A DNA stretch of 55,997 nucleotides from Archaeoglobus sp. JdFR-27. GTDB taxonomy: Archaea; Halobacteriota; Archaeoglobi; Archaeoglobales; Archaeoglobaceae. How positions within the stretch are numbered: position 1 is the first letter of the stretch; the number at the start of each line of letters is the position of its first letter. A model generated the notes under the pieces. That model ran no database searches. It saw only the letters and a list, made by a program, of their open reading frames with translations, and was not told the DNA's origin. The DNA is taken from the NCBI GenBank assembly GCA_002011235.1, contig MTMO01000039.1, positions 1 through 55,997 of the forward strand, given 5' to 3'. The position numbers and the translations under genes were made by a program. Shown piece after piece: positions 1 to 55,997 of the stretch.

Positions 1-98
1 AAAACAGTAGCTGCTATTGCTGCAACAAGTACCATTGCTATAAAGACTATCAGTGTTCCAATCCCTACTTGTCCCTTCTCATCCTTCCAAAACTTCAT
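1..98 (-). CDS. flaB: Archaellin (archaeal flagellin), N-terminal fragment
   Basis: Only the first 32 codons lie in the window; the gene runs off the left edge. The product starts MKFWKDEKGQ and continues VGIGTLIVFIAMVLVAA, the class III signal peptide and hydrophobic assembly helix of archaellins. By comparison with known archaellins the prepilin peptidase should cut after Gly9, leaving Gln at +1 and Gly at +3. The protein would be secreted and built into the archaellum filament. A GGGTGA ribosome binding site lies about 8 bases upstream of the ATG. The nearby cheF gene supports a motility locus continuing to the left. Confidence 0.93.
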   Translation of the reverse strand, partial: MKFWKDEKGQVGIGTLIVFIAMVLVAAIAATV

Positions 99-123
99 TT
101 TTTTTCACCCTTTTTTCATTCTT

Positions 124-143
124 ATTACAATTATGATTGTAAT
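124..143 (-). promoter_or_regulatory. Perfect inverted repeat in the archaellin promoter/leader
   Basis: ATTACAAT-TATG-ATTGTAAT forms two perfect 8-base arms around a 4-base spacer, 26 bases upstream of the archaellin ATG. On the minus strand a TATA-like element (TTTATGTA, near 155-163) would put the transcription start in or next to this repeat. A protein bound here could block initiation. That it is an operator is inference; the symmetry is directly visible. Confidence 0.4.
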
Positions 144-225
144 AGTACATAAAGGTTTCTAACAAATTTTCAAATTTTAGAATTTTAAAAGATTTAAATT
201 TGTATATATATAATTGAAATATTAG

Positions 226-255
226 ATTTGAAATTTCACATTTGAAATTTCAAAT
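226..255. repeat. Two tandem GAAATTTC-centred elements
   Basis: ATTTGAAATTTCA occurs at 226-238 and again from 240, where it extends to the perfect 16-base palindrome ATTTGAAATTTCAAAT (240-255). The spacing is 14 bases. It lies between the 3' end of the ABC ATPase gene and the archaellin promoter. It may be an upstream regulator site or just AT-rich spacer. Confidence 0.4.
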
Positions 256-357
256 CCTACTCTAATGATTATGAAGACCCTCCATTCAATTCTGAGCAGT
301 AAAGTGAAAATTTTCGAATTATTTAAGCCATTAGCATTTTTCCCTTTAGATGAGAAG

Positions 358-1176
358 TCAGTGGTCATTCACTAGACTAAAATAGACATCCTCAAGTCTG
401 GGTGATTTTTGCTCCATTCCTGTAATCTTACCACCTTTAATAATTACATCTTTTATGAAGTCATTAAGTTCTTCAATACTGGAAGTTGTAAAGAAGTCCT
501 TTTTTCCATTTATTGTATAATATAACACGTATTCTTTGTTAATATCTATTAATTCATCTAATCTACCATAATAAAGCATTTTTCCGCTCTTTAAGATGAC
601 AACTTTATCGCAGATGGATTCGACATAATACATATTGTGTGCAGAAAACAAGATTGCTTTATCTTTCTTCAACTCCTCCATTAATTTGGCTATGAAGAGA
701 GAAGTGATTGGGTCTAACCCTCCAGTAGGTTCGTCATATACCAAAATTTTTGGGTTGTGAATTAAAGTTCTAGCAATAGATAACTTCCTTCTCATACCCT
801 TTGAAAATTCGGATATCTGTTTGTTTTGTAGATTCAACATTTTTAAAAGTTTTTCAGCCTCTTTTCCAGCTAAATCAGATGGAATGTTATACAAACTTGC
901 AAAAAAAGTTAGATACTCAATTGCATTCATCCCTTCATACAAGGAATCTATCTCTGGCAAATAACCTATATTTTTTCTTACATCGCCTACTTCAGAATAT
1001 TCAACTCTACCAGCAGTTGGTTTTATGAGTCCAACAATGATCTTCATTGTTGTTGATTTTCCAGCTCCATTTTCACCTATTAATCCAACAATTTCACCTT
1101 TTTTAACTTCGAAATTGACATTATCTAAAGCTAAAAAATCATTGTACTTTTTTGTTAAGTTGATGATCTTAAGCAT
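358..1176 (-). CDS. ABC-2 type transporter ATP-binding protein (NatA/CcmA type)
   Basis: A 272-residue ABC ATPase that would power the exporter made by the two divergent permease genes. Visible motifs are Walker A (GENGAGKST, about residues 34-42), the signature (FSKGMRRKLSIA), Walker B with its glutamate (ILVYDEPTGGLDP), and the switch histidine (LFSAHN). The drug/Na+/polysaccharide export subfamily has this single-domain length. It is transcribed away from the permeases, with only 42 bases between starts, so the two promoters overlap. The substrate cannot be read from sequence. Confidence 0.92.
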   Translation of the reverse strand: MLKIINLTKKYNDFLALDNVNFEVKKGEIVGLIGENGAGKSTTMKIIVGLIKPTAGRVEYSEVGDVRKNIGYLPEIDSLYEGMNAIEYLTFFASLYNIPSDLAGKEAEKLLKMLNLQNKQISEFSKGMRRKLSIARTLIHNPKILVYDEPTGGLDPITSLFIAKLMEELKKDKAILFSAHNMYYVESICDKVVILKSGKMLYYGRLDELIDINKEYVLYYTINGKKDFFTTSSIEELNDFIKDVIIKGGKITGMEQKSPRLEDVYFSLVNDH

Positions 1177-1218
1177 AAACTCAGTTAAAAATTTAAATAT
1201 ATTAGGATTTCTAATACT

Positions 1219-2874
1219 ATGTCTAATACTATATTTAAAATCTCAAAACTGGAATTTAAAAAGTCAAAGAAAAAGTATTCAAAAAGATTTGTTGCAATAT
1301 TGGTTTTGCTTGTGATCATATCTACATTTTCAGCCTATTATTCAGCTATTAGCGGAGTCAAGTCGGATTATATGTTATATAGAATTGCTACACCATATAA
1401 GATAGATGATCCAAGATATGTCATATACGATTTAAGCTATAGTGATGCCATACAATATTTAAATACGGAAAAAATTGATGTGTATTCAGGTACGAACTAT
1501 GTTATTCTGAGCGGTACAGATAAATCCCTCTCCGCTGGGGACGAGTTAAGAGATTATCTTGAGAATAAATACAAGGAGTATCTGTTTGAAAAATATGGAG
1601 AAAAAGCGTTTCCTGTCTTGGTTTCTGTTGAATATTTAGAAAGAAAACTCAAACCATCATTTGAAAAACCAAAATCAGTAGGAATAAAAGGAGGAAAAGA
1701 AATTGAGAAAATCGAAAAAATTGAGAAAAAAGTTGAAAGAGTTGGAAGTAAAGAAACCCCACTAACTTTACCAACTGGCAAATCTACTAAGTTTAGGTTA
1801 GAGTATTCCACACCAGACAAGATAACCTCGCCCAGTTTACTGGAAAAACTTATCTATTCGTTCTTTTTTGTAGTTCCGTCATTCTTTGTAATCCAAGTTT
1901 TTTCATCATCTCTCATAGAAGATAAAATCTCGAGGAGAATTGAGGTTTTGATCCCAGCAGCTCGAAGTTATGAGGTTATTTTGGGGAAGGTTTTTCTGTA
2001 TCTGGTATTCTCGTTATTAAGTGTTGTAATAGTTTCCTTGATATTTGGTGAAAGCGTTATTTGTCTGCTCTTCATCTTTCCAATCATACTCTTTTTAATG
2101 GCAGTTCAATGCTTTACATCCATAATTTCGAGGAGTTATAGAGAATTAACTTTTCTTTCACTATCTCTCTCTTTATTATTAACGACTTATGTTTTTATTC
2201 CAGCAATATTTTCAGGTACTATTCCCGTCAGTAAAATATCTCCCATCACTTTAATGCTATCATTTTTTGAGACTTCGAAGATAAATGTTCGAGAATACGT
2301 CTTTTCCACTTTTCAGTTCTACTCGATGGCTTTTATTCTATTCCATCTATCCTCAAAGGCAATGGATTCCGAAATACTGTATTCAAAGAGCATACTAAAT
2401 AAAATCGTGTTGTTAAACGAGAAAATTATTAAAAGAAGTAGTTACGTGTTTGCAGCTTCAATATCTTCAATTCCATTTGTTTTCATGGTAGAGTTCTTCT
2501 TGTTATCCATGCTCTTTATACTTCCACAAGTCTACTCAATTCCAATTTTAATCGCGTCAATAGCTTTAGTTGAGGAGACTTTTAAAGCCTCTTTCGTTTA
2601 TGCTGCATACAAAAACAGTGCAAACCTGTATATTTCAGCTCTCCTCTCGGCTCTAGGGTTTTTTATTGGCGAGAAAATAATAGTAATGCTGAATATCGCA
2701 ACTCAGTACAATTTTCTCTTTCTTTCCAAGTTTTTGGTATTCCCTTTACTCCTGCATTGCCTGACGATGCTGGTATTTGCATCTCTACTCAGGTTTGGTT
2801 TTGATAGAGCTTTGGCAGTTTCAATTACCATACATTACATATACAACTATGCAATGGTGGTGATGCTGCTTTGA
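1219..2874 (+). CDS. ABC-2 permease fused to a PrsW-like intramembrane protease domain
   Basis: 551 residues. The N-terminal two thirds look like an ABC-2 permease: one membrane segment near residues 24-45, a long extracytoplasmic loop containing a charged IEKIEKIEKKVE stretch, then several segments. The last ~150 residues are a second membrane domain with the motif set of PrsW-type glutamic/metallo proteases: EETFK (E452, E453, K456), FFIGEK (E485), a histidine in LLLHCL (H513) and HYIYN (H539, N543). The start is an ATG with a TATA-like element about 25 bases upstream and no clear RBS. It overlaps the next permease by four bases. Related permease/CPBP-protease fusions are known in bacteria. 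Protease activity is inferred from motifs. Confidence 0.8.
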   Translation: MSNTIFKISKLEFKKSKKKYSKRFVAILVLLVIISTFSAYYSAISGVKSDYMLYRIATPYKIDDPRYVIYDLSYSDAIQYLNTEKIDVYSGTNYVILSGTDKSLSAGDELRDYLENKYKEYLFEKYGEKAFPVLVSVEYLERKLKPSFEKPKSVGIKGGKEIEKIEKIEKKVERVGSKETPLTLPTGKSTKFRLEYSTPDKITSPSLLEKLIYSFFFVVPSFFVIQVFSSSLIEDKISRRIEVLIPAARSYEVILGKVFLYLVFSLLSVVIVSLIFGESVICLLFIFPIILFLMAVQCFTSIISRSYRELTFLSLSLSLLLTTYVFIPAIFSGTIPVSKISPITLMLSFFETSKINVREYVFSTFQFYSMAFILFHLSSKAMDSEILYSKSILNKIVLLNEKIIKRSSYVFAASISSIPFVFMVEFFLLSMLFILPQVYSIPILIASIALVEETFKASFVYAAYKNSANLYISALLSALGFFIGEKIIVMLNIATQYNFLFLSKFLVFPLLLHCLTMLVFASLLRFGFDRALAVSITIHYIYNYAMVVMLL

Positions 2875-3899
2875 GAGTCTCGATCGTATTGAGACTCGCA
2901 TTAAAAGATTTAAAGGGGATGGTTAAGGAGAGAACTTTCGTAAGTGTGATGGTACTGCTTATTTTTGTCACCTCTTTTTCTTCAGTAATAACTTTCGGCA
3001 TTCTAACTCTATACAATCCAGAGTACGTGGGATTTGCGATAGAGAAGGAAGCTAACGTGGCATTAGTTGGTAATGCCCCCATGCTTGAAAAAATTATGAA
3101 AGTTAAAAAGTACGATTCCTTGCAAAAAGCCTTCAGAGATTTTTATGAAGGCGATATCGATGCAATAATAGTTGCAAATGAGAGCTCAAAAAGTTATTTA
3201 AGAGTTTATTTGCCGAAGGAGGAGATTAAAGCAATTCAGACCTCGTTGTTTATCAAGGAAAAGTTGGTGAAGTACGAGAAAGAGTTAAGGAGAAGGAATA
3301 GCATTCCAATCTTTGAACTTTCATTTTATGCAAAAGGTAAGAGAATCGATTTGCCGCAAGGCGTCTCAATTTCTTTCAAGTTCATTTACGTTGTTTTGAT
3401 TCCATTGCTGATGATTACAACTGCTGTGAGTGCCGCAGGATTGTTAATTGATAGCATGACAGAGGAAATTGAAACAAAAACCTTAGAGCTGCTAAAGTCT
3501 TCTCCCCTATCTAGCACTGAAATTTCCATTGGAAAAATCCTTGCATCCTACATCTTATCAGCTACATTAACACCTATATGGATAATTTTAGTTATAGCTA
3601 ACGGGATAGATATTCACAATGTTGCTTTAGTGTTTTCACTCTCTCTATCTTTCTCTCTTATGCTTATTTCTCTAGCCTACACACTCAGTGTGGTTATAAA
3701 AGATAGAGAAAGGAGCCAGCTAGTCTTTTCGATAGTTATAATATCGATTATACCTCTTCTTTTCACGAATCCATTCAGTCCAGTAGGTTTGGTTGGAAGG
3801 ATTGCAGCAAATGGGTACTTTAGCTTATTTGAGCCCATTGTTTATCTTATTACGTCATTAATTGTTTTACTAAGTTTAGTGAAAATTCTAAAGATCTAA
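2871..3899 (+). CDS. ABC-2 type transporter permease
   Basis: 342 residues. One N-terminal membrane helix (about 22-46) is followed by a soluble domain to about residue 170, then five to six C-terminal helices, the usual ABC-2/NatB half-exporter plan. The cytoplasmic stretch EEIETKTLELLKSSPLS is the coupling region typical of this family. The TTG start overlaps the previous stop as TTGA, with GGTGGTGAT just upstream, indicating coupled translation with the protease-fused permease. The two permeases probably form a heterodimer with the divergent ATPase. Confidence 0.88.
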   Translation: MRVSIVLRLALKDLKGMVKERTFVSVMVLLIFVTSFSSVITFGILTLYNPEYVGFAIEKEANVALVGNAPMLEKIMKVKKYDSLQKAFRDFYEGDIDAIIVANESSKSYLRVYLPKEEIKAIQTSLFIKEKLVKYEKELRRRNSIPIFELSFYAKGKRIDLPQGVSISFKFIYVVLIPLLMITTAVSAAGLLIDSMTEEIETKTLELLKSSPLSSTEISIGKILASYILSATLTPIWIILVIANGIDIHNVALVFSLSLSFSLMLISLAYTLSVVIKDRERSQLVFSIVIISIIPLLFTNPFSPVGLVGRIAANGYFSLFEPIVYLITSLIVLLSLVKILKI

Positions 3900-4076
3900 G
3901 TTAATTACATGCGAACTTTAACTCTATTCAAACTTAGAGACGTTTTATAATTATTGTATTAACTTAACACCTTAAAAAGATATATATTTTATGAAATTAA
4001 TCTAAGTTAAATCTATTATTAAAATTACTTTTCTGAGAGTAAAATTTAAAAACTTAAGAAATATTTTAAATATAAG

Positions 4077-4931
4077 ATGGAGAAAATAATAGCTGATTTT
4101 TGTGCAAAGTCTACAATAGCTTTAGAGGGGGGAGAAAAAAGAATTGAAGATTTTGAGAACTCCAGGGTGATACTGACAAATAGAAGGTTGGTTGTGGCGA
4201 GTAATAGGAGAAAAATTGTTGTAAATACATCTAGTGTATTTGATGTTAATAAGTTATATGTTCCTGAAGATTTGAAGGATGTTATGATGGAATCTATAAA
4301 GTTAGCTTTTTTTAATAATAACAAGCCAAACATAATTATCATCAAAAGTAGCGATAAAATACTCGAGAAATTCCTCTTTTTATTGTTAAAAACGATACTT
4401 GGAGGTAGTCGTGTGATATACAAGTATCCGGCAATTAAAGGTGGTGTGGTACTTAATACAAAATGGAAAGATGGAATTCTTAATATAGCTAGGAAGCAGA
4501 TTATAATTGATGAGATAAAGATAAAGTTGAGTTCTGTAAGAGATATAAGAAAGGATGTTAGATTGATTAAGAATAAGCAAGTTGAAATAATCAATGTTAG
4601 AGTAATGGAGAAAGGCGAATCAATAGTTTCTTACTTGCATATTCCAGATAAAAGAATTTTCAATTTATTTGGTAGATACATAAGCTTTGAGTACTTAGAT
4701 TTGCTTATGGTTGTAGAGAAAGCAAATCTAAGTATAATGGAGAAACGAGTACTTCAGACATTATATAGTGGGCTTTCAGTAGAAGATTTACCTTCGGTTC
4801 TTGGTTTGGAGGTAGTTGAAGTAAATGGAGTATTAATGAGTTTAGAGAAAAAGAAGATGATGGAAAAGGGTAAACTTACTCCCTACGGAGAGGTTGCAGT
4901 AAGTAGGTATATGGAGGAGGTTAATACGTAA
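4077..4931 (+). CDS. cheF: Archaeal taxis protein CheF
   Basis: 284 residues resembling CheF (DUF439) along its whole length: an N-terminal domain (EGGEKRIEDFENSRVILTNR) recalling a PH-like fold, a second domain with GRYISFEYLDLL, and a C-terminal winged helix (LSVEDLPSVLGLEVVEVNGV) ending in a basic segment. In haloarchaea and methanogens CheF links CheY to the archaellum motor. The archaellin gene 4 kb upstream agrees with this role. The ATG has no clear RBS, and a TATA-like AATTTAAAA element about 30 bases upstream suggests a leaderless mRNA. Confidence 0.85.
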   Translation: MEKIIADFCAKSTIALEGGEKRIEDFENSRVILTNRRLVVASNRRKIVVNTSSVFDVNKLYVPEDLKDVMMESIKLAFFNNNKPNIIIIKSSDKILEKFLFLLLKTILGGSRVIYKYPAIKGGVVLNTKWKDGILNIARKQIIIDEIKIKLSSVRDIRKDVRLIKNKQVEIINVRVMEKGESIVSYLHIPDKRIFNLFGRYISFEYLDLLMVVEKANLSIMEKRVLQTLYSGLSVEDLPSVLGLEVVEVNGVLMSLEKKKMMEKGKLTPYGEVAVSRYMEEVNT

Positions 4932-5249
4932 TTAGTCCATGATAAACAGTCTCTCCCTTTTTTTAACTCGATTATTAACATTCGTTTCAAGTATCCAAGT
5001 ACCATTGACCCTCTTTATTCTGAAAGGTTTCATTACGAATTCATCAACCACTTCTAGGTTCTCATTTAATACTATAGCTCTGAATGGGAAGAATACGAAA
5101 AAAGAATGTACATATTTAGAATTTAATTTTAATAAAAGAGCACTATCTTCTTTAATGCTTCTTCTGAACATTAGTCCAACTCCAGCCCTCCAACCCTTTT
5201 TAATTTTCACACTCCTTGCAATAATTTTCCCCTCTTTATTGACTATCAT
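4932..5249 (-). CDS. DUF192 family protein
   Basis: 105 residues with the DUF192 pattern: an early GVGLMFRRSI block, a central FFVFFPFRAIVLNENLEVVDE strand pair, then the KPFRI segment and a closing strand (WILETN). DUF192 proteins are small beta folds of unknown biochemical role, often exported in bacteria; no signal peptide is visible here. The gene converges on cheF with no space between the stops. Confidence 0.75.
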   Translation of the reverse strand: MIVNKEGKIIARSVKIKKGWRAGVGLMFRRSIKEDSALLLKLNSKYVHSFFVFFPFRAIVLNENLEVVDEFVMKPFRIKRVNGTWILETNVNNRVKKRERLFIMD

Positions 5250-5299
5250 TAAGACAAAATTTTAATATTCTTATTGTAAAAATTTATGGGGGAGTAAAG

Positions 5300-5629
5300 T
5301 TGAAGGATTTAAGTCCAGTGATTGATCCTGTAGCTATTAGGATTTTGTATGAAGCTATGAAGAAACCAGTTACAGTACAGGAAATTAGTGAAAGATTTGA
5401 CATCCCTCTTGCATCTTGTTATCGAAAATTCAAAGAATTGATTGAAAAAGGGTTAATTAAAGAAGCAGATAAGGTTTTAGTTGAAGGGCAAAAAAGAAGG
5501 ACGAGATATGTTGCAACAATAAACAAATTGATAATTGAAGTTAGTTCTGATGGTGTAAATATAAGTTGGGAGGAGAAAACTAAACCTGAAGAAATGTTAG
5601 ACCTTCTAAAACGTTTTTCTCAGAAGTAA
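5300..5629 (+). CDS. Winged-helix transcriptional regulator (ArsR-like)
   Basis: 109 residues. Residues 10-75 form a winged helix: AIRILYEAMKKPVTVQEI, then the recognition helix in LASCYRKFKELIEKGLI, then a basic wing KRRTRY. The rest is a short strand and helix with no visible sensor cysteines or metal ligands. The start is TTG with GGGGGA seven bases upstream; the ATG at 5287 hits a stop after two codons. The position next to cheF and DUF192 leaves the target open; control of the motility genes is possible but unproven. Confidence 0.78.
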   Translation: MKDLSPVIDPVAIRILYEAMKKPVTVQEISERFDIPLASCYRKFKELIEKGLIKEADKVLVEGQKRRTRYVATINKLIIEVSSDGVNISWEEKTKPEEMLDLLKRFSQK

Positions 5630-5789
5630 TTATTTGAGTTTTGTAATCATAGCTTTTAGCTCTCTTCTCTTAAAAAGTAATCTTTGGCAGCTACAAACTT
5701 CAGTGTGGTACACAATCGTCTAGGTATTCGAGGCAAAAGTCCATATTTGAGCACGAAATAACCTTAAAAGTTTCGTTATCGTATATCAC

Positions 5790-5811
5790 TGTCTTTCCCA
5801 AAATTATTTTC
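5790..5811. repeat. Left terminal inverted repeat of the IS
   Basis: TGT followed by TTTCCCAAAATTATTTTC, matching the inverted right end with one mismatch and a one-base gap near the tip. Confidence 0.7.
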
Positions 5812-5829
5812 CAGTCAACTAAACAGATA

Positions 5830-6620
5830 TGTGAAACTAGAGGGAAAAAGAAGAGAATACCAACTAAGGAAATAGCAGAGATAGGAGGAATCTCAACAAG
5901 AAGAGTAAATCAGATCTACAGGCAATACAGGGAACAGGAAAGATTCCCAAGCTAAAGAAAACCAGGAAGACCCAAAAAAGAACTATCAGAGAAGAAAATA
6001 GAAGCCATATTGGAAGCATACAAAGAATACAGATGCAATGCAATTGTGTTGCAAACAATTTTAAGAAAGAAAGGTTACAACATAAGCAAGAACAATATAG
6101 AAGTGCTTAGAATGAACGGCTGTGCAAAGGAAGAGAAAGCTAAGCAAAAGAGAAAGAAGTGGATTTGCTATGAAAGAGAGCATTCCATGTCTTTATGGCA
6201 TACTGACTGGTTTTATTATAATAAAAAATGGATAATCGCCTGTTTAGACGACGCATCCCGCTTAGCAGTTGGTTATGGAGTATTTGATGAAGCAACTACT
6301 GAGAATACAATAAAAGTCTTGAAAGAAGCCATGGATAATTATGGTAACCTAAATCAATCCTTACTGATAGAGGAACTCAATTCTACGCTTCTGCGGGAGA
6401 GGAGAAAGTCAAAGGTATTTTTAAGTTTGAAAGATTCCTTGTTGAGAATGGAATTAAACATATTGTTGGGAGAGTAAATCATTATCAGACAAACGGAAAG
6501 ATAGAGAGGTTCTATGGGACTCTTGAAGCTAAGATGAGGTACTTCGATACAATAGATGAATTCATTGACTGGTACAATAACAAAAGACCTCACATGAGGT
6601 GGTTTGATGTTAGAAAATAA
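5830..6620 (+). pseudogene. Transposase pseudogene, integrase-core DDE type
   Basis: A ~265-codon transposase in pieces. The N-terminal helix-turn-helix (IPTKEIAEIGGISTRRV) is followed by an in-frame TAA at 5953-5955, then a GRPKKE linker and the catalytic core (LWHTDW with D1, ACLDDASR with D2). Near 6358-6370 a frameshift moves the rest to another frame, which continues TDRGTQFYA, NHYQTNGKIERFYG (catalytic E) and ends DWYNNKRPHMRWFDVRK. The GTG at 5830 is a possible original start but needs one more shift near 5842. The protein cannot be made as it stands. Confidence 0.85.
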
Positions 6621-6635
6621 TTTTAGGAAACTACA
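6613..6635. repeat. Right terminal inverted repeat of the IS
   Basis: GAAAATAATTTTAGGAAA followed by CTACA. It overlaps the last codons of the transposase remnant and is the inverse of the left end with one mismatch. Confidence 0.7.
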
Positions 6636-6686
6636 TCAGACTCTAGATTCCGAAACCTTCAAAAATCAGAGCATAGGATTCTTACC

Positions 6687-7097
6687 ATGGACGAACTTGA
6701 GAAGATCAGACAGAAAAAAATGAAGGAAATGATGGAGAAGATGCTTGGAGAACCCGAAACAAAACTTGAATTCCCTGATCGCCCCATCACCCTCACGTCT
6801 TCCAATTTTGATGAAGTTTTGAAGAAATACAAGTATGTTGTTGTTGATTTCTGGGCGGAGTGGTGTGCCCCATGCAGACTGTTAGCTCCTACAATTGAAT
6901 CACTTGCAAAGGAGTACGCTGGGGATGTAGTTTTCGGTAAGCTTAATACTTCGGAAGAGCAGGAAATAGCAAATAGGTATGCTATCACAGCCATCCCATC
7001 TCTAATCTTTTTCAGAAACGGTAAACCGGTTGATAAGATCGTCGGTGCGGTTCCAAAAGGAGATATAATCAGATGGATTAGAAGGAACATGGGCTGA
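6687..7097 (+). CDS. trxA: Thioredoxin
   Basis: 136 residues with a charged, methionine-rich N-terminal extension of about 35 residues and then a complete thioredoxin fold. The active site is WCAPC (C60, C63), a small variation on WCGPC, and the cis-proline loop AIPSLIFF is present. No signal peptide is seen, so it should act as a cytoplasmic disulfide reductase. It stands alone just after the insertion sequence, so its promoter may have been altered by that insertion. Confidence 0.92.
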   Translation: MDELEKIRQKKMKEMMEKMLGEPETKLEFPDRPITLTSSNFDEVLKKYKYVVVDFWAEWCAPCRLLAPTIESLAKEYAGDVVFGKLNTSEEQEIANRYAITAIPSLIFFRNGKPVDKIVGAVPKGDIIRWIRRNMG

Positions 7098-7159
7098 TCA
7101 TCAAAATCTCCCTTTAATCGTTTTTAAAATTTAAACCAAAATTTTAATCCATTTTTGTG

Positions 7160-7747
7160 CTACAAGCTAGATAGAAGTGTTAGTAGAAAAGGAACAAGAA
7201 TCGATATGAAAAATCCATGGATGAAGGCTATCAGTGCATTTTCTGAGCTTGAGAACTTTGCTATGAGGGGGAGGGTCGTATCCATTGTTGTTGCACCACC
7301 TATTGAGATGCCAGTAGTTTTATCCCGCAGTTTTGGATAGATAAGGAAAGTTAAGATTTCTCTTAAAAAATTGGATGTAAATCCAAGAGCTCCAGCAAAA
7401 GCTCCGATTGTTTTCGCAAGGAAAGGGCCCGTTAATGAGTACCACCCCATTCCAGCTGCCACGCTCGCTGCAAGGATTAGGGGCAGGTTTGTGAAATAAT
7501 ATATTATTATCCCAGCAAATACAGATCCCAAAGCAGTCCCCGCAGCAATTAAGCTTCCAACTTTCCATGATTTCCTAATCTTTTCCATTCTAGACTCCAT
7601 AAGTCCGAGATCCATCCCAATTAGGAAGATGAAAAAAATCAAGATCCAGTGGATCAAGTCTCCTGAAAAGCTGAATGCAAACTCTTTTGTTTTAAAACCA
7701 AGGGTTATACCTGCTAAAAGAACGAACAAAATTAGTGCAACGAACAT
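7160..7747 (-). CDS. lysO: LysO-type (DUF340) transporter, C-terminal half
   Basis: 195 residues, about six membrane helices, matching the larger C-terminal part of the lysine exporter LysO (YbjE). It has the acidic FLIGMDLGL segment and the conserved stretches AAGMGWYSLTGPFL and GGATTMDTTLPLI. Export of lysine, or of a toxic analogue, is the family role in bacteria; the archaeal substrate is unproven. GGTGA lies just upstream of the ATG, which follows directly on the stop of the N-terminal half gene. Confidence 0.82.
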   Translation of the reverse strand: MFVALILFVLLAGITLGFKTKEFAFSFSGDLIHWILIFFIFLIGMDLGLMESRMEKIRKSWKVGSLIAAGTALGSVFAGIIIYYFTNLPLILAASVAAGMGWYSLTGPFLAKTIGAFAGALGFTSNFLREILTFLIYPKLRDKTTGISIGGATTMDTTLPLIAKFSSSENALIAFIHGFFISILVPFLLTLLSSL

Positions 7748-8020
7748 TTATCTCACCGCTTTAAGCAGAATTTTGGAGAACATGTAGCTGAAAACCATCG
7801 TCGTCAAAGCGAAAACGATGGAGAGCTTACCGACCTGAGCCATCTCTTGAAGGTTGAGTTTTCTTCCAATGTCTAACCCCAGAAAGAATATCAAGAGGAA
7901 TAGGCTGATACTCATACTTTTTGATACGAAATCTTTTTCCTTTCTTACTTCTCTTCTTGATCTCTCGATCAAAACACCCAAAATTATACCTATGATGAGG
8001 GAAGCGAGGTACTCTATCAT
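7748..8020 (-). CDS. lysO: LysO-type (DUF340) transporter, N-terminal half
   Basis: 90 residues, about three membrane helices, with a basic linker ERSRREVRKEK and the acidic FFLGLDIGRKLN segment that mirrors FLIGMDLGL in the partner. In bacterial LysO both halves are one chain; here they are adjacent genes. The ATG at 8020 was preferred: the 18 upstream residues in frame are hydrophilic, absent from the family and overlap the signal peptidase gene. Confidence 0.75.
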   Translation of the reverse strand: MIEYLASLIIGIILGVLIERSRREVRKEKDFVSKSMSISLFLLIFFLGLDIGRKLNLQEMAQVGKLSIVFALTTMVFSYMFSKILLKAVR

Positions 8021-8042
8021 TGTACCATCTCTATCATTGAAT

Positions 8043-8573
8043 CTAGCTGAAGATAAGCCTGAAATATCCAACATACGGAATCCTGAACTTGGCTACACCA
8101 ATTATCCAATCTTTTTGAACGGGCTCAGATACATAGGGCTGATCCGGAATCGGATTATGATCTCCTTGAGTGATATATCCATCCTTCGATGCGATATTTT
8201 TGGTTAAATAGATTGAATTGCCCACCCTAACGGGAATGTTATCTCCTTTGTGTACATAAGCTAAAACCCTATGTATTATTGGAGTTCTATTCCCTTTACC
8301 ATTTGGTTTATAAACTATAACGTCTCCATAGTTTCCAAAACTTTTATATCCTTTCTCAACACCTTCAACATAGGTGATAATGCTGACCCTATCTGGACTG
8401 ACCAAGAAAATAACGTCTCCACGATGCATGTTTGGTTCCATACTCCCTGATTCTACCGCAACCATAAATGGCCATGTACCTGTGAGGAGTATTCCGAGGC
8501 CAACGATAACTCCTACAATGATGAGTGTTGAGAGCACATCCTTACCCAGATTGATCAATGAGCTTCTATCCAT
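8043..8573 (-). CDS. Archaeal signal peptidase I (Sec11 type)
   Basis: 176 residues. An N-terminal membrane anchor (about 12-32) precedes the catalytic domain. ESGSMEPNM carries the nucleophile Ser44; IIHRV gives His101, replacing the bacterial lysine as in eukaryotic/archaeal enzymes; TQGDHNPIPDQ supplies the aspartates (D138, D144). It would remove Sec signal peptides at the membrane. It leads a minus-strand operon with the two lysO genes. Confidence 0.92.
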   Translation of the reverse strand: MDRSSLINLGKDVLSTLIIVGVIVGLGILLTGTWPFMVAVESGSMEPNMHRGDVIFLVSPDRVSIITYVEGVEKGYKSFGNYGDVIVYKPNGKGNRTPIIHRVLAYVHKGDNIPVRVGNSIYLTKNIASKDGYITQGDHNPIPDQPYVSEPVQKDWIIGVAKFRIPYVGYFRLIFS

Positions 8574-8684
8574 GTAAATCAGGGAATAGGAAGGGGTAAT
8601 TAAACGTATCGAAAGTTTACACTTTCAGGGTAGGCAAAAACTGTATCTCAGTCTGAATTTATCGTTAAGAAAGGGGAGGTTAAA

Positions 8685-10139
8685 GTGGAAAGAATTGGTT
8701 CGGAGATGAATCTGAATGCAAGAGACATAGTTTCCAAATTTGCTGAAAAGGGACTTAACATCCATCCCGACGCGGTTGAAATTTTAGAGGAGTTGAAAGG
8801 AGGGAATATCGATCACCTCATCGAATATATATCCAGATCCCATGATGGGATAATCGTAACTCCTGAATATGTAAAAAATTTGATTGGAAAATATAAAACC
8901 ATTGAAAGCAAACCACAGATGGAAATCTCTGAAAAATTTGAAATAAAAGTTGAGAGGGATATAACGGGAAACTCATCTTGTGAGGGTGGGATTGAGGATT
9001 TCGTTTTTCATTTTAATTCTAGATTCGAAAAACTATCCAAAATACTAAAAAGAAGAGTTAAATCCATCCCGATAGCAAGTTTAACGAGAATTAGGCCGAA
9101 TGAAGCTGAAATAATTGGGTTGGTTTGTGGAGTAAGGGAAACCTCGAGTGGAAATTATCTAATAGAGTTAGAAGATAAAACCGGCAGGATAAATGTTATC
9201 GCTACCGGTAAACTCAGAGAAGTTGCATCTGAACTTCTCGGAGATGAGGTTATAGCTGTCTCTGGAATTTTGAAAGGTAAAAATCTGATCGCTAATCGTA
9301 TTATTTTCCCAGACATCCCACAAAATGGAAAAAGACCAAACAAGGACTTTGCAATCGTTTTCATCTCGGACATTCACTTTGGCAGCAATGCATTTCTCGA
9401 GGATTCGTGGAATGTTTTTATTCGGTGGTTGAATGGGGAGGTTGGTAATGAATACATGAGGGAGTTGGCAGAGAAGGTGAAATGCGTACTCGTAGCAGGA
9501 GATGTAGTGGATGGAGTTGGAATCTATCCCGATCAGGACAAAGAATTAAGGATAATAGACATCTATGGTCAGTATGAAGAAGCGGCAGAACATTTAGAGA
9601 GTATCCCCAAGAGAATTAAGATCGTTCTTTCTCCAGGAAATCATGATGCTGTTAGACAAGCTGAGCCTCAACCTTCTTTGCCCAACGAATTTGCTTCTCT
9701 CTTTCCCAAAAACGTAATTCATGTTGGGAATCCCGCTTGGGTGGATGTAAGTGGGATAAAGGTTTTGATATACCATGGCAGGAGCTTTGATGACATAATT
9801 TTAAAAATTCCAAGACTTGATTACTCAAACCCGATTGGAGCGATTGAGGAAATTCTAAAAAGAAGACATTTGGTGCCAATCTATGGTGGACGATCCCCCC
9901 TCGCCCCGGAGAAGGATGATATGCTGGTAATAGATGAAATCCCGGATGTAATCCATACTGGCCACATCCATACGTACGGGGCGAAGTTTTATAGAGGGGT
10001 GTTGGCCATCAATTCTTCTGCCTGGCAGGCCCAGACAGAGTTTCAGAAAAAGGTAAATCTGAATCCCATGCCAGGAAACGTTCCCGTATACGGCCCAAAT
10101 GGGAAAATACATAGGTTAAGGTTCTATAAAGGCTCATAA
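8685..10139 (+). CDS. polB: DNA polymerase D small subunit DP1 (3'-5' exonuclease)
   Basis: 484 residues, usual length for DP1. An N-terminal helical region is followed by an OB fold (about 147-210, IIGLVCGVRETSSGNYLIEL) and a calcineurin-like phosphoesterase domain with full metal-site motifs: ISDIHFGS, GDVVDG, GNHDAV, YHGRSFDD and HTGHIHTYG. DP1 proofreads for, and forms the replicative polymerase with, DP2, which is not in this window. The GTG start at 8685 has a strong GGGGAGGT five bases upstream. Confidence 0.95.
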   Translation: MERIGSEMNLNARDIVSKFAEKGLNIHPDAVEILEELKGGNIDHLIEYISRSHDGIIVTPEYVKNLIGKYKTIESKPQMEISEKFEIKVERDITGNSSCEGGIEDFVFHFNSRFEKLSKILKRRVKSIPIASLTRIRPNEAEIIGLVCGVRETSSGNYLIELEDKTGRINVIATGKLREVASELLGDEVIAVSGILKGKNLIANRIIFPDIPQNGKRPNKDFAIVFISDIHFGSNAFLEDSWNVFIRWLNGEVGNEYMRELAEKVKCVLVAGDVVDGVGIYPDQDKELRIIDIYGQYEEAAEHLESIPKRIKIVLSPGNHDAVRQAEPQPSLPNEFASLFPKNVIHVGNPAWVDVSGIKVLIYHGRSFDDIILKIPRLDYSNPIGAIEEILKRRHLVPIYGGRSPLAPEKDDMLVIDEIPDVIHTGHIHTYGAKFYRGVLAINSSAWQAQTEFQKKVNLNPMPGNVPVYGPNGKIHRLRFYKGS

Positions 10140-10251
10140 AACTCATTGGTGATTTTTAACTTAGTTTAAATAGATCTAGGTTTTAATATTTTTAGACATG
10201 ATAATTTTTGGATTTCCCAAACCTTTTTTAATTTTTAATCCACCTTCAACT

Positions 10252-10722
10252 ATGGGATTCACCCATCTTGACGATTCTGGAAAGGTGAAAATGGTTGACA
10301 TCTCTGATAAGCGAGATGTTTTTAGACTTGCAATTGCTGAAGGAAAAATAAAGCTTAAAGAGGAAACAATAAATGCCATAGCTGAAAACAGAATTACTAA
10401 AGGTAACGTTTTTGCAACGGCGATAGTTGCAGCAACACTTGCTGTCAAAAGGACACCTGATCTAATTCCAATGTGCCATCCAATTCCCCTTTCCCTTGTC
10501 GAAATCGATTTTGAGACTTTTGAGAATGAAATTAAGGCTGTTTGCACGGTCAAGTCTACAGGCAAAACGGGTGTTGAAATGGAAGCTCTTGTTGGTGTGA
10601 GCACGGCTTTGCTGACGATCTGGGATATGGTTAAGGCTATGGAAAAGGATGAGAGCGGAAATTATCCTTATACTAAAATCTTCGATGTTAGGGTTGTTCA
10701 GAAGGAGAAGCTAATAAAGTAG
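10252..10722 (+). CDS. moaC: Cyclic pyranopterin monophosphate synthase MoaC
   Basis: 156 residues from the chosen ATG, complete for MoaC. It begins [18 protein letters not shown] and contains MCHPIPLS and [14 protein letters not shown], which line the active site. It acts in molybdopterin/tungstopterin cofactor synthesis after MoaA. The frame is open upstream to 10198, but those 18 residues are not family-like. A TATA-like T/A-rich box about 20-25 bases before 10252 fits a leaderless start. Confidence 0.94.
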
Positions 10723-10750
10723 CATAGGAGTATTAAAATAAGTTGATAAA

Positions 10751-12136
10751 ATGACCGGAGAAATCAAAAATAAACTTGAAAAAATTTCAAAAATTCTTTC
10801 AGAGAGTGGAATAGAAGTTTACAGCGCTAAAGAGCTTAAATCCTACCTCTACGATGAAACTCCTCCGTCCTTGGGATTAAAACCCACAGAGAACGTTCTG
10901 ATTACAAAGCCCAGAAACACAAATGAAGTTTCTAAAATAATGAAAATCGCAAGCAGAGAGCGAATTCCTGTTTTTGTAAGGGGAGGAGGTACTGGATTGA
11001 GCGGTGGAGCAGTTCCTACTGCTGAGGGGTTAATTCTTTCCACTGAAAAAATGAAGAAGATGGAGATCGATGTTGAAAATTTCTGTGCTGTATGTGGGGC
11101 TGGGATAACGCTTAGAGAGTTAATTATGAATGCTGAGGCAAGCGGTTTGAGCTTTTCACCTCATCCAGGGGATGAAACAGCAACTGTTGGAGGGATGGTT
11201 TCTACAAATGCTGGCGGTGTTAGAGCGATGAAGTACGGGGTGATGAGGAACTATGTTCTCGGATTGGAAGCAGTCCTTCCCAACGGAGATATCATAAAGC
11301 TCGGTGGGAAGCTTATAAAAAATAACGCTGGCTATAATATGATGCATCTCCTAATCGGGAGTGAAGGGACTCTCGCCGTGGTTACGGAGGTAGTCTTACG
11401 TTTACTTCCTCCTTTTCGAAAAACAGCTACAATTGCCGTCCCTTTCAAAACGATTGAAGGGGCGATAGAGGCTGTTGTTGAAATACTGAGGAATGGGACA
11501 ATTCCGCTAGCCCTTGAATACATTGAAAGGGAGGCTTTAGAGATTGGAGAGAAAGTTAGCGGGAAGAGGTGGCCCCCCAAGGATGAGGCGAACCTGATGG
11601 TAATAATCGAAGGTAGAAATGAGGATGAGCTGGTTGAGGTAGCTGAAAAAATCGAGGAAATCTGTATTGGAAAGGGTGCAAGCAACGCCTTTATTGCCTT
11701 AGGATATAAGGAGCAGAGAGATCTGCTGGAGGTAAGGAGCCTCATATATGAGGGAATGAAGGAGAAGGTAATCGAGGTTCTTGATGTAAGCGTCCCTCCA
11801 GCTCAGATTCCAGAATACGTTAAGAGGTGTAATTCAGTAGCAGAAAAAATGGGATTCAAGGTTGTGAACTATGGGCATGCGGGAGATGGAAACATCCACC
11901 AGCATCCGCTGAAAACAGAAGGATGGGAAGAAAAGTACGAAGAGCTGAAAAAAACCTTCTTCAGGATTGCAAGAGAGCTCGGTGGGAGCATAACAGGGGA
12001 GCATGGGGTTGGAATTGTGAAGAAAAAAGATTTGAAGGAACATCTGTCAAAAGCAGAATATGAACTTCTTCAGAAGATCAAGAGAGCCTTCGACCCTGAC
12101 GGAATTCTTAATCCGGGAAAGGTTGTGGATCTGTAG
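10751..12136 (+). CDS. FAD-linked dehydrogenase, GlcD/D-lactate dehydrogenase type
   Basis: 461 residues. The FAD-binding PCMH domain shows [33 protein letters not shown] and [17 protein letters not shown]. The C-terminal cap has [12 protein letters not shown] and [10 protein letters not shown], with the histidines that bind substrate carboxylate and metal. The family oxidises D-lactate, glycolate or 2-hydroxyglutarate; the acceptor and substrate are not clear. It lies 28 bases after moaC and 14 before the helicase gene. Confidence 0.9.
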
Positions 12137-12150
12137 CTGGAGGAGATAAG

Positions 12151-13485
12151 ATGTTTGTGGAAATAGAGTACGAGGGAGGTACGCTTACTATAAAAGGAGA
12201 TGCTCATGTCCCTTTCGGTACATATGATGAGAGAAAGCGATGCTATAGAGTTCTTGCGTACAAATATAGAGATCTGATCGATTATCTCGATCTTTCGGGG
12301 ATAGATTACGAGGAGAAGGTATTCGATCTTCCACCAATACCATTCTTCGAAGCGGATTTCGAACTGAGGGATTATCAGGAAGAAGCGGTGAGGAGGTGGA
12401 TGGTTGATCGTAGAGGCGTTGTGGTACTTCCCACTGGCGCGGGAAAAACCTTCGTAGCTATGGAGATCATCAGAGAGCTTAATGTTCCCACGCTCATTGT
12501 CGTCCCCACTCTCGATCTGGTGGATCAATGGATCGAAAGGCTCTCGGTTTTTGGGGAGGTTGCAGAATTCTCTGGAAGGAGCAAGGAAATCAAGGCAATC
12601 ACGGTATCAACCTATGATTCAGCATACATAAACGCTGAAAATTTCGGCAATAAATTCCTCTTAATTGTTTTCGATGAAGTTCATCACCTTCCATCTGAAA
12701 GCTTCCGAACGATTGCCGAGATGAGTGCAGCACCTTACAGACTCGGCCTTACAGCAACGATGGAGAGGGATGACAGACTTCATGAAAAACTTCCAGAATT
12801 AGTTGGGGGCAAGGTTTTCGAGCTGAAGCCAGATGACATAGCTGGAAAACACCTTGCCCCCTACTCTATAAGGAGGATTATTGTTCCATTGGATGAGAGA
12901 GAAAAAAGAGCTTATGAGGTGAAATCAAAGATCTTCAAGGATTATGTAAGAAAGAAAGGGCTGAAATTCTCGAATCCTGAAGACTTCAGGAGAATCGTTA
13001 TGCGCACGGGCTATGACAGCGATGCTTATGAGGCGCTTAAATCATGGGATGAAGCCAGGAAAATAGCTTATAACTCAAAAAACAAACTTAAAGTGCTAAA
13101 AAAGATATTGGAAAGGCATAGAGGTGAGAAGATAATAATTTTCACCCGCCACAACGATCTCGTGTATGCGATATCAAAGCTCTTTCTGATACCGGCCATA
13201 ACCTATCGAACCGATCAGAAGGAGAGGAAAGAAATATTCAAGTACTTCAGAAGAGGGCTTTACAGAGCCATTGTTAGCAGTCAGGTTCTGGATGAAGGAA
13301 TAGATGTTCCAGATGCAAATGTTGGAATTATAATGAGCGGAACAGGCAGTTCAAGAGAGTATATTCAGAGACTGGGAAGGATTTTGAGACCATCTGGAAA
13401 GAAAGCGATTCTTTACGAGCTGGTTTCAGCAGAGACTTCAGAGATAAGAACCTCATCGCGAAGGAGGAGAAAACTGAAAGAGTGA
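12151..13485 (+). CDS. xpb: XPB-type superfamily 2 DNA helicase
   Basis: 444 residues. An N-terminal damage-recognition-like domain (1-75) precedes two RecA-like domains: Walker [15 protein letters not shown] box, [10 protein letters not shown] (motif III with an ERD element resembling the XPB RED motif), and motif [13 protein letters not shown]. Archaeal XPB works with the nuclease Bax1 in repair-type DNA unwinding, and bax1 follows 102 bases downstream. The RBS GGAGGAGATAAG precedes the ATG. Confidence 0.93.
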
Positions 13486-13587
13486 AACTGAACTGTGAAA
13501 TAGTGAGATAATTTTTTAGTATAGATCTAAAATTGCTCTTTTTTAAAACCCATTACATTAATAAAGTATCGATCACAACTTTCTTAC

Positions 13588-15066
13588 GTGCTTCCAAAGG
13601 AATTTCTTGAAGTCAGAAAATACAAAGGAAAGATTTTTCCAAAGTTTCTCACGCTTAACGACTTGGAAATCACTGAAAAAGTGCTTAATATCTATAGGAA
13701 AAGTCTTGGAGACAAATTAAAGGTTGCAAGGAAAGAATTGAGACAGATGGAAACATCGAAGAATTACAGAAGGCTCAGAGGGCTTGCAAGGATAATCGAA
13801 AATAACATTCACTATAAAAGTTCAACCCCTTTAATTCCTTATGAAGTAAGAAAATTCCTCTTCTCAAAAGGATTCGTCACAACAAAAGATGAGAGACAAA
13901 GGACAATTCAAGAAGCCTCAGAAAAGTTCGACTCAACCATAGAGGAAATTGAAAACTCAATTTATGCAGATCTTGAAGAAGAAAGTCTTATTGAAGAAAT
14001 AAGAATCAGAACTCCAGAAGAGCTTTTAAGGAAGTATAATCTTTCTCTCCTCCAAACATCCCTTTTTAACTCTCTCAGGATGAGCTTCTGGTCGGAGAGT
14101 GAGCACAAAAGAATATTCTGGGCGATAAAACGTCTAGGCTTGATGTATGAGGTTGGAGAGGGCGAGATCACGCTAACTGGGCCAGCATCAATTCTTAAGC
14201 AAACTAGAAAATATGGCACGAGTTTTGCAAAGATAGTACCTTTTATAGTCTCCTCGCCAGAATGGTGGATCAAGGCTGAGGTAGTTGATGAGTACTCAGG
14301 AAAGATATACAGAATGGATGTTTCAAGTTCAAGGACTTCGAGCAGTTCAAGCGAATATATTCCTTTTCCAGAAAAATCAGAGGTTATCGAGTTCGATTCA
14401 TCGCTGGAGGAAGAGCTTTACACGAGGTTAAAAGCTTCACGACCTGATATAGAAATCCAGAGAGAACCAAGAGTTATTAAAGCAGGGGATTATGCATTCA
14501 TACCTGATTTTAGGCTTAGGAAGGGAGATAAAGAGGTTTATATAGAAATCGCCGGTTTCTGGACTGAAGATTATCTAAAAAAGAAGGCTGAGAAGATAAA
14601 GAAAGCCGACGTACCGCTGATCGTAATTGGAAAAGAGGAGTTAACGGAGGTAGCCCCATTTGTGGTCTCCTTTGAGAGGAAGCTTCCCTATATAAAGATT
14701 CTGAAGCTTGTGAATAGTTATTTTGAAGAAAAGGAATACGATTCAGATTTAGAAATGGCCTTGAAGGAAGTACAAAAGACGAAAGCTCTGAATGTTATCA
14801 ACTTAGCAAAAAAATATGGTGTTGAAGTAACCGAAATCCAAAAGAAAATCAGGGAGTCGTTTGGGTCAAAAATATCAGTTGAAAACTGGTTGTTCGATAG
14901 AAAGTATGTAGAGGATATAAAAAAGAAACTGGATGAGAATTCTGATATGGAAACCTTGCTTGAAAAAGATGGAATCGATGTTCTGTTGGATTTTCTAGGT
15001 TATAAGATCATCTGGGAAGGAATTACAGCTGCTAGGATCGTAAAAAAACGTGAAAATATGAAGTAA
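13588..15066 (+). CDS. bax1: Bax1 nuclease (DUF790), XPB partner
   Basis: 492 residues. Start GTG, read as MLPKEFLEVRKYKG. The C-terminal half carries a PD-(D/E)XK nuclease core: YAFIPDFRLRKGDKEVYIEI with the catalytic D and E-x-I, then AGFWTEDYLKKKAEK. Bax1 binds XPB and cuts bubble or 3'-overhang DNA near the duplex junction. The large N-terminal part is the XPB-binding region by family knowledge. Gene order xpb-bax1 is conserved in archaea. Confidence 0.92.
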   Translation: MLPKEFLEVRKYKGKIFPKFLTLNDLEITEKVLNIYRKSLGDKLKVARKELRQMETSKNYRRLRGLARIIENNIHYKSSTPLIPYEVRKFLFSKGFVTTKDERQRTIQEASEKFDSTIEEIENSIYADLEEESLIEEIRIRTPEELLRKYNLSLLQTSLFNSLRMSFWSESEHKRIFWAIKRLGLMYEVGEGEITLTGPASILKQTRKYGTSFAKIVPFIVSSPEWWIKAEVVDEYSGKIYRMDVSSSRTSSSSSEYIPFPEKSEVIEFDSSLEEELYTRLKASRPDIEIQREPRVIKAGDYAFIPDFRLRKGDKEVYIEIAGFWTEDYLKKKAEKIKKADVPLIVIGKEELTEVAPFVVSFERKLPYIKILKLVNSYFEEKEYDSDLEMALKEVQKTKALNVINLAKKYGVEVTEIQKKIRESFGSKISVENWLFDRKYVEDIKKKLDENSDMETLLEKDGIDVLLDFLGYKIIWEGITAARIVKKRENMK

Positions 15067-15152
15067 AGGAGATGAAGTGTTGGGATGCTGGAGACAAATA
15101 CTACCTCTTTGAAATAGATTCTCTCTGAAAGTAGGACCAAGGTTTTGATTTC

Positions 15153-15806
15153 ATGTCCAAACCACATAGAATAGACAAAAATAGTCTTAAACGACTTGTC
15201 GAAGCGAGAGTGTATGATAAGATAGCTTCTGCTGAGGGAAAAAAGAGGACAGCTACAACTCTTATTTCCTTTCTTTACGAATCAGAACCTTTTGTTTTTT
15301 ACGCTGCCGAGGCTCTTGGAATAATCTGTGGTGTGATTGAGAGAGAAGGTGAAGCTGAGTTCGTTAGAAAAATTCTAAGGAGATTGTTCTGGCATCTGAG
15401 GGATGAATCTGGGGCTTACTGCAGAGGAGCACCTCTTGCAATTGGTGAGATCGGTAGAAACGCTCCTGTTGCCTTTAAAGGATTCAAAAACATCTTACTC
15501 TCCCTTCTCAGGAACGAAGAGGTTGAATTGAAGTATGTGATATATGGAATAGGGAGAGATGCTGAGAATATGAGAGATGCCCATCCAGATCCAGTTGGGG
15601 AGCTGATGCCCTTTCTCGAGCATTGGAATGTGGTGATAAGAGGCTACACGCTGATAACATTATGTGCGCTGAAAGCTAGCATCCCCGGAGATAAAATTGA
15701 AATCGGAAACGATGAAGAATTTGAGATGTATTTTGAAGGGGAGATTGTTAAACTCCGTTTTAGTGACCTCATTGACCGCTTTTCTGGCTGTTTAGGTGGT
15801 AACTAA
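15153..15806 (+). CDS. DVU0298-family HEAT-like repeat protein
   Basis: 217 residues, nearly all helical, with HEAT-like repeats. The central stretch LFWHLRDESGAYCRGAPLAI then GEIGRNAP is the hallmark I recall of the DVU0298 family, named for a sulfate-reducer protein. No catalytic motif is visible. In other organisms the family co-occurs with sulfate reduction, so a helper role in that metabolism is possible but unproven. It stands alone between bax1 and pepQ. Confidence 0.7.
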   Translation: MSKPHRIDKNSLKRLVEARVYDKIASAEGKKRTATTLISFLYESEPFVFYAAEALGIICGVIEREGEAEFVRKILRRLFWHLRDESGAYCRGAPLAIGEIGRNAPVAFKGFKNILLSLLRNEEVELKYVIYGIGRDAENMRDAHPDPVGELMPFLEHWNVVIRGYTLITLCALKASIPGDKIEIGNDEEFEMYFEGEIVKLRFSDLIDRFSGCLGGN

Positions 15807-15921
15807 CCTTTTGAGTTTAATATCTCTGACCTAAATTTAGATGTTGGAGCGGGTAGTACCGAATACTAAATCTCAATTCCCTAGACCTCAAAATCAAAAA
15901 AGCTTTAAGAATCAAAAACTA

Positions 15922-17040
15922 ATGAAAAGCATGATTCCTGAGATTCTCAGGCAGCATGATGCTCAGTTTTTTGTAATCTATGCTTCCAGCAAGAATGCGA
16001 ACTTTTTCTATGCCACGGGCTTCAAAATTCCAGATCCGGCCTTTTATATTATAGGCGACGATGGAACCGATTTGCTTGTTGTTCATGAGATGGAGAAAAG
16101 GAGGGCTGAAAGAGAGAGCAAGGTAAAGGAAATCGCATCCCTTAAAGATCTGGGCTTTTATGAATTGCTGAAAGAAAAGAAAAACCCCTCTGATGCCTTA
16201 TGCCAAACCCTTTTCGAGCTTATAAGAACCCATGGGGGAAGGAAAATTCTCATTCCTCCGGACTTTCCATCATTCCTTTCCTTTTACCTCAAAGAAAGAA
16301 TGGATGTGGAGGTAGTTAAAAACCCGTTTTCGAAACTGAGGGTAGTAAAAAGAAGAGAAGAGGTGGAGGAAATAAAGAGGACAAGTGACGCGATAATAAA
16401 ATCCTTTGAGCACGCTTTAAAGATACTAAGAAAAGCAAAGACTTGTGAGGAGGTAAGAAACGAGATCGAACTCTTCCTTTTCAAGGAAGGCTTTATTGCT
16501 GAGGATACGATTGTCTCTAGTGGTTTGCTCAGCGCTGACCCCCACGATATAGGGAGGGGAAAAATAGAAGATCATGTGATCATTGACATCTTTCCGAGAA
16601 GCAAAGAAAGCGGATACTACTCAGACTTTACTCGAACCGTTCTGCTGAAAAAAAATCATGAAATCGAGGAGATGTTGGAGGCGGTTACAGAGGCAAAAAA
16701 TACTGCGATTTCAAAAATCAGGGATGGGATTGTTGCAAAGGAAATCCATTATACCGTTTGCGAAGTTCTTGAAGAGAGGGGATATAAAACTATCAGGAGT
16801 AAGAGCAGCGAAGGCCTCATCCATTCAACAGGGCATGGTGTAGGGCTTGAAGTCCATGAAGAGCCAAAAATCTTCGAAAACGAGGATGTGATAAAGAAGG
16901 GAATGGTTTTTACCATAGAGCCAGGACTTTACTACCGCAAAGTCGGTGGCGTCAGGGTTGAGGATACCATCGTTGTTAAGGCTAAGGGATGTGAAATTCT
17001 AACGAAGTACAACGATTATATAACCCTTTATTCAAGTTGA
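15922..17040 (+). CDS. pepQ: Xaa-Pro dipeptidase/aminopeptidase (M24B)
   Basis: 372 residues from the chosen ATG. A creatinase-like N-terminal domain is followed by the pita-bread fold with the five metal ligands: the aspartates of DIFPRS/YYSDFTRTV, the His of STGHGVGLEVHEEP, the Glu of TIEPGLY and the Glu of VRVEDT. It releases amino acids from X-Pro peptides. The frame is open from an ATG at 15841, which would be leaderless behind a TTTAATAT box, but its 27 extra Asn/Gln-rich residues are not family-like. A third option is the ATG at 15931. Confidence 0.88.
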   Translation: MKSMIPEILRQHDAQFFVIYASSKNANFFYATGFKIPDPAFYIIGDDGTDLLVVHEMEKRRAERESKVKEIASLKDLGFYELLKEKKNPSDALCQTLFELIRTHGGRKILIPPDFPSFLSFYLKERMDVEVVKNPFSKLRVVKRREEVEEIKRTSDAIIKSFEHALKILRKAKTCEEVRNEIELFLFKEGFIAEDTIVSSGLLSADPHDIGRGKIEDHVIIDIFPRSKESGYYSDFTRTVLLKKNHEIEEMLEAVTEAKNTAISKIRDGIVAKEIHYTVCEVLEERGYKTIRSKSSEGLIHSTGHGVGLEVHEEPKIFENEDVIKKGMVFTIEPGLYYRKVGGVRVEDTIVVKAKGCEILTKYNDYITLYSS

Positions 17041-17048
17041 GGTTGGAA

Positions 17049-17891
17049 ATGACAATCAACGAATACGTGTTTTTGCCTCTAATTGCTTTTCTTATCTCTC
17101 TCTTCACATCCCAAGCTGGGGTCTCGGGGGCTTTTTTGATTCTTCCCTTCCAGGTCAGCGTTTTAGGTTTTGCGACCCCCTCTGTTAGTTCTACAAATCT
17201 TCTTTACAACGTTGTTTCAATTCCAAGTGGAGTTTATGGCTACATAAGGGAGAAGAGATTCATTATGCCACTTACAGCAACGATTATCGCTGGTACGCTT
17301 CCAGGGGTTTTTATTGGTGCAAACATAAGGATAAACTACCTCCCAGATCCCAAATCTTTCAAGCTATTTGCTGGATTCGTTTTATTTTATCTTGGATTAA
17401 GGCTTATCACCACTAGAAAAAGACTCGATAGATTTGATAGAAATTTAGTACATGACTTTAGTGTAAGGGTTATTGAAAAGGGGATCAGAAGGGTATCCTA
17501 CGAATTCCTTGGGCAGAAGTACTCCTATTCAGTTCCCCTACTCTTTGTTGTATCGCTCGTTATTGGAATCGTAAGCGGAACTTATGGGGTTGGTGGAGGA
17601 GCCTTTGTTGCACCTTTTCTCATATCGGTTCTGGGCTTACCTGCTTACACGATTGCCGGCTCAACCCTCTTCGCAACCTTTCTGACATCGATTTTTGGCA
17701 CCTTTTATTATTCAGCTTTAGGTTTCCCCCCAAATCTATCTTATGGGATTCTTCTGGGCATAGGTGGGATGATTGGAATGTATGCAGGTTCCAGACTACA
17801 GAAATTTATGCCGGAAAAGGTAATAAGGTTAATTCTGGGGATTCTAATTATTGTTCTCTCTTTACATTATATTTCTCAATACTTTATATGA
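17049..17891 (+). CDS. TauE/SafE-type (DUF81) anion exporter
   Basis: 280 residues with about eight membrane helices in two repeats. The repeated motif is seen as TSQAGVSGAFLILPF near the start and SGTYGVGGGAFVAPFL in the middle. Family members export sulfite, sulfoacetate or similar anions, which would make sense in an organism handling sulfite, but the substrate is unknown. The ATG at 17049 has GAGG six bases upstream; a TTG at 17037 overlapping the pepQ stop is less likely. Confidence 0.88.
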   Translation: MTINEYVFLPLIAFLISLFTSQAGVSGAFLILPFQVSVLGFATPSVSSTNLLYNVVSIPSGVYGYIREKRFIMPLTATIIAGTLPGVFIGANIRINYLPDPKSFKLFAGFVLFYLGLRLITTRKRLDRFDRNLVHDFSVRVIEKGIRRVSYEFLGQKYSYSVPLLFVVSLVIGIVSGTYGVGGGAFVAPFLISVLGLPAYTIAGSTLFATFLTSIFGTFYYSALGFPPNLSYGILLGIGGMIGMYAGSRLQKFMPEKVIRLILGILIIVLSLHYISQYFI

Positions 17892-17940
17892 GCACTTTAT
17901 GTGAGTTACATTTTTAAACTTCCGGAAGGATTTCAGAAGC

Positions 17941-18828
17941 ATGGATGGAGTCGTGGACGAAGTAGAAGAGGTTCATGAGAAAACGATAAAGGCTGGGGAG
18001 ATTCTGAAGCAGGTTAAGGAGGAGGTAAGATCTCTTGTTAAACCTAACACCAAACTTCTTGAGATTGCTGAATTTGTAGAGAACAGAATTAGAGAACTCG
18101 GAGCTGAACCGGCCTTTCCATGTAACATTTCCATAAATAGCGATGCGGCCCATTTTACACCTAAAAAGGATGATGATAGATTTTTCAAAGAGGGGGATAT
18201 TGTTAAGCTTGACATAGGAGCCCATATCGATGGAATAATCGCCGATACAGCTATAACGATAGATTTGGGGGATAATGGAGACCTCGTTTTAGCTGCCGAA
18301 AAAGCCTTAGAAAGCGCCATTAATGAGGTTTATGCAGGAGCAGACACATCTGCCATAGGAGAGGTAATTGAAAAGGAAATTAGAGATATGGGTTTCAAAC
18401 CCGTGATAAATCTTACAGGGCACGGTCTTCTACCCTATCTTGCTCATGCTCCTCCGACGATTCTCAATTACAGGACCAATAGAGGGGTTAAGCTGGAAGA
18501 AGGTATGATTATTGCGATAGAGCCTTTCGCTACAACGGGCGTCGGAAAAGTAAGCGAGAGAGGAGAGACCGAAATCTATTCGGTCGTTGCCAAAAGGCCT
18601 GTTAGAATGAAGCAAGAAAGAGAAATTCTTAAAGAGGTAAAGAAATACAAAACTCTCCCCTTCGCCAAGAGATGGCTTAAAAAGGCACCGAATATAATCA
18701 TGAATAAACTCGTTAGAGAGGGTATATTGAGAAGTTATCCTGTGTTAGCGGAAATTGAAAAGGGCTTAGTTTCCCAAGCAGAGCATACGGTTATTGTAGA
18801 AGAAAACGGGGCAAAGATAGTTACCTAA
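17941..18828 (+). CDS. map: Methionine aminopeptidase, type II
   Basis: 295 residues. All five metal ligands are visible: the aspartates in VKLDIGAHIDG and IIADTAIT, the His in LTGHGLLPY, the Glu in IAIEPFATTG and the final Glu in QAEHTVIV. The ~65-residue insertion after IAIEPF marks type II. It removes initiator methionine from nascent proteins. It lies downstream of the exporter with its own TATA-like element in the 49-base gap. Confidence 0.95.
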   Translation: MDGVVDEVEEVHEKTIKAGEILKQVKEEVRSLVKPNTKLLEIAEFVENRIRELGAEPAFPCNISINSDAAHFTPKKDDDRFFKEGDIVKLDIGAHIDGIIADTAITIDLGDNGDLVLAAEKALESAINEVYAGADTSAIGEVIEKEIRDMGFKPVINLTGHGLLPYLAHAPPTILNYRTNRGVKLEEGMIIAIEPFATTGVGKVSERGETEIYSVVAKRPVRMKQEREILKEVKKYKTLPFAKRWLKKAPNIIMNKLVREGILRSYPVLAEIEKGLVSQAEHTVIVEENGAKIVT

Positions 18829-18851
18829 AAATATTTGTTTTTGATCTAAAA

Positions 18852-19793
18852 CTAGTACTTGAATCCTGTCATACCAGAAAAAAGAATCATTGCTTTCAAA
18901 TTTTTGGAACCAGGCACAGGATAGTCGCCGTATCTAAGCTCAATCCTTGGGAATTTTTGATTTACTAAAGTCAGACATGAGAACATACCGTCCATAGTTA
19001 TATCGCTTGGATCGCCTTCAAAAAGGACTAACACGCTTTTAGCTGTTGAGAGATCACATCTAGCGCTGAGGTTCTCTTCCATCGCTCTCTTTAGGAGTTT
19101 GCGCATCCTATCGGATTTCCTTTTGGCCGGTTCCTCTCCCCTCCAAAAAGCTAGTTTATCAAAAAAGCTTTTTTTAACTTCAGTTGATGAAAATCCAATA
19201 GTTGAAAGACCTTTTTTCATAAGAGAATTAAAAACATCACTTGTATCGATTACAACCTCGCCAGAAATCTTCTTTTTAAGATCTATTTCCCCAACAAGAG
19301 CCATCATATTCATCGAATTGAGAATCATTCGATCTAGATTTTCTCTATCTTCGAAGAGAATCAAAAAGTGAGAAGAATCGTTAAGGAGTTTGAGTCTTCT
19401 CCTGATTTCTTCATAATTTGAACCCGCCTCTAAATAAGGAAGGATTGCGAGAACCATTACCGGGTCTTCTGATAAGGACATGAGTTCTTCTCCTATTCTT
19501 AAAGCGAAATTGAAACCATAATCGTCCATTAATTCGGTTATCAGGAGTGATGCCTCAAAAAATTCGTTTCTTGAAAATATTGTATTGATAATACTCCTGG
19601 CGGCCTCATCGTCATCCAACCAGGCTGTAAACTTGTTTGACTCATTCAAGCTGATCCCGCTCAGAAATGGAAGCTCTCTGTGGATGGCATAACATTTGAA
19701 GAGATTAACATCATTTACCCTCTCACCATCTCTGTTTAGCAAATCAACTATTCTGCATCCCTTTTTTCCAAGGCCCAATGAAAGAAGTCTCAT
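18852..19793 (-). CDS. Divergent tubulin/FtsZ/CetZ-superfamily protein without the GTPase signature
   Basis: 313 residues. The start MRLLSLGLGKKGCRIVDLL matches the T1 loop of CetZ/FtsZ. PVMVLAILPYLEAGSNYEEI and HFLILFEDRENLDRM match the following strand-helix units. VIDTSDVF (D183, D186) stands where the catalytic T7 loop NxDxxD lies, and the last 65 residues match the C-terminal domain (AKSVLVLFEGDPSDITM). The T4 GGGTGSG motif expected near residues 85-95 is replaced by ITELMDDYGFN, so nucleotide binding is doubtful. It is monocistronic and converges on map. Confidence 0.7.
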   Translation of the reverse strand: MRLLSLGLGKKGCRIVDLLNRDGERVNDVNLFKCYAIHRELPFLSGISLNESNKFTAWLDDDEAARSIINTIFSRNEFFEASLLITELMDDYGFNFALRIGEELMSLSEDPVMVLAILPYLEAGSNYEEIRRRLKLLNDSSHFLILFEDRENLDRMILNSMNMMALVGEIDLKKKISGEVVIDTSDVFNSLMKKGLSTIGFSSTEVKKSFFDKLAFWRGEEPAKRKSDRMRKLLKRAMEENLSARCDLSTAKSVLVLFEGDPSDITMDGMFSCLTLVNQKFPRIELRYGDYPVPGSKNLKAMILFSGMTGFKY

Positions 19794-19991
19794 TATGAGG
19801 ATACTTTGAGTAACAATTTATAAATTATTTCTTCTATTTCTTCATTTCCTCATTCAAATTTCATACCATTGCCACAATACTAAACGGGATACTTGTGTAA
19901 TCATTTTTCATAACGATTCAGCATCTAAATTCCGTAAAATGAAGAATTTTCCGTCAAACTGAGTAAAAGATTTAAATAAAGATATATGCAC

Positions 19992-20564
19992 TTAGAATTG
20001 ATTTTCAAAGTTGTCAATACTACCGAATTTTCTGATAACTCTGAGGTAAAAATCATCGAGAATCCTGCTGGAAGCACCCCAAACGAGTTCTCCGTCGCAT
20101 TCATAGTTTGGACCCCAGTCAGCAACCCTTCTAGATCTTAAAACCTTGAAAAAGTCATCTATTAGGACTTTTTTCACCTCATAGGTGTCTGGAAAAATTT
20201 CGGATTTCTCAAAAATCCCTACAACCGGATGTATTTTAATCCCTAGCTCCATAACCTCTTTTGGTGTCAAATATCCTAAAATCTCAACCTTTGATGCTTG
20301 GATCCCCAATTCTTCTTCTGTTTCTCTGATAGCGGTCTCAACTGGCGTCTCATCCCCTTCTCTTATCCCCCCAGGAAAAGCTATATGCCCTGCACTCCTT
20401 TTTAGATTCTTCGAGCGCATGATCATAATAAGTTTCAGACCTTTATCGATCATTAAGGGGAAGAGGATAGCAGCAGCATCGAAGTTCTGATAATTCAGTT
20501 TTCTTTCTAAAATATTTTCCATGATCTCTTTAACCCTTCCGATTTCTATTTTCAGTGGAATCAC
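19992..20564 (-). CDS. NUDIX hydrolase, CoA pyrophosphatase-like
   Basis: 190 residues. The NUDIX box is complete (GGIREGDETPVETAIR then ETEEELGI). It is preceded by the element LIMIMRSKNLKRSAGHIAFP, which resembles the UPF0035 signature of CoA diphosphatases (NudL/NUDT7), enzymes that split CoA to phosphopantetheine and 3',5'-ADP. No operon partner is near; about 200 bases of AT-rich spacer without visible features separate it from the tubulin-like gene. Confidence 0.85.
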   Translation of the reverse strand: MIPLKIEIGRVKEIMENILERKLNYQNFDAAAILFPLMIDKGLKLIMIMRSKNLKRSAGHIAFPGGIREGDETPVETAIRETEEELGIQASKVEILGYLTPKEVMELGIKIHPVVGIFEKSEIFPDTYEVKKVLIDDFFKVLRSRRVADWGPNYECDGELVWGASSRILDDFYLRVIRKFGSIDNFENQF

Positions 20565-20670
20565 CTTTTCAGTCTTTGCTGAATTTACTAACCTGTGGTT
20601 ATCTTAAATGAAACTCAACTTCATAAATTTTTTCTGGAGGTATCATTTCTTAATTTTTAGTTTTCTCTTC

Positions 20671-21747
20671 TCAACCAAGAGATCTGATTGGTAAGGGATT
20701 AAAGCAGAGTATAGCGATTATAAATGTGAATATACCTATAACCATCCTTTTCCGATCAATTGAGATCTTGTCGTTTAGCGGTTGGGGGTGTCTCTGGAGG
20801 GAGAAGATCAAAGCTATTATCCCCCAAAAAATTAAAATGGAATCTTGCTTCGTCATAAATGAGTAGATCCAGCCCCCAAAAATTAGTAGAAGGGGTATGA
20901 ACTTTGAGACGTAATCAGCTTTCTCCCCGATCATGGCCCTCATTACATGTCCACCATCGAGCTGACCTACAGGAATTAGGTTGAAGAATGTGACGAGCAT
21001 GCCAACCCATCCTGCAAAGGCTATAGGGTGGATGAAGTATCCAGAGGGTTTTATTAAAGATGATATGAAATCAAAGAGGGGAGGAGTTCCAAGTTCGATA
21101 TAACTACCACCTTCTGCAGGTTGATAGGGAATCGTGAGTCCGATTGCAGTTATAAGTATCGAAGCCACAACACCTACAATTGGTCCTGAAACTCCGACAT
21201 CGAAAAGCGCATTTCGATTCGGTATTGGGCCTTTGTGCTTGATAACCGCACCCAACGTTCCCACAATAGTTGGAAACGGGATAAAATAAGGGAGAGTTGT
21301 TTTCATCCCCCAAGTACGAGCCGCAAGAAAATGACCCATCTCATGACTGCCAAGAACGAAGATTATTGCAAGGGAGAACTTTACGCCCTCGAGAATGTTG
21401 AAATCAGGTGTAAAAGAAGCACCTACAAAAGTTGTGCTGAAAATTGTTGCAATAAGCAATATGATGTTGATCCATCTCCTTTCCTTCTCTTCTTTAGCCC
21501 GTCTTAGCTCTAAAACCATCTCGCCATACCTGTAGTTTATCTCAACATGAAATCTGGGTATAAAATGGATGAGTTCTTCTTTGAATCTTTCGATCGCCTC
21601 CTTGCTTTTTGGATTGACGTAGAACTGCACACCATCTGGTAGTCTTTCCTCATCGTATATTTCAAAAGCCTTGGTGACTATCTCCTTAAACTCCTTAAAC
21701 TCTTCAAACTTACCTCCTTCTTCGAAATCCTGAGAACTGTCAGCCAT
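20671..21747 (-). CDS. Site-2 protease family (M50) membrane metalloprotease
   Basis: 358 residues. A soluble N-terminal domain of about 90 residues includes a short repeat (FEEFKEFKE) from a 9-base tandem DNA repeat. The membrane domain has the zinc motif HEMGH (H135, E136, H139) and NLIPVGQLDGGH, whose aspartate is the third ligand. This arrangement is the archaeal/chloroplast EGY-like S2P branch. It would cleave membrane proteins within the bilayer; its substrate is unknown. Confidence 0.9.
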   Translation of the reverse strand: MADSSQDFEEGGKFEEFKEFKEIVTKAFEIYDEERLPDGVQFYVNPKSKEAIERFKEELIHFIPRFHVEINYRYGEMVLELRRAKEEKERRWINIILLIATIFSTTFVGASFTPDFNILEGVKFSLAIIFVLGSHEMGHFLAARTWGMKTTLPYFIPFPTIVGTLGAVIKHKGPIPNRNALFDVGVSGPIVGVVASILITAIGLTIPYQPAEGGSYIELGTPPLFDFISSLIKPSGYFIHPIAFAGWVGMLVTFFNLIPVGQLDGGHVMRAMIGEKADYVSKFIPLLLIFGGWIYSFMTKQDSILIFWGIIALIFSLQRHPQPLNDKISIDRKRMVIGIFTFIIAILCFNPLPIRSLG

Positions 21748-21819
21748 TTCGCACCACTTTTTTCTTAAATTTGTTTAAGGGGTGATTAAAGTTTTTTCTT
21801 CGATCTGAAACTTTTGGAA

Positions 21820-22227
21820 TCAACCACTTATTTCGATCCAGCATTCTTCTTCGGCTAAAATCTTTACTCTCATTCCAGTTCTCAGGATAGAAATATCAAC
21901 TGAATCTACAAGTGGAATATCGCTTATTATCGCCCCAACCGCAATTATGGGCTCGGTTACTTGATTTATTATACCGAGTGGAGCGGTGTCATTCTTCTTC
22001 ATTCTGAGCAAAACGAAGGTTCCAACCGTTGACCCCCTTCCGGAAGGAAAAGCGAAAATCTTTCCGGAGATTGTCTCTCCAAAAATGTCACTATCCTCCG
22101 CTTTTACAACTCCAGTTTCTGGGTCAACGTCTCCGAGGAAGGAGAAATTCTTCCTGCTTACTATAACCTCGCCCTCTGCAAACCCTTTGCAAATTGGTCT
22201 GCATCTAATCTTTTTACTCTCACTCAT
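21820..22227 (-). CDS. Phosphomevalonate dehydratase small subunit (DUF126/AcnX)
   Basis: 135 residues from the ATG at 22227, which has AGGAGAT just upstream; the frame extends 17 residues further without family support. Signature segments are ICKGFAEGEVIVS, FPSGRGSTVGTFVLL and APLGIINQVTEPI, typical of DUF126, the swivelling small subunit of the aconitase-X dehydratase. With its large subunit it converts mevalonate 5-phosphate to trans-anhydromevalonate phosphate in the archaeal mevalonate pathway. The large subunit is not in this window. Confidence 0.88.
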   Translation of the reverse strand: MSESKKIRCRPICKGFAEGEVIVSRKNFSFLGDVDPETGVVKAEDSDIFGETISGKIFAFPSGRGSTVGTFVLLRMKKNDTAPLGIINQVTEPIIAVGAIISDIPLVDSVDISILRTGMRVKILAEEECWIEISG

Positions 22228-22331
22228 ATAATCTCCTGATAAGCTCTCCTTTTTTCTATATAAGGTTTCAGAAATCATAAATAGAATATCACAATGATGA
22301 GGGTTAACCTTATAAAACCTTGTAAGTTTTA

Positions 22332-22356
22332 ATTAAAATACATTAAAATACATTAC
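22332..22356. repeat. 10-bp tandem repeat upstream of the RHH gene
   Basis: ATTAAAATAC occurs twice in tandem, followed by ATTAC and then ATATCATT. The array ends nine bases before the strong RBS AAGGAGGTGG (22365-22374) of the RHH gene. RHH repressors often bind tandem sites with about 10-base spacing, so an autoregulatory operator is possible. A slippage repeat without function is equally possible. Confidence 0.4.
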
Positions 22357-22378
22357 ATATCATTAAGGAGGTGGTAGA

Positions 22379-22609
22379 ATGGAGGAGAAAGAACGGAAAT
22401 ACACGACTGTAAGCATACCCATTCAATTGTATGAGAAAATAAAAAACAGAATTGAAGGCACGGGCTTTACCTCTGTGTCTGACTACGTAACCTATGTCTT
22501 AAGAGAGGTTCTAGCCAGCTTGGAAGAGGAAGAGAAGGAAGAAGTGTTCTCTGAAGAAGAAGAGGAGAAGGTTAAGGAAAGATTAAGGGCTTTAGGCTAT
22601 TTAGATTAG
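22379..22609 (+). CDS. Ribbon-helix-helix (CopG-like) DNA-binding protein
   Basis: 76 residues. The beta strand KYTTVSIPIQLYEKIKNRI and two helices ending SDYVTYVLREVLA are a clear RHH fold. An acidic tail follows, ending ERLRALGYLD, a terminal motif also common at the ends of sulfatase/phosphodiesterase proteins. It has the strongest Shine-Dalgarno of the region and opens a tight five-gene run, suggesting it regulates that run. Confidence 0.85.
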   Translation: MEEKERKYTTVSIPIQLYEKIKNRIEGTGFTSVSDYVTYVLREVLASLEEEEKEEVFSEEEEEKVKERLRALGYLD

Positions 22610-22622
22610 TTTTCTCGCTAGA

Positions 22623-23579
22623 ATGAAGTGCATAATCCACCACTGGGACACTGATGGCATCTGTTCGGCTGCGATAATAGCTGGGATTCTCGAAGAGAAA
22701 GGGGAAATGTGGGAAAACATTAGTCCAGAAATTGGCGAATTTAAACTTCCTAGGAACAGGCTAACTCGTTACCACGCATCGGATATCCATGTGGTTGATC
22801 TTAATCTCCCAGAAGAGATTGAAATGCTCGCTCCGAGTTTTAAAAGGATATTTTTCATCGATCACCACCCTCAGAAGAAGATCAATCTATCAAACGTCGT
22901 TCACGTAAACCCAAACTTGAATGGAAATCACTCAAAGGACCTTCCTTCTGCGACCTGGGTTGTATCAGATTACTTTAATCGCTGGAATCATCTTTCTGCT
23001 CTTGGAGCAATTGGCGATCTTGGATTGAAGGCATTTAATTACGAACGGAATTTGGAGTTGTTGGCAGGACTCACCCAAAATCAGGCTTTGAGACTGGTTA
23101 AACTCATTGACTCGAATTACATAGTGATGGACAGAGGAGGAGTGGAAGAGGCTGTTACTCTAGTTCTCAAAAATTCGCCTCAAGAACTCCTTGAAATCAA
23201 AAAGTGGAATAGGAATCTTGAAAGAATTTCTGAGGAAGTAGAGAGGATAATTACTAAACTTAAAAGCGATTCTCCATACTGTGAACTTCATTTTGAGAGT
23301 GATATGAATGTGATATCGATAATTGCCAGGAAGATCATTTGGGAAATGGGTCACAATGTCGTTTTAGCTGTGAACCATGATTTCAATGGTAAATCTCAGA
23401 TTTATTTACGAATAAATCCAAATCTTAAAAAATTGGATATTATCAGGATAATAACAAAATTGAAGGATAACGGCTTTAATGCTGGTGGAAAGAAAGATGT
23501 TCTAGGAGTGATATGCAATAAAAACGACGTTGAAAGTGTTTTAGCCGTTGTTGAGCCCCTTCTTAGGGTGGTGAAATGA
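22623..23579 (+). CDS. DHH-family phosphoesterase
   Basis: 318 residues. The first metal site is IHHWDTDGICSAA (DxD), the DHH triad is FFIDHHPQKK, and the C-terminal DHHA1-like region has NAGGKKDVLG. Family members cleave short oligonucleotides, cyclic dinucleotides or pAp. Its neighbours make pAp phosphatase attractive because APS kinase lies two genes downstream, but this is inference. It lies 13 bases after the RHH gene, and its stop overlaps the next start as ATGA. Confidence 0.85.
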   Translation: MKCIIHHWDTDGICSAAIIAGILEEKGEMWENISPEIGEFKLPRNRLTRYHASDIHVVDLNLPEEIEMLAPSFKRIFFIDHHPQKKINLSNVVHVNPNLNGNHSKDLPSATWVVSDYFNRWNHLSALGAIGDLGLKAFNYERNLELLAGLTQNQALRLVKLIDSNYIVMDRGGVEEAVTLVLKNSPQELLEIKKWNRNLERISEEVERIITKLKSDSPYCELHFESDMNVISIIARKIIWEMGHNVVLAVNHDFNGKSQIYLRINPNLKKLDIIRIITKLKDNGFNAGGKKDVLGVICNKNDVESVLAVVEPLLRVVK

Positions 23580-24949
23580 AGGTTTTTGTTATCGGTTTGG
23601 ATTCAGCTCCGCCAGAACTCCTCTTCAACGAATTTATCGATAAACTGCCAAACATTAGAAGGTTACTTCAAAGGTCTGTCTATGGGCCTATGAAGAGCTG
23701 TGTTCCAGCAATAACGATTCCGGCATGGATGGTAATGGCAACCGGGAAAACACCTGGAGAACTCGGTTTATATGGCTTCAGGCATAGGAAGCAGAATAGC
23801 TATACCGATATATGGATCGCTCACAGTCTTAAAGTAAAAGAGAAAGCGATATGGGACTATATCGCGGCAAAAGATAAGAAATCGGTTCTTGTTGGAGTTC
23901 CCCCTTCTTATCCACCCAAGAAAATTAACGGAAATCTCATTAGTTGCTTCATCACCCCTGATTCCTCCTTAAATTACACTTATCCGTCCGAACTAAAAGA
24001 AGAGGTAGAAAGGCTCGTTGGGGAATACATCTTTGACGTTGTCTTCAGAAAAGAAGACAGGGATGGTGTTCTGGAAGAAGTATGGGATATGACTAAAAAA
24101 AGATTTGAGGTGATTAGGTATCTCATGCAGGAGAAAGAGTGGGATTACTTCGAGTTCGTTGAGATCGGCCTTGATAGAATTCATCACGCTTTCTGGAAGT
24201 ACTTTGATCCCAAGCATCATCTCTACGAAAAGGGAAGATACAGCAATGTGATCTTGGACTATTACAGGTTGCTTGATAAGGAGATCGGTGAAACCCTTAA
24301 GCTCCTCGATGAAGACACGGCAATAGCGATCGTGTCGGATCATGGTGTTAAGAGGATGAAAGGAGCATTTGCAATCAATCAGTGGTTAATCCAGGAAGGC
24401 TTCATGAGAATAAAGAACAAGGAGATACTGAATTCCGGCAGGGTTGTAAGATTCGAGGAACTCGATGTGGACTGGAGCAATACAATAGCCTGGGCTTGGG
24501 GAGGCTACTATTCAAGAGTCTTCCTAAATGTGAAGGGAAGGGAGAAGAACGGAATTGTGAAACAATCAAGCTACGATTCCGTAAGGGAAGAGGTAAAAGA
24601 GGCCATTAAATCGATAAGGGGTGAAAATGGAGAGAAGTGGGACAACAGGGTTTTTTACCCTGAAAAAATTTATCCGGTAACGAACGGCGATAAACCCGAC
24701 CTCATGGTCTACTTCGACGATCTCTACTGGAGAGCAGCCGGAACTCTAGGCCATCCTTCGAACTACCTTAAAGAGAACGATACCGGGCCCGACGATGCGG
24801 TGCATTCCGAATACGGTGTGTTTGCTTTAGCTCTTCCTGAAAGTGATAAATCTTCTGCAGCTGAATTCTCCATCTACGATTTCACTCCCTTAATGCTTGA
24901 ATTGCTTGGATTTAAGGCCGAGGCGAATCAGCTTCGAAAGAGGGGATAG
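23576..24949 (+). CDS. Type I phosphodiesterase / alkaline-phosphatase superfamily enzyme
   Basis: 457 residues. The N-terminus FVIGLDSAPPELL carries the first metal aspartate. PAITIPAWMVMATGKTPGE holds the nucleophile threonine (AITIPAW). IVSDHGVKR gives the Asp-His pair, and the C-terminal HSEYGVFAL the last histidine. It should hydrolyse a phosphodiester, nucleotide sugar, phospholipid headgroup or sulfate ester; no signal peptide is seen, so it acts in the cytoplasm. Translation is coupled to the DHH gene, and APS kinase follows with one base between. Confidence 0.87.
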   Translation: MKVFVIGLDSAPPELLFNEFIDKLPNIRRLLQRSVYGPMKSCVPAITIPAWMVMATGKTPGELGLYGFRHRKQNSYTDIWIAHSLKVKEKAIWDYIAAKDKKSVLVGVPPSYPPKKINGNLISCFITPDSSLNYTYPSELKEEVERLVGEYIFDVVFRKEDRDGVLEEVWDMTKKRFEVIRYLMQEKEWDYFEFVEIGLDRIHHAFWKYFDPKHHLYEKGRYSNVILDYYRLLDKEIGETLKLLDEDTAIAIVSDHGVKRMKGAFAINQWLIQEGFMRIKNKEILNSGRVVRFEELDVDWSNTIAWAWGGYYSRVFLNVKGREKNGIVKQSSYDSVREEVKEAIKSIRGENGEKWDNRVFYPEKIYPVTNGDKPDLMVYFDDLYWRAAGTLGHPSNYLKENDTGPDDAVHSEYGVFALALPESDKSSAAEFSIYDFTPLMLELLGFKAEANQLRKRG

Positions 24950-24950
24950 T

Positions 24951-25472
24951 ATGTTTGTTATATGGCTTACCGGCCCAAGTGGGGCGGGAAAGACAACTTT
25001 GGCTAATGCCCTTGGGAAAAGGCTTAGAGAACTGGGCTTTGATGTAGAAATACTGGATGGTGATGGGATAAGGAGCAAACTCTATCCAGATCTTGGATTT
25101 AGTAAGGAAGAGAGGGAGATGCATAATAAAGTCGTCATAGAAATGGCCAAGCTTTTGGCTAAAAACGGAGTAATAACCATAGTTTCCATAATCTCACCTT
25201 TCAAATCCACCAGAGATTATGCGAGGAAAGAGATAGGGGATTTTGTTGAGGTATATCTGAAATGCTCGAAGGAAGAACTCATCAGGAGAGATCCAAAAGG
25301 TCTATACGCCAAAGCCATTAAGGGTGAGATTAAAGATCTCACCGGCTATGATGGGAAGTATGAAGAGCCAGAAAATCCTGAGATTCTTCTGGAAACCGAC
25401 AAAATTAGCGTGGAGGAAGAAGTCTCAATCCTGATAGAATATTTAATAAATAAAGGCTATTTAAAACTTTGA
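24951..25472 (+). CDS. cysC: Adenylylsulfate (APS) kinase
   Basis: 173 residues from the ATG at 24951 (RBS GAGGGGAT); 18 upstream in-frame residues fall inside the previous gene. P-loop GPSGAGKTT (8-16), EILDGDGIRSKLYPDLGFS, the lid FSKEEREMHN and the APS-binding DPKGLYAKA are all present. It phosphorylates APS to PAPS, the sulfate donor. Dissimilatory sulfate reduction uses APS directly, so PAPS here would serve sulfation or assimilation. Confidence 0.93.
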   Translation: MFVIWLTGPSGAGKTTLANALGKRLRELGFDVEILDGDGIRSKLYPDLGFSKEEREMHNKVVIEMAKLLAKNGVITIVSIISPFKSTRDYARKEIGDFVEVYLKCSKEELIRRDPKGLYAKAIKGEIKDLTGYDGKYEEPENPEILLETDKISVEEEVSILIEYLINKGYLKL

Positions 25473-26537
25473 GAAAGCAAGAGTTACGTGATAGAAATAT
25501 TTATTTTTTCTTGACTCAGCAATTCATACTCTATGTAAGTTCTTTCCCGACTATACGGCTTGGGATAAATTATATATTGGGAGTAAGCCCATATCTTCCA
25601 ACCATAGCTGAGGCAAAAACCCTTCAAATCCTTTCTGTGATAATCGAGACTGGAATGTTCGCGTTTCTCGTTGCAACTTTATACTTCATTTTCGATTTAT
25701 CATCTTATCAAAAGAGAAAAGAATTCCGTATATCTTTTCTCTTGGTTTGTTCTAGCGTTCGTCCTTTCAATGCTCCAAGTGAGGTTTGATGAGATTCTTG
25801 TTCCTGTGCTCGTGCTTTATGCATCCTATGGGATCTGTTATCTATTGCAAGCCTCAAACATACCTATCCTTGCTGAAATTGAACCAGGAGAAGTGGATGA
25901 GAGAATCGCGAAAAGAAAAAAACGAAAAAAGGGTGAAAATCGGGAAAAGAATAAAAGATCTGAAGATCCAGGTTGGGGAAAGACAGAAATCGCGTATTCT
26001 TTAGTTATAGTACTTTTTATCTCTTCAACGGGCTTAATTTTCTCATTCACTCAATTTGATTTAAATGAGGATTGGCTTTCTGCACTTTTAGATCTAAAGG
26101 AAACCTCTCCTCCTACTTCAGGTTATCTGGATCCGGTTAAAAAGCCCGAGTACAGCATACTAAGCTGGTGGGATTACGGAAACTGGATCCTTTACATTGC
26201 AAAAAGGCCAGTTGTTTGCAACAACTTCCAGGCTGGAGCCATCGATGCTGCGAGGTTTTTTGCAACCGATAATGAAACTCTTGCAAAAGAAATTCTGAAG
26301 AAGAGAGGTGTGAAATACATAATCACCGATGACAAAATGATGCTTGGTAATGAGACTTTTAAAGGAAAGTTCAAGGCTATTATGAGAATAGCAGGGTTAG
26401 ACACGAAAGATAACACCTATGTATTTAAAGTATACAAGAATTCGATGTTTTATAAGCTCCACGTTAAGAATGGAGCTGAAGGAATAAAGCTGCTATCGAA
26501 GCATGGGAGTGTAAAGGTTTTTGAGGTGCTAAGCTGA
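25469..26537 (+). pseudogene. aglB: Truncated, frameshifted AglB/STT3 oligosaccharyltransferase
   Basis: Two overlapping frames form one ~355-residue product. The first (25469 to about 25715, TTG start overlapping the cysC stop) has membrane helices and PTIAEAKTL, the TIxE motif of STT3 external loop 5. The second (from about 25711 to 26537) continues with helices, a basic loop, ILSWWDYGNWI (the WWDYG catalytic-domain motif) and IITDDKMMLGNETF (DK-type motif). The shift lies in the A-rich run near 25711-25720. The roughly 300 N-terminal residues with the catalytic DxD are absent. TIxE to WWDYG spacing (~188 residues) is normal. It is probably a remnant unless the shift is a sequence error. 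Confidence 0.8.
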
Positions 26538-26620
26538 AGATGGTAGACGAGTGGTAAGCTAAAATCAAAATCTGCAAAACCCTTAAATACATCACCCCTT
26601 TATGCTGGGAAGGTGATAAC

Positions 26621-27145
26621 ATGGCAAGAAAGCCAGCGAGGATGTTCAAAAGGCTCGAAAGACCCCTTACGAAAAAGCAGTTTGTTGATGGAGTACCGGG
26701 GATAAGGGTTAGACAGTTTGATATGGGCAACAAGAACGCCAGCTTTCCGGTTAAACTAACTCTCGTTGCCAAAGAAGCTGTTCAGATTAGGGATACAGCC
26801 CTTGAGGCTGCAAGAATAGCTGCAAACAAGTTCGCTGCCAGAAGACTTGGAGGATCTAACTACTATCTCAAGCTCCGAATTTATCCCCACCACATTCTAA
26901 GGGAGCACAAAATGGCAGTAGGAGCTGGAGCAGACAGAATCTCACAAGGGATGAGGATGGCTTACGGCAGACCTGTTGGGAATGCAGCAAGAGTCTTTAA
27001 AGGAACGAAGATAATGAGCATTTGGGTGAGGCCAGAAGGCTTTGAAGTGGGTAAGAATGCTTTAAAGAGAGCTGGTTATAAACTTCCGACTACCACTCAG
27101 ATTCTGGTTGAAGAGGGAGCTGAACTCCTTAAGGGGAAGGTATAA
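26621..27145 (+). CDS. rpl10e: Large ribosomal subunit protein uL16 (L10e)
   Basis: 174 residues with the archaeal/eukaryotic L10e sequence throughout (ARKPARMFKRLERPLTKKQF, YYLKLRIYPHHILREHKM, GADRISQGMRMAYGRPVG). It sits at the 5S rRNA/tRNA corridor of the large subunit. GGAAGGTGAT lies five bases before the ATG, and a TATA-like CTTAAATAC box precedes it. It forms a single-gene unit here. Confidence 0.97.
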   Translation: MARKPARMFKRLERPLTKKQFVDGVPGIRVRQFDMGNKNASFPVKLTLVAKEAVQIRDTALEAARIAANKFAARRLGGSNYYLKLRIYPHHILREHKMAVGAGADRISQGMRMAYGRPVGNAARVFKGTKIMSIWVRPEGFEVGKNALKRAGYKLPTTTQILVEEGAELLKGKV

Positions 27146-27260
27146 GGTAGAACATAAGCAAGTAAAATGTAAGTGAATCATCTCAGAAGAACAGTCTTAG
27201 GACAATCTTAGAACGTCAGACTCCAAATTTTTTGGCTTCTTTACTCTGCTAAATTGATAA

Positions 27261-27290
27261 CGAACTTTAACGAACTTTAACGAACTTTAA
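27261..27290. repeat. 10-bp tandem repeat, three copies
   Basis: CGAACTTTAA occurs three times exactly in the 197-base gap between rpl10e and the next gene, with partial copies at each edge. Nothing else is recognisable in this gap except a T-rich element shortly before the following ATG. Confidence 0.8.
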
Positions 27291-27342
27291 CCAAATCAAA
27301 ACGGTTTTAAAACTTTTTTTCAAAATTGTATGGGGTATTGAG

Positions 27343-28599
27343 ATGTTAAGAATATCTTTTGACAAATTCAAAATACTACTCACGTTCAAGCTTTCCGGTT
27401 TGAGAACAAAAAGGATCTTTACACCTTATGGTGAGCTCATCGCAGGCAGAAAAGGTGGGTTCTCAGTCTCAGCAACTGTCTGCGAGAATAAAGAGCTAGC
27501 ACTGAAAAGAATAACTTTCAAGCTACATAAGCTTAACTTCGTCGTTGGAGAAGATAATAAAGAAGAGATTGAGCTTCAAGGGAAAAAAGTTGTATTCTGT
27601 AATCCTGAAGACTTCATTCGGTTCTTCAAAAACAAATTCGGATTTAAAGTTAGCCCAAGAGAGGTTGTCGAGTATGATATAATTGAAAAATTCATCGAGA
27701 GTTTCGAAGACAAAACGGAAGCCCTAGCAATCCTCAATTCGATGTATCTTCTTTACGTGTACAGAGAGTTTCCAGAAGTTTTCATCCACACAAAAGACAC
27801 GAGGGTGAGAATGGAAATAGAACCGGATATTCCATTACTTGAGAAAGTTAAGAACCTTGGTTACGGTTTTTCCCATCCGAAAACAAGGCATCCAAAGGTA
27901 AGGATGAACTACCTCACCGATGATGGAAGGGAGATCGCTAGAAGTGTGTTTGAGCACAAACTTAGAAAAAGCCTACCTGAAATTGAAACATTAATTGAAA
28001 AATTCGGAAGAAGAAAGATTTTCTTCATGACCTCTGGGACCCTTCAGAAAGATGGTATGTATTTGAAAGTCAGAGAATCAGATTCTGGGATGTCTTTAAA
28101 AGGTGACACAACTCCAAACATTCTTTCCAGGCTGTATATTTCTGATAAATCCCTTTTCAAAGAGTTAAAGGATGTTCAGACCCCTATACAGCTAATGTCG
28201 AGATTCATTACCTTATTCGCCATTTATGATGAAGCTGTAAAGTTCTTCAGTGAACTTGAAAAAATGGGTTTTGCGATAAAATCCAAAATTTTCTCAATAT
28301 GGGGTGTTGAACTCGGCACGGCTTACAGGGCACCTCTCGAACTTGCAGAATTTCTTATGGAACAATGCTACTTCGAGTTGGAAGATGAAGTTGTGGAGAA
28401 ATTTGTGAATCTCTTCACAGGTATGTATCTCAAAGCCATTGAAGGAGTGGCTGGAGAAAGAATGCTTAATGAACTTTTTATGGGTCTTGATATAGAGCCG
28501 ATTGATGTAAAGAAGACATCTGAAACTTCGCAGCTTGAAATGGCAGAGCTTGTCTCATCCATTCTTTCAGAAAACCAAGTTCATCAAAAATTGACTTGA
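27343..28599 (+). CDS. Uncharacterised protein
   Basis: 418 residues, soluble, lysine- and phenylalanine-rich, mixed alpha/beta, with no signal peptide, P-loop or metal motif that I can name. The central part YLTDDGREIARSVFEHKLRK recalls a winged-helix ending, and MTSGTLQKDGMYLKVRESDS follows. The organisation resembles large archaeal DUFs of the DUF505 kind, but I am not sure of that match. A T-rich TATA-like box upstream and a good ATG support a real gene. Neighbours (uL16, convergent ribB) give no functional clue. Confidence 0.7.
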   Translation: MLRISFDKFKILLTFKLSGLRTKRIFTPYGELIAGRKGGFSVSATVCENKELALKRITFKLHKLNFVVGEDNKEEIELQGKKVVFCNPEDFIRFFKNKFGFKVSPREVVEYDIIEKFIESFEDKTEALAILNSMYLLYVYREFPEVFIHTKDTRVRMEIEPDIPLLEKVKNLGYGFSHPKTRHPKVRMNYLTDDGREIARSVFEHKLRKSLPEIETLIEKFGRRKIFFMTSGTLQKDGMYLKVRESDSGMSLKGDTTPNILSRLYISDKSLFKELKDVQTPIQLMSRFITLFAIYDEAVKFFSELEKMGFAIKSKIFSIWGVELGTAYRAPLELAEFLMEQCYFELEDEVVEKFVNLFTGMYLKAIEGVAGERMLNELFMGLDIEPIDVKKTSETSQLEMAELVSSILSENQVHQKLT

Positions 28600-28652
28600 T
28601 TTAAGTGATTGGGTGATAGTAAAATTAGGATAAAACAAATCATAAAAACAAA

Positions 28653-29360
28653 TCATAGGAAAAGTTTAACTTTAACTTCTTTGAAGTCTCTATACTGTTC
28701 AACTATCTCTTTCCCCTGTACAAACGGTATTCCCTTTTCCTCAGCATACTCCATTGCCTTATCTTTTGTTAGAGCCTTTCCTGTTGATGCATCAAGCATC
28801 TCACATATCGCAACGGCTGGAGAAACTCCTGCCATCTCTGCAAGGGCTACGCTAAGCTCAGTCTGACCAACTCTATCGTAAGTAAGATTTATAGCGGCTT
28901 TTAAAACAGCTACATGCCCAGGAGATCGAAACTCGCTTGCAAGATCGAACTCTCCGTTTGTCATCACCATATCAACTACTTCCCCAAGCCTTCTTATGGT
29001 TAGAGATCGATCTATATCTGTTACCCCAGTAAACGTATCCCTATGATTTATCCAGAGGGCAAAAGAGGATCGAGAGTCGTATTTTATGTCATTTCCCCTA
29101 CTCAATGGTAAAAGTTCTGGATATTTTTCGCTTGCTGCAGTGAGAACGTCGTGCATAAATGGTATGCCTAGTTTATCAGCCGCTATCGGATGCAAAGCGA
29201 CGCAGATCAGACCTCCGCCGTCGATCCTCATCATCGCAACATCTTGGGGTGTTACGTTAACGGCTGGGATAGCGATATCTGTCTCGCCCTCACGATGATC
29301 GAAATCGTAAAGCAGTACAGCCTCTCCTTTCCTGAACGCTTTTAAAGCCTCGTCTATCAT
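28653..29360 (-). CDS. ribB: 3,4-dihydroxy-2-butanone 4-phosphate synthase
   Basis: 235 residues. The substrate/Mg loop is DFDHREGETDIAIPA, followed by MRIDGGGLICVAL, DRSLTIR and RSPGHVAVLKA, with His and Glu ligands. It makes the four-carbon riboflavin precursor from ribulose 5-phosphate. The start overlaps the upstream riboflavin kinase stop by four bases (ATGA), so the two are translationally coupled. Confidence 0.95.
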   Translation of the reverse strand: MIDEALKAFRKGEAVLLYDFDHREGETDIAIPAVNVTPQDVAMMRIDGGGLICVALHPIAADKLGIPFMHDVLTAASEKYPELLPLSRGNDIKYDSRSSFALWINHRDTFTGVTDIDRSLTIRRLGEVVDMVMTNGEFDLASEFRSPGHVAVLKAAINLTYDRVGQTELSVALAEMAGVSPAVAICEMLDASTGKALTKDKAMEYAEEKGIPFVQGKEIVEQYRDFKEVKVKLFL

Positions 29361-30034
29361 AGAAACACCTCCACCTCGATAAAATCACCATCTTTGAGAT
29401 TCATCTTGTCTCGAAGCTTTACGGGAGAAATGACTTCGAGCACATCCTTTGGATAGTGAGTTCTTTGAGGCAAAACGACTGCTCCTTCAAATCCCCCGAC
29501 TCGGCACTTAAATGCTTTTACCTCACCAAAAGTCCTGTCTTCCGTCTTGAATCCATGGATCATTATACCCTCTTCCTCATCAATTCTCCTTCTCAGATAA
29601 GCCTGCTCTTTTGGAAGTTTTAGATTGAGAGTTCCAGGATATGGATCAAAACCCAGCTTCTCCCTGAACTGCTTCCTGTAACCCTCCAGCGAAACGTAGT
29701 ATCTCCCTTCTCCTACTCCACTCATCACTTTTCCTCTGATGAAAATCTCCTCAACTCCCTCGAAGATCCTTTTGTAATCTAAGTATTCCCGATAGAGGAG
29801 CTTCTCCCCCTCTTCAGTAATCACAATATACTGTCCATCTTTTTCTAGAGTCCTTATAATGTATCCGTTCTCTTCCAGTTCCTTAAGCTTCCTTGCAGCC
29901 GTTTGAAAGCTTTGATCGATTCTCTCTCCAAGCTCTTTGGAGCTAAGCTTCACAACCCTCTTATGGGCGTCCATAAGTGCCAGCTGCTTCAGTATCGACA
30001 ACATCTCAGTATCGAGAAGTTTCTCAAGAACCAT
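29357..30034 (-). CDS. ribK: CTP-dependent riboflavin kinase with N-terminal winged helix (RbkR type)
   Basis: 225 residues from the ATG at 30034; the frame is open eight codons further to a TTG at 30058. The N-terminal winged helix (about 15-80, SSKELGERIDQSFQTAARKL) precedes the kinase domain (VMSGVGEGRYYVSLEGYRKQ, GFDPYPGTLNLKL, HYPKDVLEVISPVKLR). Such fusions act as both riboflavin kinase and repressor of riboflavin genes in archaea. It forms an operon with ribB. Confidence 0.92.
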   Translation of the reverse strand: MVLEKLLDTEMLSILKQLALMDAHKRVVKLSSKELGERIDQSFQTAARKLKELEENGYIIRTLEKDGQYIVITEEGEKLLYREYLDYKRIFEGVEEIFIRGKVMSGVGEGRYYVSLEGYRKQFREKLGFDPYPGTLNLKLPKEQAYLRRRIDEEEGIMIHGFKTEDRTFGEVKAFKCRVGGFEGAVVLPQRTHYPKDVLEVISPVKLRDKMNLKDGDFIEVEVFL

Positions 30035-30063
30035 ATAAATTTTTTGGAAGCCTCTCAAAAATA

Positions 30064-30080
30064 GTAAGATTAATCATTAC
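30064..30080 (-). promoter_or_regulatory. Candidate operator upstream of ribK-ribB
   Basis: GTAA-GATTAATC-A-TTAC: a perfect 8-base palindrome (GATTAATC, 68-75) flanked by GTAA/TTAC in opposite orientation with a one-base offset, 30 bases upstream of the chosen ribK start. The ribK product carries a DNA-binding domain, so autoregulation here is reasonable but inferred from symmetry and position only. Confidence 0.3.
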
Positions 30081-30098
30081 CTTCTTTGTCTCCACTTT

Positions 30099-30191
30099 CT
30101 ACCTGTTTTGATATATCATGATGTAATAGAGTGCAAGCAGAAAGACCACTCCGAGGATCAGGGCAATTGCAGCCACATCTCCGCGGCCCAT
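30099..30191 (-). CDS. 30-residue single-helix membrane peptide
   Basis: A short reading frame: start MGRGDVAA, then a hydrophobic span IALILGVVFLLALYYIMI (residues 9-26) and the polar end YQNR. It makes one good transmembrane helix with a short charged N-terminus. On the minus strand a TTTATATC element lies about 25-30 bases before the ATG, as expected for a leaderless gene. It sits in front of ribK and may be in the same transcript. No function is known to me. Confidence 0.6.
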   Translation of the reverse strand: MGRGDVAAIALILGVVFLLALYYIMIYQNR

Positions 30192-30270
30192 AAAAATATG
30201 TTGATCTCAAAAGATATAAACCCCTCAGAAAAAAATGATTGGGAGAAGTTATTAAGATTTTATTAAGATT

Positions 30271-31857
30271 TTAAGAGAACATCTCTTTCAAAACTCTCTT
30301 ATTTATCTTCCCAACGCTCGTTTTTGGTATCTCTTCTACGAAAACGATCTTGTCAGGCAATGCCCACTTCGTTATCTTTCCCTCTTCCACGAATTTCTCC
30401 ATGTGCTTTCTGATATCATCTTCGCTAATCTTTGTCTTATCGTCCACTTTGAGTATCAGCATGGGCCTCTCTCCCCACTTCTCGTCAGGAATTCCGATAG
30501 CAGCAGCCTCAAGTACGGCAGGATGCAGGCTTGCAAGATTTTCAAGAGTGAGCGAAGATATCCACTCTCCTCCGCTCTTTATAACATCCTTAACCCTATC
30601 GACGATCGTAAGGTATCCATACTTGTCGACAACAGCGATATCGCCCGTGTGCAGCCATCCTCCTTCCCACAGCTCCTTCGTCTTCTCCTCATCTTTGTAG
30701 TATGCCTGCGTTAACCAAGGAGCTCTGACGACGATCTCTCCCATCTCCTTCTCGTCAGGCTTAACGTCTATCCAGCCATCTTTGATAACTCTAACATAAA
30801 CCAAAGGTACGGGAAATCCTGTCTTTATCAGATAGTCGACTTCATCTTCAACATCCTTGAGCTCGGGTTTAAGGTTTGCGGCCGTTAGCAGGGGGCAGGT
30901 TTCTGACATTCCATAGCCTGCCATCACGTTTATTCCCTTTTCAATTGCCCTTTGAGCGAGTCCCTTGTTCAGCTTTGAGCCTCCAATGACCATTTTCCAT
31001 CCTGGAAGCTTGAAACCTTCCGGCATCGCCGTTACGATCATGTTCAGAATTGTCGGCACGCAGTGGCTGAAGGTGACTTTCTCCTCCAAGACCAGCTTTA
31101 GAATCATCTGAGGCTCATATCTGCCCGGATATACCTGTTTGTTTCCAAGCATCGTTGTCATGTATGGCACTCCCCAGGCATGTACGTGGAACATTGGCGT
31201 TAAGGGCATGTAGACATCGCTGCTTCCAATTCTTGTTGGGGTGTCGTAAGAGGTGAAAGCCGTAATCAATCCGAATGTATGCAAAACAATCTGCCTGTGC
31301 GTGAAGAATACTCCCTTCGGCCTTCCTGTTGTGCCAGTCGTATAGCTCATCGTTGCAACGGTGTTCTCATCTAAATCAGGAAAGTCATAGTGGCTATCAG
31401 CTTGCCCGAGCAATTCCTCGTACTCCAAATCCGTTAAATCCGTCTTGTAATCTCCATCCTTAAGCAAAACGAACCTGTCAACGCTGAGCTTGTCTCTAAC
31501 AGACTCTATCAAAGGAACGAAGTCACTATACACGAGCACAAGATCATCTTCAGCATGGTTCATCGTATAAACGAGATCTTCTGGAGAGAGCCTAACGTTA
31601 ACTGTATGCATTATGGCCCCCATCATTGGAATGGCAAAATAGCATTCCAGATAGCGATGGCTGTCCCAGTCTAATACGGCTACCTTGTCTCCCTTCTTTA
31701 TTCCCAGATCTTTTAATGCGTTGGCCAACCTGTGAACTCTCTCATACATGTCTTTGTACGTGTATCTTAGAAGATCCCTGTAAACGATTTCTTGTTCCGG
31801 AGCCCATCTCACGCCGTGCTCTAATATGTGTTTTATAAGGAGTTGGAAGTTGTACAT
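30271..31857 (-). CDS. Acyl-CoA synthetase (AMP-forming), medium/long-chain type
   Basis: 528 residues. Core motifs are YTTGTTGRPKGVFFTH (AMP/phosphate loop), GYGMSETCPL, WLHTGDIAVVDKYG, VKDVIKSGGEWIS (hinge) and the C-terminal KTSVGKINKRVLKE with the acyl-adenylation lysine. It activates fatty acids to acyl-CoA for beta-oxidation, in keeping with fatty-acid use by Archaeoglobales. The ATG has a TATA-like ATTTAAAAATTT box about 25 bases upstream and no RBS. The following ~240 bases (31858-32097) contain only AT-rich spacer and a weak hairpin near 32008-32025. Confidence 0.93.
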   Translation of the reverse strand: MYNFQLLIKHILEHGVRWAPEQEIVYRDLLRYTYKDMYERVHRLANALKDLGIKKGDKVAVLDWDSHRYLECYFAIPMMGAIMHTVNVRLSPEDLVYTMNHAEDDLVLVYSDFVPLIESVRDKLSVDRFVLLKDGDYKTDLTDLEYEELLGQADSHYDFPDLDENTVATMSYTTGTTGRPKGVFFTHRQIVLHTFGLITAFTSYDTPTRIGSSDVYMPLTPMFHVHAWGVPYMTTMLGNKQVYPGRYEPQMILKLVLEEKVTFSHCVPTILNMIVTAMPEGFKLPGWKMVIGGSKLNKGLAQRAIEKGINVMAGYGMSETCPLLTAANLKPELKDVEDEVDYLIKTGFPVPLVYVRVIKDGWIDVKPDEKEMGEIVVRAPWLTQAYYKDEEKTKELWEGGWLHTGDIAVVDKYGYLTIVDRVKDVIKSGGEWISSLTLENLASLHPAVLEAAAIGIPDEKWGERPMLILKVDDKTKISEDDIRKHMEKFVEEGKITKWALPDKIVFVEEIPKTSVGKINKRVLKEMFS

Positions 31858-32097
31858 GGGTTTAGTTGACCAAAAATTTTTAAATAATTTTCTTTTTTTA
31901 GAAAAATAGATTATAATAATTTTCTAGTGGTTCTTAATCCATATTTAAGCTTTTCTACATCTTAATTTTAAATTGTTAGAATTGAACGAGGATAGGGTAG
32001 ATGCAGCTATGCGATGGTTTAGCATCGATCAAAAAATTTGGCCATCTCTTCGTTGGAGATCAACTCGATTTAACTTCAAGCTAGAACATTTGTGAAT

Positions 32098-32601
32098 TTA
32101 GTATAATAGACTTTTATATTCCGGATGTTTCTTCATATCTTCAAAAACCCATACCATTCTATCCAAAAACCACATTTTTGCCATGTAAATTAGTATCATC
32201 CCACACAAAGTTGCCCAGAAGTGCAGTTGGTATAATCCAACTACCAGAAATACACCTCCGACAATTTGCAGTAAAGTTAATATGGTGACGATGGTTTTAT
32301 GATGTTCGGGCACCTTTATCTGACCTCTGTTCGCCCAGATTCTCTCGCCAAGAACGCTCTTTGCCGACCAACTATCTGTTGTCTTTGGTTTTTCGAAAAA
32401 TCTGGGGTTGATGTACATCCAAAGCAGAATGATGGAGATTGGTATCAGAGCGTACCATCCTATCCACAGCCTACTCCAGATGCTGATAACCAAGAAAGGC
32501 AGTATAATGAATCTCGTCCATATACTTATCGGATTGGCATGCCTTAACCATTCTTCATCGTTTAGGCCAAAGAATCTGCCTATCCTTTTTTCAAATGTCA
32601 T
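32098..32601 (-). CDS. DUF6653-like membrane protein
   Basis: 167 residues from the ATG at 32601; a TTG at 32640 lies inside ftr and is less likely. It has four predicted membrane helices in two pairs and a conserved N-terminus FGLNDEEWLRHANPISIWTR. A second block is the cytoplasmic stretch KPKTTDSWSAKSVLGERIW. This matches what I recall of the DUF6653 family; no activity is known. It overlaps ftr's 3' region frame boundary closely and is probably co-transcribed. Confidence 0.78.
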   Translation of the reverse strand: MTFEKRIGRFFGLNDEEWLRHANPISIWTRFIILPFLVISIWSRLWIGWYALIPISIILLWMYINPRFFEKPKTTDSWSAKSVLGERIWANRGQIKVPEHHKTIVTILTLLQIVGGVFLVVGLYQLHFWATLCGMILIYMAKMWFLDRMVWVFEDMKKHPEYKSLLY

Positions 32602-32623
32602 GACAATCAAAAATAAAAATAAA

Positions 32624-33532
32624 TCAAGAATACTCTTCAAGAATATCCTTCAGATATATCTTGTGCTGCCCGAGCTTTCCTTCATAGTTCCCGCTTGATA
32701 TTCTTACAACCCCATCAACCTTGCTCGCAACCTCCATGCAAACGTACATCGCCCTCTTAAGCACATCCAGGTTTATTCCATTTATGACTATCTCTGGAAT
32801 CGATTTCACACCATCCGGGACCATTGAATCGGGGATCTTGTTCTTGAGGGTTGGGCAGAAGTAATGGTTAGTTGTCGGGCCGATTTCAGGATACTTCGTT
32901 TCAGGTTTCGAGCCAGCCGAGCAAATTCCAAATGATGTTATAACTCCATCTATCTCCTTTAATGCCTCGACGGCAAGCTCTCCAGCTTCCAAGGCAGCCT
33001 CCTCGCTCTCACAGAAGTACCAGATGTTTCCACCTGCTATTCCTTCAGCGTATCCAATGTATCTCTCGATTATGAACTCTCCAAACATTATCGGAACCCT
33101 TATCATTTTCCTTCCCCAAAGCTCCTCTTCCCATTCATATCCATCACCACATCTTCCAACGTTTAATTCGGCGTCGAACTTTGTGTCGCTATCGGTTGCG
33201 TTGAAGACCCTTGTTGTTGGCACGACAAGCACACCCTGTCTCAACCTCTTGCTCATTTCTCTCATCAGAACGTCAAGAAACTTTTTGCTCTTCTGAACCC
33301 AGACCTGAGCTATCGCTCCATGTCTTCCATCGGGTGTCTCCTCAGGAGAGAGCCATCGATCTATCCCTCCTTCCGACTCCCCAAAAACAGTCGATGGAAG
33401 GGCTGTAGAGCCGTAGGCGGCGTTTTTAAGCAACCACTTATGCTTTGCGGTTATGATAAATCTCGAATAGATTCCATCAAAAGCCTCGCAGTATGTATCA
33501 TCTACCGGTATTCCATTCAGTTCAAGTCCCAT
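32624..33532 (-). CDS. ftr: Formylmethanofuran:tetrahydromethanopterin formyltransferase
   Basis: 302 residues from the ATG at 33532 (MGLELNGIPVDDTYCEAFDG), full length for Ftr; a TTG five codons upstream is less likely. Family blocks GGNIWYFCESEEAA and GPTTNHYFCPTLK are present, and the protein is acidic. It moves the formyl group between methanofuran and H4MPT in the C1 (reductive or oxidative acetyl-CoA) pathway used by Archaeoglobales and methanogens. A TTTTATCTTTTA box about 25 bases upstream suggests a leaderless start. Confidence 0.96.
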   Translation of the reverse strand: MGLELNGIPVDDTYCEAFDGIYSRFIITAKHKWLLKNAAYGSTALPSTVFGESEGGIDRWLSPEETPDGRHGAIAQVWVQKSKKFLDVLMREMSKRLRQGVLVVPTTRVFNATDSDTKFDAELNVGRCGDGYEWEEELWGRKMIRVPIMFGEFIIERYIGYAEGIAGGNIWYFCESEEAALEAGELAVEALKEIDGVITSFGICSAGSKPETKYPEIGPTTNHYFCPTLKNKIPDSMVPDGVKSIPEIVINGINLDVLKRAMYVCMEVASKVDGVVRISSGNYEGKLGQHKIYLKDILEEYS

Positions 33533-33632
33533 GTAACTGAAAGGCAAATAAAAGATAAAAGAGTTTCTGGTTAGAAGTGGAGGTAAACGAATATTAAGTT
33601 AGATATAAACTTGAAAAGTTAAAGATTAGTTT

Positions 33633-33791
33633 TTATCCCGGTTTGTAAAAACCACAACCTCTGAATTTTATCTCTCCATTCTCAAATCTTTCCCTCCAGC
33701 CCGGAAATGTTCGGAGTATGCGTGTTTCAAACCAGATACACTGTCTTCTCCCTCCATCAATTTCATAGAATCTGCAATCATCACACCTCAT
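33633..33791 (-). CDS. Small four-cysteine protein (zinc-ribbon-like)
   Basis: 52 residues: MRCDDCRFYEIDGGRRQC, then a W/F/R-rich middle, then RGCGFYKPG. Cysteines are at 3, 6, 18 and 46, a spacing able to bind zinc or an iron-sulfur cluster. It lies alone in the gap between ftr and the divergent rtcA gene and shares the promoter region with rtcA. The ordered cysteines, ATG, and proper stop support a real gene; no function is known to me. Confidence 0.65.
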   Translation of the reverse strand: MRCDDCRFYEIDGGRRQCIWFETRILRTFPGWRERFENGEIKFRGCGFYKPG

Positions 33792-33880
33792 AAGTCAAAT
33801 TTATTTGATTGATATTTAAGTTTTTTTGATTTCTGTTGCGAAGGTCAGATAGGTTTTATAGTTGGTCTGATAATTCGGAA

Positions 33881-34885
33881 ATGATGATAGAAATCGATGG
33901 TAGTTACGGTGAGGGTGGGGGACAGATCTTGAGAGCTGCGATATCCCTTTCATGCCTTACTGGGAAAGCTGTTAGGATTTCGAATATTAGGGCAAACCGC
34001 CCTAAGCCGGGTTTGGCAGCTCAGCATTTGAAAGGTATTAAAGCTGCGAAGAAGCTTACAGATGCTGAGGTTGAAGGACTGAGACTGGGATCGAAAACTG
34101 TTATCTTCAAGCCAGGGGAAGTCAGATCAGGGAGATTCAGGATTGATATCGGAACGGCAGGGAGTATTACATTGATTCTCCAATCCATTCTCCTTCCCTC
34201 ACTCATTGAAAGATGTGAGTTCACGATTAGCGGAGGCACAGATGTGAAATGGTCTCCTACTGCCGACTATTTTAAAAATGTGACACTTCCAGCCCTTTCC
34301 CTGTTTGGAGTGAAATGTGAATTTGAAGTGCTAAGGAGAGGGTACTATCCTAAGGGAGGTGGCATAGTAAGAGTAAAAACTGAGAAATCAAGCCTCAATG
34401 GCTTTGATTTTAAAGATTACTCGGGCGATGAAATTATAAAAGGTATAAGCCACTGTTCAAATCTCCCCGATCACGTGGCAAGAAGACAGGCAGAGGCTGC
34501 AAAGGCTTTTCTAGAAAAGCAGGGCTTTGAAACAGAGATAGAGGCCAAAGTAGTTAGAGGTGAATCAACTGGTAGTGTGATAACCTTATGGAGAAGTTTT
34601 AAAGGTGGAAGCTCGCTTGGAGAAAGAGGTAAGAGGGCTGAAAAAGTTGGAGAGGAGGCAGCGTTGAATTTAGCAAACGAATTGAATGCTGGAGGAGTCG
34701 TTGACAGACATTTGGCTGACCAGCTCATGGTCTTCGCTGCTGTTGCAAATGGTAAGAGCTCTTACACCACAACCGAGGTTACCCTGCATCAGAAGAGCAA
34801 TGCATACGTTATTGAGAAATTCTTAGGAGACGTTATAAAATTTGATAACAGAAGGATAGAAATAGTTGGAACTGGATTGCTTTAA
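33881..34885 (+). CDS. rtcA: RNA 3'-terminal phosphate cyclase
   Basis: 334 residues from ATG 33881 (33884 is equally possible), starting MMIEIDGSYGEGGGQILRAA, the canonical RtcA beginning. The NRPKPGLAAQHL motif and the C-terminal VDRHLADQLMVFAA with the catalytic histidine that accepts AMP are present. It converts 3'-phosphate RNA ends to 2',3'-cyclic phosphate. The reading frame opens at a TTG 15 codons earlier, but GTTTTATA lies 28 bases before 33881, fitting a leaderless start. Confidence 0.94.
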   Translation: MMIEIDGSYGEGGGQILRAAISLSCLTGKAVRISNIRANRPKPGLAAQHLKGIKAAKKLTDAEVEGLRLGSKTVIFKPGEVRSGRFRIDIGTAGSITLILQSILLPSLIERCEFTISGGTDVKWSPTADYFKNVTLPALSLFGVKCEFEVLRRGYYPKGGGIVRVKTEKSSLNGFDFKDYSGDEIIKGISHCSNLPDHVARRQAEAAKAFLEKQGFETEIEAKVVRGESTGSVITLWRSFKGGSSLGERGKRAEKVGEEAALNLANELNAGGVVDRHLADQLMVFAAVANGKSSYTTTEVTLHQKSNAYVIEKFLGDVIKFDNRRIEIVGTGLL

Positions 34886-34911
34886 TTGCCATTCGAATTA
34901 CCATTTATCAC

Positions 34912-36039
34912 TTACTCATATCTCAGAGCCTCTATCGGCTCGAGTTTACTTGCCTTGAAAGCTGGATAGAAACCACTTATAACCGCTGTTATCAACCCAA
35001 AGAAAACGCCCTGAAGGATTGAGTAGAGGGTTGCCATGCTGAACAAATGTTTGGCTGACTGAAGGATAGCCAGTTCGATGAAGTAACCTCCGAAAATGCT
35101 AAGAAAACCACCGATAACGCTCCCTATCACCCCAAGAATCAAAGCCTCATATAGAAAGATTCTAAGAATTGTGTGTCTGCTTGCTCCTACAGCCCTCATA
35201 ACTCCAATCTCCTTTGTTCTTTCTAGGGTTGACATCAACATTATGTTCAGAATGCTAACACCAGCTACAAGCAATGAAACTCCGGCTATTGCGAGAAGGA
35301 ATAGATTTATCTGATTAAAAGCCTCAGTGATCCTCTCTAAGATAGATCTCAATTCTAAAACTCGAACTTTTTTGTCTCTGGAGTTTATTGACTTCTCTAC
35401 CAGATCTTTAAATTTCTCGATATCTTGGAGACTCTCGACCTTGGCGATTATAGCGGAATAATCTTCCTTGTTAAACAGCTCTGTAAAATCCTTTTCAGAT
35501 ATTATTATTGCGTTGTTTGGATTTATATCAAATCTGGCCCCCTCCTCTTTCAAAATTCCTGCTACTGTGAATTCTTTTTCTTTGATCGTAACCTTATTTC
35601 CGACCCTAATCTTCATTCTTTCGGCAAGATTACTTCCAATGACACATGAGCCTGAAAGCCTGTTACTCCCCTTCTCAACTTCAAAAAGTTCAGTAATTGC
35701 AGCTCTATCCAAACTGTAAATTGTGGTAAAAGTTTTCTTGTTTTTGAGGTAAACAAGCGAACCCTCGTTTTTCAGAGGGATGACAGACTTCAGATATGGC
35801 ATTTTCTCGATTTTAGAGACGATAGTCTTATCTATACTCGAGTATCCTCCTGAGAAGGATGGGGTTATGATAACTTCATTGGCAATATCCTCAAACCTTT
35901 CGAGAACGGTTTTCTTCAAACCCTCACCAAATATCCCGATAGAAGAAATGGCCATAACACCTATCACTATTCCGATGATAGCTAAGATCGTTCTTACCTT
36001 CGTTCTCATCAAGTTTCTTTTGGCCAGCTCGAAGTACAT
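34912..36039 (-). CDS. MacB-like ABC transporter permease (FtsX family)
   Basis: 375 residues. One N-terminal helix (RTILAIIGIVIGVMAISSIG) is followed by a ~220-residue extracytoplasmic MacB core domain, then three C-terminal helices, ending in FYPAFKASKLEPIEALRYE, the typical MacB/LolC terminus. Start ATG 36039 has GAGGCGA upstream; a TTG at 36045 overlapping the ATPase stop is the alternative. It couples ATP hydrolysis to movement in the outer domain (mechanotransmission) rather than classical transport. Confidence 0.9.
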   Translation of the reverse strand: MYFELAKRNLMRTKVRTILAIIGIVIGVMAISSIGIFGEGLKKTVLERFEDIANEVIITPSFSGGYSSIDKTIVSKIEKMPYLKSVIPLKNEGSLVYLKNKKTFTTIYSLDRAAITELFEVEKGSNRLSGSCVIGSNLAERMKIRVGNKVTIKEKEFTVAGILKEEGARFDINPNNAIIISEKDFTELFNKEDYSAIIAKVESLQDIEKFKDLVEKSINSRDKKVRVLELRSILERITEAFNQINLFLLAIAGVSLLVAGVSILNIMLMSTLERTKEIGVMRAVGASRHTILRIFLYEALILGVIGSVIGGFLSIFGGYFIELAILQSAKHLFSMATLYSILQGVFFGLITAVISGFYPAFKASKLEPIEALRYE

Positions 36040-36041
36040 CT

Positions 36042-36725
36042 TCAATCGCCTCGTTTGTCTAAGATTTTACCGTCTCTTATCTTCACAATGCGCTGTGCGA
36101 ACTCAGAAACAGCAGGGTCATGTGTCACTACGATTACTGTGACACCCTCTTTGTTAAGATTCGTGAGAATCTCCATGATGAGTTCTCCACTTTTCGTGTC
36201 AAGATTTCCAGTTGGTTCATCGCATAACAAAATGGTAGGATTGTTTGCTAAGGCTCTTGCTATGGCAACCCTTTGCTGCTGACCCCCGCTAAGCTCAGTG
36301 GGTTTTCTATTAATTTCTCTTTCCAGTCCTACTTTTTCAAGCAACTCGTTCGCTCTTTTCTCTCTCTCGTTCCTATTCAAACCACGGAAAATCATTGGCA
36401 ATTCAACGTTTTCGAGGGCAGTTAGGGTAGGAATCAAATTATATTGCTGAAAAATGAAACCTATCGTATCTCTTCTGAGCCTGGTGAGCTCGTCATCATT
36501 TAACTTTGAGGTATCATTTCCCGCAATCAACACTCTCCCCTTAGTTGGTTTGTCAAGGCAACCAATCATGTTGAGAAGCGTTGACTTTCCGCTCCCTGAA
36601 GGACCCATTATCGCGATGAATTCTCCCTCTTCTACCTTCAAGGATACACCATTCAATGCAATTACTTTCTGCACCCCTAAAGTGTAGATCTTATAGACTT
36701 CTTGAAGCTCCACGACCGCGTGCAT
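36042..36725 (-). CDS. MacB/LolD-type ABC ATPase
   Basis: 227 residues. Walker A GPSGSGKST, Q-loop FIFQQYNLIPTLTALENVEL, signature LSGGQQQRVAIARAL, Walker B ILLCDEPTGNLD and the H-loop VTHD are all intact, with the GNLD variation typical of the LolD/MacB/FtsE group. It lies between the secreted-domain gene upstream and the permease downstream on the same strand. Confidence 0.95.
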   Translation of the reverse strand: MHAVVELQEVYKIYTLGVQKVIALNGVSLKVEEGEFIAIMGPSGSGKSTLLNMIGCLDKPTKGRVLIAGNDTSKLNDDELTRLRRDTIGFIFQQYNLIPTLTALENVELPMIFRGLNRNEREKRANELLEKVGLEREINRKPTELSGGQQQRVAIARALANNPTILLCDEPTGNLDTKSGELIMEILTNLNKEGVTVIVVTHDPAVSEFAQRIVKIRDGKILDKRGD

Positions 36726-36741
36726 CTTATCGCTTGTTAGT

Positions 36742-38100
36742 TTATTTTCTAGACTTTACGAGTGCAACAACAATTATAGCGGCAACGATCACTGCAGCTA
36801 TTCCTATGTAAAGCATAGTATTCCTAGGACTCTTTTCAAAGCTTTTAACAGGAACACTGAACTCTTTGCTTATTTTGTTAACACTTCCTAATTCGTTTGT
36901 CCAGGAAACAATTATCGTACCTTTTTTGGTAACAAGAGGGAGAGAGAAGTCAAAACTGAAGAAGTCTCCCGACTCGAGTTCACCAACGAAGAAGTTCTTG
37001 GTAATATTCTTTGCTATAACCTCTATCACAACATTTCTTGCCTTCGATCTCCCTCCATTGCTCAGATCTCCGGTAATCTTTACCTCTTCAAGTGTCTTCT
37101 TTACATCCAGATTGCTTATTCCCAGAATTTCTTGATCTGTTGCTGTAAATTCGACACTTCTTTGTATTACGTAATCGTTCCCCATCTCATCTTTATAGCT
37201 CACTCTGATTGTTATCTCATTCTTTCCGCTCTTCTCTGGTGAAAAGAGAAAACTTGTAGATGTAGAGGTGAAGGGATCGAGGTAGGGAATTTCCCGTCGG
37301 TTTTCGGAGAACGAAATTCTGTCACCATTAACTTCAACTATGACTCCGTAAACTCTGTCATTCCTCAGATTTGCAAGGGAAACGCTAAGAGATGAGACAT
37401 CGTTTACTGGAAGAACTGAAAATGATAGGTTGTAGGTGAGAAAAACTCCCTTGCTGCTCTCGTATTCTACCTCAACATTTTGAATTGTCTCATGGTAATT
37501 TCTCCCGTTATAGAATGAAATTTTGAATGAAAGCGGTTTATCCTCAGTAGGATAGAATTTAAACGTTCCTGTGGCCTCCTGAAGGGTGTTAAAGTAGAAT
37601 ATGGAAGGTTCTGAGTTGAATAACGGCTCAACCCTTACCTTCTCAAAGTTAATCCTGCTAGCTAAGGAGAATTCAACCTCGTTTACCTCATTAAGAATCA
37701 GTCTTGTTTTTTTGAGAATTAATAATGGTTTCACATCCACAACTTCCACATTAAAAATGTGCTTTTTGCTATCGTTTTTCGTGTTTATAAGTACCTCAAC
37801 TCCGTATAAACCTGGATTTGTTGCCTTTATTGTGAAGGGGAATTCATAGCTTGTCCCTTTAGCGATTACGCCGATTTCTGTGATAAATGATGGCGTTATC
37901 TTAACTCCTGTTGTCTTGAAGGAAATACTTCTCACATCCTCTTCTTTCTGAGATGTTAGAATCAATTTTCCGTCTGCGACATCTCCAGGTAGAAGTACTG
38001 CGGGATTAATCTCTATTTTTGACACCTCTATGGCTTTTGAAGGTATTACAAATAGCAGCGAGATTATCAGGAGTGTAGCCCATATTTGCATGCTTTTCAT
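36742..38100 (-). CDS. Extracytoplasmic immunoglobulin-like protein with C-terminal anchor, partner of the MacB-like exporter
   Basis: 452 residues. A signal peptide (IWATLLIISLLFVIPSKA) leads to a series of beta-rich, immunoglobulin-like repeats of the COG1361/CARDB kind (for example ISNLDVKKTLEEVKITGD), then one membrane helix (MLYIGIAAVIVAAIIVVALV) and a basic KSRK end. The topology puts nearly all of it outside the cell, anchored at the C-terminus. It is first in the three-gene operon and likely contacts the permease's outer domain, as MacA does in bacteria but without homology. Confidence 0.82.
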   Translation of the reverse strand: MKSMQIWATLLIISLLFVIPSKAIEVSKIEINPAVLLPGDVADGKLILTSQKEEDVRSISFKTTGVKITPSFITEIGVIAKGTSYEFPFTIKATNPGLYGVEVLINTKNDSKKHIFNVEVVDVKPLLILKKTRLILNEVNEVEFSLASRINFEKVRVEPLFNSEPSIFYFNTLQEATGTFKFYPTEDKPLSFKISFYNGRNYHETIQNVEVEYESSKGVFLTYNLSFSVLPVNDVSSLSVSLANLRNDRVYGVIVEVNGDRISFSENRREIPYLDPFTSTSTSFLFSPEKSGKNEITIRVSYKDEMGNDYVIQRSVEFTATDQEILGISNLDVKKTLEEVKITGDLSNGGRSKARNVVIEVIAKNITKNFFVGELESGDFFSFDFSLPLVTKKGTIIVSWTNELGSVNKISKEFSVPVKSFEKSPRNTMLYIGIAAVIVAAIIVVALVKSRK

Positions 38101-38203
38101 CAGATCATCCTCCTTGTAGTATGGATTACTACAACTTTTTCACATTAAATAAACTTTACCCTCATTCGGCAGTTTTAAATGAATTCAGGCAAAAATAATC
38201 TTT

Positions 38204-39526
38204 ATGGAAAGTGATGAGGTGCATGAGATCTACGACTTTGTTCAAATGAATCTTTTCTTTGGAGATGAGACTCTGAGCGTTGGAGAGAAGAGATATAATC
38301 CTTTAGTGCTTTTTACAATCATGACATCTTTCCTTAATGGGAAAGAGCTCATTTTTGGCGAGTATGGGAGCGGGAAAACAACTTCAGCTGAGAGGATAAC
38401 GAGCTTAACAAAAACACTCCCGCTGGAGTTCATTCAGGCTACAACAATCCACGGCCACCCTGAGCAGACGGAAGAAAAGATGAAAGCAACCCTCGATCTT
38501 GCAGCTTTGGAGAAGGAGGGAAAAGAAATCATTAGATGGAAACTTCTACCCTTTTCACCAGCCGTAATAATCGATGAGATAAATCGTCTTCCCGTTGGTA
38601 AGCAGAGCATGATTCTGAATGAAGTTGACAGGAACATCTGGAGCTATAGAGGTGAGACCCTAATTTTTGAGGAGGGAAAGTCATTTTTTGGGACAATCAA
38701 CTATCAGGATGCCGGAACAACACTTCTGATTCCCCCACTCCTCGATAGATTCGACATCGCTGTTGAAACGACAATGCTTCACCCTGTGAGGAAGAGACTC
38801 GTGAGACGGGGGGTGGATGACAGCATCCTCCGTGATTCAAAGCTCGCAAAGGAAATGATCGAATACATAATGGAGATGAACGTTTCTGAGAAATCCGGTG
38901 AGGTGGTTAGGTACGTGGCGGAAGTTTCAGTATCTTTCAGAGAGGTAATTGAGGAGAGAGCCAAGAAAAATGGCTTTAATCTGAACCTGCCTGGAAAAAA
39001 GGAAATTGAAGAAATAAACAAAGAGATAGAATCCCTCCCTGTTTCGTTTGATCTTGAACTCCTTATGGACTATCTCGGCCAGGAGGTTTACTGTCATCTG
39101 GGAATGCACAAAGACTTCTCTAAATGCAGCGGTTGCCATTACGCAAACTACATCTGTTCAGATCTTTACTCCATCTCCAACAGGGCTGAGAGAAGTATTC
39201 TGTTATATTCGAAGGCACTTGCGTGGTGGAATGGGGATGAAGAGGCAGATGTGCTCCATTTGACCAGTGTTTTACCCTTTGCCCTCTGGCACAGAACGGA
39301 GATTTCCGACAGGAAGCGATCTGAAATTAGGGATGTTGAAAAAGACGTTAGCGATGAGTTTTTTGCAGTTCAGGATAGTGTAAGGAAGGTGAAGAAGAGG
39401 TGGGAAGAGCATAGAAGTCTTCAGATCGAAGCTTACAACCTCCTCAAAAAGGGCGAAGAGAAAGAGGTAGAGAACATTGCAAACCTGACTGGACATCCCT
39501 TCTTCAAGAGTCTTTTGAGGGGGTGA
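38204..39526 (+). CDS. MoxR-type AAA+ ATPase with a C-terminal cysteine cluster
   Basis: 440 residues. Walker A is GEYGSGKTT (about 52-60), Walker B VIIDEINRLP, and sensor/arginine-finger elements FFGTINYQDAG and LLDRFDIAVE follow, as in MoxR/RavA/CbbQ proteins. Unusual for the family, the C-terminal part has four cysteines at 297, 308, 311 and 318 (C-x10-C-x2-C-x6-C), fit for an iron-sulfur cluster or zinc. MoxR proteins remodel partners bound by VWA proteins, and a VWA gene follows 3 bases downstream. The 103-base gap upstream is a divergent promoter shared with the exporter operon. Confidence 0.85.
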   Translation: MESDEVHEIYDFVQMNLFFGDETLSVGEKRYNPLVLFTIMTSFLNGKELIFGEYGSGKTTSAERITSLTKTLPLEFIQATTIHGHPEQTEEKMKATLDLAALEKEGKEIIRWKLLPFSPAVIIDEINRLPVGKQSMILNEVDRNIWSYRGETLIFEEGKSFFGTINYQDAGTTLLIPPLLDRFDIAVETTMLHPVRKRLVRRGVDDSILRDSKLAKEMIEYIMEMNVSEKSGEVVRYVAEVSVSFREVIEERAKKNGFNLNLPGKKEIEEINKEIESLPVSFDLELLMDYLGQEVYCHLGMHKDFSKCSGCHYANYICSDLYSISNRAERSILLYSKALAWWNGDEEADVLHLTSVLPFALWHRTEISDRKRSEIRDVEKDVSDEFFAVQDSVRKVKKRWEEHRSLQIEAYNLLKKGEEKEVENIANLTGHPFFKSLLRG

Positions 39527-39529
39527 GTT

Positions 39530-40999
39530 TTGGAGGATGAAATCCAAGCTGGAGGAGCAATTCCCAACATGGAGGCATTAAAAGAACTGTTTGAGAAGGT
39601 AAGGAAGAAACTTTACTATCCTCCAGTTGAGAAGTTTGAGGTCTCGGAGGGAGAGAGCAGATTCGAGTTCGGAAGGAGGTTAAAGCTAATCATTGGAAAG
39701 GAAGAGGTCAAAGTGTTCAGCAGAAAAGCCCTTGAAGGGTTGTTTGCGTTGAATCTTAACCATTGGGCAAAGCATCCCTACGATCTCAAGACGATTCTGC
39801 TTGAAGAATATTGGCTTAGGGATTTCGAGAAGAGGTCTGAGATAAGAGATATTTTCGATGATCTCGTTTCCACTCTGGACCTTATATTTAACCGGGGAAT
39901 TGATGAGGTAATCGACTATTATCATCAGGCTCCAATCAGAGGGAAACATGATGTGCTGATAAGGGCGTACCTTCAGAGGGTTAGTGGTGAAATGCTGGTT
40001 GATGTGAACGAAGACATCGAGAGAAGAGTAGATGAATTGATGAAGATAGATTTCCTCGATTTGAGAAAAATGAGATTGAGGATGAATCTAATCAGATTTG
40101 GCAAGATCATAGAAGATTTAATTGAGGGTTTTCAACCTCAGATCAGCGTTGAAGATTTCTCTGAAGAGGATCTCAGAGAGGCTTTAAAAGAGGCTGCTTG
40201 GGAACTCGATGAGAGGGAATTCGAAGATCTATGCAGGTTCATAGGAAAGAAAACAAGCACGGTAATTAAAAAGCCAAGAAAAGTCTGGTATATGGAGAAG
40301 GCAAGAAATTATTCCATTTATATCCAGCCCCGATCGAGGACGGGATCGCTTTATCCCTCGGAAATCAGGGAGTTCGAGTTTGATGACAAAATCGAAGCAT
40401 TCAATCCTGTAGATAGTTATGGAAAGCTGATTCCCGGAATAGCAAAAAAGTACGTTTACGAGGACTTTGAAGGGATGGTAGGAGGCATATCAGATGCTGT
40501 CATCGTGATTGACTCTTCGGGAAGCATGATGGATCCAGAGAGGGGCGTCTCCTATGCTGTGCTCGGAGCTTTTGTGATAGCAAGAAACTATCTCGAGAAC
40601 GGAGCAAGAGTTGGAGTTGTTAACTTTTCAAATGAAAATCTTAGCCTACTTCCCACGAGAGGGGACGTTGTATTTGATCATCTTATTCTTTATCAGGGAG
40701 GTGGAACGCATCTCGATGTAGATGAGTTGAAAATATATTTAGATAGGCTGAGAACTCAACCAGATTTGATTATGATAACGGATGGTGGAATTGAGAACAT
40801 CGATGAGGTTTCAGAGTTTATTTCAAAACTTAAGTCAATGACAGTCATATGGATAAAAAAGCATGTGGAGGGGTTAAAAGAGTTCTCAGAGCGAGTAGAA
40901 AGACTGAAAGCAATGAGAGGGGTTGAGATTTTTGAGGTTGAGGATGAGAAAGATATACCATCTATAGCCGTGAGGAGATTCGGTGATTTTTATGCTTGA
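39530..40999 (+). CDS. VWA-domain protein (MoxR partner)
   Basis: 489 residues. The C-terminal von Willebrand A domain has a perfect MIDAS: VIDSSGSMMD (D328, S330, S332), plus ITDGGIENIDE. The N-terminal ~230 residues are helical and include LNLNHWAKHPYDLKT, whose His-x3-His recalls the peptidase-like part of DUF2201/VWA proteins; a full zinc site is not evident. The TTG start has GGGGGTGA just upstream; an ATG at 39569 is the alternative. The MoxR-VWA pair typically assembles or activates a metalloenzyme or complex. Confidence 0.85.
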   Translation: MEDEIQAGGAIPNMEALKELFEKVRKKLYYPPVEKFEVSEGESRFEFGRRLKLIIGKEEVKVFSRKALEGLFALNLNHWAKHPYDLKTILLEEYWLRDFEKRSEIRDIFDDLVSTLDLIFNRGIDEVIDYYHQAPIRGKHDVLIRAYLQRVSGEMLVDVNEDIERRVDELMKIDFLDLRKMRLRMNLIRFGKIIEDLIEGFQPQISVEDFSEEDLREALKEAAWELDEREFEDLCRFIGKKTSTVIKKPRKVWYMEKARNYSIYIQPRSRTGSLYPSEIREFEFDDKIEAFNPVDSYGKLIPGIAKKYVYEDFEGMVGGISDAVIVIDSSGSMMDPERGVSYAVLGAFVIARNYLENGARVGVVNFSNENLSLLPTRGDVVFDHLILYQGGGTHLDVDELKIYLDRLRTQPDLIMITDGGIENIDEVSEFISKLKSMTVIWIKKHVEGLKEFSERVERLKAMRGVEIFEVEDEKDIPSIAVRRFGDFYA

Positions 41000-41567
41000 T
41001 GTGAGGAAGATCATCGACAGGTATCCGGATGTTCTTGAGGTTGGAAAGGAATCCAAGAAAGCTAAAAGGAAAGCTAAAAGGATCAAGCAGAAAAAGGCAG
41101 AGTTCAAAGAGCTCGGTGAGATACTGGCAATCTATCTCCAGAAGGAAACTTCAGATGCCTTCAGACTGAACTCACATCTGGCGTTTGATTACAGTAGAAA
41201 GGTTCAGCATAGTTTCGGTTTAAGTTTGGATGAGATTGAAGAGATGATTAGTCTGATCCTCCCGGAGAAGATCATTGAATTTGAAGGGGAAATAAGGGTT
41301 AAGCTTTGCGACGACCTTTTCGATAGCTATCTGGGGTATCTCTTCTCTGGATTATACCACGATGTTATAAAAGATAGGGATTCCATTATCTTTGGTCTGC
41401 GAAAGGCTTTGCCTAAGTTTCCCCATCTCTGCTATCGCTTGAGTAATAAGTGGGGTTTTGGATATAAGCATGGTATGGGAGAGCTTATTATCTCGGGCCA
41501 TCCTGGAGGTTACGTTGGCCATGAAATGAGTGGGGAGAAGATAGAGGTTATTCAGTTCGAGCGATAG
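40992..41567 (+). CDS. GXGXG beta-helix protein A, truncated by a frameshift
   Basis: 191 residues as read (ATG 40992; GTG 40983 also possible, overlapping the VWA gene). A basic N-terminus with a duplicated KAKRKAKR segment precedes a helical domain containing SGLYHDVIKD and one or two rungs of the GXGXG beta-helix (GMGELIISGHPGGYVGHEMSG). It is a tandem paralog of the protein at 41760. The helix continues in another frame just downstream (41549-41715), so the intact protein would be about 240 residues. Confidence 0.7.
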   Translation: MLDVRKIIDRYPDVLEVGKESKKAKRKAKRIKQKKAEFKELGEILAIYLQKETSDAFRLNSHLAFDYSRKVQHSFGLSLDEIEEMISLILPEKIIEFEGEIRVKLCDDLFDSYLGYLFSGLYHDVIKDRDSIIFGLRKALPKFPHLCYRLSNKWGFGYKHGMGELIISGHPGGYVGHEMSGEKIEVIQFER

Positions 41568-41715
41568 AGTGGGATATAAAATGAAGGGGGGAGAGGAATG
41601 GACTGGGATAAACATGGTTGGTGGGGAAATAAGAGTGAGGAAGAGCATAAATCCTAAAAAGAGGTTTGGAGGGAGTATATCAGTTTGGAAAGGCGGTTGG
41701 GTTGAAATTAATTGA
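41549..41715 (+). pseudogene. Displaced 3' end of GXGXG protein A
   Basis: Frame-shifted continuation: SSSDRVGYKMKGGEEWTGIN followed by MVGGEIRVRK and ending SISVWKGGWVEIN-stop. VGYKMKGGE repeats the rung VGHEMSGE of the upstream frame, which identifies it as the same beta-helix. The break is a one-base change near 41547-41553. It could be mutation, sequencing error or programmed frameshift; no classic slippery site is apparent. Confidence 0.65.
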
Positions 41716-41759
41716 AATTAGTTGAAATTAGTTGAAATTGAAATTAGTTGAAAAATTGA
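41701..41759. repeat. 10-bp tandem repeat between the two GXGXG genes
   Basis: GTTGAAATTA and close variants occur in tandem about five times, filling the gap right up to the ATG at 41760 and overlapping the end of the broken frame. There is no RBS in it, so initiation of the second gene must rely on something else, such as leaderless transcription or reinitiation. Confidence 0.75.
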
Positions 41760-42470
41760 ATGGATACGTTGGATATGAAAATAATTGATAGGTTGTTGGA
41801 TAGGATTAACATTCCAGAACCTGAGTGTGGGAGAAATTATGAGGAAGCGGTCAATTCAAACAGACTTGAGGACGCTGTTTTAGTCTTCCTTGATTGGGCA
41901 AAAGACAAGTACGGGTGGAGAAAGGAAGTCTGGGAGGAAGCATTTAAGCTTGGAAGGGAGCTAGCAAGTGAATTTTGCATTTCTATTGAGGAGATCTCCA
42001 CAATCCAAAAGTATAGATATGGTGGAATATTTGGCTTTTTCATTTCTGGTCTTATTCACGATCTCATTGGGAGTAAAAGGCTTCGTTTGAGATTGAGTTC
42101 AATGTCTGGGTTGGGGTATAAATTCAAGTCGGGAGAACTGGAAATTTTTGGTGATAAGTTGATCTACCTTGGATTAAAAATGAAGGGGGGAAGGATAATC
42201 CTACATGGAAATGCAGGAAATTATGTGGGTAGGGAGATGGAAGGGGGAGAGCTGATAATAGAAGGAAATGTCAGAAACTGGGCTGGATATGGTATGAAAG
42301 GTGGGAGGTTGGTGATAAAAGGAAATGCTGGGAATGTTTTGGGTGGAAAGATGGAGGATGGAGAGATTGTCGTGTACGGAAGTGCAGGCGAATGGCTCGG
42401 AGAGGATGCGAGAGGTGGAAAGATTGAGGTTAGAGGTAGGGATGTGAAAAATCAAAGTAGTCGATCGTAG
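41760..42470 (+). CDS. GXGXG beta-helix protein B (FwdC/GltS-alpha-like domain)
   Basis: 236 residues. An N-terminal helical domain (1-110) shares FISGLIHDLIG with protein A's FSGLYHDVI. The C-terminal half has about five rungs with the GXGXG pattern (GNAGNYVGREMEGGELIIEG, GNVRNWAGYGMKGGRLVIKG), as in subunit C of formylmethanofuran dehydrogenase and the alpha subunit of glutamate synthase. It has no catalytic residues of its own, and in known enzymes the domain is structural. It ends the MoxR-VWA cassette. Confidence 0.82.
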   Translation: MDTLDMKIIDRLLDRINIPEPECGRNYEEAVNSNRLEDAVLVFLDWAKDKYGWRKEVWEEAFKLGRELASEFCISIEEISTIQKYRYGGIFGFFISGLIHDLIGSKRLRLRLSSMSGLGYKFKSGELEIFGDKLIYLGLKMKGGRIILHGNAGNYVGREMEGGELIIEGNVRNWAGYGMKGGRLVIKGNAGNVLGGKMEDGEIVVYGSAGEWLGEDARGGKIEVRGRDVKNQSSRS

Positions 42471-42644
42471 AGTATTTGTGTGGTTTTCTGATTGAGTTTG
42501 ACTTTTCTACAAGTTTATTATTGGTTTTTTGGTTTTTATTTAGGTTTTTCACTGCACAAATTTCAACGTTTGATCTTAACCTTCCATTAAAAAGTCTCAT
42601 CACCAATCGAAAACATTCTAATAATTTGGAGCAATATACTTATC

Positions 42645-43304
42645 ATGAAACATAGAATTCTTTCAAGACCGAGCTACAGCCTGTTGGAACTTGAACTTGA
42701 GAGTGGAGAAGAAGTGCAGGCTGAGACAGGGGCTATGGTTTACATGAAGAATGTTGAACTGAAAACAGAAATGAAGGGTGGACTCTTCGGGGGTTTGAAA
42801 AGATCGCTCCTTGGAGGCGAGTCCTTCTTCATAAACAGATTTGTCTCTAAAGGTAGAGGACTTCTCGGATTGGCTCCGAGGTATCAGGGCGATATAGTAC
42901 ATATCCCAATGGAAGGGAGAATGTATGCACAAAGCGGTGCGTTTCTTGCTTCCTCTCCTGAAATAAACGTAGATACAAAATGGGGTGGAACAAGAACGTT
43001 CTTTGCTGGGGAAGGGCTTTTCCTTCTGAAACTCGATGGAAGCGGAGATCTATGGCTTTCATCTTTTGGCGGAATTGAAGAAGTGGAGGTTGAAGATTAC
43101 TTAAAGGTTGACACCGGCCATATCGTTGCCTTTGAAGAGGGTTTAGACTTTAAAATCTCCAGAGCAGGTGGATTGAAAGCAACCCTTTTGAGTGGAGAAG
43201 GACTGGTGGCAGAATTCAGTGGGAGTGGGAAGGTCTGGATTCAGACAAGATCTATTGGTGAATATCTTGGCTGGCTCGCCTCCCTCCTTCCAAAGAAGGA
43301 TTGA
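42645..43304 (+). CDS. AIM24/TIGR00266 family protein
   Basis: 219 residues, all beta, with the pattern of the TIGR00266/AIM24 family: AETGAMVYMKNVELKTEM, a GGLFGGLKRSLLGGESFF glycine-rich loop, PRYQGDIVHIPM and GEGLFLLKLDGSGDLW. The fold resembles a double-stranded beta-helix trimer; the function in prokaryotes is unknown. The ~170 bases before it hold a T-rich stretch after the GXGXG genes, so it likely has its own promoter. Confidence 0.88.
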   Translation: MKHRILSRPSYSLLELELESGEEVQAETGAMVYMKNVELKTEMKGGLFGGLKRSLLGGESFFINRFVSKGRGLLGLAPRYQGDIVHIPMEGRMYAQSGAFLASSPEINVDTKWGGTRTFFAGEGLFLLKLDGSGDLWLSSFGGIEEVEVEDYLKVDTGHIVAFEEGLDFKISRAGGLKATLLSGEGLVAEFSGSGKVWIQTRSIGEYLGWLASLLPKKD

Positions 43305-43363
43305 TTGTATTTATCTAAAATTTTTAGTTAATTTTAATTAAATTATTTTTTAAATTAGACTTC

Positions 43364-43810
43364 TCACTCAAATCCAAGTTCACGGAGTATCTCTACTGCC
43401 TTCTGAAGATCTTCGGCTTTAACGAGGATATGATCGGTAGAATAGGATGAAAACACGAGGATTGGTATATTCTTCTCGGCCAAAGCTCTTGAAATCCTTG
43501 CAATAAAGCCTACAGTATCAAATGGCAAAAAAGTTTCGAAAGTTATAAGTCTAAAACCTCTTTCAACCTCTAAACCTTTAGGAAGCTTTTCCTCCTCAGT
43601 AACAATGGTTATCTCCCTACCATCGTTTATCAATGCAAAGAATGGTGAGTTTAGATAATCAAGATAATCAAGATAATCAAGATATTCAAGAGACTCATGA
43701 TACTCAAGATAATCAAGATCGTCAAAATTTCTTGCTCTGGCAACAGCATAAGTGGCTTTGTTAACCTTAAGTTTTACTTTACCTTCCCACTTCTCGCCTT
43801 TCTCACTCAT
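43364..43810 (-). CDS. ACT-domain protein with an expanded repeat insert
   Basis: 148 residues. Residues 10-75 and 85-148 form two ACT-like units (FFALINDGREITIVTEEEKL; PFDTVGFIARISRALAEKNI; STDHILVKAEDLQKAVEIL), as in small amino-acid-sensing ACT proteins. Between them in the first unit an insert reads YLEYHESLEYLDYLDYLDYL; it comes from a 9-base DNA repeat (AGATAATCA on the plus strand, 43653-43690). It overlaps the upstream PUA gene by four bases (ATGA). The ligand is unknown. Confidence 0.82.
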   Translation of the reverse strand: MSEKGEKWEGKVKLKVNKATYAVARARNFDDLDYLEYHESLEYLDYLDYLDYLNSPFFALINDGREITIVTEEEKLPKGLEVERGFRLITFETFLPFDTVGFIARISRALAEKNIPILVFSSYSTDHILVKAEDLQKAVEILRELGFE

Positions 43811-44280
43811 AAAATCCTCCTGTTCTTTGGTACGAAATTGATGATTTTATTTCCTTTTATCCTTCCACATCCAAGGAAGTAGGAACCGGACTTGAGGATC
43901 ACGTATCTACTGTTTTTAACCTCTAAATTATCCCTTTCTAAATCCCTTTCTAAATCCCTTTCTAAATCCTCACCCATCATCCATCTTTCAGCCTCATACC
44001 TGCTGATTTCCACAACGTTCTTCTTTGCCATTGGCCCTACAAGAAAGGAACCCTCAATGGAGAGCCTCAATCCATCCCCCTCAATTGTGCCAAAGTAAAT
44101 TCCTTGGCTAACTCTCCTAAACTTTAACTCAAGCCCGCAATTAGTATAAGCATAGATCCTTCTCTTACCCATTTCCTTGAAGTTTAGATCTATATCTATC
44201 TCTTCAACCCCAAACTGCTCCCTTAGCATGTTTTTTATATGGTTCCTCAGTTCATCCTTATCGCTTTTCATATCCTCCAT
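43807..44280 (-). CDS. PUA-like RNA-binding protein
   Basis: 157 residues. The C-terminal half (SRYVILKSGSYFLGCGRIKG and the closing strand NFVPKNRRIL) has PUA-like features. In many organisms such a domain is attached to NOL1/NOP2 rRNA methyltransferases, and here the methyltransferase gene lies directly upstream, six bases away. A LERDLERDLERD insert is encoded by a 12-base tandem repeat at 43932-43969. It probably binds the methyltransferase's RNA substrate. Confidence 0.7.
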   Translation of the reverse strand: MEDMKSDKDELRNHIKNMLREQFGVEEIDIDLNFKEMGKRRIYAYTNCGLELKFRRVSQGIYFGTIEGDGLRLSIEGSFLVGPMAKKNVVEISRYEAERWMMGEDLERDLERDLERDNLEVKNSRYVILKSGSYFLGCGRIKGNKIINFVPKNRRIL

Positions 44281-44286
44281 CCTCCA

Positions 44287-45243
44287 TCACCCCGGCTTAA
44301 GGATCTTTGCCACAAAGAAACCTTCCGTATCGTTATCTTGGGGATGGATTCTGAGGCATCTCCTAATTTCTTTATTAAATTTAACTCCCTCAAATTTGGT
44401 AATTCCGGGTCTGGCTTTAACTGGCAGATTAATTTCTTCAATTTCTGCATCACTTGTTGAGAGCAAAGCCTCGACAACCTCCTCGTTCTCCTTGACATCG
44501 AGCGTGCAGGTGGAATAGATGAGCACACCTCCAGGTTTTAACGCTTTGTAAGCAGCTCTTATCAGCTGCTTTTGCAGTTTTGAAAGCCCCTCAACCTCTC
44601 TTATATTCCATATTTTGAGATATTTGAAGTTCTTCCTGATCATCCCGATGTTGCTGCAGGGGGCATCGAGCAAAACCCTATCAAATTTCTCTTCATATCT
44701 TCCAAAGCTCCTCCCATCCATCATCGTTACTACGGCATTCGTCACCCCGCATTTCTGGAGATTTGAGATCAGGATGTTGATTCTGGGATACTTCACATCA
44801 TTTGCAACTATGCAACCTCGGTTTTGCATATAGCTAGCTATCTGCGTCGTCTTTGCTCCAGGAGATGCGGCCATATCTAAGATAAGCATTCCCGGTTTAA
44901 CATCCAAAGCAATTGCTGGAATCATCGAGCTTGCTTCTTGAGAAAAGATAAGGCCTAGTTGATGCTCGATAGTCTTAGTTAATCTTTTAGATTTCTCAAA
45001 AACAAAATAACCCTCTTCACACCATGGAATTCGCTCGAGCTCAAACTCTCGAGAAAGATTTTTTATGATTTCCTTCGGTTCGGCTTTCAATCTGTTTATT
45101 CGAAAGCTTTGCCTCAGAGGTTTGAGCATAAATTCGATGAATTTCTCGCTTGAATCTATCTTCGAATACCTTTCGAAAAACTCTGGATTTATATTATACA
45201 ATTCAGATGTGAGTTTCTGTGTGTCAGACTCAATCTCTGGCAT
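44287..45243 (-). CDS. RNA m5C methyltransferase (NOL1/NOP2/Sun family)
   Basis: 318 residues. SAM-binding ILDMAASPGAKTTQI, the general catalytic DAPCSNIG and the nucleophile motif YSTCTLDVKENE place it in the NSUN/RsmB/Trm4 family, which methylates C5 of cytosine in rRNA or tRNA with two cysteines. The N-terminal ~80 residues are an RNA-recognition extension. It leads a three-gene operon with the PUA and ACT genes. Substrate not identifiable. Confidence 0.93.
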   Translation of the reverse strand: MPEIESDTQKLTSELYNINPEFFERYSKIDSSEKFIEFMLKPLRQSFRINRLKAEPKEIIKNLSREFELERIPWCEEGYFVFEKSKRLTKTIEHQLGLIFSQEASSMIPAIALDVKPGMLILDMAASPGAKTTQIASYMQNRGCIVANDVKYPRINILISNLQKCGVTNAVVTMMDGRSFGRYEEKFDRVLLDAPCSNIGMIRKNFKYLKIWNIREVEGLSKLQKQLIRAAYKALKPGGVLIYSTCTLDVKENEEVVEALLSTSDAEIEEINLPVKARPGITKFEGVKFNKEIRRCLRIHPQDNDTEGFFVAKILKPG

Positions 45244-45410
45244 CCTTTTGAAGATCTTCTCTGAGTTTTAAAAATGAATTGCTCAATCGGTTACTCGTTG
45301 GACCAGTTTTTTCTTTTTTAAGTTAGCTCATTGGGAATCCTCTCAAGTTTCGAAGTCAATACCTCGATCAAAAACCGAAAAATTTTTTGATTAGCTATGG
45401 AGTTAAAGCC

Positions 45411-46334
45411 ATGCGAGCTAAATACCTCATCTTAGGATTGATTTTGGCCCTGCTCATCAGTGGATGCACTCAACAGCAGCAGAGCAAGGAGAAAATAAAG
45501 GTAGGGATTCTTCCCATCGAAGATGCACTGCCTTTCGTTGTAGCCGATGAGGAGGGAATCTTTAAGAAGCATGGTGTGGATGTGGAAGTGATCAAGTTCC
45601 AGAGTGCTATGGAAAGGGATGCAGCTCTAACGTCTGGCCAGATAAATGCAGTCCTAACCGATCCGCTTGCGGTGATTCTGCTCAGAAACGGTGGAATTGA
45701 TGTGCAAATAGTCTCGCTTTGCTTAGGAAAAACGCCTCAGGAAGGAATTTTTACCATACTCGCCGCTCCAAACTCATCGATAAACAAGCTTGAAGATCTG
45801 GAAGGGAAGCAGATAGCGATCTCCAGCAACACGATAATAGAGTACGTTACAGATAGGATGCTGGATGGAGTGAAGGCTGAGAAGGTTGAGATAAAGAGCA
45901 TACCCCTCAGGCTTCAGACCCTTCTGGAAAGTAAGATCGATGCAGCAACACTCCCTGAGCCATTAGCGAGCTTGGCTGTTATGAAGGGGGCGAAGAAGAT
46001 AATTTCCGACGCGGACTTGGATGAGAGCATATCGCAGACAGTTATAGTTTTCAAAAGGGACCTCATAAACTCCAATCCTGAGGACGTGAAAAAGTTCTTA
46101 GCTGCGTACGATGAGGCTGTCGAGAAAATAAATTCTAACCCAACAAAATACAGGGAGAAGTTCATTGAAATAGCTAGAGTACCAAAACCGCTGGCAGAAA
46201 GCTACAAGATGCCGAAATATCCGAAATCCGAAACGTTTCCAATAGAATTCTATACAGGTTATCTTGAATGGGCTATGGAGAAAAAGTTAATAAAGAAAAG
46301 CATATCCTATGAGGAGGCAGTTTACACGAAATAG
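45411..46334 (+). CDS. ABC transporter substrate-binding lipoprotein (NitT/TauT family)
   Basis: 307 residues from the ATG at 45411 (eight more codons are open upstream). The signal peptide ends in the lipobox LLISGC, followed by a glutamine-rich linker. The mature part starts KIKVGILPIEDALPFVVADE, typical of SsuA/THI5/NMT1 proteins that bind sulfonates, nitrate, pyrimidines or similar small anions. Permease and ATPase genes follow. The ligand is not deducible. Confidence 0.92.
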   Translation: MRAKYLILGLILALLISGCTQQQQSKEKIKVGILPIEDALPFVVADEEGIFKKHGVDVEVIKFQSAMERDAALTSGQINAVLTDPLAVILLRNGGIDVQIVSLCLGKTPQEGIFTILAAPNSSINKLEDLEGKQIAISSNTIIEYVTDRMLDGVKAEKVEIKSIPLRLQTLLESKIDAATLPEPLASLAVMKGAKKIISDADLDESISQTVIVFKRDLINSNPEDVKKFLAAYDEAVEKINSNPTKYREKFIEIARVPKPLAESYKMPKYPKSETFPIEFYTGYLEWAMEKKLIKKSISYEEAVYTK

Positions 46335-46336
46335 GC

Positions 46337-46376
46337 AAGAAGTATCAAGAAGTATCAAGAGGTGGCAAGAAGTAAC
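46337..46376. repeat. 10-bp tandem repeat downstream of the lipoprotein gene
   Basis: AGTATCAAGA twice exactly, flanked by near-copies (GGTGGCAAGA, AGTAAC...), in the 67-base gap between the binding-protein stop and the ATPase ATG. No other signal is evident in the gap. Confidence 0.7.
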
Positions 46377-46401
46377 AATTAGCATGAAGTAGGAAGTAAA
46401 A

Positions 46402-47139
46402 ATGATTGAAGCGAGAAAAATATCAATGATGTATCCCAATGGAACGGAGGCTTTAAAAGAGGTTAGCTTCTCTGTCGAGAAAGGGGAAATTTGTTCTGTT
46501 ATAGGGCCTTCCGGATGCGGAAAGTCGACCCTCCTTTTTATTTTTTCCGGCTTGCTTAAGCCTACTGAAGGAAAGGTTTTCGTCAATGGAAAGCCAGTAA
46601 ACTCTCCAAGAAAGGATGTATCCCTCATTTTACAAGATTATGGTCTTTTTCCATGGAAAAACGTAAGGGATAATATCGCCGTTGGAATGAAAATTCAGGG
46701 GTTTGCGGAGAATGAGATTGAGAAAGCTGTTAACTCTCTGATAAAAAAAATCGGGCTCATTGGATTTGAAAGATCGTATCCAAAACAACTGTCTGGGGGG
46801 ATGAGGCAGAGGGTGGCTTTTGCGAGAGCTCTCGCTTTGAAGCCATCGATAATGCTGATGGATGAACCCTTCTCATCCTTGGATGCTTTATCGAGGGAGA
46901 GGATGCAAGATTTCCTTATCCAGATTTGGAAGGAGACCTCTACCACAATCGTTCTCGTGACTCATAATATAGAGGAGGCTGTCCTACTTGGGAAGAAAAT
47001 AGTCGTGCTTACCGAGAGACCAGGGACTGTAAAGGAAATAGTAGAGAACGAAGGAGCTGCCAGAATAGAATACCGCTATGAGGAAGAGTATTTTGAAAGA
47101 TGTAGGGAAATCAGAAGGTTAATAGGTTTGAAAGAGTAA
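46402..47139 (+). CDS. ABC transporter ATP-binding protein (NitT/TauT family)
   Basis: 245 residues. Walker A GPSGCGKST, Q-loop LILQDYGLFPWKNVRDN, signature LSGGMRQRVAFARAL, Walker B IMLMDEPFSSLDA and H-loop VTHN are intact; the PWKNV segment after the Q-loop is typical of the SsuB/TauB/NrtD group. Energises the importer with the flanking lipoprotein and permease. Confidence 0.95.
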   Translation: MIEARKISMMYPNGTEALKEVSFSVEKGEICSVIGPSGCGKSTLLFIFSGLLKPTEGKVFVNGKPVNSPRKDVSLILQDYGLFPWKNVRDNIAVGMKIQGFAENEIEKAVNSLIKKIGLIGFERSYPKQLSGGMRQRVAFARALALKPSIMLMDEPFSSLDALSRERMQDFLIQIWKETSTTIVLVTHNIEEAVLLGKKIVVLTERPGTVKEIVENEGAARIEYRYEEEYFERCREIRRLIGLKE

Positions 47140-47167
47140 AAGGAAAAGTTAAGGAAGCTGGATTCAT

Positions 47168-47980
47168 ATGGCAAAGAATAGAAGACTGAATGAATTGGGC
47201 AGACTAAATAAATTAAATAGATTAAATAGATTAAACGGGATAAACGGATTGACAAGAATGAGGATCAGAGGATATGTTTTTTCGATCTTAGTACTTCTGA
47301 CCCTCTGGGCTGTCGGTGCGAATCTTTCATCCTCACCCGCATTACCTTCTCCTTTCATTGTGGTTGTCTCATTTGTTTCTGATCTGCCCGTTCTCTTTCC
47401 GCACATCCTCGTTAGTGCTTATAGAGTAGTATATTCCATTTTGCTCGCCCTCTCATTTGCAATCCCAATTGGTTTGATCAGCTATAAGGAAAAAATCGAT
47501 AGTATCGTTTCTCCCTTTGTTTATCTGCTTTATCCCATCCCCCACATAGTTTTGCTTCCAATCATCATCCTCCTTTTCGGAATAGGGGATGCGTCGAAGA
47601 TATTTCTAATCTCTATGATCGTGTTCTTCCAGATTCTGGTAACAGCCAGAGATGCGGCAAGAAATGTCAGCGATTACTACATCCTCTCCCTAAAATCTCT
47701 TGGGGCAAGCGAGTTTGATGTTTACAGGCATGTGATATTCCCGGCAACTCTTCCGAAGATTCTCACCGCGATGAGGATTAGCATCGGAACGGCCATAGCG
47801 GTTCTCTTCTTTGCGGAATCCTTTGCCACATCAAGTGGGTTGGGTTACTTCATCCTTGACTCATGGAGCAGAGCTGACTACAACAGCCTTTACTCCGGAA
47901 TAATTTCAATGGCCCTGCTCGGTTTCTCCTTCTACCTATTCGTGGAATTTCTTGAAAAGAGATTCTGCGGGTGGGTTTAG
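47168..47980 (+). CDS. ABC transporter permease (NitT/TauT family)
   Basis: 270 residues with six membrane helices and the EAA loop SLKSLGASEFDVYRHVIFPA that docks on the ATPase. The N-terminal 30 residues are low-complexity (RLNKLNRLNRLNGINGLTR) from a 9-base ATTAAATAG repeat at 47211-47247, absent from relatives. The ATG at 47168 has a modest AGGAAG upstream; the ATG at 47258 would exclude the repeat but lacks an RBS. Confidence 0.92.
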   Translation: MAKNRRLNELGRLNKLNRLNRLNGINGLTRMRIRGYVFSILVLLTLWAVGANLSSSPALPSPFIVVVSFVSDLPVLFPHILVSAYRVVYSILLALSFAIPIGLISYKEKIDSIVSPFVYLLYPIPHIVLLPIIILLFGIGDASKIFLISMIVFFQILVTARDAARNVSDYYILSLKSLGASEFDVYRHVIFPATLPKILTAMRISIGTAIAVLFFAESFATSSGLGYFILDSWSRADYNSLYSGIISMALLGFSFYLFVEFLEKRFCGWV

Positions 47981-48056
47981 TTTTTGGTTTGTTTGGTTTA
48001 TTCCAGTTTATCTCGATAGTTTTAAGCTATAGTTTCAGTTTCGTCATCAATCCAAT

Positions 48057-49961
48057 CTATAAGCCTATGAACTCTCTAATCTTTTTCTGCAGTAAATCGG
48101 CAATGAGCTTTCCATCCACCTTTCCCCTGAACTCCTTCATAACCACTCCCATCAATGGCTTGAACGACTTCTCACCCTTTTCAGCTATGAAATCCTTTTT
48201 CTCGATTAGAAGCTTTTCGATAAACTCTTCGAGGCTCTTCTCAGCTTCCACACCACCCGCATGCATGGCTTCTAGCACTTCTTCCTTCGTTGCCCCAGGC
48301 CTCTCACAGAAAACCTTGAGAACTTCATACACACCCTCTTTCGCAATCTTTCCCCCTTTTACCAGGTCGAGGGTGAAAGTGAAGTGCTCTTTTCTGAGAT
48401 TTTCAATCTTAAAACCATCTTTTTTCAGTTCTGATGGCGCTAAATAGATAACCCTGGCCACGAGTGAGGGTTGCAGGTCCTTTGCATATTCCTCGAATAT
48501 ATCGGTGTAGGGTGAATCGGCTATGATGTAGGCAAGATCCTTTGCCAGGCCCATTTCTTCGTATCTTTTTGCTCTCTCATCTATCAACTCCGGAATCTCC
48601 AAATCCATCAGATCCTCGTCGATTACAACGGGCGAAACATCCGTTTCTGGATACATTCTCGCAGCTCCAGGCAAAGGACGTAGATAGGAAGTAGTGCCAT
48701 CCTCATTCGCCTTTCTAGTCTCCTCAGGCACCTCACTAAGGCAGATTCTTGCCCTCTCACATATTCTGAGCAAGGCCCTTTCAACCCTGTCTTTATTCCC
48801 AGCTGCAAGGATTATCGCATCATCATCGTTTGAATTAAGCTTCCTCTTTAACTCTTCAACTTCTTCAGCGCTGATACCGTAGGCGGGAAGTTCGTCGGTA
48901 TGGAAGATCCCTCCAAGTCCAAAGTTTTTGGCAATATCAGAGAATTCTGTGCCAAGTCTTCTTCCCGGCTGAATTTCAACACCCACAAGGCCGGAGAAAC
49001 CTTTAAGCAGCACCGCTCCAATAAAGTTTGCTTTTCTCAAAATCTTCGATTTCGTATTCTTGAAAAGATCTGTTACATCGTAAACCCTATCCTGAATCTC
49101 TTGAATTCCTATATCTCTTTTCTTCAGCTCATCTCTTATCTTAAGGAGATTTAACTGTCTTAAAACCTCATACTCTACGATTTTATCCAGAATCTCGAGG
49201 GACTGAACCCCTTTTATCTCAACCCTCGCACCAGCCCTTATCGAGATGTTCACATCCTGCCTTATCGTTCCGAGTCCACGCTTCACCATTCCTGTGGAGC
49301 GAAGAATCATTCCAAGCTTTCTGGCCGCCTCTATTGCATCTCTGGGATTCTTGATATCCGGTTCTGTTCCTATCTCTATGAGAGGGATACCTAACCTATC
49401 GAGGGAGTAAACAACGTAGTCCTCACCCTCCTCAATTTTCCTACAAGCTTCCTCTTCAACACAGATCGTCGATATTCCTATTCTCTTTCCGTTCACTTCA
49501 AAACTACCATCGTAGGCAATAAGGGCGGTTCTTTGAAAGCCTGTTGTGTTACTTCCATCGATGACGATTTTCCTCATCACATGTACCTCATCGACAAGCT
49601 TCATGTTAAGCATTCTTGCAATTAAAACGGCTATCCTGATTGCCTCGCGATTAATCTCAGAAGGTGGCTCTTCGTCCGCCTCGACAAGACATGTGGTATC
49701 GTAAAACTTATAAATGAACCTTTTACTTCTCAAAACCTCCTCTCTCGCTGCCCTATCCTCTTCTCCCATCTCGCTCTTCTTAGCTCTCAAATATCTGAAA
49801 AACTCGAAGTTCGACTCTTCAACATCCCTCTGAATTGTTGGACATCTACAAAATAACTTTTCCTTTGTGTCAAGCTGCTGATGGATCTCAATTCCAACCA
49901 TTAAACCGATTTTATCGTAATCCATTTTATCCAGATCTTCAACGCCAAAGAAATCTGCCAT
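48057..49961 (-). CDS. gatE: Glutamyl-tRNA(Gln) amidotransferase subunit E
   Basis: 634 residues, full length for archaeal GatE. GatB-like catalytic domain (GLMVGIEIHQQLDTKEKLFC, GSNTTGFQRTALIAYDG), AspRS-like insertion, then helical and YqeY-like tail (EFIEKLLIEKKDFIAEKG). With GatD it transamidates Glu-tRNA(Gln); gatD is not in the window. A TATA-like TTTTAAAA element (49986-49993) lies about 25 bases upstream of the ATG. Confidence 0.96.
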   Translation of the reverse strand: MADFFGVEDLDKMDYDKIGLMVGIEIHQQLDTKEKLFCRCPTIQRDVEESNFEFFRYLRAKKSEMGEEDRAAREEVLRSKRFIYKFYDTTCLVEADEEPPSEINREAIRIAVLIARMLNMKLVDEVHVMRKIVIDGSNTTGFQRTALIAYDGSFEVNGKRIGISTICVEEEACRKIEEGEDYVVYSLDRLGIPLIEIGTEPDIKNPRDAIEAARKLGMILRSTGMVKRGLGTIRQDVNISIRAGARVEIKGVQSLEILDKIVEYEVLRQLNLLKIRDELKKRDIGIQEIQDRVYDVTDLFKNTKSKILRKANFIGAVLLKGFSGLVGVEIQPGRRLGTEFSDIAKNFGLGGIFHTDELPAYGISAEEVEELKRKLNSNDDDAIILAAGNKDRVERALLRICERARICLSEVPEETRKANEDGTTSYLRPLPGAARMYPETDVSPVVIDEDLMDLEIPELIDERAKRYEEMGLAKDLAYIIADSPYTDIFEEYAKDLQPSLVARVIYLAPSELKKDGFKIENLRKEHFTFTLDLVKGGKIAKEGVYEVLKVFCERPGATKEEVLEAMHAGGVEAEKSLEEFIEKLLIEKKDFIAEKGEKSFKPLMGVVMKEFRGKVDGKLIADLLQKKIREFIGL

Positions 49962-49971
49962 GTCGAATTCT

Positions 49972-49985
49972 CCTCGATAGCGAGG
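49972..49985 (-). promoter_or_regulatory. CCTCG-CTAT-CGAGG inverted repeat before gatE
   Basis: A perfect 5-base-arm hairpin lies 11 bases upstream of the gatE ATG and its right arm contains part of the purine-rich CGAGGAGA that would serve as an RBS. It also sits between the TATA-like box and the expected transcription start. It could hide the RBS or act as a protein site; either role is inference. Confidence 0.35.
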
Positions 49986-50120
49986 TTTTTAAAATTTGTT
50001 GCCTAAGTTCTTTGAAGTATAAAGTAATTTAGGGGAAGGCGGTCTGCTTTGAGGCTTTGTTGGGAAAAAATTTTATATTGCCCAATACTTGGTTTTATGC
50101 TGTAATTTTTGGTGATGCTA

Positions 50121-50690
50121 ATGTATGCGAGAATAAAGATCAGAGATACAGTTAGAGTTCCTCCTTCAAGGTTTGGTGAAGACATTAACGAAGTGATCGA
50201 GGATTTGCTCTGGGAGCAGTTTGAGGGAAAGCTCGATAAGGAATACGGGATGATCATAGGGATAGAGAGCATAGAGGATGTTGGAGAAGGCAGGATCATC
50301 GAAGGAGATGGAGCTGTTTACTATGACGTCGTTTTCAACGCCATTTCCTTCAAACCAGCAATGCAGGAGGTTATCGAGGGTGAGGTAATGGAAATCGTCG
50401 AGTTCGGGGCTTTCGTAACCATAGGCCCGCTCGATGCCCTCCTCCACATGAGCCAGATAATGGAAGATTACGTCGTTTACGATGACAAGAACAAAAAACT
50501 GATAGGAAAGGAAACAAGAAGATCCCTTTCTGAAGGGGATTTTGTTAGGGCAAGAATCGTTGCACTGAGTTTGAAAGAAAGAGAGCCAGAAAAGAGCAAA
50601 ATCGGCCTGACAATGCGTCAGCCATGGCTCGGTAGCTTGAAATGGCTCGAGGAAGAGAAGATTAAGCTGGAGAAGGAAGTACAAAGCTAG
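50121..50690 (+). CDS. rpoE1: RNA polymerase subunit Rpo7 (RpoE')
   Basis: 189 residues from the ATG at 50121 (GGTGAT just upstream); the frame is open four codons further to a TTG. The N-terminal tip-associated RNP domain (DTVRVPPSRFGEDINEVIED) and C-terminal S1 OB fold (GEVMEIVEFGAFVTIGPLDA, KIGLTMRQPWLG) are clear. With Rpo4 it forms the polymerase stalk. First gene of an informational block. Confidence 0.95.
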   Translation: MYARIKIRDTVRVPPSRFGEDINEVIEDLLWEQFEGKLDKEYGMIIGIESIEDVGEGRIIEGDGAVYYDVVFNAISFKPAMQEVIEGEVMEIVEFGAFVTIGPLDALLHMSQIMEDYVVYDDKNKKLIGKETRRSLSEGDFVRARIVALSLKEREPEKSKIGLTMRQPWLGSLKWLEEEKIKLEKEVQS

Positions 50691-50725
50691 ATAAGCTAGA
50701 AGATTAGGAAGATAGGAGGTAAGTT

Positions 50726-50914
50726 ATGCCAGACTACGCATGCAGGAAATGCAAGTTCATAAACCATGACACCCTGGTTTGCAAGAACTGCGGAAGCACG
50801 GATCTAACAAAGGAATGGTATGGTTATATAGTTATAATCGATCCGGAAAACAGCCAGATCGCTCAGAAGCTGGGAATCAAAATTCCAGGGAAATACACGA
50901 TAAAGGTGGATTGA
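50726..50914 (+). CDS. spt4: Transcription elongation factor Spt4 (RpoE'')
   Basis: 62 residues. Zinc ribbon cysteines at 6, 9, 19 and 22 (CRKC, CKNCG), followed by the acidic ENSQIAQKLGIKIPGKYTIK tail, exactly Spt4. It pairs with Spt5/NusG to aid processivity. GGAGGTAAG lies a few bases before the ATG, and the gene follows rpoE1 as in most Euryarchaeota. Confidence 0.96.
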   Translation: MPDYACRKCKFINHDTLVCKNCGSTDLTKEWYGYIVIIDPENSQIAQKLGIKIPGKYTIKVD

Positions 50915-50967
50915 TTACTAAGTGACTTTCTTTTCCCCATTATTTTTGGTATGTCGAAGGTTCTGGC

Positions 50968-51555
50968 ATGTTGAAGGGTCTAAAGCTTCCGGAAAGTCTC
51001 AGAGAATTTCTTGCCAAGCCTCACGGCAAACTTTATAGGGGAAAGGGTCTGGAAACGATTGAAAAGATCCAGGAGCTGGGTAAATATTCACCACTGGTAT
51101 GTGTTGGAGACCTTGTGACCTATTATACTTTTAAAGCAGGATATGAGCCTGATTTGGTCGTAATCGATTTAAAAACGGTCAGAGATCTGATTGATTCAGA
51201 GATGGTTGCTTACATGGAATCTAAACTCATAAATTATGTTAAAAAGAAGGTAAAAAATCCTCCTGCTTTGATAACACCTGAGCTAGTTAAACTTCTGGTT
51301 GAAAGCGTTAAGGAATTGAAAAACAAAAAGATCTATGTGCTTGTTGAGGGTGAAGAAGATCTTGCAACTTTGCTCCTTGTTTACCTTTTGCCTTACAATT
51401 CCCTGATACTCTATGGCCAACCTGGCGAAGGCGTTGTGGCTTTGGTTGTGGATAGGGAGCAAAAAAATATAATACCCGGAGTCCTCGAAAAGATGGAGAG
51501 ACTTGAAGGTGGGGAAAAGATAATAAAACTCATCCTCGATGAAGGAATTCTCTGA
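50968..51555 (+). CDS. GTP-dependent dephospho-CoA kinase (DUF359)
   Basis: 195 residues. Signature segments of archaeal DPCK: PHGKLYRGKG, VCVGDLVTYYTFKAGYEPDL, VVIDLKTVRD, VLVEGEEDLATLLLVYLLP and YGQPGEGVVAL. It phosphorylates dephospho-CoA using GTP, the last step of CoA synthesis in archaea, and is unrelated to bacterial CoaE. Between spt4 and rps24e, a commonly conserved position. Confidence 0.95.
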   Translation: MLKGLKLPESLREFLAKPHGKLYRGKGLETIEKIQELGKYSPLVCVGDLVTYYTFKAGYEPDLVVIDLKTVRDLIDSEMVAYMESKLINYVKKKVKNPPALITPELVKLLVESVKELKNKKIYVLVEGEEDLATLLLVYLLPYNSLILYGQPGEGVVALVVDREQKNIIPGVLEKMERLEGGEKIIKLILDEGIL

Positions 51556-51585
51556 TGAAAATTCTCTGATTTCGGAGGTGAACGG

Positions 51586-51897
51586 ATGGAAATAGAGGTG
51601 GAGAGGGACAATACAAATCCACTCCTTAAGAGAAGGGAGCTACATCTCAGATTGAGGTATGAAAAGGATCCAACTCCTTCAAGAAAAGCTGTAAGAGAGA
51701 AAGTAGCAGGCCTCTTCAATGTTAGTCTTGACAGGATTGTTGTAAGTTACATAAAGCCACAGTTTGGAAAGAGCGAAGCCATCTGTTACGTTAAAATTTA
51801 TGAATCAAATGAGGATTTGCTGAAGACCGAGCCAAAGTACGTCATAACCAGAAACTTCGAGGCTGAAACAGAAGCTGAAACAGAGGCCGAGGCGTAA
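51586..51897 (+). CDS. rps24e: Small ribosomal subunit protein eS24
   Basis: 103 residues: EVERDNTNPLLKRRELHLRL and TPSRKAVREKVAGLFNVSLD are diagnostic. The tail is an acidic EAETEAETEAEA run built from a 12-base repeat (51862-51893), longer and more regular than usual. GGAGGTGAACGG precedes the ATG. Confidence 0.96.
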   Translation: MEIEVERDNTNPLLKRRELHLRLRYEKDPTPSRKAVREKVAGLFNVSLDRIVVSYIKPQFGKSEAICYVKIYESNEDLLKTEPKYVITRNFEAETEAETEAEA

Positions 51898-51942
51898 AGT
51901 AAAGTATGTAAAGCAATAAAAGCAATAATATAGGGTGGTTGG

Positions 51943-52092
51943 ATGAGCGTCTACAAGTACTATGAGATAAAGGGTGAAAAACTGATAAGGAAGAGGAAGT
52001 TCTGTCCGAGATGCGGCGAAGGTGTTTTTCTGGCAGAACATGTCGACAGGCTATCGTGCGGAAAGTGCGGTTATACGGAATTTAAGAAGTAG
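51943..52092 (+). CDS. rps27ae: Small ribosomal subunit protein eS31 (S27ae)
   Basis: 49 residues: [20 protein letters not shown], then a zinc ribbon with cysteines 21, 24, 39 and 42 ([14 protein letters not shown]) and a final KK. Preceded by GGGTGGTTGG and placed between eS24 and kae1, as in many archaea. As usual for archaea there is no ubiquitin fusion. Confidence 0.96.
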
Positions 52093-52101
52093 TTTTTCTA
52101 A

Positions 52102-53073
52102 ATGATCTCTCTTGGTATTGAAGGCACAGCCTGGAGCCTTAGCATTGGAGTTGTTGATGAGAAAGAGGTTTTACTGGTAGAAAACGATCCTTACATCCCT
52201 AAAGAGGGTGGGATTCATCCAAGGGAGGCAGCACAGCACCATTCGGAAAGGATCGGGAAGCTCGTAAAATCTGTTTTTTCTAAAATCGAACCTGATAAAA
52301 TAGATGTAATCTCATTCTCCCAAGGCCCTGGAATGGGCCCTTGTTTAAGAATCGTTGCAACTGCTGCGAGAGTTCTCTCTCTCAAGTTGGAGAAGCCACT
52401 GATTGGAGTAAATCATTGCCTTGCTCATCTGGAAGTTGGAAGGTGGAAGACTGGAGCAAAAAATCCGGTAACTCTTTACGTTAGCGGAGGGAACTCACAG
52501 GTAATTGCGAGAAGAGGGAAAAGGTATAGGGTATTTGGAGAAACCTTGGACATCGGGATTGGGAATGCTCTTGATAAGCTTGCAAGGCATATGGGACTCA
52601 AACATCCTGGCGGGCCAAAGATTGAAAAACTCGCCAGAAACGGGAAAAGGTATTACGAACTACCTTACGTCGTTAAGGGAATGGATTTCTCCTTCAGCGG
52701 AATGGTGACGGCTGCCCAGAAACTTTTTGATAACGGAATTAGCAAGGAGGATGTAGCTTTTAGCTTCCAGGAAACGGCCTTTGCGATGTTGGCGGAGGTC
52801 TCAGAAAGGGCGATGGCATACCTTGACAGAGATGAATTGCTTTTGGTAGGTGGGGTTGGGGCAAACTCGAGGCTAAAGGAAATGCTGGAAGTGATGTGTA
52901 AGGATAGAAAAGCGAGATTTTACTCTCCACCTACTGAACTGATGGGGGATAATGGGGCTATGATAGCCTACCTGAGCTTACTAATGTTCAAGCACGGCTA
53001 CGTTACCGAACTGAAAGATTCAACTGTAAAACCCGATTTTAGGATTGAAGAAGTTGATGTAAGCTGGGAATAG
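52102..53073 (+). CDS. kae1: KEOPS subunit Kae1 (tRNA threonylcarbamoyladenosine)
   Basis: 323 residues. ASKHA ATPase fold with SLGIEGTAWSLSIGV, the metal ligands in NHCLAHLEVG and AAQHHSERI, the phosphate loop YVSGGNSQV and DFSFSGM. Kae1 transfers the threonylcarbamoyl group to A37 of ANN-decoding tRNAs. Ends 44 bases before bud32; the two are separate chains here, whereas some archaea fuse them. Confidence 0.96.
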   Translation: MISLGIEGTAWSLSIGVVDEKEVLLVENDPYIPKEGGIHPREAAQHHSERIGKLVKSVFSKIEPDKIDVISFSQGPGMGPCLRIVATAARVLSLKLEKPLIGVNHCLAHLEVGRWKTGAKNPVTLYVSGGNSQVIARRGKRYRVFGETLDIGIGNALDKLARHMGLKHPGGPKIEKLARNGKRYYELPYVVKGMDFSFSGMVTAAQKLFDNGISKEDVAFSFQETAFAMLAEVSERAMAYLDRDELLLVGGVGANSRLKEMLEVMCKDRKARFYSPPTELMGDNGAMIAYLSLLMFKHGYVTELKDSTVKPDFRIEEVDVSWE

Positions 53074-53117
53074 AAACGAAAGGAGCGAAAAATAAATAGA
53101 AAATTGAAAATAAAAAG

Positions 53118-53741
53118 ATGAAAGGGATGTTTATGCTTCAAAACTCAAAACCTGAGAGGATCTACCTTGGCGGAGAGGCTGAGGTTAGAATCTATTCGGA
53201 TTTCGTTGAAAAGATAAGAAAAAAGAAAAATTACAGGGTTAGCGATCTCGATAAAATTTTGCGAGAAAGCAGAACCAGAACCGAAGCAAGAATAATCTCC
53301 GCTGCGAGAAGGAATGGAGTACCTACCCCAATCATCTTTGACGTACAAGGTGAGAAGATAGTTATGGAGAGAATAAAAGGTGAGCCTTTAAGGGAGATAA
53401 TGAATACAGAACTAAGCAGAAAGCTTGGTGAGCTTGTTGCAAAACTCCATGAAGCAAGAATCATCCACGGAGACATAACACCGATGAATTTAATCTATTC
53501 AAAGGGGATGATCTTTTTTATTGACTTTGGCCTCTCATTTTATGACGAAAGAATCGAATCAAAAGGTGTTGATCTCCACATCTACTTCGAATCTCTCAAA
53601 GCCTATTTCGATAACTGGGAGGAACTGAAAGAAGCTTTTATTTCAGGATACAAGAGTTATGAGAAAGGTGGTGAGGTTTTGAAAAGGGCTGAGGAGATAG
53701 ATGCAAGAGGCAGATACGTTGAGAGGAGGATGAGGGATTAA
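53118..53741 (+). CDS. bud32: KEOPS subunit Bud32 (atypical kinase/ATPase)
   Basis: 207 residues. RIO-like small kinase: IYLGGEAEVRIY, basic RVSDLDKILRESRTRTEARI, hinge VMERIKGEPL, catalytic IIHGDITPMNLIY and metal site FIDFGLSF. It binds Kae1 and supports t6A synthesis with its ATPase activity. The ATG at 53118 is used; 53133 would drop five residues. Confidence 0.95.
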   Translation: MKGMFMLQNSKPERIYLGGEAEVRIYSDFVEKIRKKKNYRVSDLDKILRESRTRTEARIISAARRNGVPTPIIFDVQGEKIVMERIKGEPLREIMNTELSRKLGELVAKLHEARIIHGDITPMNLIYSKGMIFFIDFGLSFYDERIESKGVDLHIYFESLKAYFDNWEELKEAFISGYKSYEKGGEVLKRAEEIDARGRYVERRMRD

Positions 53742-53792
53742 GGTTGAATATTGACTTTTTTATATGAGCTAAGTTAGTTTTATTTGGTCAAT

Positions 53793-54143
53793 TTACTCTG
53801 ATTCTTTACCCTTAATTCCTTTGTTCAATGATTTTTCAACCTTTTCAGCAATTTTTTCAATTTGTTTTTCAATACTAAAATACTGCTCTAAAAGTGCTTT
53901 ACCTAATGGAGTTAAGGTCGTTCCGCCCCCAGACTTTCCTCCTCTCTCTTTCTCAACAACTTTCCCGATTCTACTCTCCATTTTCTCCAGATAGTTCCAC
54001 ACGAATCTGTATGACATTCCTAGGGATTGTGCTGCCCCCATTATAGAGCCGGATTCTTCGATGGCTTTAAGTATGTCAGCCCCACCCCTTCCTAAAATGG
54101 GTATTCCATCTTTTTCAAACCAAAATTTGTATTTCAATTTCAT
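53793..54143 (-). CDS. ModE-like winged-helix regulator (DNA-binding domain only)
   Basis: 116 residues. KFWFEKDGIPILGRGGADIL then SGSIMGAAQSLGMSYRFVWN and ERGGKSGGGTTLTPLG match the ModE N-terminal domain (LysR-type wHTH) that controls molybdate/tungstate uptake and molybdoenzymes. The C-terminal metal-binding MOP domains are absent, as in many archaeal versions. It starts five bases after the stop of a ruined molybdate/tungstate ABC ATPase gene. Confidence 0.9.
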   Translation of the reverse strand: MKLKYKFWFEKDGIPILGRGGADILKAIEESGSIMGAAQSLGMSYRFVWNYLEKMESRIGKVVEKERGGKSGGGTTLTPLGKALLEQYFSIEKQIEKIAEKVEKSLNKGIKGKESE

Positions 54144-54148
54144 ATTTG

Positions 54149-54448
54149 TTACCTCAACAGATTGTTCATTTTTTCAAACAAATCTTTTACCCCTACAAAT
54201 TCTGCCACCCTTTTATCTCTGACTGAGAAAAGATCTTTCACCTTTTCGACATTCATGAATTTCTATCGTTAAGTATTATTCTGCCACTATCAGGTAGAAT
54301 TATATATAATCTCGAGGAGAACACTCTTCCGGTTGGGCCAAGAAGGACAAAGTACTCTTTATCGATCTCAATGTGAATCTGTCTAAACTAAATTTGCCGA
54401 ATTTTTTGAGGTATCTTATCCTTATATTTATAATTCAAGAATGTTCAT
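54149..54448 (-). pseudogene. Remnant of a molybdate/tungstate-type ABC ATPase (WtpC/ModC)
   Basis: About 300 bases instead of ~1 kb. Reading across shifts gives MNILEL, then YLKKFGKFSLDRFTL, EIDKEYFVLLGPTG (Walker A region, then broken), LPDSGRIILNDRN (start of the post-Walker A segment), a jump, and the C-terminal VEKVKDLFSVRDKRVAEFVG then VKDLFEKMNNLLR-stop. There is a one-base loss near 54371 and a stop near 54255; everything from the Q-loop to the H-loop is gone. FVGVKDLFE near the end and the adjacent ModE gene suggest the molybdate/tungstate family. Confidence 0.75.
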
Positions 54449-54791
54449 CTTTCTGTCTCTCTTAGAGAATCTCAGAGAAGAACTCTCGGGAATATGAATA
54501 TGGTGCAGAACAAAAAATCAGAATGACTGCACATTGGCTTGTTTGAATCTGAAGTTAGAGTTAAGATGTTGCACAGAATTAGGCTTAGAATTATGCTTAA
54601 AGTTGGTATTCACCCACCGTCGTATCACCTTTATGCACCGCTGTACAACGTATTTAAGTTACTATTTTTGGAGGTTTAAGTGGTATTTGAGGGGTATTTA
54701 AGGGGTTTTAAGGGGCATTTTACGGAAGAGATCCTAGAATACTTGGTTAAGCCTTTTAACCGGTTAACCAAGAGAATCCTCAAGTTTTAAA
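54449..54791. other. Gene-free stretch between the ABC remnant and the DsbA-like gene
   Basis: I find no convincing gene on either strand. It may hold further decayed transporter sequence, but the minus-strand frames before the ATPase remnant do not resemble a permease. Visible structure: G-rich near-repeats (TTTAAGGGG-type, about 54679-54720) and the inverted repeat at 54742-54772. CGTCGTAT and GTACAACGTAT near 54610-54651 recall a regulator site for a lost operon, but this is weak. Confidence 0.5.
54742..54772 (-). terminator. Inverted repeat after the DsbA-like gene
   Basis: CTTGGTTAA (54742-54750) pairs with TTAACCAAG (54764-54772), nine perfect bases around a 13-base loop that itself contains TTAACC/GGTTAA. 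It lies about 20 bases beyond the stop of the minus-strand gene. A terminator-like or mRNA-stabilising hairpin is possible; it could also be a protein site. Confidence 0.35.
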
Positions 54792-55742
54792 TCAAGAACC
54801 CTTAAGTTCTTCGTCGATTATCTGGTAAAAAGTCTCCACCGGCTGTGCTCCAACAACCTTTATTCCATTTATGAAAATCGTTGGTGTTCCTGTTACACCT
54901 GCTTTTATACCGGCGAGATAATCGTTCTGAATCTCTTCTTCGTATTTATCTGAGTCCAAACATCCTTTGAAGTCATTCATGTTGAGGTTCAACTCTTCAG
55001 CATAGGTGTAAAGTTTTGATTCAACTAATGTGAGGTTTGATTTGACCCACTCACTCTGTCTTTCAAAGAGAATTCTGTGATATTCCCAGTATTTCCCTTG
55101 GTCTCCAGCACAATTCGCTGCTTTTGCTGCAAGCATAGATATGTTGCCGTGAACAGGAAAATCTCTGTAAACGAACTTAATACTATCTCCATACTTTTCC
55201 AGTATTTGTGGTAGAATCTGGGTCTCGAATTTAGCACAATACGGACATGTAAAGTCAGAGAATTCGATTATTGTGACTTTTGCATTTTCACCGCCCAAAG
55301 ATGGATCATCATCTTGGCTAACCTCCGTTCTTGGTACTTCAGGTTTTTTACTTATGTCGACTGACTGAAGGATTAGCGTCTTTCCATCTTTGGTGAGATA
55401 AACATCAGACTCTCCAACAACCTGATCGCTCCTTTTAAATTCTAGAGAAAGTTTGTAGAGGTTTTCACCATAAACTGACACGTTAACCAAACTGGCTTTA
55501 ATTCCAGGTTGAAGAAGATACTTATTGATGTACTCAACGGAGTTGCTTATGAGGCTTTGGTTGATGGATTGATCTGATTGAGGCTGAGTCGGAGTCGGCT
55601 GGGTTGCTGTAGGTGCTGTAGGTGCTGTAGGTGCAGGCTCACAAATCTGAACCTTGGCAGAATAGCCATAGAAATAGCCAGAGGCTAAACCTATTCCAAT
55701 GCCTACGATCAGCCCTAGAATCAGAAGATGTTCTTTTTTCAT
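54792..55742 (-). CDS. Secreted/anchored DsbA-like thioredoxin-fold protein
   Basis: 316 residues from the ATG at 55742, with a TTTTTAAATC box about 25 bases upstream; the frame runs 16 codons further to 55790. An N-terminal membrane anchor (LLILGLIVGIGIGLASGYFY) is followed by a Thr/Pro/Gln linker partly encoded by a 9-base repeat (APTAPTAPTA), a ~60-residue domain, and a DsbA/DsbG-like domain with FSDFTCPYCAKFE (CPYC) and TGTPTIFING (cis-Pro). It probably forms or isomerises disulfides outside the cell. Confidence 0.92.
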   Translation of the reverse strand: MKKEHLLILGLIVGIGIGLASGYFYGYSAKVQICEPAPTAPTAPTATQPTPTQPQSDQSINQSLISNSVEYINKYLLQPGIKASLVNVSVYGENLYKLSLEFKRSDQVVGESDVYLTKDGKTLILQSVDISKKPEVPRTEVSQDDDPSLGGENAKVTIIEFSDFTCPYCAKFETQILPQILEKYGDSIKFVYRDFPVHGNISMLAAKAANCAGDQGKYWEYHRILFERQSEWVKSNLTLVESKLYTYAEELNLNMNDFKGCLDSDKYEEEIQNDYLAGIKAGVTGTPTIFINGIKVVGAQPVETFYQIIDEELKGS

Positions 55743-55829
55743 GAAGGCCGATGCGTCGGGAGATTTAAAAACCTTCCTGAAGTAAATCAAAAACCACGAA
55801 TTCGCTCTAAAAATTAAAATTTTACAAAT

Positions 55830-55997
55830 TCAAAATGTAAAAAGAAGTCCCAGTCCGTAAAAGAAAGCTCCGAGGATGACAAGCGCAATCAGGATGTTTA
55901 TGGCTCTCGTATTTCTTGCTCCGAATTCCGTGTCGAGCAGAATAGCCCTTAAACCGTTAAAAGCATGGAAGGTGACGAAAGCTAAAAGCAGACCGTA
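55830..55997 (-). CDS. sdhC: Succinate dehydrogenase/fumarate reductase membrane subunit, C-terminal fragment
   Basis: Last 55 residues; the gene continues past the right edge. VTFHAFNGLRAILLDTEF is the conserved stretch of the cytochrome b membrane subunit, with a histidine that may bind heme, followed by a final membrane helix NILIALVILGAFFYGLG. It anchors the flavoprotein/iron-sulfur subunits and handles the quinone. Subunit C versus D cannot be decided from the fragment. Confidence 0.85.
   Translation of the reverse strand, partial: YGLLLAFVTFHAFNGLRAILLDTEFGARNTRAINILIALVILGAFFYGLGLLFTF

Follow-up and report, generated by a model that had tools for sequence, protein, structure and literature searches.

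Some of the enzymes most difficult to produce in heterologous hosts receive metals from, or are remodelled by, MoxR-VWA pairs. NorQ-NorD activates nitric oxide reductase, with a finger-in-pore arrangement in NorQD (PMC13036017), and RavA-ViaA has modulating effects on fumarate reductase and on complex I (PMC10585395, PMC3893208). In the MoxR-vWA ternary conflict systems, the third component is VMAP, iSTAND, FtsH or a beta-propeller (PMC7159879). The cassette described here, from Archaeoglobus sp. JdFR-27, shares with NorQ-NorD the combination of a MoxR AAA+ ATPase and a VWA partner, and NorD of the NorQD complex (9qhg_G) was the best PDB fold match of the AlphaFold2 model of its VWA protein. 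However, only the cassette has a GXGXG subunit, and it differs further from NorQ-NorD in that its MoxR carries an invariant four-cysteine site and no client gene is linked to it. Like RavA-ViaA, which acts on anaerobic respiratory complexes, it pairs MoxR with VWA but is not tied to any one client operon. RavA-ViaA, however, has no GXGXG protein, and LdcI, the other partner of RavA, is not encoded as a conserved third gene of the operon. With the ternary conflict systems it has in common three constant components including MoxR and vWA, but its third component and taxonomic spread are different and it has no effector domains. We found no such system in the literature, Pfam, NCBIfam or PADLOC searched, nor a description in the literature on MoxR with GXGXG, Archaeoglobus, a formylmethanofuran dehydrogenase subunit or Methanothrix/Methanosaeta. 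The three-protein machine is real and, as the initial annotation had proposed, apparently undescribed.

The cassette occupies positions 38204–42470 of the window, by which we mean the whole stretch of DNA analysed (GCA_002011235.1, contig MTMO01000039.1, 55,997 nt); no tRNA genes or Rfam families were found in the window. All of its genes are on the forward strand. MoxR (38204–39526, 440 aa) is separated by 3 bases from the VWA gene (39530–40999, 489 aa), which shares a 17-base overlap with the first GXGXG-type gene, GX1 (40983–41567), and 192 bases lie between GX1 and the second, GX2 (41760–42470, 236 aa). The initial annotation had described gaps of 3 bases or overlaps; this holds for the first two junctions and not for the last. 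Its picture as a whole was partly confirmed: the cassette is real, and it was the state of GX1 and the last junction that had to be corrected.

The first product is indeed a MoxR ATPase, with Walker A, Walker B, sensor 1 and an Arg finger. Pfam AAA_5, AAA and AAA_lid_2 matches were near cut-off, and the ATPase core is complete (Walker A/B, sensors and lid), as in members of MoxR-VWA pairs. Orthologues in Archaeoglobaceae and bacteria are 50–85% identical, and the closest PDB relative by sequence is 2r44. In 8 of 59 MoxR sequences, including the f21 methanogen rows of the alignment, the Walker B Asp is replaced by Asn. Between Walker A and Walker B, in the helix-2 insert region, lies an HPEQTEEK motif (residues 85–92; 38456–38479, forward strand) that is present in 58 of the 59 distinct sequences aligned. 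The four-cysteine site, C297-x10-C308-x2-C311-H-Y-x5-C318 (39092–39157, forward strand), is invariant (59/59) and directly precedes the sensor-2 motif (S325/R327), a position set by alignment to 2r44.

The VWA protein consists of an N-terminal domain (approximately residues 1–262) and a C-terminal VWA domain; immediately ahead of the latter lies a conserved segment, GSLYPxE...GK.IPGIAKKY. The claim of a perfect MIDAS held up: DxSxS (D328, S330 and S332; 40511–40525, forward strand), T393 and D418 were all invariant in two alignments, and VWA_2 matched 32 of 33 family members. In being linked to MoxR and carrying a MIDAS, the protein agrees with the MoxR-VWA chaperone pairs as a broad class. 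Searched against PDB sequences, the VWA profile gave no significant match; the AlphaFold2 model of the single chain, which led to NorD, had a pLDDT of 82. The dN/dS value of the gene was 0.07, with the close relative G004 (MoxR 94% and VWA 90% identical) as the only reference for this and the other dN/dS values given here, the comparison with G003 being saturated.

The N-terminal domain is homologous (hhalign probability 94–99.6) across all three subtypes of the family: the A-type, to which the window belongs, the B-type and a methanogen type. We considered whether it could be a zincin (HExxH) opened by MoxR, which would make the cassette an ATP-regulated protease. In several A-type bacteria, three strands are followed by a helix that bears HHELNHW, weak M48 and DUF2201 matches were obtained, and a Lon gene lies downstream in five B-type loci. 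However, the Glu has not been retained in some of the A-type bacteria (HHQLNH), in B-types (DHGxTH, DHAVTH), in f21 methanogens (DHLIVH) and in Archaeoglobaceae (HALNH, NLNH). Since a catalytic site would be kept, its loss in several groups weakens this reading; the family does not show the conserved catalytic HExxH of an M48/DUF2201-like metallopeptidase, and we regard a protease as unlikely.

GX2 is an intact protein with a PF01493 match (E = 3.1e-8), and its AlphaFold2 model (pLDDT 89) has helices at residues 3–99 followed by a beta-helix at 107–224. The PDB fold matches were FwdC (5t5i, 8rja) and FhcC (6s6y), with weak E-values; a SufBD-like beta-helix was dropped as the match reached only an E-value of 5. 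GX1 and GX2 are true paralogues from an old duplication in Archaeoglobaceae, as the initial annotation had recognised, but GX1 is not intact. Its 194-aa open reading frame is truncated by a frameshift: DNA alignment with locus L024 of G004 revealed a 2-base deletion near 41553 as well as two in-frame deletions, one of 81 bases and one of 3, and beyond the stop codon remnants can still be aligned until ~41713. In six relatives, G004 and G003 among them, GX1 is full-length (255–272 aa). In this genome it is either a recent pseudogene or an assembly error. Against G004, dN/dS was 0.10 for the intact part of GX1 and 0.14 for GX2, and GX2 resembles the GX of bacterial cassettes more than GX1 does.

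GX thus has the GXGXG beta-helix of FwdC/FhcC and the glutamate synthase domain (PF01493, TIGR03122), and FwdC is its nearest solved structure. The known GXGXG enzymes are formylmethanofuran dehydrogenase and glutamate synthase, and one reading is that the cassette matures either of them. The GX profile is FwdC-like and TIGR03122 matched 36 of 36 members, but GX2 scored only 100.2 bits against a curated cut-off of 130.65 bits and cannot be called FwdC, from which GX also differs by its extra N-terminal helical domain. In the bacterial hosts tested, no FwdC exceeded the curated cut-off, and for most of these genomes the sole match, below it, was the cassette's own GX. Conversely, FwdC is normal in Archaeoglobaceae that lack the cassette. 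These results refute the tie to formylmethanofuran dehydrogenase that had been proposed. We consider a maturation system for either of the known GXGXG enzymes highly improbable.

A conserved three-gene module, encoding MoxR, VWA and a GXGXG protein that begins with a helical domain, is present in Archaeoglobaceae, a methanogen family resembling Methanotrichaceae, Thermodesulfovibrionales and Desulfobacterota. Of 393 archaeal genomes, 26 have MoxR and VWA, two VWA only, none MoxR only and 365 neither. Among 80 selected Desulfobacterota, VWA was present in all 37 MoxR-positive and in none of the 43 MoxR-negative genomes. The two genes were linked in 21 of the 26 archaea with both and in 36 of these 37 Desulfobacterota. 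Where the genes are scattered, the whole set is still kept (VWA-GX pairs at L148–L151, VWA at L140). Two gene orders occur, MoxR-VWA-GX and MoxR-GX-VWA, with differing flanks, and the MoxR and VWA trees are congruent (Mantel r 0.94 for 20 A-type pairs). Because of this linkage, the co-occurrence when unlinked and the congruent MoxR and VWA trees, MoxR, VWA and GX are one evolutionary unit. The probability that they are chance neighbours is negligible, as conserved linkage far beyond chance together with co-occurrence extends over 60+ genomes of four groups. The earlier interpretation was therefore correct in part: linkage in four phylogenetic groups and near-perfect co-occurrence even without linkage strongly support a functional MoxR-VWA-GXGXG system, and the link to formylmethanofuran dehydrogenase falls.

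MoxR, vWA and one constant third protein are also the shared logic of the ternary conflict systems, and the cassette might accordingly serve in defence. Against this, there was no PADLOC match and no variable effector domains were seen, the third protein is a GXGXG protein and neither VMAP nor iSTAND, the hosts are anaerobes outside the multicellular taxa emphasised in PMC7159879, and the low dN/dS of VWA and GX indicates strong purifying selection. We consider a defence system very unlikely.

The reading that we favour, with moderate confidence and by analogy to NorQD, CbbQO and RavA-ViaA, is a self-contained MoxR-VWA remodelling chaperone with an obligate third GXGXG subunit and an anaerobic redox enzyme as client. 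The machine probably builds or services a redox enzyme of oxygen-avoiding archaea and bacteria. A third subunit or adaptor fits better for GX than a substrate of MoxR-VWA because GX is inherited fixedly with MoxR and VWA, without a catalytic partner gene. The converse, in which GX itself is what MoxR-VWA assembles or activates, to serve afterwards as the scaffold or spacer in a complex, is close to the view of the initial annotation; we consider it less likely. GX is nearly always encoded with MoxR and VWA, its fold serves Fwd, Fhc and glutamate synthase as a structural spacer, and one GX duplicate has moved in G001/G002, as clients may; yet such a scaffold has no conserved catalytic partner nearby, and the helical N-terminal domain is common to A- and B-types, as expected of a machine part.

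In the favoured chaperone, MoxR would assemble as a hexamer on which VWA docks, perhaps through GSLYPxE...GK.IPGIAKKY as a finger-in-pore comparable to that of NorQD (PMC13036017), and GX may bind VWA or the client as scaffold or adaptor. ATP hydrolysis would twist the client open so that cofactors could be inserted or the client assembled or repaired, while the four-cysteine site (Fe-S or Zn) would let the ATPase sense redox or metal state. If confirmed, this would be a further class of MoxR-VWA machine, distinguished by a cysteine site and a beta-helix subunit of its own. It is conserved in sulfate reducers and, it appears, in acetoclastic methanogens; it would supply an assembly factor that is missing for key anaerobic enzymes and offer a three-gene kit to try for producing them in other hosts; FwdC-like bacterial proteins may then be chaperone parts.

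Both the client and the role of the GXGXG protein are what we infer. The client is a guess because no client gene is consistently linked: flanks vary and no fourth gene is conserved, which sets the cassette apart from client-linked activases (NorQD/CbbQO/CoxDE). Most likely it is an anaerobic redox enzyme encoded elsewhere. CODH/ACS was rejected as a general explanation; CdhC occurs in most cassette hosts and also in many non-hosts, and five hosts have none. The A-type is nearly limited to DsrA-bearing sulfite/sulfate reducers. With an A/B split made after the data were seen, f21 methanogens left aside and phylogeny ignored, DsrA was present in 9/10 A-type bacteria versus 39/100 bacteria without the cassette (Fisher p 0.002). 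It was found in 10/11 A-type Archaeoglobaceae, the archaeal contrast alone not being significant (p 0.13, phylogeny ignored), and cassette-minus Archaeoglobaceae (G005, g4) also carry it. B-type hosts were not enriched (5/18 versus 8/20, p 0.51, phylogeny ignored), and DsrA was rejected as a universal correlate, the correlation being limited to the A-type. For the A-type, the best candidate client would be a Dsr/Qmo component of dissimilatory sulfite/sulfate reduction. More tentatively, the cassette could encode an assembly machine gated by redox state, in which the MoxR ring has an Fe-S (Cys4) sensor of its own beside sensor 2, VWA acts as a lever and the FwdC-like beta-helix protein as an adaptor. 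Its A-type would mature or repair Dsr/Qmo in archaea and bacteria, and the sister forms would act on further anaerobic redox enzymes in Desulfobacterota and acetoclastic methanogens. In one bacterium (G680, locus L121), MoxR is divergent from qmoABC-dsrAB at a distance of 139 bp, the single such adjacency.

The cassette lies on the forward strand of the window and consists of genes for MoxR (38204-39526), a VWA protein (39530-40999) and two proteins that join a helical N-terminal domain to a GXGXG beta-helix (GX): GX1, which is truncated (40983-41567), and GX2 (41760-42470). A CARDB/ABC-transporter group (34912-38100) is divergent from it, and an AIM24/TIGR00266 gene unrelated to the cassette follows directly. 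An Ftr gene at 32624-33547 indicates an Archaeoglobales-type genome; the host assembly comprises 67 contigs and 2.36 Mb in all.

The initial annotation proposed looking for adjacent MoxR, VWA and GXGXG genes in other genomes, and the trio was recovered: in nearly all neighbourhoods examined, MoxR has VWA and GXGXG proteins as its immediate neighbours. MoxR orthologues (50-85%) occur throughout the window's own genus g1 except genome G005, in genera g5 and g6, and among named bacteria in Thermodesulfovibrionales, Desulfobacteraceae and Syntrophaceae; 3 of the 246 Nitrospirota genomes sampled have MoxR. A deeper profile brought out two further types, the B-type, exemplified by locus L047, in roughly 35 of the 395 Desulfobacterota sampled and the M-type in archaeal family f21, which is tentatively read as Methanotrichaceae because an acetyl-CoA synthetase gene adjoins the cassette. 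The order is MoxR-VWA-GX in the window-type (A-type) cassette and MoxR-GX-VWA in the B- and M-types. Two genomes, G395 (L047, L034) and G398 (L138, L141), each carry both A-type and B-type cassettes, and the types are therefore not mutually exclusive. In g6 genomes and in those resembling A. veneficus, a radical-SAM-like gene (MKYVYGPVPSRRLG...) lies upstream of MoxR (L021, L025, L026, L057). In only five B-type loci (L123, L125, L127, L131, L133) does the cassette have a putative Lon protease gene downstream.

We compared the distribution of MoxR with that of VWA by searching one set of 393 archaeal genomes with both profiles. MoxR and VWA occur together in 26 genomes, MoxR never without VWA, and 365 genomes lack the two; VWA stands alone in two genomes, of which one is 68% complete (Fisher p 1e-38 without phylogenetic correction). 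Among Desulfobacterota, VWA was found in 37/37 MoxR-positive genomes and in 0/43 MoxR-negative genomes, the latter a non-random choice from the Desulfobacterota sample. Where the loci are split, the genes are unlinked but the set is nonetheless complete: the VWA-GX pair is on a separate contig from MoxR in g6 Archaeoglobaceae (L148-L150) and in genome G680 (L151), and in G396 MoxR-GX is at L035 and VWA at L140. The main groups agree between the MoxR and VWA trees, split-locus genomes included, and A-type MoxR and VWA distances correlate with r 0.94.

MoxR has Walker A and Walker B motifs, and its HPEQTEEK motif is present in 58 of 59 sequences. Four cysteines, found in all 59 with a spacing that varies among types, lie immediately N-terminal of the sensor-2 motif in an alignment with 2r44 and, judged from sequence, form a candidate ligand set for either Fe-S or Zn. 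The VWA protein of the window has the perfect MIDAS initially ascribed to it; its AlphaFold2 model (pLDDT 82) has NorD of NorQD as the top PDB fold match, and its N-terminal domain is homologous in all three types. We do not call it a peptidase, since only some A-type bacteria keep its HExxH-like helix intact. The GX model (pLDDT 89) shows six helices followed by the beta-helix, and the nearest solved structures, with modest scores, are FhcC and FwdC, the latter being subunit C of formylmethanofuran dehydrogenase (Fwd).

Several MoxR-VWA systems offer comparison. In NorQD, the VWA partner reaches into the pore of MoxR with a finger through which iron is inserted (PMC13036017), and RavA-ViaA is a modulator of fumarate reductase (PMC10585395); both are described without a GXGXG subunit, whereas the window cassette has a GXGXG protein. 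MoxR-vWA ternary conflict systems have third components of other kinds (PMC7159879), unlike the GXGXG component here. Because of these differences, and because our literature search found no paper joining MoxR with GXGXG, we rate the cassette as a member of the MoxR-VWA systems with the GXGXG component as a new part.

The suggested co-variation with Fwd was not borne out, as the bacterial cassette hosts tested have no FwdC above the cut-off, and Fwd is thereby excluded as the client; in most of these hosts the sole sub-cut-off FwdC match is the cassette's own GX. CODH/ACS was rejected as a common client because several cassette hosts show no CdhC. DsrA was surveyed in Archaeoglobaceae and in A-type, B-type and cassette-minus bacteria. 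Dividing the counts by type, which was done post hoc after they had been seen, DsrA is present in 9/10 A-type bacteria versus 39/100 cassette-minus bacteria (31/80 Nitrospirota and 8/20 Desulfobacterota; p 0.002, uncorrected for phylogeny), in 10/11 A-type Archaeoglobaceae and, with no enrichment, in 5/18 B-type hosts. G006, G015, G018 and G027 have neither cassette nor DsrA, and some DsrA-positive Archaeoglobaceae are without the cassette. In G680, MoxR stands far from its own VWA-GX pair, beside qmo-dsr genes (L121, 1130-10030): it is divergent from qmoA, 139 bp apart, and qmoBC and dsrAB(D) follow (dsrA named by family match; qmo and dsrB/D read from sequence). Together, the A-type association with DsrA and this adjacency are a pointer to the client, a lead rather than proof.

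GX1 and GX2 form two separate Archaeoglobaceae clades in the tree. The GX1 gene is full-length in relatives and broken in the window, where alignment with its close relative G004 (L024) shows a frameshift of 2 bases close to 41553 and 81 bases lost in frame; judged against close relatives, the positions flagged for the frameshift and for the deletions that keep the frame are 41553 and 41595. The lesion is either a recent pseudogene or an assembly error. The AIM24/TIGR00266 neighbour of GX2 is kept within the genus (window 41760-43304; L018, L024, L144, L145), and in G001 and G002 GX2 lies outside the cassette, yet still adjoins this gene. The window also contains short tandem repeats of 9-16 bases, perfect or nearly so (27258-27291, 41701-41753, 43653-43719, 43930-43969), some within the ACT and PUA protein genes at 43.6-43.9 kb, which suggest slippage in the host genome.
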